In this document: piece after piece, positions 1-64,000 of the stretch
How positions within the stretch are numbered: position 1 is the stretch's first letter
How the letters are laid out: each line of letters begins with the position of its first letter
DNA from: Monosporascus cannonballus
Taxonomy: Eukaryota; Ascomycota; Sordariomycetes; Xylariales
Assembly (NCBI GenBank): GCA_004154925.1
Contig: QJNS01000725.1
Location: forward strand, 1-64,000
DNA: 64,000 nucleotides
Direction: 5' to 3'
The notes under the pieces: model-generated
What the model was told of the DNA's origin: nothing
Databases searched by the model: none
Seen by the model: the letters and a program-made list of their open reading frames with translations, nothing else
Program-made: the position numbers and the translations under genes

Positions 1-58
1 CTAACCCTAACCCTAACCCTAACCCTAACCCTAACCCTAACCCTAACCCTAACCCTAA
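1..58 (+). repeat. Telomere repeat tract (CCCTAA)n
   Basis: About nine and a half uninterrupted copies of CTAACC/CCCTAA begin at base 1 and end abruptly in AT-rich DNA. This is the C-rich strand of a TTAGGG telomere, so base 1 is a chromosome end and the window reads inward. Assembled length need not equal the tract length in the cell. Confidence 0.98.
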
Positions 59-2325
59 TTACAAAAAAAATATGAAAATAATTCTTATAGTATGCACATA
101 ATGAATTAAAAAATATTACCTTACATTTTATGTTTTTCAAGAATTATTTCAATTTTTAATTAATAAATTTGTTTATATTTTATAATAACCGGTCAATTTC
201 TTTCTATAAGTATTAATTACAAATTATAATATTTTTTATGTAATTAATTACAATTTCGTTAAAACCGAAATTTTTTAAAATTTAATTTTAAAAAATATAA
301 TAATGTTAAAATAATCCGTAATAAAAATATATATAGATTTTTACGGTTATTTTATTTTAATACGTATTTTAAAATTTTGCCTCGTAATTATTAATTACTA
401 AATTAGCTGTTGTTTTAATTAAAATCGTTTTAATGAGTAAAGTTCAAAGAAATCCCGTGGAATATGTAAAATATTAGTTGGAAATTTTTTATTAATTATT
501 AATAAATTATATTTGAATAATTTAAAAACCTTTTAGTTGTTCTTTAATACATAATTGACCTATTATCGATTTTAATATGTTTTTTAATTTAAAAAATAAT
601 TATTTAAATTTTTATAACAAAATTTGATACCGTATATAAATCATTAACTTATATAATTGTTATTTTCGCTTTTAAAATTTCGTATTATTATTGTAAGGCC
701 ATAATGTTCTATTATTTTATGATTTCTTTATTAATTTTTTTTATTAATTTTAAAACTTGTTTTAATTATATGCAATATTCTTATTAAGTATTAATTATGA
801 ATCTGTTATTATATACCTTGTATAATTTAACAAATATAATATATTATTTTCTTAAACTTTATTAAACAAGATTGATTTTTGAATTCCTAAAAATATTAAT
901 TCCAAAATTCATTTCGTAACATCATTATAATTTGAAGGGAAGTTCTTATACATATAATATTTATAAAAATATATCGTATAATCCTAATTATAAGCCTATT
1001 TACTTTTAGTCTTTATTTTAAAGATATTTATTAAATACTCTGTGAAATTAATTTTTTCGATAATTCTTTTAAATAATAATAATAATAAGAAAATATTAAA
1101 ACGTATTATATATCATATTCGTCTTTGAAGTTAAAAAATTATGTCGGAGTTCATTAATTTAATAAATCACCAAAATAATTACTTAAAATCTCTAAAATTC
1201 TAAATACTAAACGTGTACGTTTTAAACTGAAATTCGCGCTGAAATTAGTCTTAAATTTTAAGTCCTTTATTAATAATTAAAAATGTTAATAATATAGTCG
1301 TTATTAATAATATTAAAATATATTTATAATTGTTAAAAATATATAGCTTATATCTTGTTAGTAATAATTGGTAAATAAATATATAAACGAATTAAACGAA
1401 AAAACCTTTTAATTATCACATGTAAGGGATATTAATTATTATTATATTTAGCTAATTACGTACGTTTTCACAACGCGTACCACTTTTATATAGCTTAGCA
1501 ACTGAGTATATATGTTCCGATCAAAAGGTGACCTTTCCGTATTTGGTGTGCTATAGCACACCTGGCGAGGTGAAAGTTTGCAATCACTGGCTAATACGAA
1601 CAAAAGGATGGCCATTTCTTGAAAGCGCCACAGAGCTGGTATAAGACCCTGACATCACCCACTAAACCATAAATCTAAAGAAGGTAAATTAACAGATTGA
1701 ATAACTTTTAAAAAGTGAAAAATAAAACGTAACAGTAACGAACCCTCTTTTAATAGACGTAAATACAGTTATAACTAAAAGAAGAAAAATACCAGAAATG
1801 GATAAAGTTGCTGTGTTTTAATAAGGGATTAAATACAGCTAAAAGTTGGTTGTTTAATCGATTTTATCATGTTTCAAATATGTTTTTAATTGTTAAAAAT
1901 TAATAACTAAAGCCTGTATACTACGAAAAGATATTACGGAAAAGAATATCGAAATAATTGAAATAAACAAAGCGAGCAGATATTATAACGTATTTTCTAA
2001 AATATTCCTTTAAAAACTTTTCACGAAATTCGAATTTATATTTCAAGTTTTACAATTTAACTTTATATAATTACATTACTAATCGCCGCCGGAAATATTT
2101 GTTTGTCAGTTTTATTTTTAATGCTAATTGATATTACAGGTAAAAAACAACTGTAAAAAGAATTATATATAAAAAACAAATATCTTGGATTTTATTATTG
2201 GACAACGCTTGAAATACATTAATATTTCTTGGGATTTCTTTATTTTAAAAGTAAGGTTTTAAAAAGTTAATGGTTTAACGAATATTTAATATTATTAGGG
2301 TTTTAAAGATTTAATAAAGCTATTT
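59..2325. other. Subtelomeric AT-rich DNA without genes
   Basis: Strongly AT-rich sequence with short homopolymer runs and dense stops in all frames. I see no coding region, RNA gene or tandem subtelomeric array, and no telomere-linked RecQ-type helicase gene such as some fungal subtelomeres carry. CpG is retained while CpA/TpG is scarce, as in RIP-treated DNA. The only compositional break is the GC-richer island at 1519-1670. Confidence 0.7.
1519..1670. other. GC-richer island with stacked hairpins
   Basis: A roughly 150-bp block of near-normal GC in AT-rich surroundings. It holds a perfect 18-bp palindrome, GGTGTGCTATAGCACACC (1545-1562), an odd palindrome AAAGGTGACCTTT (1524-1536) and a short stem CACCT-ggcg-AGGTG (1559-1572) sharing bases with the first. 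It matches no tRNA, 5S rRNA or LTR in this window. It may be the edge of an unrecognised mobile element or a structured RNA. Confidence 0.45.
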
Positions 2326-2330
2326 GACAC

Positions 2331-2718
2331 TGTCATGGCCCAACGCGCCACGGTCTCCAGAAACGGTCTGACATAACCCAACCATAAGTGCGTGATAAGG
2401 CAGGTCACCTAATAGATCACCAACTTATTGGTGGTAAGCCAATAAGCCGGATGACCAACTTACGGGTAATAAGCCAGGAAGCCGCATTACCAATTTGCTA
2501 GGAATAATCCAGCAAATAAAAAAAAGGATATATACGTTTATTATTTTTATAATTTAAATAACTTTAAATTACAATATAAAATCGTTACATAAAATACTTT
2601 TGGTATTACGAAACGTAATACGTTATTATATTTATTACTTAAACTTTTACGATAATTTTATTAATATAAACTTGTACGACTAAGGTTTAATAATTACTTA
2701 AAACTTAAATTCGTTATA
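2331..2718 (+). repeat. TE1 5' LTR
   Basis: 388 bp, starting TGTCATGGCC and ending TCGTTATA (TCGTCACA in the 3' copy). U3 contains tandem hairpin units of about 35 bp (2415-2449, 2450-2484, partial 2485-2517), each with arms like CTTACTGG/CCAGTAAG. Further on are a TATA-like stretch (atatatac) and a conserved inverted repeat GTATTACG-aaa-CGTAATAC (2603-2621). The LTR is 36 bp longer than its partner because of one extra tandem unit. Confidence 0.9.
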
Positions 2719-2911
2719 TGTTATAGGTTTTTATTAAATAATACTGTTAAATTTTAAACAATATTTAATACTGTTAAAATATCAATTAAAATTTGAAAAT
2801 CCCTTATTTAACAACTTTAGGATCGAATTCGGAAATTAAAAAAAGAAATCCGATAAATTAAGGTTACGTTATTTGCCCAAACCTTTTTCGCCCGTATAAA
2901 ATTAAGGAAAA

Positions 2912-3900
2912 TGGAGCCCTACGATAAGAAAAATAAGTCTTAAACTTTTTTAATTTAGGCGTAAATTTACTTTCGTTTTTTAAATCTTAACGATCCGGCG
3001 GATAAAGTCTTAATAATAAAAGCATGCTTAATAAAAGATACGGCTAATTAATTTAAACTTATTATAAAAAATTTCCTAGAAATGAAAAAATCGGATAAAG
3101 AAAATTTTATTAATAAAGCTTTTATATTTTATACCAATTTCGCAAATAAAATACGTAATAATTTCGGTAATCCAGATAAAAAACGATTTACGGCTCAATA
3201 ACTTTTATAACTCCGACAAAAACGATTTACGTCCAAGTACGTCGTAATTTTTAAGAATTTTGCGGCTAAGGCCGGACAAAGAAACGATACAGCCGATATC
3301 TTTATCGATATATTTTACAAAGGATTTAAAAAATAATATAAAAAATAAGATTATTCGGATTAAATAATTAGTTACCTTAAACCGATATATTATAAAGGCA
3401 ATTAAGACTAATAATTGACAATTTGAAAAACGACAGAAAAAAAAAGGATAATACGCCTTATAATTAGGGTACAATAAGGCTAATTAAGAGAAAAAACGAA
3501 CCCTACCCCTTATTTCTTATAGAACGGCACCAGGATTTATAAAATTCGGCGTTAATTACAAATAAAATTAAAATCAGATTAAATACTTTAATTACGGCAA
3601 AATAAAATATAAGGCCTATAAATATAAAAAACTTAAAAGGTTACGACAAAATAACTAAATACTTATATTAGAAAAATAATCTGAGAATAATTAAGGAAAC
3701 GATAGTAAAACTATTAAAATAATCCAAGCCAAATACGTATTAGGCCCATAACAAAAGGTTTAATAAAAACCATTACAATAAGAATTTCGACACGGAATAC
3801 GAAAAACCAGAAAACTAGTTTAACAAATATTACGAATATAACAGGAAATATTGCAAAAATAATTACGCGGATATTAGAATTAAACGGAAAGAATCTGCCT
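2912..3900 (+). pseudogene. TE1 gag remnant
   Basis: From ATG 2912 one frame reads as a Ty3/gypsy capsid protein once TAA/TAG are read as former Gln/Trp codons. It contains a start like MEPYDKKNKS, a segment resembling DPADKVLIIKACLIKDTAN and, further on, SKYVVIFKNFAAKAG, matching the usual capsid order. About 300 codons on, near 3828-3866 and in another frame, a Tyr-rich stretch (YYEYNRKYCKNNY) sits where the CCHC knuckle is expected, with Cys now Tyr. At least one frameshift separates the two parts. The stop codons follow the RIP pattern. Confidence 0.85.
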
Positions 3901-3949
3901 TAAAACATTTAATCGATAATACGGAATATATGCCATATATTATCGACAA

Positions 3950-6900
3950 CGAGAATATCCCGATTACGAATAATAAAAATAATATATTTATGTACGAATT
4001 ACCTATATATATTATGAAAATTTTAATTTTTTAATTCGTACCGAAAATAATAAGGACGATAAGTAATAATATCGATACCTTCGTACCATAACCCTAGGAA
4101 ATATTTAATAGCTGGCCGAAAAAAAAGTTGGCCCGAAAAAAAATAATACCTGCAAAAACAGCCCTTTTTTATTATAAATAATACAATTACCAAACGGAAA
4201 AGAAATTAATTTAGCATACGGTAAAAAAAACATTACCAGAATATTATTCCGGATTTTTATTTTTAATTAGCATTTATTATAAATTTTTACGAAAAAAGAG
4301 TTATTAAGGAAAAAATACGTTAATTTATAAAAAATATTTTAAACGATAATTAAGATAATGCATAACAGGATAAAATCGTAAATATAAAAAATAATTTATT
4401 CGATAAGAAAAGAAACGGTAACAAAATTAAAAATAATTAATATAACTTAAAGGAAGAATACGCCGGCAATAACGATAAATATAATAACTTAATACGCTAA
4501 ACAAAAAAATACAAAAAAGTTCGATAAATTCGAATAAAAGTTAAAAGAAAATTATCCATAAAAAAACCGCAGGATAACGAAACCTAAAGAAATTAAAAGG
4601 AATGTTCGAAAAAAATTTTAAACGTAATAATAAAAAATATTCAGAACATTATTATTTTAGAAATATATTCTTAAATATATTAATATACCGTAATAATAAA
4701 TTAGGGAACTTTGGGTAGGAATTATATTATACCAAATAAAATTAATAAGCTTAAACCGTTATACAAATATAAGTTAAAATCTTATATCGTAACGAATGCC
4801 GAAAATCAGGAATTCGTTTCCGACAACGGAAAAGTTATACGCAAAATTAATCACCTCGAAATTTTCGTCCAAAAGTAATACCAGACGGTTAATTTCGATA
4901 TTATTTTATTCGGAAATCGCAATATAATCTTAAAATTATTATGGATACGTTAAAACAAAATCTTAATTAAAAAAGGACTGGCTAGGTAAGGTTTATCTTA
5001 TACCTTATTAATAAGAAAAACAAGGAATTAAAATCTTAATATTCGATCAATAATAACGACAAATACAGGCAAAAGGATATGACAAAAACTATATTACCTC
5101 AAAGGACAAAACATAAAAAAAATGGATATTAAAAAAATACGATGTATTATTATTATTATTAAAAGGAAATTAAAATAACTAAATAACCATTTAAGAAAAT
5201 AAAAATAACAGCTTTAAAAGTTATAAACTTTATCAAATAAATTATAACAATATCATAAATATAAATAGTTTTTCAGAAAGAAACTTAATACGAAATTACC
5301 AAATCATAACGCATAAAATCATAAAATAATCCTTAAAGAAAGTTTTTCGACGACATTCTAGCTTATTTACAACCTTAACGGAAATAAATTACGCATTTTC
5401 AGGAAATACCTGGAAAATCGGTTACAGAAAAATAAATTTAACTTTCGATATTACTAACAGAATACCTTATATTTTTCGTATTAAAGAAAAACAGAAAGTC
5501 GCGATTTGCAATTAATTATCGATAATTAAACAATATTATTATCAAAAATCGAATAATATTACTTTTGATTACGGAAATAAAAAACTAACTTTACGGAACC
5601 AAATAATTTACAGCATTTGATTTTAAAAATGGATATAATCATATTAAAATTAAAAGAAAATACGAATAAAAAATTTCCTTTAAAATTAAATACGGATTAT
5701 TTAAATATTTAGTTATATTAATAAGATTTACGAACGTACCAGTAATTGTCAAACAGATAATAAACTATGTGCTACGAAAATACCTCGATATTTTTGTCGT
5801 ATGTTATCTTGACAACATTCTTATTTTCTTAAAGATAAAAAAACATACGTAAAATACGTTCATAAAGTTTTTCAAATTTTATGGTACGCAAAGTTATTTA
5901 TTAATGCAAAAAAAGTTAATTTTACAAGCAGAAAATAAAATATATAGAACATATTATTATTTTAAGATATATTAAAATATCTTCCTAAAAAGTCGCTATA
6001 ATTACAAAATGGAGAAAGTTAATAATAATTAAGGAGATATAAGCATTTCTTAGATTCGTTAATTACTATAAGAAATTTATTTGAAATTTTAATAAAATAA
6101 TAATACCTTTAATAAATCTTACGAAAAAAGAAAAAAGTTTTAAATAGACGCCAGATACGGAAAAGGCATTTTAAAATATTAAGGATGCAATTACTAACGA
6201 ATTAATATTAATTATATACGATTTAATCTGTTTTATAAAGTTAAAAACCGATATTTCGCATTACGCGTTAAGCGTAATAATTAAATAACGAGATAATAAA
6301 GGCAAATTGCATCTTATTATATTTTTTTCGTGTAAGATAAAAGGAACTAAGCTTAATTACGGCATTCCAGATCACGAATTTATAACTATTATTATAGTAT
6401 TTGGGAAATTTAAGTATTTCTTAAAAGGATATTTGCACCAGGTCAAAATTTATACAAATTATCAAAATCTTACTCGATATACCACAACTAGGGAATTTAT
6501 AAGACGATAATTAAAATACGCGAAAAAATGGATAAATTTCGATTTTGTTATTATTTATAGGAAAAGCTCAGAAAATAACAAAGCAAATACTTCAAACAAA
6601 CGATTAAACTTTAAGAAGAAATTAATTAAAATTAGCCATATAGTTTTCGATATTATTATAAAAAGATATTTACGCGTATAACAGATTATGATAATTCGGG
6701 TAATATTTTTCAATATATATTAAAGGATCTAGTAATATAATAACCGTTTCCTAAAAAGTAAAAAAATAAACCAAATATAAATTTAAAAAGAATATCAAAA
6801 GGATTTGGTACGAAAAATATACGAATATTAATTATACGGATATCCAGAAATCTACAAAATCTGAAAACGGCTTTAACGTATATATTTTTGGCTTAAAATA

Positions 6901-8118
6901 AAATTAACAGTATAAAAGATTATGTAATAATATGATATTTGCGCCAAACTAAAGGTTCGGCGATATCAGCTATACGAAGAATTACAGTTATTATTAATCG
7001 CAAAACGACCATAATATTTAGTTATATTCGACTTTATTATTAAACCTTTTATATTAAAAGACTTTATTGCGGGAATATATTACGATAGCATTTTCGTAAT
7101 CGCCGGTCGATTTACAAAGTTTCTTATTTTTTGCCATATTACGAGGATATAAATGCCGAACAAATAACATACAGTTTTTTCAAATATATTTTCAGCATAT
7201 ACGGATTATTTATGGAAATTATTTTAAATGGAAAATTAATATTCGGATTTAACTTTTGGCAAAGCCTAATAGCATAAATCGGTTTAAATCATAAATTATT
7301 TAACGTATTTAAATCGGACAAGGATAAATATATAAAACGGATAAATTAAATTTTCGAAATTCATATACGATATTATATTAATTACGAATAAAATATTTGG
7401 GTTAAAAAATTAATAATCGTATAGTGAATTCATAATACCCGTTATTACAGAAGTATTAAAATAATTTTTATAAATATAAATTTAGGTTATATCCCAAAAG
7501 TTTACAAAAAAATATGTAAGGACGGTTTATTTAATATTAAAGCAATATTTATATCAAAACAATTACGATAATTATATTAAGAAATAATAACAGAATTGGA
7601 ATTCGTACAGAATTATATTAACAAATATTATAATCAGAAAATATTAAAAAAAATTAAATTCCGAAAAAGGGGAAATTGTTTTTTTCGTTGTTAAAAATGT
7701 TTAAACAAAACGACTTAACAAACAATTTAATTTCAAATATATCGGTCCATATAAAACTATTAAGAAAATCTTAGAAAACAATTATTAATTAAAAGTTTTA
7801 CCAAAAGTTAAACTTTATTTAATTTTTAATATTTTTTATTCGAATTTATAACAAATATAATTAAGGTATATACGATATAAAACGACGCAAACGTAAAAGA
7901 TAAATAAATATACGAAATAAAAAAAATGTTCCATATACGGAAATAAAATAAATTGACTTAATACATAATTAAATAAAAAAAATATCCAAATTTGGAAAAT
8001 ATTTGGAAACCTGTTAAAAACCTTATTACTGCCTAACGCTTATTAAAAGGTTTTACTAACAATAACGGAACCGCCCGAAATAATGGTATTCCAGTCCATA
8101 AGATCTAAAAGAAAAACC
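3950..8118 (+). pseudogene. TE1 pol remnant: PR-RT-RNaseH-IN-chromodomain
   Basis: Domains in order: a protease-like core near 4690 (the Asp codon is now AAT); reverse transcriptase with YLDN in place of YLDD at 5805-5816 inside a VLRKYLDIFVVCYLDN context; RNase H around 6180-6300 (LKTDISHYAL-like); integrase with the first catalytic Asp of DFI at 7030 and IYGLFMEIILN near 7195-7230, where the second Asp has become Asn; a GPY/F-type segment near 7745; and a chromodomain at 7953-8060 (YIIK, YPNLENIWKPVKNL). Frames shift between domains and stops are frequent. The chromodomain places TE1 among the chromoviruses. Confidence 0.9.
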
Positions 8119-8600
8119 CCTGATTTATCGTATTTTAATTAATAACGTTTATTTTACTGAAAGCTTATACCTTAATTACAGATTGTAATTTTAATTGCGT
8201 AAAGTTATTAAAATCGTCCAAAGATTAAACGGTGTAATTAATAAATTTTGTACCTTAAGACTGATAGTATTAACGTTAACGACGTATACGAAAAAAACGC
8301 GTAAAAGTTTTGGACAAAGATTTTTCGGCCGCCAGTTTTTCCTTTTTTAATTTTTTTAATGCCGCGATATAACGATTAATTATGGAAATAAGGATTTTAG
8401 TCCCGTTATACGAATAACCCCGACAAATATATTTCTTATAACGAAAAAACCCGTTTCTTTTTTAGTAATATAACTGCCGGGAAAACCAAAAAAATAAGGT
8501 ATTATGTCGAAACTTTCGAATTTAATTAAATTAACCAGGGTAAGTCGTTATTCGGATTTGCGAAAACCACGCTTGAATATACCGGAAAACATATTAAAGG
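8110..8600 (-). pseudogene. TE1 antisense accessory gene (zinc cluster + coiled coil), degraded
   Basis: Read on the minus strand, inward from the 3' LTR, one frame gives a second-half cluster Tyr-x2-Tyr-x6-Tyr at the spacing of C4-x2-C5-x6-C6 of a Zn2Cys6 cluster. It is preceded eight residues earlier by another Tyr, followed by a Lys/Ala-rich helix (AALKKLKKEKLAAEKSL) and an RFFRIRRQRQYYQS segment, and ends with SLDDFNNF-like sequence. The first two cysteine positions are not preserved (Leu and Trp). Homologues at the same place lie in TE2, TE4, TE5, TE6 and TE7. The gene overlaps the end of the sense chromodomain frame. Its function is not known to me; DNA binding is inferred from the spacing only. 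Confidence 0.65.
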
Positions 8601-8664
8601 AATATAAAGAGCTTACCAAAAAAAAGGAAATTTTAAGGGAAAGATTTATGAAAAAGGGAGATCG

Positions 8665-9016
8665 TATTATAACTTAACGCGTTACGGTTTTCAAAAATAG
8701 TTTAACATAACCTAATCATAAGTGCGTGGTGGGGCAGGTTACGTAATGGATTACCAACTTACTAATGGTAAGCCAGTAAGCCGGATTACCAATTTGCTAG
8801 TGGTAATTTAGCAAATAAAAAAAGAATAAATACGGTTATTATTTCCAAAATTTAGATAACTTTAACTTGCAATACAATATCGTTACCCAAGGCATTTTTG
8901 GTATTACGAGATGTGATATGTTATTATATTTATTGCTCAGATTTACACGATACTCCTGCCAACATAAACCCGTACGACTAAGGTTTAATAATTGGTTAAA
9001 CCCCAAGCTCGTCACA
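8665..9016 (+). repeat. TE1 3' LTR and preceding polypurine tract
   Basis: 352 bp, TATTATAAC... to ...CTCGTCACA, directly after the purine tract at 8651-8664. It has one fewer 35-bp hairpin unit than the 5' LTR. The U3 hexamer CACGTG of other copies is TACGTA here (8740-8745), a double RIP product. It is followed at once by the target duplication GACAC (9017-9021). Confidence 0.9.
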
Positions 9017-9021
9017 GACAC

Positions 9022-10519
9022 CATGACGTTAGTAGAGGTTGATTCGGTATTTATTCTTTGTATTGCGTAGATTTTATAATCTTTAAAACTTTGAGGAAAT
9101 ACAGGCTATTGCAAATAATAATTTCAGCTTTCACATTTTGAAACATTTCGGATTTTGTAAATTTATATATAAATACCTATATTAAAACAATAATCGCTTT
9201 GAAAATTTCATCCTAAATTGTTGTTTATAATAAGAGAACGATAGAAACTTGCTTTCCTGCATATAATTCTTTTTTTAATATAAACCCTTATTAGTCTTTA
9301 AGCTGCGTATGTTATATGATTATTTATTAATTATTTACATTACCAGATATATTAATATTAAACCAGCGATTAATTTTAATCATACTTGAAAAAATAGTAT
9401 TAGAAATAATTAAATCGGTATTACGGCTCCTAAATATCTATATTTAATTAATTTTAATCCAACGTAATTTTTTTCTTTATTGTAAATAACAAAAGCGATA
9501 ATAATTAATTACATTAAATATCGAATGCGAAATGTTTTAATGCTATTAAAAAAAGCTTAAAAATATATTTTGAATATTAACCAAATACAATATCTTAAAT
9601 TATTGATAAAATAGATTTTTAAATATTATTGCAATTTGAAGTGATAATAAATGAAATGAATATAATTTTATATCTAAAATTATTCTTTTTATTGAGAATA
9701 TAAAAAGTATTTCTTCCAATATATTATTAATTACTAGCTTAAAAACGTTTTCATTTGAAAAGACTTTATAAAAATGATATACTTGTTTTTAAAAATACTA
9801 ATAACGGGTTTTAATTAAAATAATTTCATTTGTTGAGAATAGCAATGTAAATAGAATCGTTGGAATTGTTTTACATTTTTAACATGTTTATATTTATTCA
9901 AAATATATGTATTTAAAAAGGTATAAAATTAAATGAAATAACGATATTGTGAATTTTAATACATAGTTTCTTAACACAAAAAGAAGTTTATTTTTATTTA
10001 TATATAATATATTTTTAATAACGATTATATAATATTAATAATATAGTTTTAACAATTTTTAAAATATATATTATATAACCTCTTTTTTATATATTTATAT
10101 TTTGGTAGATAACTTTCGTATAACTATAAATTTTTAATTCGAATAGCACAATATTCCTTTTCTGTATTTTTTACTAGTTTTTGAATGAATTTGTTCTTTT
10201 GTTTTAATTAATAATTCTTTACAAATATAAATACTTTTTGTAATCAGAAATTTTAACAAAGATACAAGTTAGGATATATAAAATTGTTTTTATTACTTTC
10301 GGTGCCAACTGATAACCGGAAATGTTATTGTTATATAAATGGTATATTTTAGTTAAAATTGAATTTAAACTCAGTTGAAATATTTTACGATTTTATTGAT
10401 AAATAAAAGTAAAAGTATATAAAACACGAAATCTTTAAAGGCGTTCTTTTTAGAATTGCTTCTGCACATAGATTTAAGTATATATCATAATTATGTATTT
10501 ATTAAATTAAAATTATTTT
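9022..10519. other. AT-rich spacer, nothing recognised
   Basis: AT-rich DNA with no readable frame, LTR or RNA gene. The first 50 bases are slightly GC-richer and continue the pre-insertion target of TE1. The two 60-70 codon open frames at 8839-9070 lie mostly in the TE1 LTR and are shadows. Confidence 0.6.
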
Positions 10520-10523
10520 TAAC

Positions 10524-10629
10524 GTCACAGATAAGCTCACCGGATAAACAAGCTTACCGGATAGTTGTCAACACGTTATAATAACCAATCTAAATAACTT
10601 AACCACAACATATCCGATTGATTTAAATT
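10524..10629 (+). repeat. N1 left terminal inverted repeat
   Basis: Begins GTCACAGATAAGCT and ends GATTTAAATT. Pairs with 11279-11384 on the other strand. Confidence 0.9.
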
Positions 10630-11278
10630 CATAGTATTCCTTTCACTAGAGGTATTTATAACTTTTTAACAAAGGGCACGCATTATATCAAAGCTTATCG
10701 CGGACGCCATATTACTATTCTTTTCTCCCAACCCCTCTGCGACGGACCATTCCTTAATGCGTCTCAGCTAATATTGCCCCCATTTCGCAAGAACTAAAGC
10801 CGTCCGATAAAAAAATAATTCCCAACCGAATTCCCAACCTATATACGCAAACCTTTTTGTCCGACTTTAATACGTGGAAAATATTCGCAAAATACGTCGT
10901 ATTAAAAGGCTATAAGGGTTTATTACAGGGCGCGTAACAAGGCTGTGAGATAAGGCTGTAAGGCTTGTTATAGGGCGCGTCACGGGACGCGTTACGGTAT
11001 TATAGGACTTATCGAAATAATAATTCGATCTTACGCGTTTAAAATTATTAAAATAAACGTTTTCGATAAAAAAAAATTCTTAATATATACGATAAACAAG
11101 GTTTTTTTGGTCGACAAAAGTAATGGTGATAAAAAGAATGCTGTCGATAACTATTGGAAGTAACTGTCGTAAGAAGCCTGAGAGGAAATATAGCGATAAG
11201 GCGTCCGTAACAAGCCTTGATATAATACGTACACTTATTAAAAATCTGTAAATACGTTTAGCGAAAGGAAATACGGTT

Positions 11279-11384
11279 AATTTAAATTGATTGGATATAT
11301 TTTGGTTAAGTTATTGGGATTGGTTATTACGACGTATTAAAAACCATTCGGTGAGCTTGTCCATCCGGTAAGCTTATCTGTGAC
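11279..11384 (-). repeat. N1 right terminal inverted repeat
   Basis: Minus-strand reading begins GTCACAGATAAGCTTACCGG and ends CAATTTAAATT, matching the left arm over its full 106 bp. Confidence 0.9.
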
Positions 11385-11388
11385 TTTA

Positions 11389-13184
11389 AATAAAATTTGA
11401 AAATAATAATATTGCTAAAATATATGGCATTTCTTCCACGGTATAATTAACTTTAATGTTAATAATAAAATTATACTGCGATTACAGTATAAAATGTAAA
11501 TAACATTTCGTTTTAGTAATTATAAAATTTTTTTAACAACGTATATACTTAGAAATTTAAATTTTTGTTATTGTATTATAGACTTTTTTTAAATCATCTA
11601 TTTAAAAAAGCTCGAAATTAATTTTTAAACGCTTAAATTTAACGTTGGTATTATATTTCGCAATTATAAGCTTACAACGTTGAATTTTTATAAAGACTTT
11701 TAAAATAATTTCTTGCCGATTGTTTTTTCGTATTATTTTAATATATTATATAATATATTAATACTCAATATCATTGAAGTTTATTACATTTACGTTTATT
11801 GTTTTATATTTTATAAAAAACGGGTTTGTAATATCAATATATTTTAACCTACTAATAGAATTCATATATCATGAAGTTAATATATATGTTAAAAGTATTA
11901 AAAGCCTTTTTTACATACGCTCATTTTATATATAGAAACATTTTATCGTAATTAAAAGTCTTCTTTTAAATTTTTAAAAAATGAATTAAAAGTATGAATT
12001 TAACTGTTGTTTGTTTAAAACTTGAAAAATCTGCTTGAAAAGGCTAGTCGTTGTAATTTATTTTTCGTAATAATGTTATATATATATAAAATTGAATTTA
12101 TTATTGTTAATAGAAAAATAAAAAGAGTTAAAAAACCGATATTTTAGTTTCATTTTAGCCTTATACAACGTTTATTTTTCATATATTCATTTTCTTTAAA
12201 ATATATTTATTCATCGCATTAAGTTTAATGTTTTCGGTTCACTTTTACAATTTAATCTTTTTCTAACATCCTTTTGTTTTTTAATCACTATGGCAATTAC
12301 TATTATTAATATTACGTTTCTTAGTAACGTTGTCTCTGTAATGATAATTTCTGAATCTATTTAATTGATCTTTAAAAAAATCGAAATTTTCTTTCTTTTA
12401 TTAAATACTTTTTTCGAAAATCTTTTTAACGGTTTTAAAATATGTATTTAACGACAATATTTTGAGTTTCTCAAAATGTTATACAACTTTAAAATTAATT
12501 TACCAGTTTTTATTTTTTAAAAGTTGGATAATTAAAAGAACAAGTAATAGATTTTATTAAATATAAGTTAAAGTTTACAGAAAATGAATACATTTAAAAT
12601 ATGTAATTGTAATTAAATGTTAGAATTGTGCAATCTTAAATGTATTTATATATATATAACTATTTATTTATTTCACTTTCTTGGGTTTTTATCATTTATT
12701 TATATAAACTAATAATCGTAAGTCAATTGAGCAAAATAATGAACCGATTCTTTGGAAGAACCCCTTTGATTATATTTCATATTAATTGAAATAAAAAAAT
12801 GCTTTTATAGATTTTTGAAACGAAACTTCAACATTCATTTAAATAATATATAAGAACAATTTTTATTATATATTTTTAAAGGCTTTTCATATTCTAAATA
12901 GTTTATAATTTGTGAGTCATATTTGTTTATTATATTATTTTTAAACTAATATAGTATATAAAAAGTTGATATTAGTTACAAAAACCAACTTTAATATGAT
13001 ATTTTAATTAATATATACCTATATTATAGCAAATTGTATATTTATATAAAATTCGAAAATAGTAAAGTAATACAACCTAATTCAATAATTAATACTATAC
13101 AAATTTTAAAAAATGGTTTAATGTGTTAATTATATATTTAAACAATACTTTTAAAATTGAACTAATTACATTAAATAATTATAA
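11389..13184. other. AT-rich spacer, nothing recognised
   Basis: Very AT-rich, no extended frames, no LTR or TIR signature, no RNA gene seen. Long T- and A-rich runs on both strands suggest old, fully mutated repeat DNA. Confidence 0.55.
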
Positions 13185-13189
13185 AGATA

Positions 13190-13575
13190 TATGATTGCTT
13201 AGGGTTTAACCAACTATTAAACCTTAGTTACACGGGTTTATATAGGCAGAGGTATCGTGGGAAACTAAGCAATAAATATGGTAACGTATTACGTCTAGTA
13301 ATGCCTAAGGTATCTTGGGTAACGAATTATTATTACAAATTAAAATTATCTAAATTATAAAAATAATAAATATATATATCTTAATTCGGCTTACTAGCTT
13401 ACTACCAGTAAATTAGTGATTTAGCTTACTGGCTTAATATTAATCAATTGGTAAAACGGTTTACTGGTTTACCACAAGTAAGTTGGTTATTTATTATGTA
13501 ATTTGCCCCACCCTGCATTCGTGGTTAGGTTATAGCAAACCGTTTTTGGAGACCGTAGCCCGTTAGGCTATTATA
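13190..13575 (-). repeat. TE2 3' LTR
   Basis: 386 bp in minus orientation. The right end is TATAATAGCC on the minus strand; the left end is a degraded form of the common terminus TGTGACGGCT. It contains the shared R/U5-like half and U3 hairpins of the CTTACTGG type. AGATA precedes it and could be half of a target duplication whose partner is lost. Confidence 0.85.
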
Positions 13576-13599
13576 CGATTTTCTCTTTTTATAAATTTT

Positions 13600-14110
13600 G
13601 CCCTTAACATTTTTTTATCTAGTAAGTTTTTTCCATATTAATTAATATGTTTTCCGGTATATTGAAATATTGTTTTCGCAAATCCAATTATCGATTTGGT
13701 TTAATTAACTGAATTAAATTTAATAGTTTTAATACGATATTTTGTTTTTTTATTTTTTTTCCAATAACTGAATTACCAAACAAAAAATGGGGTTTGCCGT
13801 TATAAGAAATATATTTTTCGAAGTTATTCGTATAACGGAATAAAAATCTTGATTTCCATAATTAATAGTTATATTACGGAATTAAAAATATTAAAAAAAA
13901 TGTAAAAGCCGGACAATCTTTATTCGAAAGTTTTATGCGTTTTTTTCGTATATGTCATTAATGCCAACATTACGAATCCTAAAGTGTGAAATTTGTTAAT
14001 CGGATTTTTTAATTTTAAAATTACTTTAACGGCCTTAGCTATTTAAAGTTAAAATTTATGGTTAAGATTTAGGCTTTAGGTAAGATCAATGTTATTAATT
14101 GGAATGCGAT
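13600..14110 (+). pseudogene. TE2 antisense accessory gene, degraded
   Basis: Plus-strand frame homologous to the TE1 and TE4 antisense genes. It contains RYKKYIF followed by Tyr at x6 (the C4-x2-C5-x6-C6 positions, all now Tyr), then an ILISIIN segment, a Lys-rich helix, and FESFMRFFRICHQCQH-like sequence read through one TAA. Frameshifts and TAA/TAG interrupt it. It converges with the minus-strand chromodomain. Confidence 0.6.
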
Positions 14111-15240
14111 AAACCAAGGGTTTTTTCCCCTTGATTTTATGGATTGGAATACCATTATTTCGAATAATTCCGTTGTTGCTGGTGAAACTTCTTTATTAGA
14201 CGCTAAGCGCCAATAAGAATTTCGGCGGGTTTTCAGGTGTTTTCGGAATCCGGGTTGTTTTTCCACTTAATTAGATACTGGGTAAGTCCGTTTTGTTTCC
14301 ATTTATTAAGGGTTTTTTTTCACCTTATATCCTTATTCGTTTTCCATCTGCATATCTTTTGTACTATATATACCTTAATTATATCCGTTATTAATTCGAA
14401 TAAGAAAATATAAAAACTTAAATCAAGTTTAATTTTAAGTGGAAATTTTAATTAATAATTGTTATTTAAGAATTTCTTTATAAATTTGTATAAATCGACA
14501 TATTAAAAATCGAAAGGTTTTATTAGATTATTTTATTTAAACGTTTTTAGTGACGAAAAAAACTATTTGCATTTCTCGAAAGTTAGTTCATTTAACTTTC
14601 GTTAATTATAATATTTATTTATTTAATTTTGTATATAATTTAATTTTAATTCTATTTTTTAATACAGGCTTCGTAAATATTTTAATATAAAATTTATTTT
14701 GATATTAATTACATCATCATCGCGTACTTCGTCATAAATCTTTAAAATAAACTCAAAATTTGTGTTTGTAAATATTATTTTAATATTTTCGTAATAAGAA
14801 ATATTATAAATTAATTGAATAATAAGTAACTTTTTAATTTAATTATTTTGTTCGTAATTAATGCAACATCGTAAATAGGCTTTCAGAGCATAATACGTTT
14901 GTTTTATTTATTTATGCGTATAGGCTTTAAATACGTTAAATAATTTATAATTTAGATTCATTTATTTTATAAAGCTTTGTTAAAACTTAAACGCAAATAT
15001 TAATTTTTTAATATGAATAAATCTTATTAATTATTCGTATATTTTTCGTATTAAATATTTTTAATATTTTTTTTGGAATTCGTATTTTGTCCGTTCTTTG
15101 GTTTTCTAGGAGACCGTGGTTATACTGCTGGATTTTCAGATATATATCTAAAGATACTGACCGAATTGTCGTAATTTATCACGGACGTAAATAATTTTAT
15201 AGTAATATTAGGGATTATAGAGATGGTTTTAACCAATTAA
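14110..15240 (-). pseudogene. TE2 pol 3' remnant: integrase (core deleted) + chromodomain
   Basis: The chromodomain at about 14190-14320 reads YLIKWKNNPDSENT, then stop, KPAEILIGA on the minus strand and is one of the best preserved here. Upstream, integrase flanks align with TE6, but the catalytic core is missing: near 15010-15030 the sequence jumps from the TE6 equivalent of about 24435 to about 24810, a loss of about 370 bp. The open frame 14069-14266 is a shifted shadow. Confidence 0.8.
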
Positions 15241-15295
15241 AATTGTATCATAATATAATAATAATTATTAAAATATTACAAAAATTATATAAACG

Positions 15296-15646
15296 TATTA
15301 TGACTTGAAAAGTCAAGTTCTTTGAAAACGGTCGCAATAAGGATAGCACGACCTACTTTATAGGTCACGTAATAAGGTGATTATTGGGAAGTTAATAATC
15401 ACTACCGAATAAGAATAATTAACAGGAATCATAATTATTAAAGAAACGGTAAATAATATTATATACTATAAATAAAATAAGATATATACATTTATTATTT
15501 CCCTAATTACAATAATTCCCTTTTGCAATATTTCATAACATTTACCGTTTATTAAAATATCGTTACCCAAAATATTTTTAATGTTACACAACGTAACTAG
15601 TTGTAATATTTGTTATTTAAATGTCTAAAATATTCTTGCTAATGTA
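15296..15646 (+). repeat. TE3 5' LTR, left part
   Basis: Starts TATTATGACTTGAAAAGTC; matches the LTR at 48262 (GGAAACAGGTGCAATAAG region). It contains CACGTA (15366-15371) and the shared R/U5 half, and stops at 15646, where TE4 begins. Confidence 0.85.
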
Positions 15647-15964
15647 TGTCATGACTCAACGAGCTACAGTCTCCAGAAAAGGTCTGCCACGACCCAACCA
15701 CAAGTGAGCGGTGGGGCAGGCCACGTGATGGATCACCAACTTACTGATAGTAAGTCAGTAAGCCGGATCAAGATATATACGTTTATTACTTCCATAATTT
15801 AAATAGCTTTAACTTTTAATAACAATTCGTTACCTAAGGCAATCTTAATATTACGAAATATAATACGATTATTATAATTATTACATAGTTTTTTACGAAA
15901 CTTTTATTTATGTAAACCTGTACGATTAAGGTTTAATTATTGGTTAAACTTTTAAGCCGTTATA
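15647..15964 (+). repeat. TE4 5' LTR
   Basis: Starts TGTCATGACTCAACGAGC, ends AAGCCGTTATA. A CACGTG hexamer is intact at 15722-15727. It has a single 35-bp hairpin unit. The conserved R/U5 half follows a TATA-like agatatatac. Confidence 0.9.
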
Positions 15965-16083
15965 CGTTATAAGCTTTTGTTTAGTAATACCGTTAGACTT
16001 TGAGCAATATCGCCGACAGTACATTTATTAGCAAATAGCCCGAATAAACCATTTACCAGGTCCCTAATAACTCGGATATTGGA

Positions 16084-17390
16084 ATAAAATCGAAAAAAGA
16101 AAAATCTCGCCTTTTTCGTAAAAAGATTGTTCGACGTTTAAATACCATAAATAAACGTATTTTTAAACTTAAAAAAGATAATAATAACCTTATAAAGTCC
16201 TTTGAAGCCATGTATAAAAACTTAGAGAAATGAGAAAAACACTCGACATTAGGAGCTTTTATAAATAAGCCGAATTATGCGGTTAAGTTTTACTTCGGAA
16301 TTAAAAAAAGTTCTTAAGTTTCTTAACTTAAAATCTTTCGATAAAACCTTAAATACACTATAACTGTTTTTAAGTTAATACCAAATATATTTTAGGCATT
16401 TTTCTCTTTAATCTATTACGTTTATTATACGAATAAGATTTTTTATTCGAATAATTTATCGAAAATACGGTTATTTATTTTGAGACTCTTATAAAGAGAT
16501 GCGTTACATTATTAATCCAAAAACAAAACTCAAAATTAATATCAATTTATATTAATTATAAATAATTTAAATAACTACTAACGGAATTTTTCGAAACAAA
16601 AAATAAAAAATAAAGGCCAAAATAGAAATGTAATAATTCTGATCAAAAAGATACATATTTAATTACGGCAATATATTAACTTAATTAATATCTAAATTAA
16701 ATTAAACATAAAAGGAATTAATAATTAAAATTTTCGAAAGCCTAAAAAAGAATTTTTTTTTAAATTTAATCAGCCTAAATATTTATAAGATCATATCGCG
16801 ATAATAATAAAGATCGATAATCGATAATACGCCTAACGCATTAAAGGTATAAAAGCAAAAAATAATAATAAATGCCGATATACAGCTAAGATTAGGATTT
16901 TTCGATAAGGTAACACTTTTGACGACATAAAACTAGGACTTATGGAATTAGGAGTTACTTATAAAAAAGATTAAGGCTAAACTAAATGGTTTATTGAAAA
17001 CAAAATAAAATATAAGGTAACATAATCCGAAGCACCTAAGAAACCCATTGAAAATAACTAGAAATTAATAGCTAAGAAATAATACAGGAAAGATTAGAAA
17101 AAGAAAAGCCAACTTATTGATATAATTCGGCTTAAGTACGTATTAGGCCCCTTATGGCAAAAAGTTTAATAGTGGCCATTACGGTAAGAAATTCAACGAA
17201 AAACACGAAAAACTACAAAGCTGGCTTAACAAATATTGCGAACATAATAAAAAATATTATTAGGATAATAATGCGAATATTAAGATTAAATAAAAAGATT
17301 CTGTCCTGGAATCTTTAATTAGTACGGCAAAATATATGTCAAGTATTATCGATGAACAAGTTATCCCGGTTACAAAAAATGAATATAACA
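16084..17390 (+). pseudogene. TE4 gag remnant, start codon lost
   Basis: Homologous to TE6 gag: both begin with a charged N-terminus (TE6 MESEEKKEQPRFFRKE; here ESKKEKSRLFRKK), but the TE4 ATG is now ATA at 16084, a G-to-A change. LNTMNKRIFKLKKDNNNLIK follows, probably a coiled coil. A degraded CCHC-like block (YCEHNKKYY) lies near 17250-17295. TAA/TAG replace Gln/Trp throughout. Confidence 0.8.
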
Positions 17391-17399
17391 TATTTACGG

Positions 17400-19559
17400 A
17401 CAGATTGTTTTTATATAGTATAAGGAAATGGACTTTCTAAACCGTACCGGAAATAATAAGGATTGTAAATAATACTATCGATATTTTTGATTTATCACCC
17501 CAGGAGATATTTAACAATTAACCAAGACAAAACGCTAGGTCGAAAAAAATAATATCTGCAAAAAAGGCCCTCCTATTATTAATAACAATATAAGTATTAA
17601 ATGGAATGAAGATTTAATCCACCATACAATGGAAAGTTACTGCTAAAAATAATTTCAGATTTTTCTTTTTAATTATTATTTATTATAAATCCTTATAAAA
17701 TAAAAATTATTAAAGAAGAAGTACGTGAATTTATAACAAAACTTTACAATAATATTTAAAATAACGTATAATAGAATATAAATAAAACAATAAAAAAGAA
17801 TTTATTTAATACGGAATGAAATTATAATAAAAGTAAAAATAGTTAATATAATTTAAAAAAGCAGTACGCCGATAATAAGAATAAACAGAGCAATTTAATG
17901 AGTTAAACGTAAAAATATAAATAAAATTCGATAAATTTGAAAAGAATTTTAAAAAAGAGTTACCGATAAAAAAGCCGTAAAATAACAAAATCTAAAAAAG
18001 TTAAAAGAAGCTCTCGAAAACGACTTTAAACGTAACGATAAAAACCGTTAATAACCTTATTACATTAGATATACAATTCGGAACGTATTGGTATATCGTA
18101 ATAATAGATTACGGAGCTTTAAGCGGGAATTACATTATACAAAAAATGATTAATAAGCTTAAATTATTATAAAGATATAAGTTAAAACCGTATATAATAA
18201 TAAATACCGCAAATTAAAAATTTATTTATAATTATAAAAAGGTTATATACGAAATTAATTATTTCGAAACCTTTTTTAAAAGTAATATTAAATAATTAAT
18301 TTCAATCTCATTTAACTTAAGGATTACGATATAATTTTAAAATTACTATAAATATGCCAATACGGAATATTGATTAATAAAAAGATTAAGTAGTTAATAT
18401 TTACATTATATTATATTAATAAATAAAAAAGATTAATATCTTAATATTTTATCGAAAATAATAACGAATATAAGCATAAAAATATAACAAAAGCTTTATA
18501 ATATAAAGGCCTAAAATATAAAAAAAACAAAATTCAAAATATATTATTATAATACTAAAAATATAAGCAATTTTTTAAAATAGAATTTAAAACAAATTTT
18601 TCAGAATATAGCAAATAAAATTATAAAATAATTTTTAAAAAAGGATCTTCGACAAAGTTATACCTTATTTAGAACCTTAACGGAAACAAATTACGTACTT
18701 TTCAAAAATACCTGAAAAATCGGTTATAAAAAAATAAATTCGACCTTTGAAATTACTAATACTTTAGCTAATATGTTGCGTACCAAAAAGAATCAAAATA
18801 TTATAATTTCTAATTAATTATTAATAAATAAACGATGTTATTATTAAAAATTAATTATATTATCGCTAATTCTAAAAATAAAAAGCTAATTTTACGTAAT
18901 TCATTAATTTACCATATTCAATCTTAAAAATTAATATACTTTGATTAAAATTGAAAAGAATATAAATAAAAAATAAATTTTAAACCAAAATCCAAATTAT
19001 TTAAATACTGAATTACGATAATAAAATTTAAAAACGTATTAATAATCCTTTAAAGCATAAGTAAATGTATATTACAAAAAATATTTCGCTATTATTATTA
19101 GGTATTATCTTAATAATATTTTCATTTTCTTAAAAACGAAAAGAATATATAAGAAATATATTTATATAGTATTATAAGTTTTACAACCTACGAAATTACT
19201 TATTAAAGCCAAAGATCATTAATTTTACGTGCAAAAAGTAAAATATCTGAAATATATTATTATTTTAAAACATTTTAATACGAGTTGAAATAAATTTATT
19301 ATATTTATAAAATAACAAATATTAATTATAATTAAGCAAATATACATTTTGTATAAATTTGTTAATTATTATAAAAGATTTATACCAAAATTTAGCCAAA
19401 TAATTATACCTTTAATAAACCTTACGAAAAAAATTTAACTAAACGTCCGAAATAAAACAAATATTTTAAAATATTACGAATATCATTATTAATAAATTAA
19501 GACTAATTATATACGATTTAAACCGCCGTATTAAATTAAAAACGGATATTCCGGATTAC
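17400..19559 (+). pseudogene. TE4 pol remnant, part 1 (PR, RT, start of RNase H)
   Basis: Aligns along its length with TE1 pol 4600-6270. Protease region near 18110, reverse transcriptase 18600-19400, then connection/RNase H up to the TE5 insertion after 19559, where the last five bases ATTAC are duplicated. Heavily RIP-mutated, several frames. Confidence 0.8.
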
Positions 19560-19990
19560 TGTAACGAACCTATCATACATCCACCCGGAGGTATAAGCAA
19601 TATCCGAAAAAGGTCTTGATTTGCGGGTAATAATAAGGCGAAAAATAATTCAGTGTATTCGTGAAAAAGATTTTAAGGTATTCCTTTCTCAGTTAAAGAA
19701 CGGTATAATTGCTTTTGGCTAAAAGCTTAAATTAATAACTAAGGTGCGAAAAACTAAGTAGATAATTATTTATATAAAAAACTTAAACCTTATATATCCT
19801 TTTTATCCTTTATATTTTTCATGGTTTCTGGGGATCTTGAGAAACCATGGTATTTGTTGTCCATAAATTTCCTGGTATCTCTGGAGATTAACAAAAACCC
19901 GAGGTTTATCCGATGGAAGGTAAAGATCTCAAACGTTTCCAATTTTCTGGGCCTCCTTTGGGCCTAATGGAATCCCTTTTAAACGTAATA
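19560..19990 (-). repeat. TE5 3' LTR
   Basis: 431 bp; plus-strand reading TGTAACGAACCTATC ... TTTTAAACGTAATA. GC-richer blocks around 19820-19970 (ATGGTTTCTGGGGAT, TGGGCCTCCTTTGGGCC) are shared with the right copy. Confidence 0.92.
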
Positions 19991-20082
19991 TTATTCCTTT
20001 TTTTCCAGGATTTTTATCCCCAAAGATAAAAAAAGTAAGTCCTTAATTTTTCTTCCTTTTTTGCGTTATAGCATTATATTTA

Positions 20083-20538
20083 ATTATATCGGACAAATTT
20101 CGAAAACGTATTAAATCTTTTACTGAAAGTCGTTACAAACTAATTAAGTCGATTTTTTAATTTGGTTTCGAAATTATGCCGTATATGCGTTATTTTAAGA
20201 AAAAGCTTTTTTACAAAATGTTAAAAAGTCGAAAAAGTTATTAAAATTATTTGGCAGCCAATATTTAATCTTATAATAGGAATTATATTTCGCTTTTATC
20301 TTTTAAAAATATCCGGGCCGAAAAACTCCGAATAAATCGAAAAAAACGTTTAGTTATTTAATAACTTTAAAAATTATTTAATCGTATTGTTCGGTTAAAT
20401 TATTAATTTAAATAATTATATTTTAAAGGGATATCGTTTATTTAAAAAAGGCTTAAAAATATAAATAAATTAAAAAAGCGAAAAAAATTAAATGCGGAAA
20501 AAAATCGTAAAAAAAAGAACAAACATAATTTACTTTAA
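20083..20538 (+). pseudogene. TE5 antisense accessory gene: full Zn2Cys6 spacing, all six Cys now Tyr
   Basis: One uninterrupted register (apart from TAA at Gln-type positions) runs over about 150 codons. An N-terminal basic stretch is followed from 20182 by Tyr codons at 20182, 20191, 20212, 20239, 20248 and 20272, giving x2, x6, x8, x2, x7 between them. This is the spacing of the Zn(II)2Cys6 cluster of fungal regulators (C-x2-C-x6-C-x5-12-C-x2-C-x6-8-C). Next come FKNIRAEKLRINRKKRLVI, a predicted long coiled coil, and FKGISFI, KRLKNINKLKKRKKL, a basic tail. No downstream fungal transcription factor domain is present. Tyr at every Cys position fits RIP (TGY to TAY). The element's LTR is unrelated to those of the other carriers, yet the gene lies at the same place and strand. 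Confidence 0.75.
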
Positions 20539-20559
20539 AACTAAATACGATAATAAAAA

Positions 20560-22540
20560 TATTTACTTTTTTCAATTAAAACGCCGTAAGGGTTAATTTA
20601 AATAGGGGACCGTTATTGTTTACGACCTTAACCGTATTAAAAATAATCGGTTAGGATTTTGGCGGTAAAATATCTTAATTAGGTTCATCGTATTTGTTAA
20701 ATGGTTAAATAATTTTTACATATTTTTTTATATAAGTATTTTTCTTATTTAACTATGTATTAGATTTTGTTTTTGATTATTTTGGAATTTAATATTCGTT
20801 TAACTTCGTATTCGTTAAAACTTTTTTCGAATTTTAAATTTATTTTTAACGGGACGTTCTTAGGTACTGGTTTAAATAGAAAAATATGGAAAATAAGGTA
20901 TATTTTTATGTTTTTGGGTAACGACAGTTAGTAATTAATTTTGGAAATAATTTCGTTAATTTTAAATATACTAAACTTTTTAAAATTAAATTTGTTATTA
21001 AGTTTTTTTATTTTAATTTATAAGATATTCGAAATTACGTTTTGTTTTTGGCGTAATAAGTAAACCTTATTTTTTTTCGTTAGGATTAATCCTTTAATTC
21101 TTTTTTTATTATAATATTAAGCTATCTTTCGTTAAAAAAACTTTAATTTATCGTAAAAATAAACTTAAATTATTTTGATTTCTATTATTAGTATTTTTAT
21201 TTTTGGGATAATTATAATAATCTTTGGTACTTTATTAAACGGTTATTTGGGTTATTTTATTTTTATATCGTATTTATACATAACGATATAAGAAAAATAC
21301 GCCCATAATATGTTATAAACGATTTATATTAACGGTAAAAGTTTTACCTAGTTATTTTGTTAGTAATTAATATAATTTCGAAAATATTATTCCAAGGTTT
21401 GGTTTAATTTTTCGGTTTGGTTATCCGTTTAAAGATAATATGTTATTAAAAACTTAAGTTTAATTCCGATTTATTTAAAAAAATTAATGCCGAATTTTAA
21501 AATAAATAACATATTTTGGTTTAAAACGATTTTTTCAGATATCCCATATTTATTAAGGTATTATCTAATAAAAACATAAGCTAATTATTTTGCCGTTATA
21601 TTTCTTTTATAGAGTAAAAAGTACCTATATTTAGTAAATTTATTAACAATTACTTATACTTTGTCGTATTTAATTTTAATAACTAGGTTTTTAAATAAAG
21701 GTAAATTAATAATAAAATCCTAAGTTATAATATTCCATGCCTTATTAGGAATATTGGTAGGTTGTAATAGCCCGTAAGGCTTATAACGTGCTGCCTTAGT
21801 TTTATTATAAACATTATAATTCTTAATAATTATTTTAATTATACGGCGTAACTTAAGGAAGTTATATTTTTCTTATAGCCGTCGGGTGGTTTTAAAAATT
21901 CCTTAATATCTATATAATAAGTCCTTATGGAATTCTTTTACGAATTATTCCTGTTAATCTTTAAGAACATAAATTTTGCCGTGATATAATAACTGATTTT
22001 TTGGTTATTCTTTTAATTATTAAATTTTTTTTTTGTTTTTTTGTATCGTAAGAATTTCGGAACCGTATTAAAAGTTCGGTAGTTAATTTTTTTATTATTT
22101 CGTATAAATATATTGTTCCGTCCTTATTATATTATAATATTTATATGTTTTCTTTGGGGATTTTAGAATCGTAATCCCTTTTATAACTGAAAATATCCGC
22201 CTGGATATTTTTTTTTCCTTTAATATGGTATATCTTAAAGTTAAATCTAGATAAAAAGATTTATTATTTTTTATATCGTTTATTCAGTTTTTAAGCTTTT
22301 ATAAATCGTATAAGATTTTTGTAATTAAAATAAATATCAAAAAGTTTTTTTATTTTATTAAAAAAAGTTTTTATTCCTTAAAAGTATTAATAATTACTAA
22401 TAATTTTTTATTATAAATCTGGTATCGGAATTCTGTATTTCGGAATATTTTCGAATAATACGTTATTAAGTATTATTTGCCGTTACCTTCTTATTATTTC
22501 AAAATTACGCCCAGGACGTATTCTAAAATATCTGTTTTTA
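20560..22540 (-). pseudogene. TE5 pol remnant, 3' part (RNase H end, integrase, GPY/F, chromodomain)
   Basis: Minus-strand order: RNase H continuation at 22440-22540 (KTDILEYVLGVILK), integrase about 21440-21790 (YGLLQPTNIPNKAWNIIT, stop, DFIINLPLF; then NKFTKYRYFLLYK; LNKYGISEKIVLNQN, second catalytic Asp now Asn), a GPY/F-type module about 20860-20990 (LPKNIKIYLIFHIFLFKP) and a chromodomain about 20655-20810 (RILNSKIIKNKI, YIVK, EKYLYKK). The TE6 insertion separates it from the RT part. Confidence 0.85.
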
Positions 22541-22966
22541 TGTGACGGCTAGGTTAATTAACCAACTATTAAACCTAAGTCGACGGGTTTATGTTAGCAG
22601 GAGTATCGTAAGAATCTGAATAATAAATATAGTAACGTATTACGTCTCGTAATATTAAGGGCGTCTTAAGTAATGAACTATTATATTGCAAATATTTAAT
22701 ATTAATAAGTATTATAAACTAAAGTTATCTAAATTATGGAATAACGAACGTACATATACTTATTTATCAATACTTGATTTTGTTAAATTATTGTAATTTT
22801 GCAATAATCCTAACGATTTTAACTTTCGTAAATTTTGCAATAATCCTAATAATCCTAATTTTCGTAAATCTCGCAATAATCCTAATAATCCATTACGTAA
22901 CTTTCTTTTTGGTACTTTATTTATTTTAATTATTTCTGGACATGCCAAACGTATTGGGTTATGATA
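22541..22966 (-). repeat. TE6 3' LTR
   Basis: 426 bp; left end TGTGACGGCTAGG, right end TATCATAACCC on the minus strand, adjoining the purine tract AAAAGGAAAATCG. U3 holds about three 36-bp tandem units; because 36 is divisible by 3 they give a 62-codon Leu-rich open frame (22760-22948) that I regard as a by-product. Confidence 0.93.
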
Positions 22967-23019
22967 CGATTTTCCTTTTCCAGGATTTTCGTCCCGAAAA
23001 TTTTATTCCGTAAGTTTTT

Positions 23020-23640
23020 AATCTTATTAAAACGGGTCGTATTAAAAAATATACTAAACTTTTTTCCAAGGCGAAAACCGTTTAACGCAATTCCTTAATA
23101 ACCGCGGTACTTGCTGCAAACCCTATTAACATAACGTTTTATTTTTATTATAAACGAAAAAAACTAAAATGCAAACTGTTAAAGGACGATTTTTCTCGTT
23201 ATTTATCCTGTATCAAAAATAACTAATCTAATTGTGATATACGGGGTTTAAGCCCAGAACAGCTATAACGTATCGCTGCTTAACACCGGAAACTTGAATT
23301 AGAATTGGAAGTTGCTGAAAAAAAGGCCAACCGGGTTATTTTGGAAACTAACGCCCGTTTACGTCGTTTGCGTAAACAGAAAAAAAATGTAATATGAAAA
23401 AATGATAAAGGCTATATTTCGTAATATCGATAACCTAGAAAAACTAAAGGAGTTGGAACGTTAAGAAAAACGGGCCGACCCGGAGGCCACCGAGGCCACG
23501 TCGGCAAAGGCCGTGCCCCCCCTTAACTAGTCCTCTATCGAAACCACAGATTAATTAATTACTAATTGAGAAGCCCTTAACCCTGCCGCCCCCGACGTTA
23601 CCGGTAAAAATTCCTTAACAGACGCTGGGCATTTATAAGG
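23020..23640 (+). pseudogene. TE6 antisense accessory gene (Zn2Cys6-like + coiled coil), nearly readable
   Basis: The best example of the family. Cluster at 23140-23235: Y, Y, C, Y, C, C with spacings x2, x6, x9, x2, x7, so three of six cysteines survive and three are Tyr. Core segments are KRKKLKCKLL, YLSCIKNN and SNCDIRGLSPEQL. A coiled coil follows (HRKLELELEVAEKKANRVIL, then ARLRRLRKQKK). After a 1-bp slip in an A-run near 23385-23391 comes the end: YEKMIKAIFRNIDNLEKLKE, LER, then an acidic, Ala/Pro-rich, GC-rich tail (23465-23530). It starts close to the 3' LTR, reads opposite to pol, and its end overlaps the chromodomain-coding DNA. Only Gln-type TAA codons and the slip close it. No activation domain or enzyme motif is seen; a DNA-binding role is inferred. 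Confidence 0.8.
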
Positions 23641-26600
23641 TTTTTGGCTAGTTCCTATAAGTTTTCAGAATCTGGGTATTTTTTCCATTTAATTAGGTAT
23701 TAGGTAAATCCGTTTTGTTTCCTTGCGTTAAGGATTTTTTTTACTTCGTATATTTATTCGTTTTTTATTTTTATATCGTCTTATATTATTTGCACTTTAA
23801 TTATGTCTATTATTAATTCGAATAAAAAAACGTAAAAAATTAGATAAAATTTAACTTTTGGTAAAAGTTCTAATTGGTAATTATTTTCTAAGATTTTCTT
23901 AACGATTTTATATAATCCGATATATTTAAAATCGAGTTTTTTGCTAGGTTTTTTCGTTTAAATGTTTTTGATGGCAAGGTAAACCATTTCCCCTTTTTCA
24001 AAGGTTAATCCTTTTAACCGTTTCTTATTATAATATTTACTTATTTAATTCCGTACGAATTCCAATTTTGTTTTTATTTTTAAGTATAATTATCGTAACT
24101 GTTTTAACGTAAAAATTACTTTAACGTTAACTGGACCATCGTCGTATACTTTTCTGTAAACTTTTAAAATAAAACCGAAATTCGCGTTATATAATGTTAT
24201 TTTGATGCTTTCGTGATAACTGGTATTATAAGCTAACTGAACCACAGGTAACTTCTTAACCCAGTTATTTTGTTCGTAATTGATATAATATCGTAAATAT
24301 GTTTCTAAAGTTTGGTTTATTCGTTCCGTTTATTTATCTATCTAAGGTTTAAATGCGTTAGATAACTTATGATTTAAGCTAATTTATGCTATAAGGCCTT
24401 GCCAAAACTTTAATGTAAACGTTATTCCTTTATTTAAGATAATTTCTATAGGTAATCCGTATACGCTGAAAATATGTCTAAAGAAAATGTATATTATTTG
24501 CTCGGCGTTCGTATCCTTATAATAAGGTAAAAAATAAAAAAACTTCGTAAATCGGTAAATAATAACGAAAATACTGTCGTAATGTACTTTTGTTACTAGA
24601 TTTTCGGATAAAGGAAGTTTAGTAATAAAATCCATAATAATTAAATCCTAAGGTTTTTTTAAAATTAATAATAATTGTAATTTTCTATAAGGCTTATGTC
24701 GTTATATTTTGGCCTTATTACAAAGGTTATATTACCTTCGTACCTTTTGAACTATTATTTTTATTTTAAAAAAAAATACGTACGCTAAAGTTATTTTAAG
24801 GTTTTATAAATCTTTGGATGTCTATATAATTGATATTCGTATATATTTCGTATTAAGTCCATCTGATATTTTTTTAGAACTTATATTTTATCTGTTTTCT
24901 GGTTTTTTGGGAAACCGTCGTTGTACTGCTGGATCTTCTAATATATATCCAAAGGTACTGCCCGAATTGTTATAATTTATCAGGGACGTAAATATCCTTT
25001 TATAATAATATCGAAAATTGTATAGCTAATTTTAACTAATTTTTCTTCGAGGTTTGGTCGTTTGCTCAGGGCATTTACTTTGCCGTTTTCTGATCCCTTC
25101 TTATGGATAATAACAAAGTCGAAATTCGCCAATTTTTTTGCGTATTTTAATTATTGTTCTGTAAATTCCTTGGTCGTGGTAAATCGGGTAAAATTTTGAT
25201 AATCCGTATAAACCTTAATTTAATATAAGTTTCTTTTCAGGAAATGCTTAAATTTGCGGAATGCCATAATAATAGCCATAAATTCCTTATCTGGAATATT
25301 ATAATTAAACTTGGTTCCTTTTAACTTATATAAGAAAAATGCGATAAGGTGCAGTTTGCCTTAATTATTTCGTTATCCGATCATTACGCCTAATACATAA
25401 TCCAAAATATCGGTTTCTAGCTCGACGGGGCGACTTGGATCGTACATAATTAATACTGGTTTACTGGTAATTACGTTTTTAATTTTTTGGAACGTTTTTT
25501 CTGTTTCTGGCGTCCATCTGAATTCTTTTTTTTTCTTAATAAGGTTAATTAGGGGTATAGCAATTCTGCTAAAGTTCCGAATAAACTTTCTGTAATAATT
25601 AACGAATTTAAAAAATGCTTATATTTCCTTGACCGTTATTGGCGTTTGCTATTTTGTAATTATAGCGATTTTTTTGGGGTCCATCCTAATATGTTCTGGA
25701 GTAATAATATATCCTAGGCATTCCACTTTTTGCTTATGGAATTAACTTTTTTCTGCATTAATTAATAATTTTGCGTTCTGTAAAGCTTAAAAAACTTTAT
25801 AAACGTATCTTACGTATACCTTTTTTATTTCGGAAAAAATGAGAATATCATCGAGGTAGCACATAACAAAAACGTCGAGGTATTCCCGTAATATATAATT
25901 TATTATTTGTTGGAAGGTTGCCGGTGCGTTCGTAAGTCCTATTAACGTAACTAAGTACTTAAATAATCCGTATTTCGTTTTAAAAGCTATTTTTTATTCG
26001 TATCCCTTTTTGATTTTAATAAGGTTATATCCATCCTTAAGATCGAATACTATAAACCATTTGGCTTTATAAAAGCGGTTTTTCATCTTAGTAATTAGGG
26101 GTAATAATATTCGATCCTTAATAGTAATATTATTTAGTTACCGATAATTAACTACAAATCGTAACTTCCTATTTTTCTTTAATACAAAAAACATTAGGTA
26201 CCCTATTAGTAACTTCGAAGGTTAAATCCATTTTTTTATAACCGATTTTCCAAATATTTTTTAAAAACGCGTAATTCGTTTTTATTAAGGTTATAAATAA
26301 GATAAAACTTTGTTAAAAATCCTTCTTTAAAAATTATTTTATGGTCCTATTTGCTATATTTTGGTAATTTCGTATCAAGCTTTTTTTTAAAAAGCTGCTT
26401 ATATTTATGGTATTATGATAATATATTAATCAAATTTTTTAATTTTTAGGACTATTATTTTAAATCGTTATTTAGTTGCTTTAATTTCGCTTTAATAATA
26501 ATAACGATACGTCGTATTTTTCTTTAATACTTATTTTTTTTTTTATGTTTTGTCCCTTTAGGTAATAAAATATCTGTTGTATCTTTATGCTTACATTCGT

Positions 26601-27900
26601 CGCTATTTTTAATCAAATATTAAGATTTTATATCTTCTAAATCTTACCTATTAATAAGGTATACAGCGAATTTTACTTGGCCAGTTCCCCCGTCGATCAA
26701 AGCCTTGTACTAGTACATCCATGGTTTTCTTAAGATCATATCGTAATTTCTAAATAAAACGATATCGAAATTAACTATTTAATATCGTCCTTAAATAAAG
26801 ATCTTAAGGTAATTAATTTTACGTAAGATTTTTCCGTTATCGTAAACGAAATCTTAACCTTCGGCGTTTGTTGCTATATAAGGTTTTAACTTATATTTCC
26901 ATAATAATTTAAATTTATTAATAACATCCGGTATAATATAGTTTCCGCCTAAAGCTCTGTAGTCCACCATTACAGTATACCAATATGTTCCAATTCGTAT
27001 ATTTAGGGTAATAAGGTTATTAACGGCTTTTATCGTTGCGTTTAAAGCCTTTTTTAGGAATATCTCTTAACTCCTTTAAGTTTTGTCGTCCTGCAACTTT
27101 TTTATAGGCGACCTTCTCCTTTTAACTCCTATTCGAATTTATCGAGTTTTGTTTGTAATTCTTTGTACAGCGCGTCGAGCTGCTGTATTTATCGTTCTTG
27201 CCGGCGTACTATACCTTCGAATTATATTAACTGTTTTTAGTTATGTTATAATTCCTTTCCCCACTGGGTAAATTATTCCTTAATGTAATATATGGCTTCC
27301 CATTAAGCCTTATTTTTTTCTTACTGAAGGTTTTATATAAATCGTTAAATTTTTTCTTTTAAGGTTTGTCGTTTATCAGAATTTGTGGTAAATACTAGTT
27401 AAAAATAAAAATCCGTAATAACCTTTTGGCAATATTTCTTCACGGTATGTTAGATTAATTCCTTTTTCGTTTAGTAGTTATACTATTTGTAGTAACAGAA
27501 GGGGTCTTCTTACGGATACCATTTTTTTTAAAGTTAGCTTTCCGTTGTTACCAGCTGAAAAAAATCGTTTTTAAAGGCGATCGATCGAAAATGCCGATAT
27601 TATTATTTATCGTTTTTGTTATTTCCCGTTCGGTTAAGAAAATTAAATCCCTCGTAATATATTCGAATAATTTTGCTATGGATATATCGTTTTTATTTTT
27701 TATAAGTAAAGCAGTTTTATCGTTTATAATAAATAGCATATATCCTGCCGTATCGATCAAGGGTTCTGGGACAAACTTTCTTTATCCAGCCCTAATATTT
27801 TTCCAGTTATCTTTTAAAGATATTTTATTATTTTTTAATTATTTGCTAAGCTAGGTTCCTGGCTTTTTGCATCCTTTATTAAATTTCCTGCTACGGGGGG
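23560..27900 (-). pseudogene. TE6 pol remnant: PR-RT-RNaseH-IN-chromodomain
   Basis: Minus strand, from high to low coordinates: protease with a VDYRALGGNYIIP active site (about 26940-26990; the residues after Asp read Tyr-Arg, compatible with RIP of Cys-Gly); RT with YLDVFVMCYLDDILIFS, YLDD intact at 25847-25858; RNase H with ETDILDYVLGVMIG near 25390; integrase 24384-24635 with MDFITKLPLSEN, then VIIYRFTKF (middle Asp region altered), FSVYGLPIEIILNKG (third motif Asp to Asn); chromodomain 23640-23740 (YLIKWKKYPDSENL). It overlaps the tail of the antisense gene at its 3' end. Confidence 0.9.
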
Positions 27901-28982
27901 CCTGGCTTATATTTCGGTCGAATTATGTTAATAAGCTTATTTTCTTTTTTCTGATTTTCCTTAAATTATCCTTCGGGTATAAGTTTCTAATTATTTCGTC
28001 GTATCTTTTTGGGTAAAAGGCATTTATAAGCCTTATATCCTTTTTTTCCGCAATTATAACATTCGATATAACTCTAATTCTTTTTATGGGTGGCTCCCAG
28101 CTTTATAAAATTTGGTTTAGTACCATAGGAAATATTATTACGCCGAAAAGCGCTGGTATTGGCCGTATGCCAAAACTTATTATCATACTTTCCTTTGGTA
28201 CTTTTTATACGCTAAACATATTATTAATTATTAATCTTAACCGCTATAACGATATAATCTGACAAATAATTAGGCCGGTCAAACTTAAAAAACTTTTTTT
28301 ATATTTTTTTCTTTAGGCCGTCGAAAAACTTGGCCATTAATGCTTTTTGTTCCTAATTCAACTTAAATACCAGCTGAATAAGCATGCTGCCGTAACTAGA
28401 TATTAATCCTTTTTGTCGTAATTATTAAATCTGCATTTCGGCTTTTATTTTTTCGTTTATTATTCCAAATACCTTTATTAACGTTTATTCGAACTGTTCG
28501 TAATCGTTATAAATTCGTATTACTTCCGGGTTTTATTTTTCTTAAGGCAAGGTAATATGTTTTCTTATAACGGGCTTAAACCAAGTAATCGCGTTTCCAG
28601 TAAATCGTTTAACCGCGAACTCGATTTATATAATGGGGGTAATAAATTAAATGGGAAAATACCCAAAATAAGTTCGGCATTAAGTTAAAAATAATTATAG
28701 CTTAATTAAAGTTCCGTTAAAAAGTTCCGGCTTAAAGGATTTAAAAACTTTTCTTAATTTTTTGATAAAGTTCAGCTAAATAACCTGGTTTAACTAAAAG
28801 GATTTTCCCGTTTCGGGTACCTTTCCTTTCTTTTTAAATTTCTTATAGGCGGCTTGGAAAAACGTAATAAGATTATTTTTATCTTATTCAAGTTAAAGGA
28901 TACGTTCGTTCATAACATCCAGGCGTTAAAAGATTTCCTTTCGAAAAAAGCGAGGCTGCTCCTTTTTTTCCTCGGATTCCAT
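27900..28982 (-). pseudogene. TE6 gag remnant
   Basis: Starts with an intact ATG at 28982 (MESEEKKEQPRFFRKEIF), followed by a coiled-coil-like RLDVMNERI region. The CCHC knuckle at 28020-28061 reads CYNCGKKGYKAYKC, with the His now Tyr and all three Cys retained. TAA at Gln positions interrupts it. The 108-codon plus frame at 28854-29180 is antisense shadow. Confidence 0.85.
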
Positions 28983-29101
28983 TCCGGTATCAGGGTCCTC
29001 AGGGACCTGATAAGTAAGTTATTCGGGTTATTTGCTAGTAAATATAGTGTCGGCGATATTGCTCAAAATTTAACGGTACTATTAAACAAAAGCTTACAAC
29101 G

Positions 29102-29527
29102 TATAACGGCTAAGTTAATTAACCAATTATTAAACCTAAATCGACAGGTTTATGTTAACAGGAGTATCGTAAAAATCTAAGCAATAAATATAATAACGTA
29201 TTACGTTTCGTAATACTAAGGGCGTTTTAAGTAATAAACTATTATATTATAAATACTTAATATTAATTAATATTGCAAGCTGAAACTATTTAAATTATGG
29301 AATAACGAACATACATATACTTATCTATTAACACTTAATTTTGCTGGATTATTGCAATTTCGCAATAATCCCAACGATCCTAACTTTCGTAAATCTTGCA
29401 ATAATCCCAATAATCCTGACTCTCGTAGATCTCGCAATGATCCCAATAATCCATCACGTGACCTTCTTTTTGGTGCTCCATTTGTTTTGACTGTTTCTGG
29501 ACATGCCAAGCGTGTTAGGTCATGACA
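29102..29527 (-). repeat. TE6 5' LTR
   Basis: 426 bp, right end TGTCATGACCTAACACGC on the minus strand, left end TATAACGGCTAAG. CACGTG is intact at 29455-29460. It has 36-bp tandem units in U3 as in the other copy. The internal region next to it begins CGTTGTAAGCTTTTG on the minus strand, where the primer binding site is expected; this is not a TGG-type start. Confidence 0.93.
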
Positions 29528-31900
29528 TTTTAATTATTTCGTTTTATCTGGATTTGGTATCTTTACGATAAGTCCGCTAGTAATTGCCTTTTTTAATTTC
29601 CGGAATGCTTTTTTTGTTTTTTTTAGAAGTTCGAATTTTTTCTTAACATATTCCTTAATAATAAATTTCGTTAAAGGCTTAATTATATCTTTATATCCTT
29701 TAATTAGGCCGCGTACGTAATTTATAAATCCTAAAATTTGTCGAATATTTATAATAATCGCGTTGTTAAGAATAAATTAGTCCTTAATTGCTTTTAATTT
29801 CAAACGTTAAATGTAAATTTGGCTTAATATAAAAATAAATCCCAAAAAACTAATTTCTGGATATGCCATATATTTTTGGTAAAATTAAGTCAAATGTTAA
29901 TTTCGTTTAAAATTTTAAGTATTTAAATAATATGTTTTTTATATTTTTTTAAAATTTAGGAATAAATAAGGATGTCGTCGAGGTAAATAAATATAAATTT
30001 ATCTAAGAATTATTAAAGAATAATTATAATTAAACTTTAGAAATTAATGGGGGCGTTAGTAAATCCTATGGGTATTATTCGATATTCGTAAAGTCCATAT
30101 ATTATTTTAAATGTTATTTTCCATTTTTTTCCTTTGGCCATTTTAATACGGTAATAATTATTACGAAAGTTAAATGCCGTAAATTATTTAGTTTTATTAA
30201 CATTTTTTTAAAGTATTTATAAATATTAAAGGGTATTTATTTTTAATTATGATATCGTTTAATTGTTTGTAATTAATTATTTTTCGGTAAATAAGGTTTC
30301 CGTTTTTATTGATTTTTTGTTTACTATCCTTGGTTTTTGGTACCATAAAAACTGGATATCCAGTAAGGAAGTTAAAAGGCTGGATATATTTTTTTAGGTT
30401 TAATTATATGTTTTTTTATAAGGTTTTTAACTTTTCTGCATTTATATAATAAATTTTATGGAATTTAGGATAATATTTTTTTAATAAGTATTCGATAATG
30501 TTATTAACCGTATAATAATAATTTATAATCTTTTTTATCCTTAAATAATTTTTTAAATCCTTAATATTTTAATAATATTATAAAGATTTAATTAGAAATC
30601 CGGATTTTCTTAATAATATAACAAATTTTTCGATTATCCTTTTTTGGTACTTTGTCCCAGGAAAACGTTCGTTTTCTTTAATTAATCCTTAGGTTGCTAA
30701 AATAAAACCAAGGTATTCCTAAAATGATATCGTATTTAAAGATGTCGGCGATGTCCAACGAAATATATTTTTAATATCCTTAAATTTGTACCGGAAATTT
30801 TTCCATTTTTCGAAAAATTAATTTTCTTTCGTAAATAAATAAGCTGCTATTTATTGTACGCAATTTATAAAACTTTAATTTATATTTCCAGGGAATTTGA
30901 TATTTTTCTGTTATAATAAAGAAAATAAAATTACCTTTTACGCCAGAATTAATTATTACTTTAAATATTTTGCTATAATATTAAAAAGAAATTTTAATTT
31001 GATTACGTATTTCTTTCGTTATCTCACATAAGGTTTTATTAATTAAGGTTTTTCGTTACTTTATTTTCGAAAGTCTCTATAGTTTTTTAATTTCGGTTGG
31101 TTTTCGATTTAAATAAGCCTTTATTCGCAAGCTTTTTTAATAACATATTTGGTACATTAATCGTCCTTATACCGGAACCATGTTTTTTTACCGTATTTGC
31201 ATTAAAACTTCAAAATCTGGTTCTTTTCCTGGTTTACCTTTTTATTCCGTATTTCCCGAATTATAAAATTAAAAAGGTAAATCTTCGAAAAAGGTGTTTT
31301 CATATTTAAAAACTTATATTAAATATAAAGCATTAAAAAGTAATAGAAGTATCCTTACGATATAACCTTTTAATTCCGTTCTAATTCGGGATATAAATAA
31401 CATAATCTAAGGTATTTTAGCTATCGGGAAATTTCAATATATCGGTATTTATCGTCTAATTTAATAAAAATCTTATTATTCCATCCAGGCCAAAAATTAT
31501 TATCTTTTTTAATTTTAAAATAAATAAAATAATTATCCTAATAAGAAATAATAAAATATAATAAGTTATAAGGGTTCGCCGATAATATCTTTTTATAAAT
31601 AATATATTCGGAAAATTCGCAAAACTTTAAGAATAATTATCCGTAATTATTAATATTTAGTTAAAGTTAACCGTCCTTTATATTTATTTTATATTTTTGG
31701 GAATTAAAATAATATTAATATTTTAACTTTATAGTTATCCTGGAAACCGTTTATCTTAAATAATATTTATAAACTTTAATTTTAAAATCTTAGCAAATAA
31801 AATAATTTTCGTATTTTGGATTATCGTTTTAAATCTGAATAATTATGGCAATAATAAATTCTGGCTAAAAAAATATTGAACTAATCTTTTTCTCCTTTTT
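29528..31900 (-). pseudogene. TE5 pol remnant, 5' part (protease, RT)
   Basis: RT is the best preserved part: FKIIYGLYEYRIIPIGFTNA, then FIFIYLDDILIYS with intact YLDD at 29974-29985, and ILGFINYVRGLIKGYKDII of the connection domain near 29690-29770. RNase H begins next to 29533, after the TTTTA duplication. The start of pol is not resolved because frames shift. Confidence 0.85.
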
Positions 31901-33100
31901 TTCTGCCTTATTGTCAGTTTTTTGTTTAGCCGTTTTAGCTTTTTTCTAAGATTAAGAAATTCCTTTTAACGGGGGAGCAATATTCGTTTTTAAAATGTCC
32001 TTTTTTGCTATAATTAAAATACTTTATTTTAAATTTATTTTTTTAGGCTTTTTCGAAGCAGAACTTATTTTCTTTTAAGGTTTGCCCTTATCTTTTTTAA
32101 TTCGGTTATTAAAGTTTTTATCGTTACCTTATTTATCGGTTTTTTTTTCGAAATACTCATTAAAAGTTCGTCGGTCGGCAATAATAACCTTATTTATATA
32201 TTTTGTAAAAAATTTAATTTTAAATTCCATATATAGTTCGTTTTTAACGTAAAGTTTTAAGTTATTATAATAAAAATAAAATAACGTATTTTTTAATAAA
32301 TTCGAAATAACGGCTAAACGGTTAAATTTTATCGTATATTCGGATATTAATTTGGTTTAATAAAAAGAATAAAATTACTTAATAACGTCCTATTCCTTAT
32401 CGGGATTATTAAATAACGCGCATATTTTTTCTTTAAAAATTTCGTAATTATTAAAAATGTAATTAATAAAATCCGAAAATTTCTTTAGATATTTTTTAAA
32501 ATAATACGTTAAAATAGGTTCGAACTATTAGCGAATTCGTCCGATTAATAATTAAAAAATAATTATTACTTTTTGATATTCTATCGGCAAAGAATTTTTA
32601 TAAAACTTAAGGTAAAACTTTACTTAAACCAAAAATCCATTAAGGTTTTTTAATTTATCGTAAAGCTTGAAAGGAAATTGGCTTATAGCCTTCAACGTTT
32701 AACATTCCATAATAATTAAGGGGTGGAATAATTTTTTCCCGTATCCGAATTACGCCGAACAGTAACAGGATTAAGGTTTTTTCTTACGTTCGCCTTAGGT
32801 CCGGCGAAAGGGGTCGGTAACCGGCCCCTTAGCTTCGCCCTTTAAAAAAACCAAATTAAAAAAAAACAAGCTTTTTTCCTTTTGTAAACCGAATATTTTT
32901 TTTTAGAATTCGGACTTTTGCTGTTAAAGCATTTAATTCTTCCTTCGCAATAAGTTTTTTTTTTGGCTTTTGGCTCTATATTTTTCTTTAATCTTTTTTT
33001 AGCCGCTTTTTTTTAACTCCTTTCCCTGGATTTTAATAATATCCTTAGGGGCCGGGGTAAGTTACTATTTGGATTACGAAAATAACGGATTTCCTTAAGA
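31900..33100 (-). pseudogene. TE5 gag remnant
   Basis: Minus-strand CCHC knuckle at 31980-32021: Y-x2-Y-x4-H-x4-Y (YFNYSKKGHFKNEY), His intact and three Cys turned into Tyr. Upstream (32150-32750) lies a capsid-like, Lys-rich frame with many TAA. A GC-rich patch at 32780-32840 contains a near palindrome GGGGTCGGTAACCGGCCCC and falls in the N-terminal part. The start codon is not identified. Confidence 0.7.
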
Positions 33101-33297
33101 TCGAATAATAAAAGATGCCATATTATTAATTAGATGGAAAATTTTTTTAATAAGAAATAAATCGTTAAATCTTATTAATAATATTTCCTTAAATAATAAC
33201 GAAAATTATATATATTATTTATATTAAATATAAAAAATTTTATATTTTAATTAAACGGTAAATTATCTGTTAGTTATTAATTAAGGAATTATTAAAA

Positions 33298-33727
33298 TAT
33301 AACGAATTTATTAAATATATATCCAGAAATATAAGTAATATCCGAAAAAACTTTTAATTTATAAATAACAATAAGGCGAAAAATAATTTAATATGTTCGT
33401 TAAGAAGATTTTAAAGTATTTTTTTCTTCATTAAAAAATAATATAATTATTTCTGGCTAAAAGTTAAAATTAATAATTAAGAAACGAAAAACTAAATAAG
33501 TAATTATTTACATAAGAAACCTAAATTTTATATATTTTTTTATCCTTTATATTTTTTATGGTTTCTGGGGATTTCCAGAAATTATGGTGTTTATCGTCCA
33601 CGAATCTCCTAGTATCTCTGGAAATTAACAGAAACCCGAGGTTTATCCAATGAAAAATGGAGATCCCGAGCGTTTCCAACTTCCTGGGCCTCCTTTGGGC
33701 CTAGTGGAGTCCCTTCTGAACGTAACA
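33298..33727 (-). repeat. TE5 5' LTR
   Basis: 430 bp, plus-strand TATAACGAATTTATT ... CTTCTGAACGTAACA, the same ends as the left copy. More of its U5 side is preserved (CCTAGTGGAGTCCCTTCTGA). Followed by ATTAC. Confidence 0.92.
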
Positions 33728-35530
33728 ATTACGTATTAAATATAATAATAAAAATACCGAAATAATTAAGGCAAATTATACCTTTTTCTATTTTTCTTAT
33801 ATACATTAAGAAAAACCGAATTTAATTACAGCATTCGAAATAAAAACTTTATCGTTATTATTATAATATTTTAAAAATTTAAGTATTTTTTAAAATGAAA
33901 TTTATATTAAGTTAAAACCTATCCGGAATAATAAAATTTTATCTAATATATTATAATTAAGAAACTTATAAAATAATAATTTCGTTATGCCGAAAAATCA
34001 GCAAACTTTAATTTCGTTATTATTTATAAAAATATCAAAAAATAATAAAATAAATATTTTAACCAAATAATTAAATTTTAAAAAGAAATTAATTACAGTT
34101 AACTCTATAATTTTGATATTATTACAAAAAGAAATTTACGTCCGCAATATATTGAGATAATTTGGGCAGTATCTCGTTATATATATTAGAAAATCTATTA
34201 ATATAACGATAATCTTCCAAAAACTAAAAAATCAATAAAATACAAATTTTATAAAAATGCCCAAAAGGTCTAAGACGAAATATATCTAAATATCAGTTAT
34301 ACAGATATACAACGAGTAACAAAGCCGTAAAACGACTTTAACGTATATATTGTTTATTTAAAATTAAATTAATTATAATAAAAATTATAAAGTAATACGA
34401 TATTGGCGCCAAAATAAATACTTGACGGTATAAGCCATATGGAAAATAATAATTATTCCTATTTATAAAACAACTATCATATCTAATTATATTCGATTTT
34501 ATTACTAAGTTTCTTCTGTTAAAATCTTTGGTTATAAAAATATATTTCAATAGTAATTTGGTAATATTTAAGTAATTTACGTAATTTTCTTATTTTTTTA
34601 CTATATTACAAAGATAAAACCGCCGAATAACTAATATATTTTTCTGTTAAATAAATTTTTATTACATATAAATTATTAATAAAAGTTGATTCAAAATGAA
34701 AACTGATATTTGTATTTAAGTTTTTATGAGGCCTTATAATTTAAAATATTTAAACTATAATAAATAAACAAATAAATTTAATACAGTATATTTCAAACGT
34801 TTATTTATAATATTATACTAATAATAAACAAAATAATTAGGGTAAAACTTCATTTATTTAATAATTAATTTATAATACTAATTATTACGAAAATATTAAA
34901 ATAATATTTACGAACGCAAATTTAGGTTTTATTTTAAAAGTTTTCAAAAAAATTCATAAGAAGGGTTTAATTAATATTAAAATAATTTTTCCGTGAAAAC
35001 AATTATAACGATCATACTAAAAGAATAAAAATAAAATTAAAATTCGTACACAACCACATAAATAAATATTACAACCAGAAAAAATTAAATAATCCATTTT
35101 CGAAAAAGAGAAAATTGTTTTTTTTCGTTACCAAAAATATTTAAACGAAACAACTTAATAAAAACCTAGATTTTAAAAATATCAATTTATAAAGAATAAT
35201 CAAGAAGATTTCAAAAAATAATTATTAGTTAGACCTTTTATCAAAAATTAAATTTCGTTTACTTTTTAACCTTTTTTATTCAAACTATTCACGGATATAA
35301 TTAAGATATATACGGTATAAGACGATATAAAACTAAAAGATAAATAGGTATACCAAATAAATAAAATTTCGATAAACGAAAATAAAACGGATTTATTTAG
35401 TACCTAATTAAGTAGAAAAAATATGCGGATTTCGAAAATATCTATGAATTCGGTAAAAACCTTATTGGTGCCTAGCATCTATTAAAAAGCTTTTATTAAT
35501 AATGACGGAACTACCGGAAATAATGGTATT
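33728..35530 (+). pseudogene. TE4 pol remnant, part 2 (RNase H, integrase, chromodomain)
   Basis: Resumes with the second ATTAC (33728-33732) and continues the RNase H frame. The integrase region (about 34400-34750) has lost most readable motifs. The chromodomain is at 35400-35490 (YLIK-stop-KKYADFENIYEF, then GKNLIGA). Stops are frequent and compatible with RIP. The 70-codon minus open frame at 34338 is a shadow. Confidence 0.8.
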
Positions 35531-35539
35531 TTGATTTAC

Positions 35540-36095
35540 AAAATCTAAAAAGGGAAGTTCTTGGTCCGTTATATTTTAATTAATAACGTTTACCTTATTA
35601 AAAGCTTATACTTCGATCATAAACTTTAATTCCAATTGTATAAGGTCGTTAAAAACGTCCAAGGATTAAAAAGTACGATTAATAAATTTCGCACCTTGGG
35701 ATTGATAGTATTGGCGTTAACGACGCATACGAAAAAACGCGTAAAAGCTTTGAGTAAAGATTTTTCGGCTATTAATGTTTTCTTTTTTAACCTTTTCGAC
35801 TTTGCGATATAACGATAAATTATGGAAATAGCGATTTTTATTCCGTTATACGAACAGCTTCGGCGAATATTTTTTTATAACGAAAAACCCTGTCCATTAT
35901 TTGGTATTAAAGCTGCCGGGTAAAACAACAAAAGAGCAAGATATTATGTTAAAATTTTCAAATTTAATTAAATTAGCTATAACAAATTGCTATGCGAATT
36001 TGCGAGAATAACGCTTAGATATACCGAAAGATATATGTAATGGATTCAAACGGTTTATTAAAAGCAAAAAAAAAAACATCTTAGGAGCAAGATTT
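35540..36095 (-). pseudogene. TE4 antisense accessory gene, degraded
   Basis: Minus-strand reading from just inside the 3' LTR. Cys-x6-Tyr-x8-Tyr at the C2-C3-C4 spacing, then, after a 1-bp deletion, Tyr-x2-Tyr-x6-Tyr is replaced by KK(Y)IRRSCSY. A helical segment follows with KRLKKKTLIAEKSLLKAF and RQRQYYQS, then SLDVFNDL. A TGT codon survives at the second cysteine position, where TE1 has TGG. The first cysteine position is not recognisable. Confidence 0.6.
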
Positions 36096-36112
36096 GTGAA
36101 AAGAGGAGATCG

Positions 36113-36429
36113 TGTCATAACTCAATAAGTTACGGTTTTTAGAAACGGTTTGTCACGACTTAACTATAAGTAAGCGGTGGGGCAGGTCACTTAATGGATT
36201 CCAACTTATTGGTGGTAAGCCAGTGAGCCGGATCAAGATATATACACTTATTACTTCCATAGTTTAGATAGCTTTAGCTTGCAATAATAATTCGTTACCT
36301 AAGGCACTCTTGGTATTAGGAGACGTAAAACGATTACTGTATTTATTGCTCAGTTTTCCACGATACACCTGCTAACATAAACCCGTACGACTAAGGTTTA
36401 ATAGTTGCTTAAACGCCTTAGCCGTCACA
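36113..36429 (+). repeat. TE4 3' LTR with polypurine tract upstream
   Basis: 317 bp from TGTCATAACTC to GCCGTCACA, right after AAGAGGAGATCG (36102-36112). The terminal TG...CA is intact. Confidence 0.9.
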
Positions 36430-36484
36430 ATTTAAGCCTATACGACTTAAAATTAAGAATTAATTAAATCGTTTAACCGTTATA
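36430..36484 (+). repeat. TE3 5' LTR, right part
   Basis: The continuation of the LTR left at 15646: CCTATACGACTTAA ... ACCGTTATA. The five bases before TE4 (ATGTA) and after it (ATTTA) agree at four positions and are taken as a degraded target duplication. The internal region starts after 36484. Confidence 0.8.
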
Positions 36485-36543
36485 TATTACAAGTTTTTGT
36501 TTAATAATATCTTTACACTATATATAATACCCTTTTAATCAAA

Positions 36544-37700
36544 ATGTCGCTTAATGAACGAAAAACCAGCTTTATAACCGGAACTTAATTTCGATACAGG
36601 ATCCAAAAACTTAAGAAATAAATTTAACGGCGAATGACCCAGGTAGTAACCACCCTAACTTGCACTGTCGCACTAAATCGCAAAGCTAAAAGGCTTTAAC
36701 TCTATAATAAAAAAAGAAAGGTTCAAAGTTTCCTCACACAAATACGAATACGGCTCCATTTTCAAAATTTAAATAAGTCCCCAAACAAATATTTGGCTAT
36801 AGAAACCTTTTTTACACAAAACGTATTGGACTAGTTTGAACCAGCTATAACTGACTATTTGAAAAATGTTAAGGCCGATTAGAAAAAGACTTCTAGAACT
36901 TTTGTTGCCGATGACGTAAATTTTGTAAAAAAAGTTAAAAGCCAACTTTGAAAGCTCAAACAAAAAGCGAATACCTATATAACAGATATTCAAATATGCT
37001 ATCACTTTTAACAGCTTTGTTACTAAGACATAACAGATTACCGACAAAAGCGATAAGTTAATAAATAAAATTTACAAAACACTAAAAATTGAACTTTAAA
37101 TTAAAAGTATGAAACTTGGAAAACCTAAAGCCTTAAATCGTTACATTATCCAAATTGCTAAGATCGACAATCTGCTGTATAAACGCCGTATGAAAAGAAA
37201 AAGATAATACAATTTAAAATACGAAAGCTAATCGGTTAAGCGAAGGAAAAAACGTAATGCACTATTTAAATCACATAGTACGACGCCAGGACTTAGACAT
37301 TTGAGATTAGTCCAACGCAAAAAATAAAAACCAAATTAGGTATTACAAATATAACAAAACAGGATATTACTAAAATATCTATAAAAAGCCTAAGAAACTG
37401 TAATAGGATCATTAAACGTTTGCATCAAAATGATACTCTGAAAATAATAAAAAAAACGACAATAAAGCGATTAATATAATCCACAGCTAATATAAAAAAA
37501 CAATCACGACTAAAAGTCCGACAAAAGATACGAAAAGTCAAGAAACTGGTCCAAACACGTTAGAAAAACGACAACACGCCTTAAAGCAATAGTTAAGGGA
37601 ATACCAGAAAGAAACAAAAAATATATACTCTAAAATCCCCACCCAATACCGCAAAACGCGTATAATACATTATAGATAAAGAAAGTGTCTAATATAGAAC
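36544..37700 (+). pseudogene. TE3 gag remnant
   Basis: From ATG 36544 (MSLNERKTSFITGT) a long frame interrupted by TAA/TAG. Near 36770-36990 it reads NKSPNKYLAIETFFTQNVLD and DDVNFVKKVKSQL-like segments. The CCHC knuckle at 37341-37382 has spacing x2, x4, x4, and all three Cys and the His are Tyr (YYKYNKTGYY at its start), a clear RIP signature. The 92-codon minus frame at 36769 is a shadow. Confidence 0.8.
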
Positions 37701-37749
37701 AACTGGAAAAAGTCCATCTATTAATGTATCGTAGGTATATATGCAAAAA

Positions 37750-39934
37750 ATGATTTAACTATTTTAAACCAAACCGAAGATAACAAAACAAATAATAATA
37801 ATATCGATATTTTCCAACAATTAACAAACGAACAACTTTATAGAATTAGCTAGAAAAAATATAATACCAGTAAAAGACGGTTTTTGCTTTAATAATTAAT
37901 ACGATCACTAATCCGCGAAAGAATTAATTTAGCATACCGTCGAAAACTATTACTGAAAGGCTATTACGGATATATATTTTGAGATAGTATTGATTACAAA
38001 TCTTAAAAGACATAAACCATAAAAAATGAGGCCTAAAAAAGAAACTTCGACAATTTATTAAAAACCTTCGTTAAAAAACGATAAATTACAAAGAATTTCA
38101 TAGGATAGTATAACGTATTTAAAAAATAATTTATATAATAAAAAGAGTTACAACGAAATTAAAACCAATTAATATCATTTCAAAAAACGGTAAGGGGGCA
38201 ACAACGACAAATACAGCACCTTAACGCGTTATATACTAAAATATAAATAAATTTCGATAAATTCTAAAAGCAATTACAAAAACAATTTACCTTTAAAAAG
38301 CTGCAAAATAAAGAAATCCAAAAAGATTAAAAGGAACTTTTAAAAAAGGCTTTAAATCTAACGATAAACACCGTTACTAGTCTTATTATATAGAAAATAC
38401 GAATCGAAACGTATTAATATATTGTATTAATAAACTACAAAGCTCTAAACAACCATTATATTATACTGGACATAATTAATAACATGAAATTGCCATAAAA
38501 TATGTATTAAAACCTTGTACAATGATAAATACCGAAAATCAAAGTTCCGCTTATAATAATAGAAAAATTTTACGAGAAACTAATTACTTTCAAATTTTGA
38601 TATAAAAACAATACTAAATAAATAACTTTGCTATAATGTTATATAGAAAATACCATATAATCTTAAAATTAACATAAATACGCTAATACGGAGTTTTGAA
38701 TAATAAAGAGACAAACCAAATAAAATTAGCCTTATATCTCTTTAATACACCGAAAAATAAAATGTTAACATTTAATAGAAAATAACGGCAAATACAGATA
38801 TAACAACACAACAAAAACCTTACTATATAAAATAATAAAATATAAAAAGTAGGCAGTAAAGACAAATACGACGCATCATTATTACTATCAAAGCAAAAGC
38901 GTAAATAACTAAATAACAATTTAAAACAAGAATACCAAATATCAAAAACCTTAATTAATATACTATCATAGTATTGTCGAGATGAACAGCTTTTCAAAAA
39001 AAAAACTTAATAGGAAACTATTAAAATATAACGAATAAAATTACGAAATAGTTTTTAAAAAAGGGTCGTCGACGAAGTTTTACTCTATTTATAACCTTAA
39101 CGAAAACGAATTACGCGCTTTAAAAAAATACATAAAAAATGAGCAACAAAAAACAAACTATAGATTTCAAAATTACCTACAAAATACCTTATATTTTTCC
39201 TAATTTAAAAAATCGAAAATTATCATTTGTAATAAATTATCGCTTATGAAATAACGTTACCGTCAAAAAAATATTATTATCTTTAACTACAGACATGAAA
39301 ACTCGATTTTAAAGAACCAAATAATTTCTAATGTTTAATTTCAAAAATAAATATAATTTTACAAAAAATGAAATAATACAAATAAAAAATATATGTTAAA
39401 ACGAAATGCGAACTATTTAAATACTTAATTATATTAATATAACTTACAAATATATTAATACTATTTTAACGGATACCCAATTATATATTACGTAAGTACC
39501 GAGGTAAATGTATTATTTATTATGGCGATAATATTGTATTGTGTTTGAAAATAAAGAAATACACAATATACGTTTATAAAGTCTCTGAAGTCTTTAGAAG
39601 ACGCCAAATCACCAAAAAACGTAAAAAGGCCTCGTTCTATAAATACAAAAATGAAATATTTAATATATATTTCTATTTCACAATATATTAGGATCGATAT
39701 CCAAAAGATCTCCAGAATTATAATATAACAAACGTTAACAATTATCAATGAAATATTAATATTCCTTAAATTCGCCAATTATTATAAAAAGGTATGAGAG
39801 GTTTTAGCAAACTTGCTACATCTTTATTAGACTTTATTCAAAATGATTTATACGGACGTTATAGACGAAAAATACATTTTAAAAGATGGAGGGTATACTG
39901 ACAAAGAAATTAATCTTAACTATATATAATTTAA
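37750..39934 (+). pseudogene. TE3 pol remnant: protease and RT, truncated
   Basis: Protease near 38425-38470 (VLINYKALNNHYII; the Asp codon now reads Asn and the next residue Tyr). RT from about 39100 (LKNRKLSFVINYRL), catalytic motif altered to YYGDN near 39525. The connection domain follows (ILIFLKFANYYKK, RGFSKLATSLL). It ends at the PG terminus (39935); no RNase H, integrase or chromodomain of TE3 remains. Confidence 0.8.
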
Positions 39935-40039
39935 TATCGTTCCGGATATGCTTGCAATATGGATAAGCTTACAGGATAGGTTTTGCCACTTTTAGATAAG
40001 AAATTCAAATTCATTAACCATAATATATGAAAATAGCAA

Positions 40040-40567
40040 AAATTAATCGGATTTTTTTCGTTATATATATTTATAATCTTTTTACAAGTACACGTATTAT
40101 GTCCGAGCTTATTGCAAATACTCTATTTCCGCTTTTTCGTTTTTACCTTTTTGCGACGATTACCTTCAGCCGCTATTTTTTACAGTTTTTCACCATTGCC
40201 TGCTTTTTCAGCCAAAAGAACTTATTTTTTTTGTATAGTAAGTATTCCGCCTTCTTAAAGTCCTATGGTTTTGATTTTCCGACGTTTGCTAAAGATATAG
40301 TTCGTTTCGCGCAAGTAACTTTTGTTTTAAAAAAGTATTTTTACGTAATAGTATTAAGGCATTTTTTTTTCAAAAACATTAACCGATTTAAGCATTTTTG
40401 ACAGGGAGCTACCTTGGTGATTTCTTTTTTTTGGAAGTAACGTTCTCGTTATATTATTTCGCGAATATTTTTAAGAGTTTTCGCAAAGGGGAAAAGAACG
40501 AAACAGGCGGCAGTAAACGGCGATACGGTCGGTATAAATATGGCTGGGGGAATTTCCAAGTCGGATA
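40040..40567 (-). pseudogene. PG transposase remnant, C-terminal part with zinc knuckle
   Basis: Continues the reading interrupted by TE7 (GGATA duplicated). It has a Pro-rich stretch, then GGILTIQKK, LLAEKAGNGEKL, KVKTKKRK and a C-terminal CCHC-like motif CNKLGHNTCTC (GHN near 40090-40100; the first Cys position is TAG). Fungal pogo-like transposases often end this way. The window's longest open frame (124 codons on the plus strand, 40027-40401) lies codon-in-register opposite this coding sequence and is its shadow. Confidence 0.72.
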
Positions 40568-40960
40568 TGTGACGGCTAGGCGGTTTAACCAATTATTAAA
40601 CCTTAAGTCGACGGGTTTATGTTGGCAGAAGTATCGTGGGAATCTGAGTAATAAATACAATAACGTATTACGTCTTGTAATACCAAGGGTACTTTGGGTA
40701 ACGAAATGTTATTATAAGCTAAAGTTATCTAAATTATGCAATTAATAAGCGTATATATTTTTTTTCTGGCTCAAATTACTTAACCGGTTTAAGCCTTTAA
40801 GCTCCTTGAATTCTTTGAGCCACCTGCTGGCTTAACCGGCTTAAAGGCGCCAAGCCTTTTAGCCCTTTAAGTTAATTACGTAATTTTCTTGGTATGGTTA
40901 GGTTTAAATGCCCAAGTTTTCCGACCGTTTTGGGGAAGTTAAAATCGTTAGATTATAATA
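40568..40960 (-). repeat. TE7 3' LTR
   Basis: Left end TGTGACGGCTAGGCGG, right end TATTATAATCTAACG on the minus strand. U3 has GGCTTAA/TTAAGCC-type repeats instead of the 35/36-bp units of other elements. Confidence 0.92.
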
Positions 40961-40999
40961 CGATTTTTTCCCTTTTAGGATTTTTGTTTTTAAAAATTA

Positions 41000-41500
41000 T
41001 TCCGTTTATTTATTAATGTGGTAAGTAATTTTTCTTTTTTTATACTTATTATATCGGGTCGTATCGAAAAATCCTGTTTTCGCAAACGTATTAACGTTTT
41101 TATTTTTACAAAACGTATTATATTGCTAAGTTTTATAATATCTTAAAAGAATTCTTATTTTTATTGCCGTTTTGTCGGCGTGCCCTATAAAACGTATCGT
41201 AATTTTGGGAAATACGCCGGCTATATATAATATAGTAATTTTTGTAATTTATTTGGCTTTTCGGAATTTAAGTACAAGAAATTTCTTAATAAGAAAAACC
41301 GTTTGTAACGCAAAAAGGAATAAATCTGTAAAACTTTGCGTAATATTGCAAATAAATTAAACCGTTTGCAAAAATAACGAAGATTATTTTGCCGTCATGA
41401 AATTAAAATATTTTGTCGTAATATTTAAAGTGCGGAAGCGATAAAAAAATTTAAACGCCTTGAAAAAAAATAAAAATAATTAAAAACTGCCGTTATAATT
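41000..41500 (+). pseudogene. TE7 antisense accessory gene, Zn2Cys6 spacing kept
   Basis: Plus-strand cluster: Tyr 41156, Cys 41165, Tyr 41186, Tyr 41213, Tyr 41222, Cys 41243, giving x2, x6, x8, x2, x6, the exact Zn2Cys6 spacing with two of six Cys left. After a Lys-rich stretch comes the coiled coil (LRNIANKLNRL, RRLFCRHEIKIFCRNI, SAEAIKKFKRLEKK). TAA at Gln positions interrupts it. The 62-codon open frame 41172-41360 is a shifted shadow. Confidence 0.72.
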
Positions 41501-41559
41501 GTTATATTAACGCAGGCCGCAGCTAACTGGCCTGATATCCCGGTTACTAATTAATCGAC

Positions 41560-44500
41560 CTTTAATTGGGACGCGCCCGTTATTATCAGTAAAAGTTTTT
41601 TAATAAGCGTTAGGCGCTAATAAGATTTTTGGCAGGTTTTTAGGTATTTTCGGAATCCGGGTACATTTTTAACTTAATTAGGTATTGGGTAAATCCGTTT
41701 TATTTTTGCATATCGAAAATTTTCTTTATTTCATATATTAATTTATTTTTTACTTTTACGTTATTTTATACCGTATATACCTTAATTATATTTATTATTA
41801 ATTCGAATAAAAAAAATATAAAAAATTAAATAAAATTTAATTTTTAATAAATATTCGAATTAATAATTATTTTTTTAATATTTTTTTAACGATTTTGTAA
41901 AAACCGATATATTTAAAATCGAATTTTTTGTTAAATCTTTTTTTTAAATATTATTTGTAACGAAAGAAATTATTTCCCTTTTTTCGAAAATTAATTATTT
42001 TAACTTTTTCTGATTATTATATTTATTTACTTAATTTTATACGAATTCCCGTTTTATTTTAATTTTTAAGGTAATTATCGTAATTATTTTAACGTAAAAA
42101 TTATGTTGATATTAATTAAATTATTATCGCGTATTTTTTATAAATATTTGGAATAAAACCAAAATTTGGGTTTATAGGTATTATTTTAATACTTGTATAA
42201 TAATTAATATTATAAGTTAATTATGTAATTAATAATTTCTTAACTTTATTATTTTGTCCGTAATTAATATAATTTCGTAAAAGAAATTTAAAATTTAATT
42301 TATTCGTTTTATTTATTTATTTTTTTAAGGTTTAAATACGTTAAATAACTTATAATTTAGGCCGATTTATATTATAAGGCTTTATTAAAACTTAAATGCG
42401 AATATCGATTGTTTATTTAATATCATTGTTATTAATAATCCGTATATATCAAAAATATATTTAAAAAAATATATGCTAATTATTCGTTATTTATGTTTTC
42501 GTAATATGATAAAAAATAAGAAAGTTTCGTAAATCGATCGACAATTACGAAAATACTGTCGTAATATATTTTTATAATTGGATTTTTTGATATAAAAAGT
42601 TTAATAATAAAGTTAAATATAATTAAATACCATAATCGTTTTACGACTAATAATAGCTATAATTTTCCGTATAATTTATATCGTTAAGCTTTTATTTTGG
42701 CATAAATATTATATTACCGTATAATTTTCTGTACCGTTAATTTTATTTTGGGAAAAAATATATACGTTAAAATCGTTTTAAGGTTTTATAAATCCTTAAC
42801 TATTTATATAATTAATATTCGTATATTTTTCGTATTAGATTGTTCTGGTATTTCTTTAAAATATATATTTTATTTATTTTTCGGTTTTCCGAAAAATTAT
42901 TATTATGTTATTAAATTTTTTAATATTTATTATTAGGTATTGCCTAAATTATCGTAATTTATCGTAAGCGTAAATATCTCTTTATAATAATATCAAATAT
43001 TATATAACTAATTTTAATTAATTTTTCCTTAAGGTTTGGTCGCCGGCTTAAAGTATTTATTTTGCCGTTTTTTAATTTTTTTTTGTAAATAATAACGAAA
43101 TTAAAGTTCGTTAATTTTTTGCATATTTTAATTATTGTTTTTTAAATTTCTTAATCGTAATAAATCTGGTAAGATTTTAATAATCCGTATAAATTTTAAT
43201 TTGGTATAAGTTTCTTTTTAAAAAGTACTTAAATTTTTAAAATACCATAATAATAGCTATAAATTCTTTATTCGGAATACCGTAATTAAGTTCGATTCTA
43301 TTTAATTTGTACGAAAAGAATATAATAAGGTACAGTTTGCCTTAATTATTTTATTATCCGATTATTACGTTTAATACGTAATCCGAAATATTGGTTTTTA
43401 ATTTAACGGAATAATTTAAATTATATATAATTTATATTAACTTGTTAATAATCGTATCCTTAATATTTTAAAATACTTTTTCTGTATCTGGCGTTTATTT
43501 GAAATTTTTTTTCGTAAGATTTATTAAAAATATAGTTATTTTGCTTAAGTTTCGAATAAATTTTTGTAATAATTAACGAATTGAAATAATCTTTATACTT
43601 TTTTAATTATTATTAACGTTTGTTATTTTATATTTATAACGATTTTTAAAGGTTTATCTTAATATGTTCTGGGATAATATTATATTCGGGATATTTTATT
43701 TTTTATATATAAAATTAACTTTATTCTGTATTAATAAATAATTTTATATTTTGTAAAACTTAAAGAACTTTATAAACGTATCTTATATATACTTTTTTAA
43801 TTTTCGAAAAAAATAAAAATATTGTTAAAATAGTAAATAACGAAAATGTCGAAATATTTTCGTAATATATAATTTATTATCCGTTAAAAAATTATTAATA
43901 AATTTATAAATCCTATGAATATAATGAAATACTTAAATAATCCGAATTTTGTTTTAAAAGTTGTTTTTTTTTATATTTTTTCTTAATCTTAAAAAAATTA
44001 TATTTATTCTTAAAATCGAATATTATAAATTATTCGGCTTAATAAAATCGGTCTTTTATTTCCGTAATTAAAAATAATAATGTTCGATTTTTAACAGTAA
44101 TATCGTTCAGTTGCCGATAATTAACCATATAGCGTAATTTCCTATTTCTTTAAGTAAGAAAAATATAAGATATCTTATTGGTAACTTTAAAGTTTAAATT
44201 TATCCTTTTTATAGCCGATTTTCTAGGTATTTTTTGAAAATACGTAATTTATTTTTGTTAAGGTTATAAATAAAGTAAAACCTTGTCGAAAATCCGTATT
44301 TAAGGATTATCTTAAAATTTTATTTGCTATATTCTGGTAATTTGTATTAAGCTTTTTCTTAAAGAACTATTTGCATTTATAGTATTATAATAACATATTA
44401 GTTGGATTTTTTAATTTTTTAAGCTGTTATTTTTATTATTCCAGATTATTATTTAATTTCTTTAATTACGTTTTAATAATAATAACGATATATCGTATTT

Positions 44501-46800
44501 TTCTTTAATACTTATTTTTTTTATATTTTTTTCCTTTAAATAATAAGGTATTTATTATATCCTTATGCCTATATTCATTATTATTATCGATCGAATATTA
44601 AAATCTTAATTTTCTTTTTTTTAATAAGGTATAAGGCGAACCTTATTTGGCCAGTTCCGGCATTAATTAAGATTCCGTACTGGCGTATCTATAATAATTC
44701 TAAGATTATATCGTAATTTCCGAATAAAACGATATCGAAATTAACCGTTTAATATCGTCCTTTAATAAAAATTTCGAGGTAATTAATTTCGCATATAATT
44801 TTTTTATTATTATAAGCAAATTCTTAATTTTCGGTATTCGTTATTATATAGGGTTTTAACTTATATCTTTATAATAATATAAATTTAATAATTATATTCG
44901 GTATAATATAATTTTTGATTAAAGTTCCGTAATTTATTATTACGGTATACCAATATATTTTGATTCGTATATCCAAAGTAATAAGGTTATTAACGTTTTT
45001 TATCGTTGCGTTTAAAGCCTTTTTTGGGAATTCCCTTTAATTCCTTCAAGTTTTGTTATTTTGCGGCTTTTTTATAAGTAACTTTTTTTTTAATTTCTGT
45101 TCGAATTTGTTAAATTTTATTTATATTTTTATATATAAGGCGTTAAATTATTGCATTTGTCGTTATTATCGGCATATTGTGTTTTCGAACCGTATTAATT
45201 GTTCTTAGATTTTTTATAATTTCTTTCTTTATTAAATAAATTGTTTTTTATGTTTACGACTATATCTTATTATGTATTATTTTGGCTGTTGTTTTAAAGA
45301 TTTTTTGTAAATTAACGTATTTTTTCTTTAATAGCTTTTTTTTCGTAAAGATTTATAATAAATATTAATTGAAAATAAAAGTCCGTAATAACGTTTTAAT
45401 TATATTTTTTTACCATACGCTGGATTAATTCTTTTTCCGTTTAATAATTATATTATTTATAATAATAAAAAGGGTTTATTTGCGGATATTGCTTTTTTTT
45501 AGGTTAATTTTTTATTTCGGCCAATTATTAAATATTTTTAAATTTATAATTTAAAGTTATTAATATTATTATTTATTATTTTTATTATGTCCGGTACGGT
45601 TTAAAAAATCGAATTTCTTATAATATATACCGGTAATTCGTACGTAAATGTATTGTTTTTATTTTTCGTAATCGGGATATTCTCGTCGTCGACAGTATAT
45701 AGCTTATATTTTGCCGCATTTATCGGATGTTCCGGGGCAAAGCTTTTTTATTTAATTCCGGTATTTGTATAATTATTTTTATAATGCTTTTTATTATGTT
45801 CGCGATATTTATTAAGTTAACTTTCTGGCTTTTTGTATTTTTCGTCGAATGTCTTATTGTAATAATCTTTATTAGACTTTTAGTTGTAAACCTGTTATAT
45901 ATTTGGCTTAAATTATGTTACTCGCTTTGTTATTGTTTCCTTAATTATTTCTGGATTGTTTTTTCGATGTAAGGGTCCAGTTATTTTGCCGTAACTTCTT
46001 GGGTTTTTTATATTTATAAACCTTATATTTTATTTTATTATAATTAAAGTATTTAATTTGGCTTTAATTTTATTTGTAAGTAACGACGAATTCCATAAAT
46101 CCTAATGCCGTTCTATAAAAAATAAAGGATACGTTTCGTTTTTTCCTTTAATTAAATTTATTATATCCCGAACATAAGTCATATTATTTTTTTTTCTTAT
46201 TATTTTTTAAACTGACGATTGTTTTATCTTTATTGTTTTTACGATATACCGCTTTAATGTAATTAATTATTTAATCCGAATAATTTTATTTTTTATATTA
46301 TCTTTTAATTTTTTATAAATTATATCGATAAACATGTTGTTTTCGTCGTTTTTTTATTTTATTTTGGCTGGAAAACTTTTAAAAATTACGGAATATTTAA
46401 ATATAAGTTTTTTTTTGGAAATTATAGGAATTATTAAGTTATTAATTATGTTTTATCCGGATTACCGAAATTATTACATATTTTATTTTTAAAATTGGTA
46501 TAACTTAAAAAGATTTCGTTAATAAAATTTTCCTTATTTGTTTTTTTTATTTTTAGGAAATTTTTCATAATAGATTTAAATTAATTAACCGTATTTTCTG
46601 TTAAGTATATTTTTATTATTAGGATTATAGCCGCTAAATTATTAAGGTTTAAGAAACAAAGGTAAATTCGCGTTTAAATTAAAAAGGTTTAAAAATTGCT
46701 TTTTTTATCGTAAGGTTCTGGTTTTTTAAGTTTTATGCGAACGAAAAAAAGGTTAAGCAGGTGGCATAATCTTAAATTATCGAATTCTTTTTTTAAATTC
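41560..46800 (-). pseudogene. TE7 gag-pol remnant
   Basis: The chromodomain at 41625-41720 reads YLIKLKMYPDSENT, then KPAKNLISA. The integrase at about 42380-42620 and RT at about 43560-44060 align with TE6 24384-24640 and 25600-26060. The RNase H part is near 43330-43460; the protease near 44930-44980; gag at 45600-46800 is very degraded. Sense frames are closed by RIP stops. Confidence 0.8.
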
Positions 46801-46914
46801 CCGAATTCGAACTTAAAATTATTAAATAAAGATTTCTTAAATATTAATTAATATTTTAATAATATTAAATATTATTTAAAGTTTAATAGTATTATTAAAT
46901 AAAAGCTTATAACA

Positions 46915-47307
46915 TATAATAATTAAACGGTTTAACTAATTATTAAATCTTAAATTAACGGATTTATATTAACAGAAATATCGTAAAAATCTAAGTAATA
47001 AATATAATAATGTATTACGTTTCGTAATATCAAAAGTGTTTTAAATAACGAAATATTATTACAAATTAAAATTATTTAAATTATGGAATTAATAAACGTA
47101 TATATTTTTGTTTTGGCTTAAATTATTTAACCGGCTTAAGCCCTTAAGCCCCTTAAGTCCCTTAAGCCATTTGCTGATTTAATCGGCTTAAAGGTGCCAA
47201 GCCCTTGAGCCCTTTGAGCTAATCACGTGATCTTCTTGGTATGGTCGGGCTTGAGTGCCCAAGCTCTCCGACCGTTTTGGGGAAGCCAAGATCGTTAGGT
47301 CATAACA
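46915..47307 (-). repeat. TE7 5' LTR
   Basis: 393 bp; right end TGTTATGACCTAACG on the minus strand, left end TATAATAATTAAACGG. It includes CACGTG (47224-47229) and a GC-rich U3 with GGCTTAA repeats. Its outer (U3) half is much less mutated than its inner half. Confidence 0.92.
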
Positions 47308-48118
47308 GGATAGAACGTTATTAGGATCGAATAAAACAAATCAGGTTATTGCAAATCCGGCTCTGATATTTTGAGACGTTATAGTAACTTTAAACGCGTT
47401 CTAAAAACCGGCGGAAAGCTTTTCTTTCATAATATAAATATAATAATGTAAAATTTATTTTTCAATATAAAATAAATAAACGCATTTTAAAATAAAAAAA
47501 ACAAAATACGTCGAAAGGCTAAGACCGAAAAGTTAACCAAATATATAAAATGTAATAATGCTGTTATTAACGTAATACTTTTCGAATTTTATTAAATAAT
47601 GGCTTTTGTAACCGTCAATGATAAAAAACGTTTCGATTTTTTCGTACGTATTCAGATATATTGATCGAAATACTAAATTTATTTTAAATTTAATTCGTTC
47701 GTTATCCAATTACTATTACTTGACTCCATTTTAACCGGTTAATAACAAATATCTGTGGTACCAAGAATTAAAGTAGTTTTTTCGAACCAAAATAATAAAT
47801 AACGGTAATATTTAATTTTGGGAATTACTAGCTTATATAATTATAATTTAGTCCTTATTCCGCTATTACGTTTAGATAGGCTTTTTTACATTTTTGGATA
47901 TCAAAATTTATTATACCGATTGTTATAAAACACTTTATTAAAAATCTCGTTTGACCGAAATTATAAGTATTTTCTTTTATAATATCGTATTTTTAATTAT
48001 AATCCGAATCAACTTAAATTAATTGCGAAATATTTTTTGCATTCTCGCATAATACCTTTTAATAATCGATTTTCTATTTTATAAACGTTTTGAAATTTTT
48101 TGGCCGTTTAGGAAAGCT
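47308..48118 (-). pseudogene. PG transposase remnant, N-terminal and DDE part
   Basis: Minus-strand reading gives FPKRPKNFKTFIKQKIDY, ENAKNISQLIQ, KYDIIKENTYNFGQTRFLIK, matching the start of the pogo/Fot1 catalytic domain (the family has YNFDETGF; the first catalytic Asp is Gly here). Then IPKIKYYRYLLFWFEKTTLI and SSNSNWITNELNLKQIQYFD, corresponding to the conserved NGW-T-ELG-W segment. The HLLQPLDV-type region near 47540 is degraded. The frame continues beyond TE7. The helix-turn-helix domains expected before this region are absent. Confidence 0.75.
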
Positions 48119-48261
48119 GTATTAGATTAATATAACGAACAATAAAAAAACGATATTTGCAACAAATTTTAACAACACGAGAAGGCATGGTTAAAGAAAT
48201 AAAATACTTATCGGGAAAAAGAAAAATCTTAAAGGTAAAGACTTCGAAAAAAAGGAGATCG

Positions 48262-48598
48262 TATTACGATATAACAAGTCGAGGCCTTTGGAAACAGGTG
48301 CAATAAGCATAATAGAACCTACAATACGAGTTAGGTAACAAAGTAATTACCGCAAAACTAATAATTATTACCGAATATCAATAAATCTAAAAAAATTCTA
48401 ATTTTTAGAAAAACAATAATTAATTACCTGTATTGATATTATACTAAAATATATATGCTTATTATTTCCAGAATTTTAACAATTTTAATTTGCAATATTT
48501 ATTAATATTTATCGTTTATTAAGATATCGTTACCCAAAATACTTTTGGAATTACGAGACGTAACTAATTACAATATCTGTTGCTTATATTCCTATGAT
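48262..48598 (+). repeat. TE3 3' LTR, truncated by TE8
   Basis: Starts TATTACGATATAACAAG after the purine tract AAAGGAGATCG (48251-48261). It aligns with 15296-15646 and stops at 48598, where the TE8 terminus TGTGATAGC begins; the last roughly 60 bp are not found further right. Confidence 0.85.
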
Positions 48599-48989
48599 TG
48601 TGATAGCTAGGCGGTTTAACCAACTATTAAACCTTAGTCGTAAGAGTTTATATTAGCAGGAGTATCGTGAGATGTTGAGTAATAGATACAGTAACGTATT
48701 ACGTTTCTTAATACCTAGGGTTTCGGAATTATATCGCAAACGATTGCTGTTAATAAATGTTGTAGGCTAATATTATTTAAATTATAAAATTAATACGCGT
48801 ATATAACTTTCTTAGTCTTGGCTTAATTATTTGTAATTAGTCAGCCGGTAATAATTATAATTATTTAAGATTATCGTTGATTACGGATAATCAGTGGCTT
48901 AACAATAATTATTAATACGTAATCTGATGGATGGCTCGTCTTATCCTTTTTAACCGTTTTTTGAGGCCAAAACTTATCGCGTCGTAATA
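48599..48989 (-). repeat. TE8 3' LTR
   Basis: 391 bp, left end TGTGATAGCTAGGCGG, right end TATTACGACGCG on the minus strand, then the purine tract AAAAGAAAAATCG. U3 repeats are of the GATTATC/GATAATC type. Confidence 0.88.
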
Positions 48990-48999
48990 CGATTTTTCT

Positions 49000-49330
49000 T
49001 TTCGAAAATTCTTACCTTCAAAATTCTTTTTTTCTCGTTTGATAAATAACCCTTTCCTTTTTTCGTTTTATTCGTTTACGAAAGTAAAAAGCGTTAATTC
49101 GTTCGAAAGTTTTACCATAGTATAGCGTAAGGTTTTGTTATTGGACGAATTAAAGGAACAAAAACGTTAAAAATAAGAATAACTGGAGCCGCCGTTATCC
49201 CTGCTATGTTAGTGCAGGCCGCGGTCGATTAACTCGATATTCTGGTTATTAACTGGTTAATTGTTAATTCGAACGCGCTCGTCGTTGTCTGTAAAAGGCT
49301 TTTAAGAGAGGTTCAGCGCTAATGGGATTT
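49000..49330 (+). pseudogene. TE8 antisense accessory gene, tail only
   Basis: Plus-strand frame with RLRKQKALIRSKV-like sequence (about 49070-49110) matching the coiled-coil core of the TE6 and TE7 genes, then a shifted frame with Ala/Val-rich sequence (ITGAAVIPAMLVQAAVD). The cysteine cluster region is missing, the interval to the LTR being shorter than in relatives. Confidence 0.5.
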
Positions 49331-52300
49331 TGGCGAGTTTTTAGGTATTTTCGGAATCTGGATGCCGTTTTATTTAATTACGTACTGAGTAAATATATTT
49401 TTGTTTTTTATATTAAATATTTTTTTCAGCTTATAAAATAGTTTGTTTTTTATATTTATGTCGTGTTGTCCCTTGCGTATTACTATGGTATTTGCCGTTA
49501 ATTCGAATAAAAAAATATGAAAAACTAGATAAAATTGGACCTTAGGTGGGAGTTTTAATTAATATTTATTTTCTAAGATTCTTCGGCTATTTTATTTCGA
49601 TCGATATATTTGAAATCGAGTTTTTTGCTGCGTTGTTTCATTGGAATATTTTTTAGTCAAATGAATTATTTTTTACTTTTCAAAAGTTAATTTTTTAACC
49701 TTTTCTAATTGTAGAATTTATTGATATAGTTATATACGGATTTTGATTCTATGTTTTTCATATAGCTATTTAAGCTATTTTGACGTATGTATTTCTTTAA
49801 TATTGATTGGATTATTGTTACGTATTTTTTGAAGACTTTTAGAGTAAAACAGAAATTTCCGTGTATTGAAATTTTTCAATGTTTTCGTAATAATTGGTAT
49901 TATAAGCTACCTAATTATGATATAATTTTCAAATTAATTTTCTAATCGAAATTAATATAATACCCTAATTAAAGTTTTAAAATTTAGTTCGTTTGTTTTA
50001 TTTATTTATTTTCTTGTAATGTAAAACATTAAATAATTTGTAATTTAGGGCGATCTCTATTATAAGGTCTTGCGAAAAATTAGATGTAAATATTTATCTT
50101 CTATTTGAAATAATTTCTATTAATTATCCGTATATACTAAAAATATGTCTGAAAAAATATATGTCATTTGTTAGCCGTCTGTATTCTTATAATATATTAA
50201 AAAAGGAGACCATGTTTTGAATCGATTGACGATTACGAATATGCTATCGTAATATATTTCAGCTATAGAATTTTTAAAAAGAAGATGTTTGGTAATAAAA
50301 TCGAATATAACGAAATATTATAGTTGCTGTACGACTAGTAATAGCTGTTACTTTTTGTAAGGCTTATATGGTTATACTTTAGCCATGTTACAAACGTAGT
50401 ATCGTCGTCGTATTTTCTGAATTATTGTTTTTATTTTAAAAAAGAAATAGGTGCGTTAATTTTGTTTGAGAGTTTAGTAAATATCTAGATGTCCGTATGG
50501 TTAATATTAATATATGTCTCGTACCAAGTCCTTTTGGTATTTTACTGCAACTTATATTTGGTTTATTTTTTGATCCTTTGAGAAATCGCCGTTATTGTGC
50601 TAGAATTTCTGATGTATATTAAAAAGTACTGCCCAAATGGTCGTAATTTATTGTGGGCGTAAATATTCTTTTATAATGATATTAAAATTATAAAGACAAC
50701 TTTAACAAATTTTCTTTCGAGGTTTGATTACTTGCTTAAAATATCGGCTTTAACGTTTTTAAGCCCTTTTTGTACATAATAAGGAAATTAAATTTATTCA
50801 TTTTTTCGCGTATTTTAATTATCGTTCTGTAAATTCCCTGGTTGTACTAAATCGGGTAAAATTTTAATAATTCCTATAAATCTTAATCTGATATAAGTTT
50901 CTTTTTAGAAAATATTTAACTTCATAAAATGCTATAATAACGGCCATAAACCTTTTATTTAGAATATCCTAATTCCAAATCATTCTTTTTAATTTGTATA
51001 AAAACACTATAATAAGCGGTAAATTGCCTTAATTATTTCGTTTTCCGATTATTACGTTTAAGACGTAATTAGAAATATCGGTTTTTAATTAACACAACGG
51101 GTTAAATCGTATATAATTAGTACTGGTTCGTTAGTAATCGTATTCTTAATATCCTAAAACGCTTTTTTATTTCGAAACATAAGTTAGGGATATAGTTATT
51201 CTGCTAAAGTTCCGAATAAATCTTCTGTAATAATTGACGAATCCAAAAATGACTGTATTTTCTTGACCGTAATTGGCGACTGTTATTTTCTAACTATAGA
51301 GAATTTCTTAAGGTTTATATAAGAATATCCTGTGGTAATAATATATTCTTGATATTTTATTTTCTGTATATAAAACTGACTTTTTGCTGCGTTAATAAGT
51401 AGCTCTGCATTCTGTGAAATTTAAGGAATTTTATAAACGTATTTTATATATGTTTTTTCCGTTTCTAAGAAAATAAGAATATCGTTAATCTAGCAAACGA
51501 CGAAAATACCGAGGTATTTTCGTAACATATAATTAATCATCCGTTAGAAAGTTATTCATACGTTCGTTAATTTTATTGGTATAATTCAGTATTCAAAAAA
51601 TCTCTATTTCGTTCTGAAGGCTGTTTTGTATTCGTATGTTTCCTTAATCCTAATAAGGTTATATTTATTTCTGAAAACGAATAGTATACATTATTTGGTG
51701 CCGTAAAGTCGGTTTTTTATTTTTATAATGAAGAGTACTGATATTTGATCTTTAATAGTGATGTCGTTTAATTATAAATAGTTAACTATAAGTTCCAATT
51801 TTCAGTTTTTTATTTGGTGTAAAAAATATTGAATATTCTGCTGGTAATTTCGAAGGTCGAATCCATCCTTTTTATAACCGATTTTCTAAGTATTTTAAAA
51901 AGCCCGCAATTCGTTTCCGCTAAGGTTATAAATATGGTAAAATTTCGTCAAAAACCTTTAAGAATTATTTCATGATTTTATTCGTTATCTTCTGGTAATT
52001 TTGTATTAAGCTTTTTCTTTAAAAGTTACTTATATCGATAGTATTATGGTGTCATATTAGTTAATTTTTGATTTTTAGAGCTCTTACTTTAAATCGTTAT
52101 TCGGTTATTTAAATTTCGCTTTGATGGTATTAATAATATGTCCTATTTTTCTTTGATACCTATTTCTTTTTGTGTTTTGTTTTTTTGGATAATAAGGCTT
52201 TTGTCGTATCCTTATACCTGTATTTATCGCTATTTTTGATCGAGTATTAAGATATCCTTTTTTTTCCCTTGTTAATGGAGTATAAAGCAAACCTTACGTG

Positions 52301-53965
52301 GGTAATCCTAAGATTATATCGTAATTCCTAAATAGAACGATATCGAAATCAACTGTCTGGTATTATTCTTGGACAAGATTCTTAAGGTAATTAATTTCGC
52401 GTGTGATTTTCCTATTATAGTAAGCGAATTTCTGACATTCGGCATTCGTAGTTATATAGAGTTTTAACTTCTATCTCCATAGCAGTCTGAACACATTGAC
52501 TATATCTGGTACAATGTAATTTCCGCCCAGAGTTTCCCAGTCTACTATTACGGTATATTAATACGTTTTAATTCGTATGTCCAAGATAATAGGGTTATTT
52601 ATGACTTTTATCGTCGCGTTTAAAGCCTTTTTTGACAATTTTTAATTCTTTTAGATTTCGTTATTTTATAGCGTTTTTATAGATACCCTTTTGCTTTTAA
52701 CATATTTTGATATTTGTTGAACTTTATTTGTATTTCGGTGTTTAGCGCGTTAAGTTGCTATATTAGTCGTTATTGTCGGCGTACTGTTTCTTCGAACTTT
52801 ATCAGTTGTTCTAGTTTTGCTATAGCTTTTTTTCATATTAAGTAAATTGTTTTTTTATGGTTTCGACCGCATCTTATTATGCGTCGTACTAATTGTCGTT
52901 TTAAATTTCGTTTATATATTAACCTATATTTTAATAACTTTTTTTTCGTTAGGCTTTATAAGAAATATTCATTAAGAATAAAAATTTATAACAACTCTTT
53001 AATAATATTCTTTCCGTTATATATTAAATTAATTTATTTTGCGTTTGATAATTATATTATTTATAATAACAAAAATGATGTTTTACGAGTATTACTTTTT
53101 TCGTGTTAACTTTTTATTTCGGCCATCTAGCGAATATTATTTCTTACCGTTATAAATCGAAAATATAATTATTATTATAGATCGTATTTGCTATATCAGG
53201 TTCGGTTCCGAAAATCGATTTCTTTATAATATATACGGGCATTTCTTCCGTAAATATGTTATTTTTATATTTTATAATCGCAATATTCTCGTCGACAATA
53301 TGTAGCATATATTCTGTCGTATCGATTCAGGGTTCCGAGACAGATTCTTTTGTCCAATTCTAGTATTTTCGTAACCATCCTAATAATTTTTCTTATTATG
53401 TTCATCATACTTATTATGCCAATTTCCTCGTTTTGCGTATCCTTTGTTGGATTTTTCGCTATAAGAAAACCGGCACGTACTTAAGCTCAATTATATTAAT
53501 AGATGTGTTTCCGTTTTTTGAAATTTCTCTGAATTATTTTTCGAGTACGGGTTTTTAGATATCCTGACGGGGTCTTTTAGATATTTTATACCATGTTACT
53601 TTGTATTTTCTCTTGTTGATATTAAAATATATGGTTTGGTTCCATTTCGTCTTATAAGTGTCCCTTAGTTGTATAAGTCCTAATTCCGTGCCGTAAAAAG
53701 TATTATTTGGCCGAAAAACGATCATACTACTCGTATATCGAATTTTGCAACTATTCTTTTAATACCTTTGATACGTTAAATATATTGTCGATAACCGATT
53801 TTACTTATCGTAATAATATAATTTAATAAATAATTAGGCTAATTAAGTTTAAAACGTATTTTTTTTATTTTTAGGCCATCTAAGAAGTTAATTATTGATA
53901 TTTTTTATTTTTAATTTAATTTAAATATTAATTTAAAGAATGTGCTGTTATAATTAGATATTAGT
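49310..53965 (-). pseudogene. TE8 pol and gag 3' remnant
   Basis: Chromodomain at 49310-49400 (PDSENT-type core with a 1-bp frame slip), integrase about 50050-50310, RNase H about 51000-51130, RT about 51300-51900 with the YLDD region at 51480-51500, protease about 52490-52560, gag from about 53100. Assigned by alignment with TE6. Open frames at 52105 and 52879 are incidental. Confidence 0.75.
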
Positions 53966-54393
53966 TATTATGAGCTGACGGTCTTAGCTCTTCACGAACG
54001 GTCGGGCTCACAGGGAAAACCAGCTCCGACCTACGCCAAGAAGTCACGTGACCGGCTCAATAAGCTCAAACGCTATCGTTGGCTCAAGGACGTTAAGCCA
54101 GTTAAGCCAAGAAAGGGCTTAAAGAGGCTTAAAGGGACTTAATTAACCCAATATTTTTAAGCCAGTCCAAAATATTGGAGCCAAAACAGAATATATATGC
54201 TTATTATTTCCATAGTTTAGATAACCTTAGTTTGTAACGTTCATTAATACCAATTATTTGCAATATAATTTTTATATCTTAATATTGAAACACGTAATTA
54301 AGTTATCATATGGCTACAATGTTCCACAATATTTCTGCTAAGATAAACACGTATAACTAAGGTTAATAGTTGGTTAAACTGCCTAGCCGTGAC
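53966..54393 (+). repeat. Solo LTR inserted in TE8 gag
   Basis: 428 bp in plus orientation (TATTATGAGCTGACGG ... CTAGCCGTGACC) with exact duplications TTAGT (53961-53965, 54394-54398). CACGTG at 54045-54050. GGCTTAA-type U3 repeats relate it to the TE7 LTR. It arose by LTR-LTR recombination after insertion. The GC-rich U3 is little mutated. Confidence 0.9.
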
Positions 54394-54398
54394 CTTAG

Positions 54399-54760
54399 TC
54401 TTCTTTATCATAAGTATTAAATTTATATTTTATCTTTTAAATTTTTAATCATTATTCTGAAAATTTTAGTTAATATTCATATAAATTCTTCGTAATCGTT
54501 ATATATTTGTAATATTTCCGGTTTTGGTTTCTCGGTTAGCAAAATAACGTACTCTCTTTTATCGAATTAGAACCCAATAACTGATTTTTCTCCAAATCGT
54601 CCGATTTCAAATTAAATTTGTATAATAAGCGTAATTTATTATATAAAAAAGTATCTGAAATAGATTTCGCATTAACCTAATTATAACGAGTAAAATATTG
54701 CTATATAATTTTCTTAATATCTTTTCAAACTTTAAAGTATCTATAACCTTAATATTTATT
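54399..54760 (-). pseudogene. TE8 gag remnant beyond the solo LTR
   Basis: Continues the alignment with TE6 gag (28400-28720): the CGTAATCGTTATA block and the region equivalent to 28570-28690 are recognisable. Homology ends near 54750. Heavily mutated. Confidence 0.6.
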
Positions 54761-54799
54761 TTCTTAATTAACTTCTTAAACGTAAATTCATATCTTTTT

Positions 54800-55437
54800 C
54801 TACGATTTAATATACAAGTAATTTATAATTAATTTTTAAATTATTGGTTCAATAAAATTATTCTTAATATATATATAATAAAGGTTAACAGTATAATAAG
54901 TAAAAATAAAATATAATTAATATATTGTAAAATTAACACACTATCAGCAGTATTTATTTCCTGTAAAAATTTTAAATGAATAATTAATAATTTACTTAAT
55001 ACTTTTAATTTTCTTTTTAATAAAAACCTTTATATTCTGACAGATTTCCTGAAAACTTTATTTAATATTTTCTTTAAAAAATACGATACTTTATATTCTT
55101 ATTCAATTAATTACTAACGAATATTATATTTTTGTATTTTTGTAAATTTTAATAATTCTATTTTTCCATTTCTTTTGTTAATATTCATTACTTATATACG
55201 TATATCGACATCTATAATTGCTTATATTTTTTGTTTATTTCAAAACGATTATATAATTTATTAAACGTATTTTTAATTATGAAACCGTTTTAACCGTTAA
55301 GCCTTTCGTATAAATACGGTTTTTAATAAACAAATTAAATAAATATATTATCTATAAATTAAGACTAATATTTTCGATATTATTAAAACCGATTAACTTC
55401 AATATAATTAGAATTTTCAAAACTTCGATCGTTTTTC
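54800..55437. other. AT-rich spacer, nothing recognised
   Basis: No LTR, frame or RNA signature. Expected to hold the lost ends of TE8, TE3 and TE2, but no piece of their LTRs is visible. Confidence 0.5.
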
Positions 55438-55834
55438 AGTTATGGCCTAACGGTCTTGGCTTTCTTGCGGACGGTCGGGCCCACGAAAAAGACAAACCCC
55501 GACCACCGCCAAGATGTTACGTAACCAGCTCAAAGGTTTCAAGATGCCAAACACCTTAAACCTCTTACGCCGGCAGAAGAGCTTAAAGGGTTTAACAGGC
55601 TTAAGGGTTTAAATTACTTAAATAACTCAAACCAAAACCAAAGTATATACGTTTATTATTTTTATAACCTGAATAACTTTAATTTATAATACAATATCGT
55701 TATTTAAAATACTTTTAATAATATGAAACATAATGTAATTATGATGTTTATTACTTAATTTCTTACGATATTCTTATTAATCTAAATTTGTACGACTAGG
55801 AATTCAGACTTTTTTAAATCGTTTAACCATTATA
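55438..55834 (+). repeat. LTR in plus orientation, solo or 5' LTR of a lost element
   Basis: About 397 bp related to the solo LTR at 53966: (A)GTTATGGCCTAACGGTC ... GTTTAACCATTATA, with TACGTA at the CACGTG position (about 55517). The first base is A rather than T and I find no 5-bp duplication, so it cannot be settled whether an internal region once followed. Confidence 0.75.
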
Positions 55835-58800
55835 CCTTTAATATATTATTATCCAGTTTTCGAAATTTTATAATATTAAATATTTACTAAATATTATATT
55901 TTTAATGTAAATATATTTTCGGTTTTTTAACTTTAACGTAATTATAAACTTTGAATTAACTTATCAATATTTTTAAAACTTAAAATCTTAATTTACTATT
56001 AAAGCTTTACATTTAAATTATTGTTTTTTTAAATATTAATGTCGTGATATTATTAAAGATAATAAATCTTCTTTTTTTATAACTCTGGTTATAGATAATT
56101 TATAGTTTTTCACATCTTATCCTTTTTAACAAACAATATACCAATGTTTCTAAAATAATCCAGTATATATTTTAATTTTAAGTACTTTCGAGTAGTTTTC
56201 TTAAAATTACCGCTTAACGATGTTCGCACTTAATATTATTATTAGAAAACTTTTATTTTCTTTAATTTTATCGATTGCTTTTGATTTAAAAAACGCTAAT
56301 CAATTTCTTGGTCCATTTATCACAGTTAATAAAGTAAATATTCGTTAATATTCTTTTTCTATATTTTAACTTCTGGTCCATGTTATAAATAATAATGTAA
56401 TTACTATTTGTATTATTCTTCACTATTTTAAAGTATATCGTTTTTTGTCGTAATATATTTTGTACTGATTTATAATAAACACTTAGAATAATATCTATTT
56501 TATTTATCTTAGATCTCGTTATTAATCTGGTTTTAAAATAGCGGATTACAAGTCGTAATTTTTCAGAAGCTATTAACGCTTAGTTGTCGATTATTAAGAT
56601 ATTCTTTTTTAAAAGCAAGCGTGGTAGCAAAGCCGCATTTGTCAAGATTATACGTATCGACTTTTTAAGTTAATTTCTAATACATCTTATTAAGAACCTT
56701 TAATACCTTAATACGTAGTTTATTAGAGTTTTCGACGTACTTTATCTGATATCTTACGAATATTACGAAAAACGGTATTATATTTTTAAATCAATTGAGA
56801 AATGCGGAATATCTTTCTTTTATATATGCATATAAATTTTTGTTTTGCGAAGTCTAATTCTAAGAATTACAGGAGGTCGATCATTAAATTTAATATATAT
56901 ATATATATAGATATAATTTATTTAGTATCTTTCGACTAACTTTTATAAAAGAACTATAAATTAAATTAAATATTTATAAATTAAATTTTAAAAACTTTTC
57001 GTATTTCGGAAAAGGCTTTTTATAATGTTTAATTAAAAGAAAACTCCCTGGTACTTATTATATAATTACGATTTGAAATATTTCGGAAATTTCGAGCAAA
57101 TTATTATTTGAGCACTTCAAGGATTTTAAGTGTTACATAAATATATAAATTAATATATTTTGTTATATATTCATTTTTTAAAAACGTATTTGATAATATT
57201 TTTCTTTTCTTCGATTAATTAATATTATATTTATGATTATTTCCTTTTATTTTATGATTTTCATATTTTGTATTAGATATATACATTGTTGTATTTGTTT
57301 TAAAATGCCGTTTAAATTTCAGTTATTAATACTTTTTTATTTTGACATGTATATTATTTAACGTTTCCTTTATAACATCGCATAAATGATTGAATTCCTT
57401 AAATAATCATTCTATTTCATTATTTCCCGTTCAAATTGATTAATGTTTTATAAACGTTTTCATCTATAATAAAATATTTTACTTTATTAGTAAAAAATAC
57501 CGTTTTTAATAATATCTTCTTGTTTTTTAGAAGATAATTTTTTTAACATATAAATTCATTGATTATACGCTCCTTTATTTGTCTATATTTTAAATCTTTC
57601 TAAATATATTAATATATCGTCATATGTTATAAATTAAAATTAACCCTTTCATTTTTGCAAACACAATCTTTATTTAATTTTTATTTTTTAATTTACAATT
57701 TTAGCAGTTTTACAGCATGATATAGTAATTACCTAAATCACTTTTATAAAACTTTTAATTTTACGTTTTAATAACTTTATCCTTTCTTTAATTAAATTCT
57801 GTTTTGAGGTACTAAAATTTTGTATCATGGTTTTTAATATTAATATTATAGTTTAGATCGAGAAAAACAGATTTTATCTTTATACTAATATATCAAAACT
57901 AAAACTATAACTTTTAATGATAATATTTTGTGAAAATATTATTTTCAGTAGAAGCTTCACTTATTCTTTCCTGCTGTTATTCGTCGTTTTTATTAAAACT
58001 TTAATCATCGGAATATAGTTTTTTCGATTGATTTTTACTGCTAAATAGTATATGTGATTTTAATTTTTCGTTTAATCCTAAATATTCTTCAAACTTTAAT
58101 AACGCTCTTTTCTATTAAGTCTTAAGCGATTTTAATATTAACCAGAATTCCGCGGTAATAAAGAATATTCTTATTTAATATTTACAAATTAATGTAAGGA
58201 TAATTATAGACAAAGATTTAATTTCGAAATTTGTAAATATTTATATCGAGCGGTATTAATGGCTTTATATCTATTATGGTTTCTTATAAATTAAACGATA
58301 ATAATTAATATAATTACGATATTTCAAAAGTTTAACATGTTATAATGCTGTTCAAATAGTAGATCAATAACTTTTAAGTATAAAAGATAAGCAAAATTAC
58401 GTTCAGTATATACGTATATATATTACCTTAATAATATAAAGTAATTATACTTAGATATATCGTATACTATTTTTCCTCATTTTAATTCGTATAATGTTAT
58501 TTAACTACCTCTTTTTATTATTAATAGTTTTACGATAACCATAGTGCTTTTCCTATTTAGGCTATAATATAACGTTTTCTACAAAATATTTTAACTATTT
58601 AAATTTAAAAGCTATTTATATTTTTTACTGTTATATCTGTTAATCGATTAAGAAGTTTTAATAGCGGAAAAAAACTTTATATATTTTAGCCTATTTCTGA
58701 AATTGTATTTTGATTAAGAATCATTTTGCATATAATATATTGCGATTATAATATTTAATCGAATAACGTTTAATTAAATATTAATAAAAATATAGTTTTT

Positions 58801-61800
58801 TATCATTTACTAATCGTTTAATTTATTAAAACGGTCAATTGGTTTCTTGTATAATTTCTTAACATCTATATTTCTTTTTTCAAAACTATATTTAATTTCG
58901 ACATGGAAAATGTTAATTTATATAATTCAATAAAATAATCAAAACTAGGAGATAAATTTATAAAACTATTAATTTATATTCCCTGTATTTTAGCACATGC
59001 TTTTAGTGTAAACCCAATTTTATAAATATGGTTTAGAAATCTCGTTGAATTTTTGAAAAATATTTAATTTTTCGATTTAATAACGTCGTTACTTATCACT
59101 ATTTTTCCAGTTATTATTTTTATAGTATACCTATACTTTACGCTACTACTTACTTAGATCAGGGTTTTTTCGAAGTTGTGTTTGTATAAATTCTTGATTA
59201 TAAAAATTTTTATTATTTCAGAATTGTAATTAATACTTATCAAAGTTAAAACTCTTCTGAAAGTTTTAAGGGCTTTTTTAATTTACTGTTAACTAAGACC
59301 TTAATTAAAGAGTTTATTTTTTCAAAAAAACCCAAGTAAACAGTTTTATTCTAATAATTTAATATATGATATATACCCAATATTAAACAGTAATACTCGA
59401 AAATGTTTTAATTTTTTATACGCTTTTATAGGGAAGAATCTCCATAAGTTTTATTATTTTAGCCGTCTTAGGTCGACAACTATTTGACTAGTGAAAAATT
59501 TCGATTGTAATCGTAAATATTTAATAGTGTTAGAACTTTTGTACATTAACACTAATTTTGCAAACTTGGAAGAAAGAAAGGTTTTATTTATATTAATAAT
59601 ATGTTCGAATATAACTCGCCGAATCTGGGACAATTTTTTAATATAATTGTATTACGTCCTTAACCTCTTAATACTAACGTCATTTAGATGAAACCAGAAT
59701 ATTTCAGATATTAAATTATAAAATATCTTTTTAACTATACGATAAAAATTTACTATAATTTTAATAACTTTATCAACATAATAATGTTTTGTAGTAGCAT
59801 TGACGATATTTCAAATATTATTATAATTCTTATAAGTAAAAGTTAAAATAACTGAAATATATTTAAGAAAACGTTTATTAGAGAAATCAAAAGGTTTATA
59901 GCAAAATATGGAACAGGTCTTTCGCGGTTTTCCGGCCTAAATACACTTCACAAATCCATGTCGTTTAATATATTTATAAACAATTATTAATTATATATCG
60001 CTATTTCTTTTTTTCTCTAAAAGACTAGATATTTCGGCATGTAGTATATAATTCTTCGAATATCTTTTTAATATGAATTTGTAATATTTCTATTAATTTA
60101 TCCTTCATACTAATTAATATTATGATATTTCTAATTTGTTATATATTAAAAAGAATAATTTTAATTTCCTAGAAAAGTCGAACAACCTTTTTACATCAAT
60201 TTTATTTTTATTAACATTATTTGAAGAAAGCTTTTTTGGAATAAAGTCTTTTTGCAAGAGGTCTTTTTATCCGAATAAACCTGCCACCGATTTAATCAAG
60301 TAAAATCTCGGCTTTTTTGTTAATTAATCGAACGTTTCAGAATATCGAAATAAACATAGATAATATTGCCGTGAATAATACACTAGATTGATTTAAGATA
60401 GGCTGTTATTTTTTTATTATTTATATAATATTTCCAAACTTTCCAACTTTTGAATTTAGGTTTGTAAATATTACCGATTTATAAGCGGGTATATTATAAA
60501 CAGAAACACTTTTTTCTATTTAATATAATATATAATTTTAGTTTAAACTGTGTTTTTTTTTTCTTGATATTATTACGTATTTTTTCAAAAAAGTTCAAAT
60601 AAAATATATATGCTAGTTTTTCGTAATTAACGTACTTTAAAACGTTATCCTAAAATTTTAACAAACCTTTTATAATCTTTTAAATCAATATATAAAGTTA
60701 ATTAAAGAGTTTATTTTATCGAAAAAATATAAAAACTTGTAACGGAGTTTTTGTTATTTCGTTATTAAGTTTATTTAAGTGAATAAAATGGTTTATAAGT
60801 TTCCTGACTATTTTCTAAGTTAATTATCCGTTGTGATGTAAAGGTTAATTCGCTTTGTCGATATTAAGAGAATAGTAAGTTTTTTTACATCAAATTATAA
60901 GATTATTTGATTACTGTTAAATTTATATTTAATGTTAACTTCGATTTTATTATTAAATTAAATGTTGATATTAATAACTGTACTATACAGCTAATATTAA
61001 CAAAGAAGAAAGAAATACCAAATAATTAATTAATTACATCAGAATTTCGATTATATTTTAAAAGTTGAGCCCTTTTAGAACCTGAAATTCTAAACGAAAA
61101 CAAGCATTTAATATATTATTAACTTATATTTCTCAACGTACGACAAAACTATAACCTTTCATTCCGCTCCGACATTAATAATAGCATTAATTTTGTTTTT
61201 TTAAAAATACCTTTAATAATCAATTTAAGTAACGGAATAAATTCGAATAAATTACATCAGTATATGGATAAAATATTACCTTTTATACCCTTAATATTTA
61301 TCGACCATAGTTATAATTAATCTCTTGAAGATTTACTGCGGTTTTATAAATGTATAACCGCGAATCCTTTCGTTGTAAGTTTAATTAGTTTCTTAATTCT
61401 ACGATGCAATACTTTTAATATTTTTACGGCTATAAAGTGTAAGAATGTTATGAAAAATTATGCAAATTTTAATTGATTCCGATTAGGTAATTTCGAATAT
61501 CTTTTTCGCCTTTTTATAGATTAAAACCTTTTAATATTTTATTAATTGTTTCTTTGTTAATTCACAGTAAATAAAGGTGTTATCAATTTGTATTTTTATT
61601 TTGGCATTTCAAAGTAAAAATCCGTTTCATATCAGTTTATAATTATTAAACTTGTTTGTTGAATCGATTCGTGGATATTTTTCATTTTCTCATTAGATCA
61701 CTTAATAAATTAAATATTAATTAATATAAAAAATAATTATGCTTATAGACCTTTAATACGTGAGCTTTCTTAAGATATTAGATGCATTAGCTTTTAGTAC

Positions 61801-64000
61801 AGTCGTTTTCAAGATACTTAACTAAAAATAGATTTTTGTAAAATAGGTTTCCGTTATTTATAATAAAGAAAAATATTTTAATTTTAAAATTTGGTTTACT
61901 TAATTGTCAGTTTCGGTCTGCTAAGCTTTGAAATTATCGGGATGTAAAATTCGTCCGAGATATTAGAACGGGTAAAATCCTAGTTGATATTAAATCCATA
62001 TTTTCTTACTTTTTGAAGAATTTCTATTAATGATTATAATATTTTATTTTATTTTTAACATGATTAAATACAATTAAAGAAATTATGTGTTCATTTTAGA
62101 TCATTTGAAATATACTCTTTTTGTTAATTTTGTAATGTTACAATATCGGTAAAAACTGTATTATATATAAATTGAAGCGATAGATTTTATAATTAAATAA
62201 AATCATATAGTAATTAATATCTACGAAATTAAAACCGGTTTGTTTTATATTTGAAAATAGTTTTTATGCCCCCATTACCCCTTGCATCGGCCTTAAAATC
62301 CATAAAACCTTTTTTTAAAAATCTTTTACTGTTTTCCGTAATTTTAGTAATTATTTCTATAATTACTCCGTTTATAATAAGATTTAATTTAATTAAAATC
62401 GCCAAGTTAAATGTTTATTATATTAATCCATAAATTAATATTTTTATATTAAGCCTACGATGGTTCCTGGCTTTAAGGTACGTACTAGTACAATAACTAG
62501 ATAAATTTACGATCTTTTACAGGCGTCAAAGCTTTAAATTTGCCGCATTTGAACCATTTTTTAAATTTATAAGGTATTGGTAATTTCAGATATCTAACTA
62601 CGTTTTGTCGATAAAATAAATTTGAATTTATGATCATGTTATCGAAAAGGTTTAAAGTTTTATTATCGTATCTTTTTTATCTGGCCAAACTTAAAACGAA
62701 TCGTATTTATTAATCACGTTTGTCCTTTATATTTAATTCTATCCATTTTATTAAAAGGTAATTTTTGATTAATGAAAATACGAATTTATAAGACGTCGTA
62801 TATACATTTTTGAATTTTATATATAAATTTTAAAGATTTCTCGAATTAATTAATTAATTCCTTTTGCCACGTTTTCGACATGTGTGTTTTTATAGGTAAT
62901 TGTACTTTGAGATTTACCTTTTCGCACTGTATTATACATTTCAACAGTATAGTTTGAGTAATACTTAAAAATATAATTAGATAAAGGCTGTAAAACGTTG
63001 TTTGTAAATATTGTTAATTGAATTTTAATTATCGGTACTTAGTTTGAAGTCTTTAGCTTAAAGAGTTTTATAATATTTTTAATTATATTATCTCAGATTA
63101 TAGTGTTTTTGAAGATAAATTTAAATGGACTTTTTAAGACACAGTTATTTATTTAATAAAGTAGCTTATTTATTATTTCCGCTTTTATAAACTTATGTTG
63201 CCAATATAACCTGCCGACTTATTTAAACCAGTCGATAGCTATAATACCTAACAAACGAAGAGTTAAAAAAGTAAGCGTATTCGCTAATACTATAAAAGAA
63301 GCAGATTTATTTAAGATATTTATCGAAAGTCCGTATTTATGTTAATTAAAAAGTTTTATATATTTAATTCTAAAAGACCCATCCTGTTAACCTTGTAAGA
63401 ATTTGCGAAAAATGTTAAATCAGTTAAATTTGTCTTTTTTAAGTATTTTTATAATAACTTCCGATATTATTTATGTCTGTTTTTAAATTACGTCCGTAAT
63501 AAATTTTAAAAATTTAATAAACTTACTTAAGTATCGTTCGTGATGCATTTCGTTTTCGTACTTGGGCTTAAATAATCGATAACCGTTGATAAATTTTAAC
63601 GCTAAAAATAATTCTTTTAGATAATAAGAAATATCGAAACGACTAATAACCTCTATTATACTGCAATTTCTTAAAAGTCAGACAGATTATTCACAAAGTG
63701 GTTAAATTGTAGCGAAATTTATTAATTAAAGAAAAGATTTAAGGTTAATATACTTGATAAATTAAAGATGGTATTTATTTATGTAAATATAAAGATATTT
63801 AAGGAGGTTAATATTTTCGCTGACACTTTTCAAGTTTTTATAATCGAAATAAAAATATTACGTTTCTTTTTTTTCAGCAAACCCGTTTTTTAAATTAGCA
63901 TATTACTGGCGGTAAATGCTATACTTGATCGTTTTTAACTTTACGATTAAGATTTGTATTGTTAATTTTAAACCAAGATTCTTTTGTTAATTAATATTAC
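55835..64000. other. Long AT-rich region without recognisable genes
   Basis: About 8 kb, T-rich on the plus strand, with no LTR or terminal repeat and no domain I can name. A 97-codon stop-free stretch on the minus strand (56289-56579) and a 60-codon plus frame at 62251-62433 are the only longer frames, and neither shows a known motif. Probably older, saturated repeat DNA; unlike the TE stack its reading cannot be traced. Slightly GC-richer spots (59910-59960, 60270-60300, 63195-63230) are too short to assign. Confidence 0.5.

What the first reader, a model, noticed from the sequence alone, without database searches (positions are those of the whole stretch)
22541..29527. An antisense zinc-cluster/coiled-coil gene is carried at the 3' end of the chromoviruses here
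Seven of eight LTR elements hold remains of a gene between the chromodomain and 3' LTR, on the strand opposite pol: TE1 8110-8600(-), TE2 13600-14110(+), TE4 35540-36095(-), TE5 20083-20538(+), TE6 23020-23640(+), TE7 41000-41500(+), TE8 49000-49330(+). Where best preserved, the product has Zn(II)2Cys6 spacing (TE5 x2,x6,x8,x2,x7; TE6 x2,x6,x9,x2,x7; TE7 x2,x6,x8,x2,x6), then a basic coiled coil and a short (N/S)-I/L-D/E tail. Lineages with unrelated LTRs share it, which suggests long retention. Inference: an element-encoded DNA-binding accessory factor, or a silencing or targeting modulator made from an antisense transcript. The eighth, TE3, has lost this region by deletion. I cannot tell whether such genes are already described.
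Basis: partly seen in the sequence, partly recalled or inferred. Interest (0 to 1): 0.9.

Follow-up and report, generated by a model that had tools for sequence, protein, structure and literature searches.

The report
Retrotransposon's swappable antisense transcription-factor gene
A family of fungal retrotransposons carries, on the strand opposite its other genes, a gene predicted to make a small DNA-binding protein; the gene's front half and part of the element's end repeat differ together between otherwise closely related copies, so the protein likely regulates the element itself.

Summary
The antisense gene is real. TE6 (22541-29527, pol on minus) carries it at 23029-23638(+), broken by stops and one frame change. 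Six Cys columns read TGY or TAY in 277 of 282 cells, and transversions, which RIP does not make, favour third codon positions (214/149/320; flank 82/96/81). Open ~200-aa relatives occur in Pyricularia, Cordyceps, Colletotrichum, Monosporascus and others, mostly 'hypothetical proteins'. Layout: basic N-terminus, Zn2Cys6-like motif, coiled coil, acidic tail, like a miniature Gal4-type factor, though below Pfam's Zn_clus cut-off. New here: on one pol backbone (transversion distance 0.037 between gene types) the gene's front 360 nt differ at 0.31 and the U3-side half of the LTR at 0.22; one gene type is rejected as a pol clade. Best reading: a regulator of the element's own LTR whose DNA-binding half and U3 were exchanged as a cassette, like a phage immunity region. 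Antisense genes here are known (brtn in Boty; Retand, Grande in plants); homology to BRTN was untestable. Expression and DNA binding are untested.

The parts
22541..29527 (-). TE6, a chromodomain Ty3/gypsy element; gag-pol on minus
   Evidence: LTR alignment and TTTTA on both sides; Pfam Gag, RVT_1, RNaseH, SH3_Tf2-1, Chromo
22541..22966 (-). 3' LTR of TE6
   Evidence: aligned with 29102-29527
29102..29527 (-). 5' LTR of TE6
23029..23638 (+). antisense gene of TE6, broken by stops and one frame change; end of the frame at 23636-23638; start approximate
   Evidence: profile matches; stop position
23140..23235 (+). six-position Cys motif x2,x6,x9,x2,x7 (three positions read Tyr here)
   Evidence: translation; Cys/Tyr columns over 47 genome copies; invariant Cys in the 17 relatives of A4
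23238..23518 (+). coiled-coil part of the antisense gene
   Evidence: profile matches up to position 159; predicted helices in the relative P0001
23604..23750 (-). chromodomain at the end of pol; its last 35 nt overlap the antisense gene tail to tail
   Evidence: PF00385 E 7.6e-9; stop 23636-23638
22724..23448 (.). exchange block of TE6: U3-side half of the LTR plus the front ~420 nt of the antisense gene
   Evidence: sliding transversion distances and block table; borders approximate
25703..26182 (-). reverse transcriptase of TE6
   Evidence: PF00078 E 3.8e-26
25121..25516 (-). RNase H of TE6
   Evidence: PF17919/PF17917
28311..28619 (-). Gag of TE6
   Evidence: PF03732 E 2.6e-5
41051..41629 (+). 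antisense gene remains in TE7
   Evidence: E 1.7e-15; alignment
8114..8674 (-). antisense gene remains in TE1
13560..14249 (+). antisense gene remains in TE2 (TE1 type; match runs past the gene)
   Evidence: E 4e-41
35429..36001 (-). antisense gene remains in TE4 (TE1 type; match runs past the gene)
   Evidence: E 7e-41
20083..20541 (+). antisense gene remains in TE5 (on another backbone)
49064..49331 (+). possible antisense gene remains in TE8
   Evidence: two collinear weak fragments, E 5.1 and 1.9: inconclusive

Best explanation
The element carries an antisense gene that starts about 60 bases from the inner edge of its 3' LTR and overlaps the end of pol tail to tail, and whose ~200-residue product is predicted to be a zinc-cluster, coiled-coil, acidic-tailed DNA-binding protein that likely regulates transcription from the element's own LTR. 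Shown: the antisense frame was under coding selection, its six Cys are conserved, it lies opposite the chromodomain in 42 of 50 loci examined, and its front half together with the U3-side half of the LTR differs as one block between elements whose pol is nearly the same apart from RIP-type changes. Inferred: the antisense transcript starts in or near the 3' LTR; the protein dimerises through its coiled coil and binds U3 sites through the Zn cluster, with the acidic, Trp-containing tail acting on transcription; exchange of the block gives elements of different regulatory specificity, much as lambdoid phages swap immunity regions.
For: Coding: transversion steps 214/149/320 at codon positions 1/2/3 over 141 codons, flank 82/96/81 over 191 columns. 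Cys: 277 of 282 cells TGY or TAY in 47 of 50 loci; six Cys invariant in the 17 proteins of A4. Place: 43 of 50 loci (the 30 best matches and 20 picked for few stops) have chromodomain or RNase H on the opposite strand, the chromodomain 457-564 nt from the gene start; no same-strand hit among the up to three best listed per locus; gene stop at 576-610 nt in the 33 of 50 where the tail was recognised; in L059 the frame overlaps the chromodomain ORF by 146 nt. Layout: mean net charge N-terminus +3.5, tail -5.4; 78 of 87 tails with an acidic-aromatic dipeptide against 52.9 in shuffles, max 64. Fold of P0001: 20 of 20 PDB matches are zinc-cluster DNA-binding proteins (that all are Zn2Cys6 proteins is recalled from the entry names). 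Exchange: 18 elements, pol within type 0.027 / between 0.037, gene front 0.026 / 0.310, U3 side 0.049 / 0.216; B type as one pol clade rejected, p-AU 0.004.
Confidence: 0.5

Rival explanations
1. The protein binds DNA or chromatin but serves integration targeting or protection from silencing (working with the chromodomain of integrase) rather than regulation of the LTR.
For: It is encoded against the chromodomain in 42 of 50 loci; a basic N-terminus and zinc motif would suit chromatin binding too.
Against: The diversified block includes the U3-side half of the LTR while integrase and chromodomain are uniform, which fits a U3 partner better than an integrase partner; the acidic-aromatic tail looks like an activation region (the likeness is recalled).
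Confidence: 0.2
2. It is simply BRTN, the antisense gene already reported in Boty-like elements of Botrytis cinerea, in further fungi.
For: Same place and strand in a chromodomain gypsy element (the original paper is not held).
Against: None of the passages read describes a zinc motif or an exchanged block.
Confidence: 0.4
3. The block (U3 side plus gene front) was not exchanged but evolves about ten times faster than the rest of the element.
For: A8 and A3 are intermediately apart in the same block (0.05-0.19 in the gene's first 420 nt), as steady fast change would give.
Against: Within a type the block is as uniform as pol (0.026 against 0.027), and the between-type difference includes third codon positions (0.36), where selection on the protein should not raise the rate tenfold; types are mixed on the pol tree.
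Confidence: 0.15
4. A host zinc-cluster gene was captured recently by one element, or the frame is a chance by-product of pol on the other strand.
For: Fungi have many zinc-cluster genes (111 matches in this genome).
Confidence: 0.03

Closest known systems
brtn of Boty-like gypsy elements (Botrytis cinerea, Sclerotinia; Zhao et al. 2011, not held, known from citing papers PMC8365987, PMC7264820, PMC4227169, PMC5987419)
   Same: Antisense gene between pol and 3' LTR of a chromodomain element; function unknown.
   Different: Sequence relation untested here; no zinc motif and no U3-linked exchange is described in the passages read.
Antisense ORFs of plant LTR elements: Retand TRP28 (PMC11963269, passages), Grande, RIRE2, PvRetro13 (PMC7264820, section 5)
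   Same: Same place and strand; Retand's TRP28 domain is predicted to bind DNA and Grande's product is nuclear according to PMC11963269; a regulatory role is proposed there.
   Different: Retand is a non-chromovirus lineage; the domain is another one (PF04195); plants, not fungi.
HBZ of HTLV-1 (named in PMC11963269; details recalled)
   Same: Antisense gene near the 3' LTR that encodes a nuclear, coiled-coil regulator of the provirus.
   Different: bZIP, not zinc cluster; retrovirus; no known exchange with U3.
Gal4-type Zn2Cys6 transcription factors (PF00172)
   Same: Six Cys with CX2C pairs, following coiled coil, acidic tail; predicted fold of P0001 closest to Pho7, Hap1, Gal4, Leu3.
   Different: Below the Pfam cut-off, mostly 7 residues between Cys 2 and 3, lacks the conserved basic residue after Cys 2 and the Pro before Cys 4 seen in seven zinc clusters of this genome.
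Immunity regions of lambdoid phages (recalled)
   Same: Regulator's DNA-binding part and its presumed target region differ as one block between otherwise closely similar elements.
   Different: Analogy only: no repression or exclusion has been shown here.

Membership tests
Zn2Cys6 binuclear cluster (PF00172) | six conserved Cys in CX2C-CX2C arrangement | tested here: met
   invariant in the 17 of A4, chosen as full length from 27; of the ten left out P0002 and P0006 have all six, P0025 three of six, the others lack the region wholly or in part; motif in 100 of 141 fetched proteins, the other 41 including fragments
Zn2Cys6 binuclear cluster (PF00172) | spacing CX2CX6CX5-12CX2CX6-8C (recalled) | tested here: inconclusive
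   38 of 100 have 6 residues between Cys 2 and 3, 59 have 7, 3 have 8; the other gaps fit
Zn2Cys6 binuclear cluster (PF00172) | score over the curated Pfam cut-off | tested here: not met
   P0001 11.5 bits against 21; listed at E<=1 for 4 of 27 public relatives, best E 0.13, and 1 of 15 own copies, E 0.0052 (bits not printed)
Zn2Cys6 binuclear cluster (PF00172) | profile similarity to genuine zinc clusters of the same genome | tested here: not met
   hhalign A4 against A7 (seven domains): probability 8.4, 17 columns, out of register
Zn2Cys6 binuclear cluster (PF00172) | fold: two short helices, each opened by CX2C | tested here: inconclusive
brtn | antisense gene between pol and 3' LTR of a chromodomain gypsy element | tested here: met
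brtn | sequence homology to BRTN | not testable with these tools
   no BRTN sequence in reach; Zhao et al. 2011 not held
Chromovirus (chromodomain Ty3/gypsy) | LTRs, target-site duplication, Gag, RT, RNase H, chromodomain at the pol end | tested here: met
Retand-type antisense TRP28 elements | non-chromovirus carrier | tested here: not met
   carrier has a chromodomain

The most novel reading that the evidence does not exclude
Ascomycete chromoviruses carry their own miniature Gal4-like transcription factor on the antisense strand, matched to their U3, and exchange the DNA-binding half plus U3 as a cassette between otherwise near-identical elements: an immunity-region-like specificity system of LTR retrotransposons that sorts them into compatible and incompatible groups within one genome.
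Probability: 0.33. Interest if true: 0.92.

Novelty: new variant of a known kind. Interest (0 to 1): 0.74.

Why it matters
Antisense accessory genes of LTR retrotransposons have been known for years without a function. Here one family shows a recognisable regulator layout, occurs in many Sordariomycetes as 'hypothetical proteins' (some in well-studied species), and has natural 'allele swaps' with the neighbouring U3, which makes the question 'does it act on its own LTR?' directly testable. If true, retrotransposons would have evolved a self-regulation and specificity system of their own, and dozens of hypothetical proteins in fungal genomes would be explained.

Tried and rejected
PF00172 as a formal family: rejected. 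NCBIfam: nothing useful for 5 proteins. IMG/VR scan: 159 pattern matches, none confirmed. Plasmid records: no match. PDB by sequence: 8 matches, E>=0.062, none a zinc cluster by its name. Viral structure library: nothing below E 4.8. TE5-type model: the one listed match is unrelated. Mantel test gene against RNase H over 16 loci: r 0.46 (69 of 2000 permutations as high), but -0.07 without L059; this mismatch led to the block analysis. Stops by RIP: only 112 of 233 stops lie where the sibling majority is Q, W or R; the count includes codons after frame changes and mixes subfamilies, so I do not use it. Alignment A1 held three rows off frame by my coordinate error and was replaced by A2. Loci L009-L038 of '-' matches were first read on the wrong strand, corrected. 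Column chi-square of transversions: whole gene p 0.0005, coil 0.025, zinc part alone 0.08. Rows dropped: L037, L040, L044; L052 too and later; one search used 16 loci with a long enough RNase H match; one search used 16 of the A3 loci; L051 and L056 were kept and dropped (outlier pol); TE2, TE4 and the A3 loci other than TE6 were not put (flanks too short, or thought to be interrupted).

Full report
What is there. The window lies in an unnamed 88.8-Mb fungal genome, AT-rich and holding decayed LTR elements. The element of the finding, TE6, runs from 22541 to 29527 with TTTTA on both sides and two LTRs. On its minus strand Pfam finds Gag, reverse transcriptase, RNase H, the Tf2-1-like SH3 and a chromodomain: a chromovirus. 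On the plus strand, about 60 bases from the inner edge of the 3' LTR, starts the antisense gene, 23029-23638, with stops and one frame change.

Is it a gene? Yes. I fetched 50 loci: the 30 best and 20 picked for few stops. Chromodomain or RNase H was sought: 43 of 50 have one on the opposite strand (42 a chromodomain 457-564 nt from the gene start, one RNase H only), 7 of 50 have none, and none of the up to three best hits listed per locus is on the same strand. RIP makes transitions only (recalled), so I counted transversions: parsimony steps at codon positions 1, 2, 3 are 214, 149, 320 over 141 codons; in 191 flank columns the three phases give 82, 96, 81. The frame was selected as protein. 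A cruder column test gives p 0.0005 for the whole gene but 0.08 for the zinc part alone.

Relatives. A profile of 15 own copies found 27 public proteins, a profile of 17 of those found 129 (120 listed): Pyricularia oryzae (several, e.g. MGG_18021, MGG_15916), Cordyceps javanica, Colletotrichum orbiculare, Apiospora, Hirsutella, Metarhizium, Beauveria, Gaeumannomyces, Cryphonectria, Monosporascus, Fusarium and many metagenome contigs; where a source names one it is mostly 'hypothetical protein', in a few rows an unrelated bacterial name. The 17 share six invariant Cys; of the ten left out, two more have all six, P0025 has three of six, the rest lack the region wholly or in part. A TE5-type profile found 7 more, six of them Monosporascus, and with the TE5-type frame of L059 these align with the first family over 176 columns including the Cys (hhalign 99.2%, E 3.6e-19). 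That one TE5-type genome copy, L059, has a frame without stops; it overlaps the chromodomain ORF tail to tail by 146 nt. In TE6 the overlap with the chromodomain match is 35 nt. I saw genome context only in this genome; the public proteins' contigs were out of reach.

The exchange block. Comparing elements with transversions only, pol is about as close between gene types A and B as within (next to the gene 0.040 against 0.055 in A and 0.028 in B; RNase H 0.111 against 0.160 and 0.060), but the gene's first 300 nt differ at 0.31 against 0.057 and 0.030. Sliding windows give block borders: raised from about -300, inside the LTR, to about +420, inside the coil; flat on both sides. The window's own elements show the same with four types on one backbone: TE6 (A), TE7, TE1/TE2/TE4, and B loci. 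Pol next to the gene 0.01-0.10 for all pairs; outer LTR half 0.01-0.09 (L010 apart, 0.28-0.34); U3-side half 0.13-0.32 between and 0.02-0.06 within types; gene front 0.27-0.38 between and at most 0.08 within. Two things blur this: inside type A the subtypes A3 and A8 differ in the block (gene 0.13-0.14, U3 0.20 for TE6 against L057), and L010's whole LTR is unlike the others, so its U3 values (0.30-0.42) are left out of the range. On 18 elements (12 B, 4 A, TE7, TE1): pol over 2.7 kb 0.027 within, 0.037 between; gene front 0.026 and 0.310; U3 side 0.049 and 0.216; outer LTR half 0.119 and 0.104. On the transversion tree of pol the types are mixed; holding B together is rejected (p-AU 0.004 with 18 rows, 5.7e-6 with the two outliers L051 and L056 kept, 0.030 in a shorter 33-row set); holding A together is borderline (0.054; 0.0024 with outliers). 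In the 33-row set A3 is clustered on pol (5 changes against 11.2 in shuffles) and not rejected as a clade (0.23). In the gene front B (100) and A3 (99.8) are supported groups in the 33-row tree, A (95/95) in the 20-row tree, where B is unsupported with TE7's long branch beside it. Block and backbone thus have different histories. Names U3, R and U5 are inferred from orientation, not mapped.

Mechanism. Inferred chain: antisense RNA from the 3' LTR; zinc-cluster coiled-coil dimer; binding in U3; acidic tail acts on transcription; exchange of the block changes specificity. Linkage alone would also move U3 with the gene front, so target identity remains to be tested.

What is in print. [quoted passage not shown] PMC4227169 passages; PMC5987419 passage), plant Grande, RIRE2, Retand, PvRetro13 (PMC7264820 passages and section 5; function unknown there), Retand TRP28, predicted DNA-binding (PMC11963269 passages). 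[quoted passage not shown] 'LTR Retrotransposons in Fungi' has no hit for 'antisense' or 'zinc' (PMC3248453, term search), a Verticillium survey none for 'antisense' (PMC3441728, term search). Zhao et al. 2011 itself is not held. Ten searches listed no paper that I could see to describe a zinc-cluster antisense gene of fungal LTR elements or its exchange with U3; I judged most by title and abstract start, and most subscription journals are missing.

Verdict. New variant of a known kind.

Noticed in passing
L010 (G000:C118:86389-89742), upstream of the gene: Its whole LTR, outer half included, is unlike that of the other elements (0.28-0.34 transversions) although its pol end is the same backbone, so LTRs may be exchanged in more than one way.
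   Followed up: no
L059 (G000:C132:110000-114000): A TE5-type element with open frames for RNase H, chromodomain and antisense gene in a genome where nearly all listed copies have stops.
   Followed up: partly
L046 4656-5285 (+) and L024 44-547 (-): A second antisense gene of the TE1 type lies close to the first, pointing to nested or tandem elements of different gene type.
   Followed up: no
window 22541-22966 against 29102-29527: The two LTRs of TE6 differ by about 72 transitions and 21 transversions over the aligned stretch, short flanks included, as expected of RIP after insertion.
   Followed up: partly
L059 1996-2141: The conserved C-terminal tail of TE5-type proteins is coded against the basic C-terminus of pol; double coding may explain its unusual conservation.
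   Followed up: no
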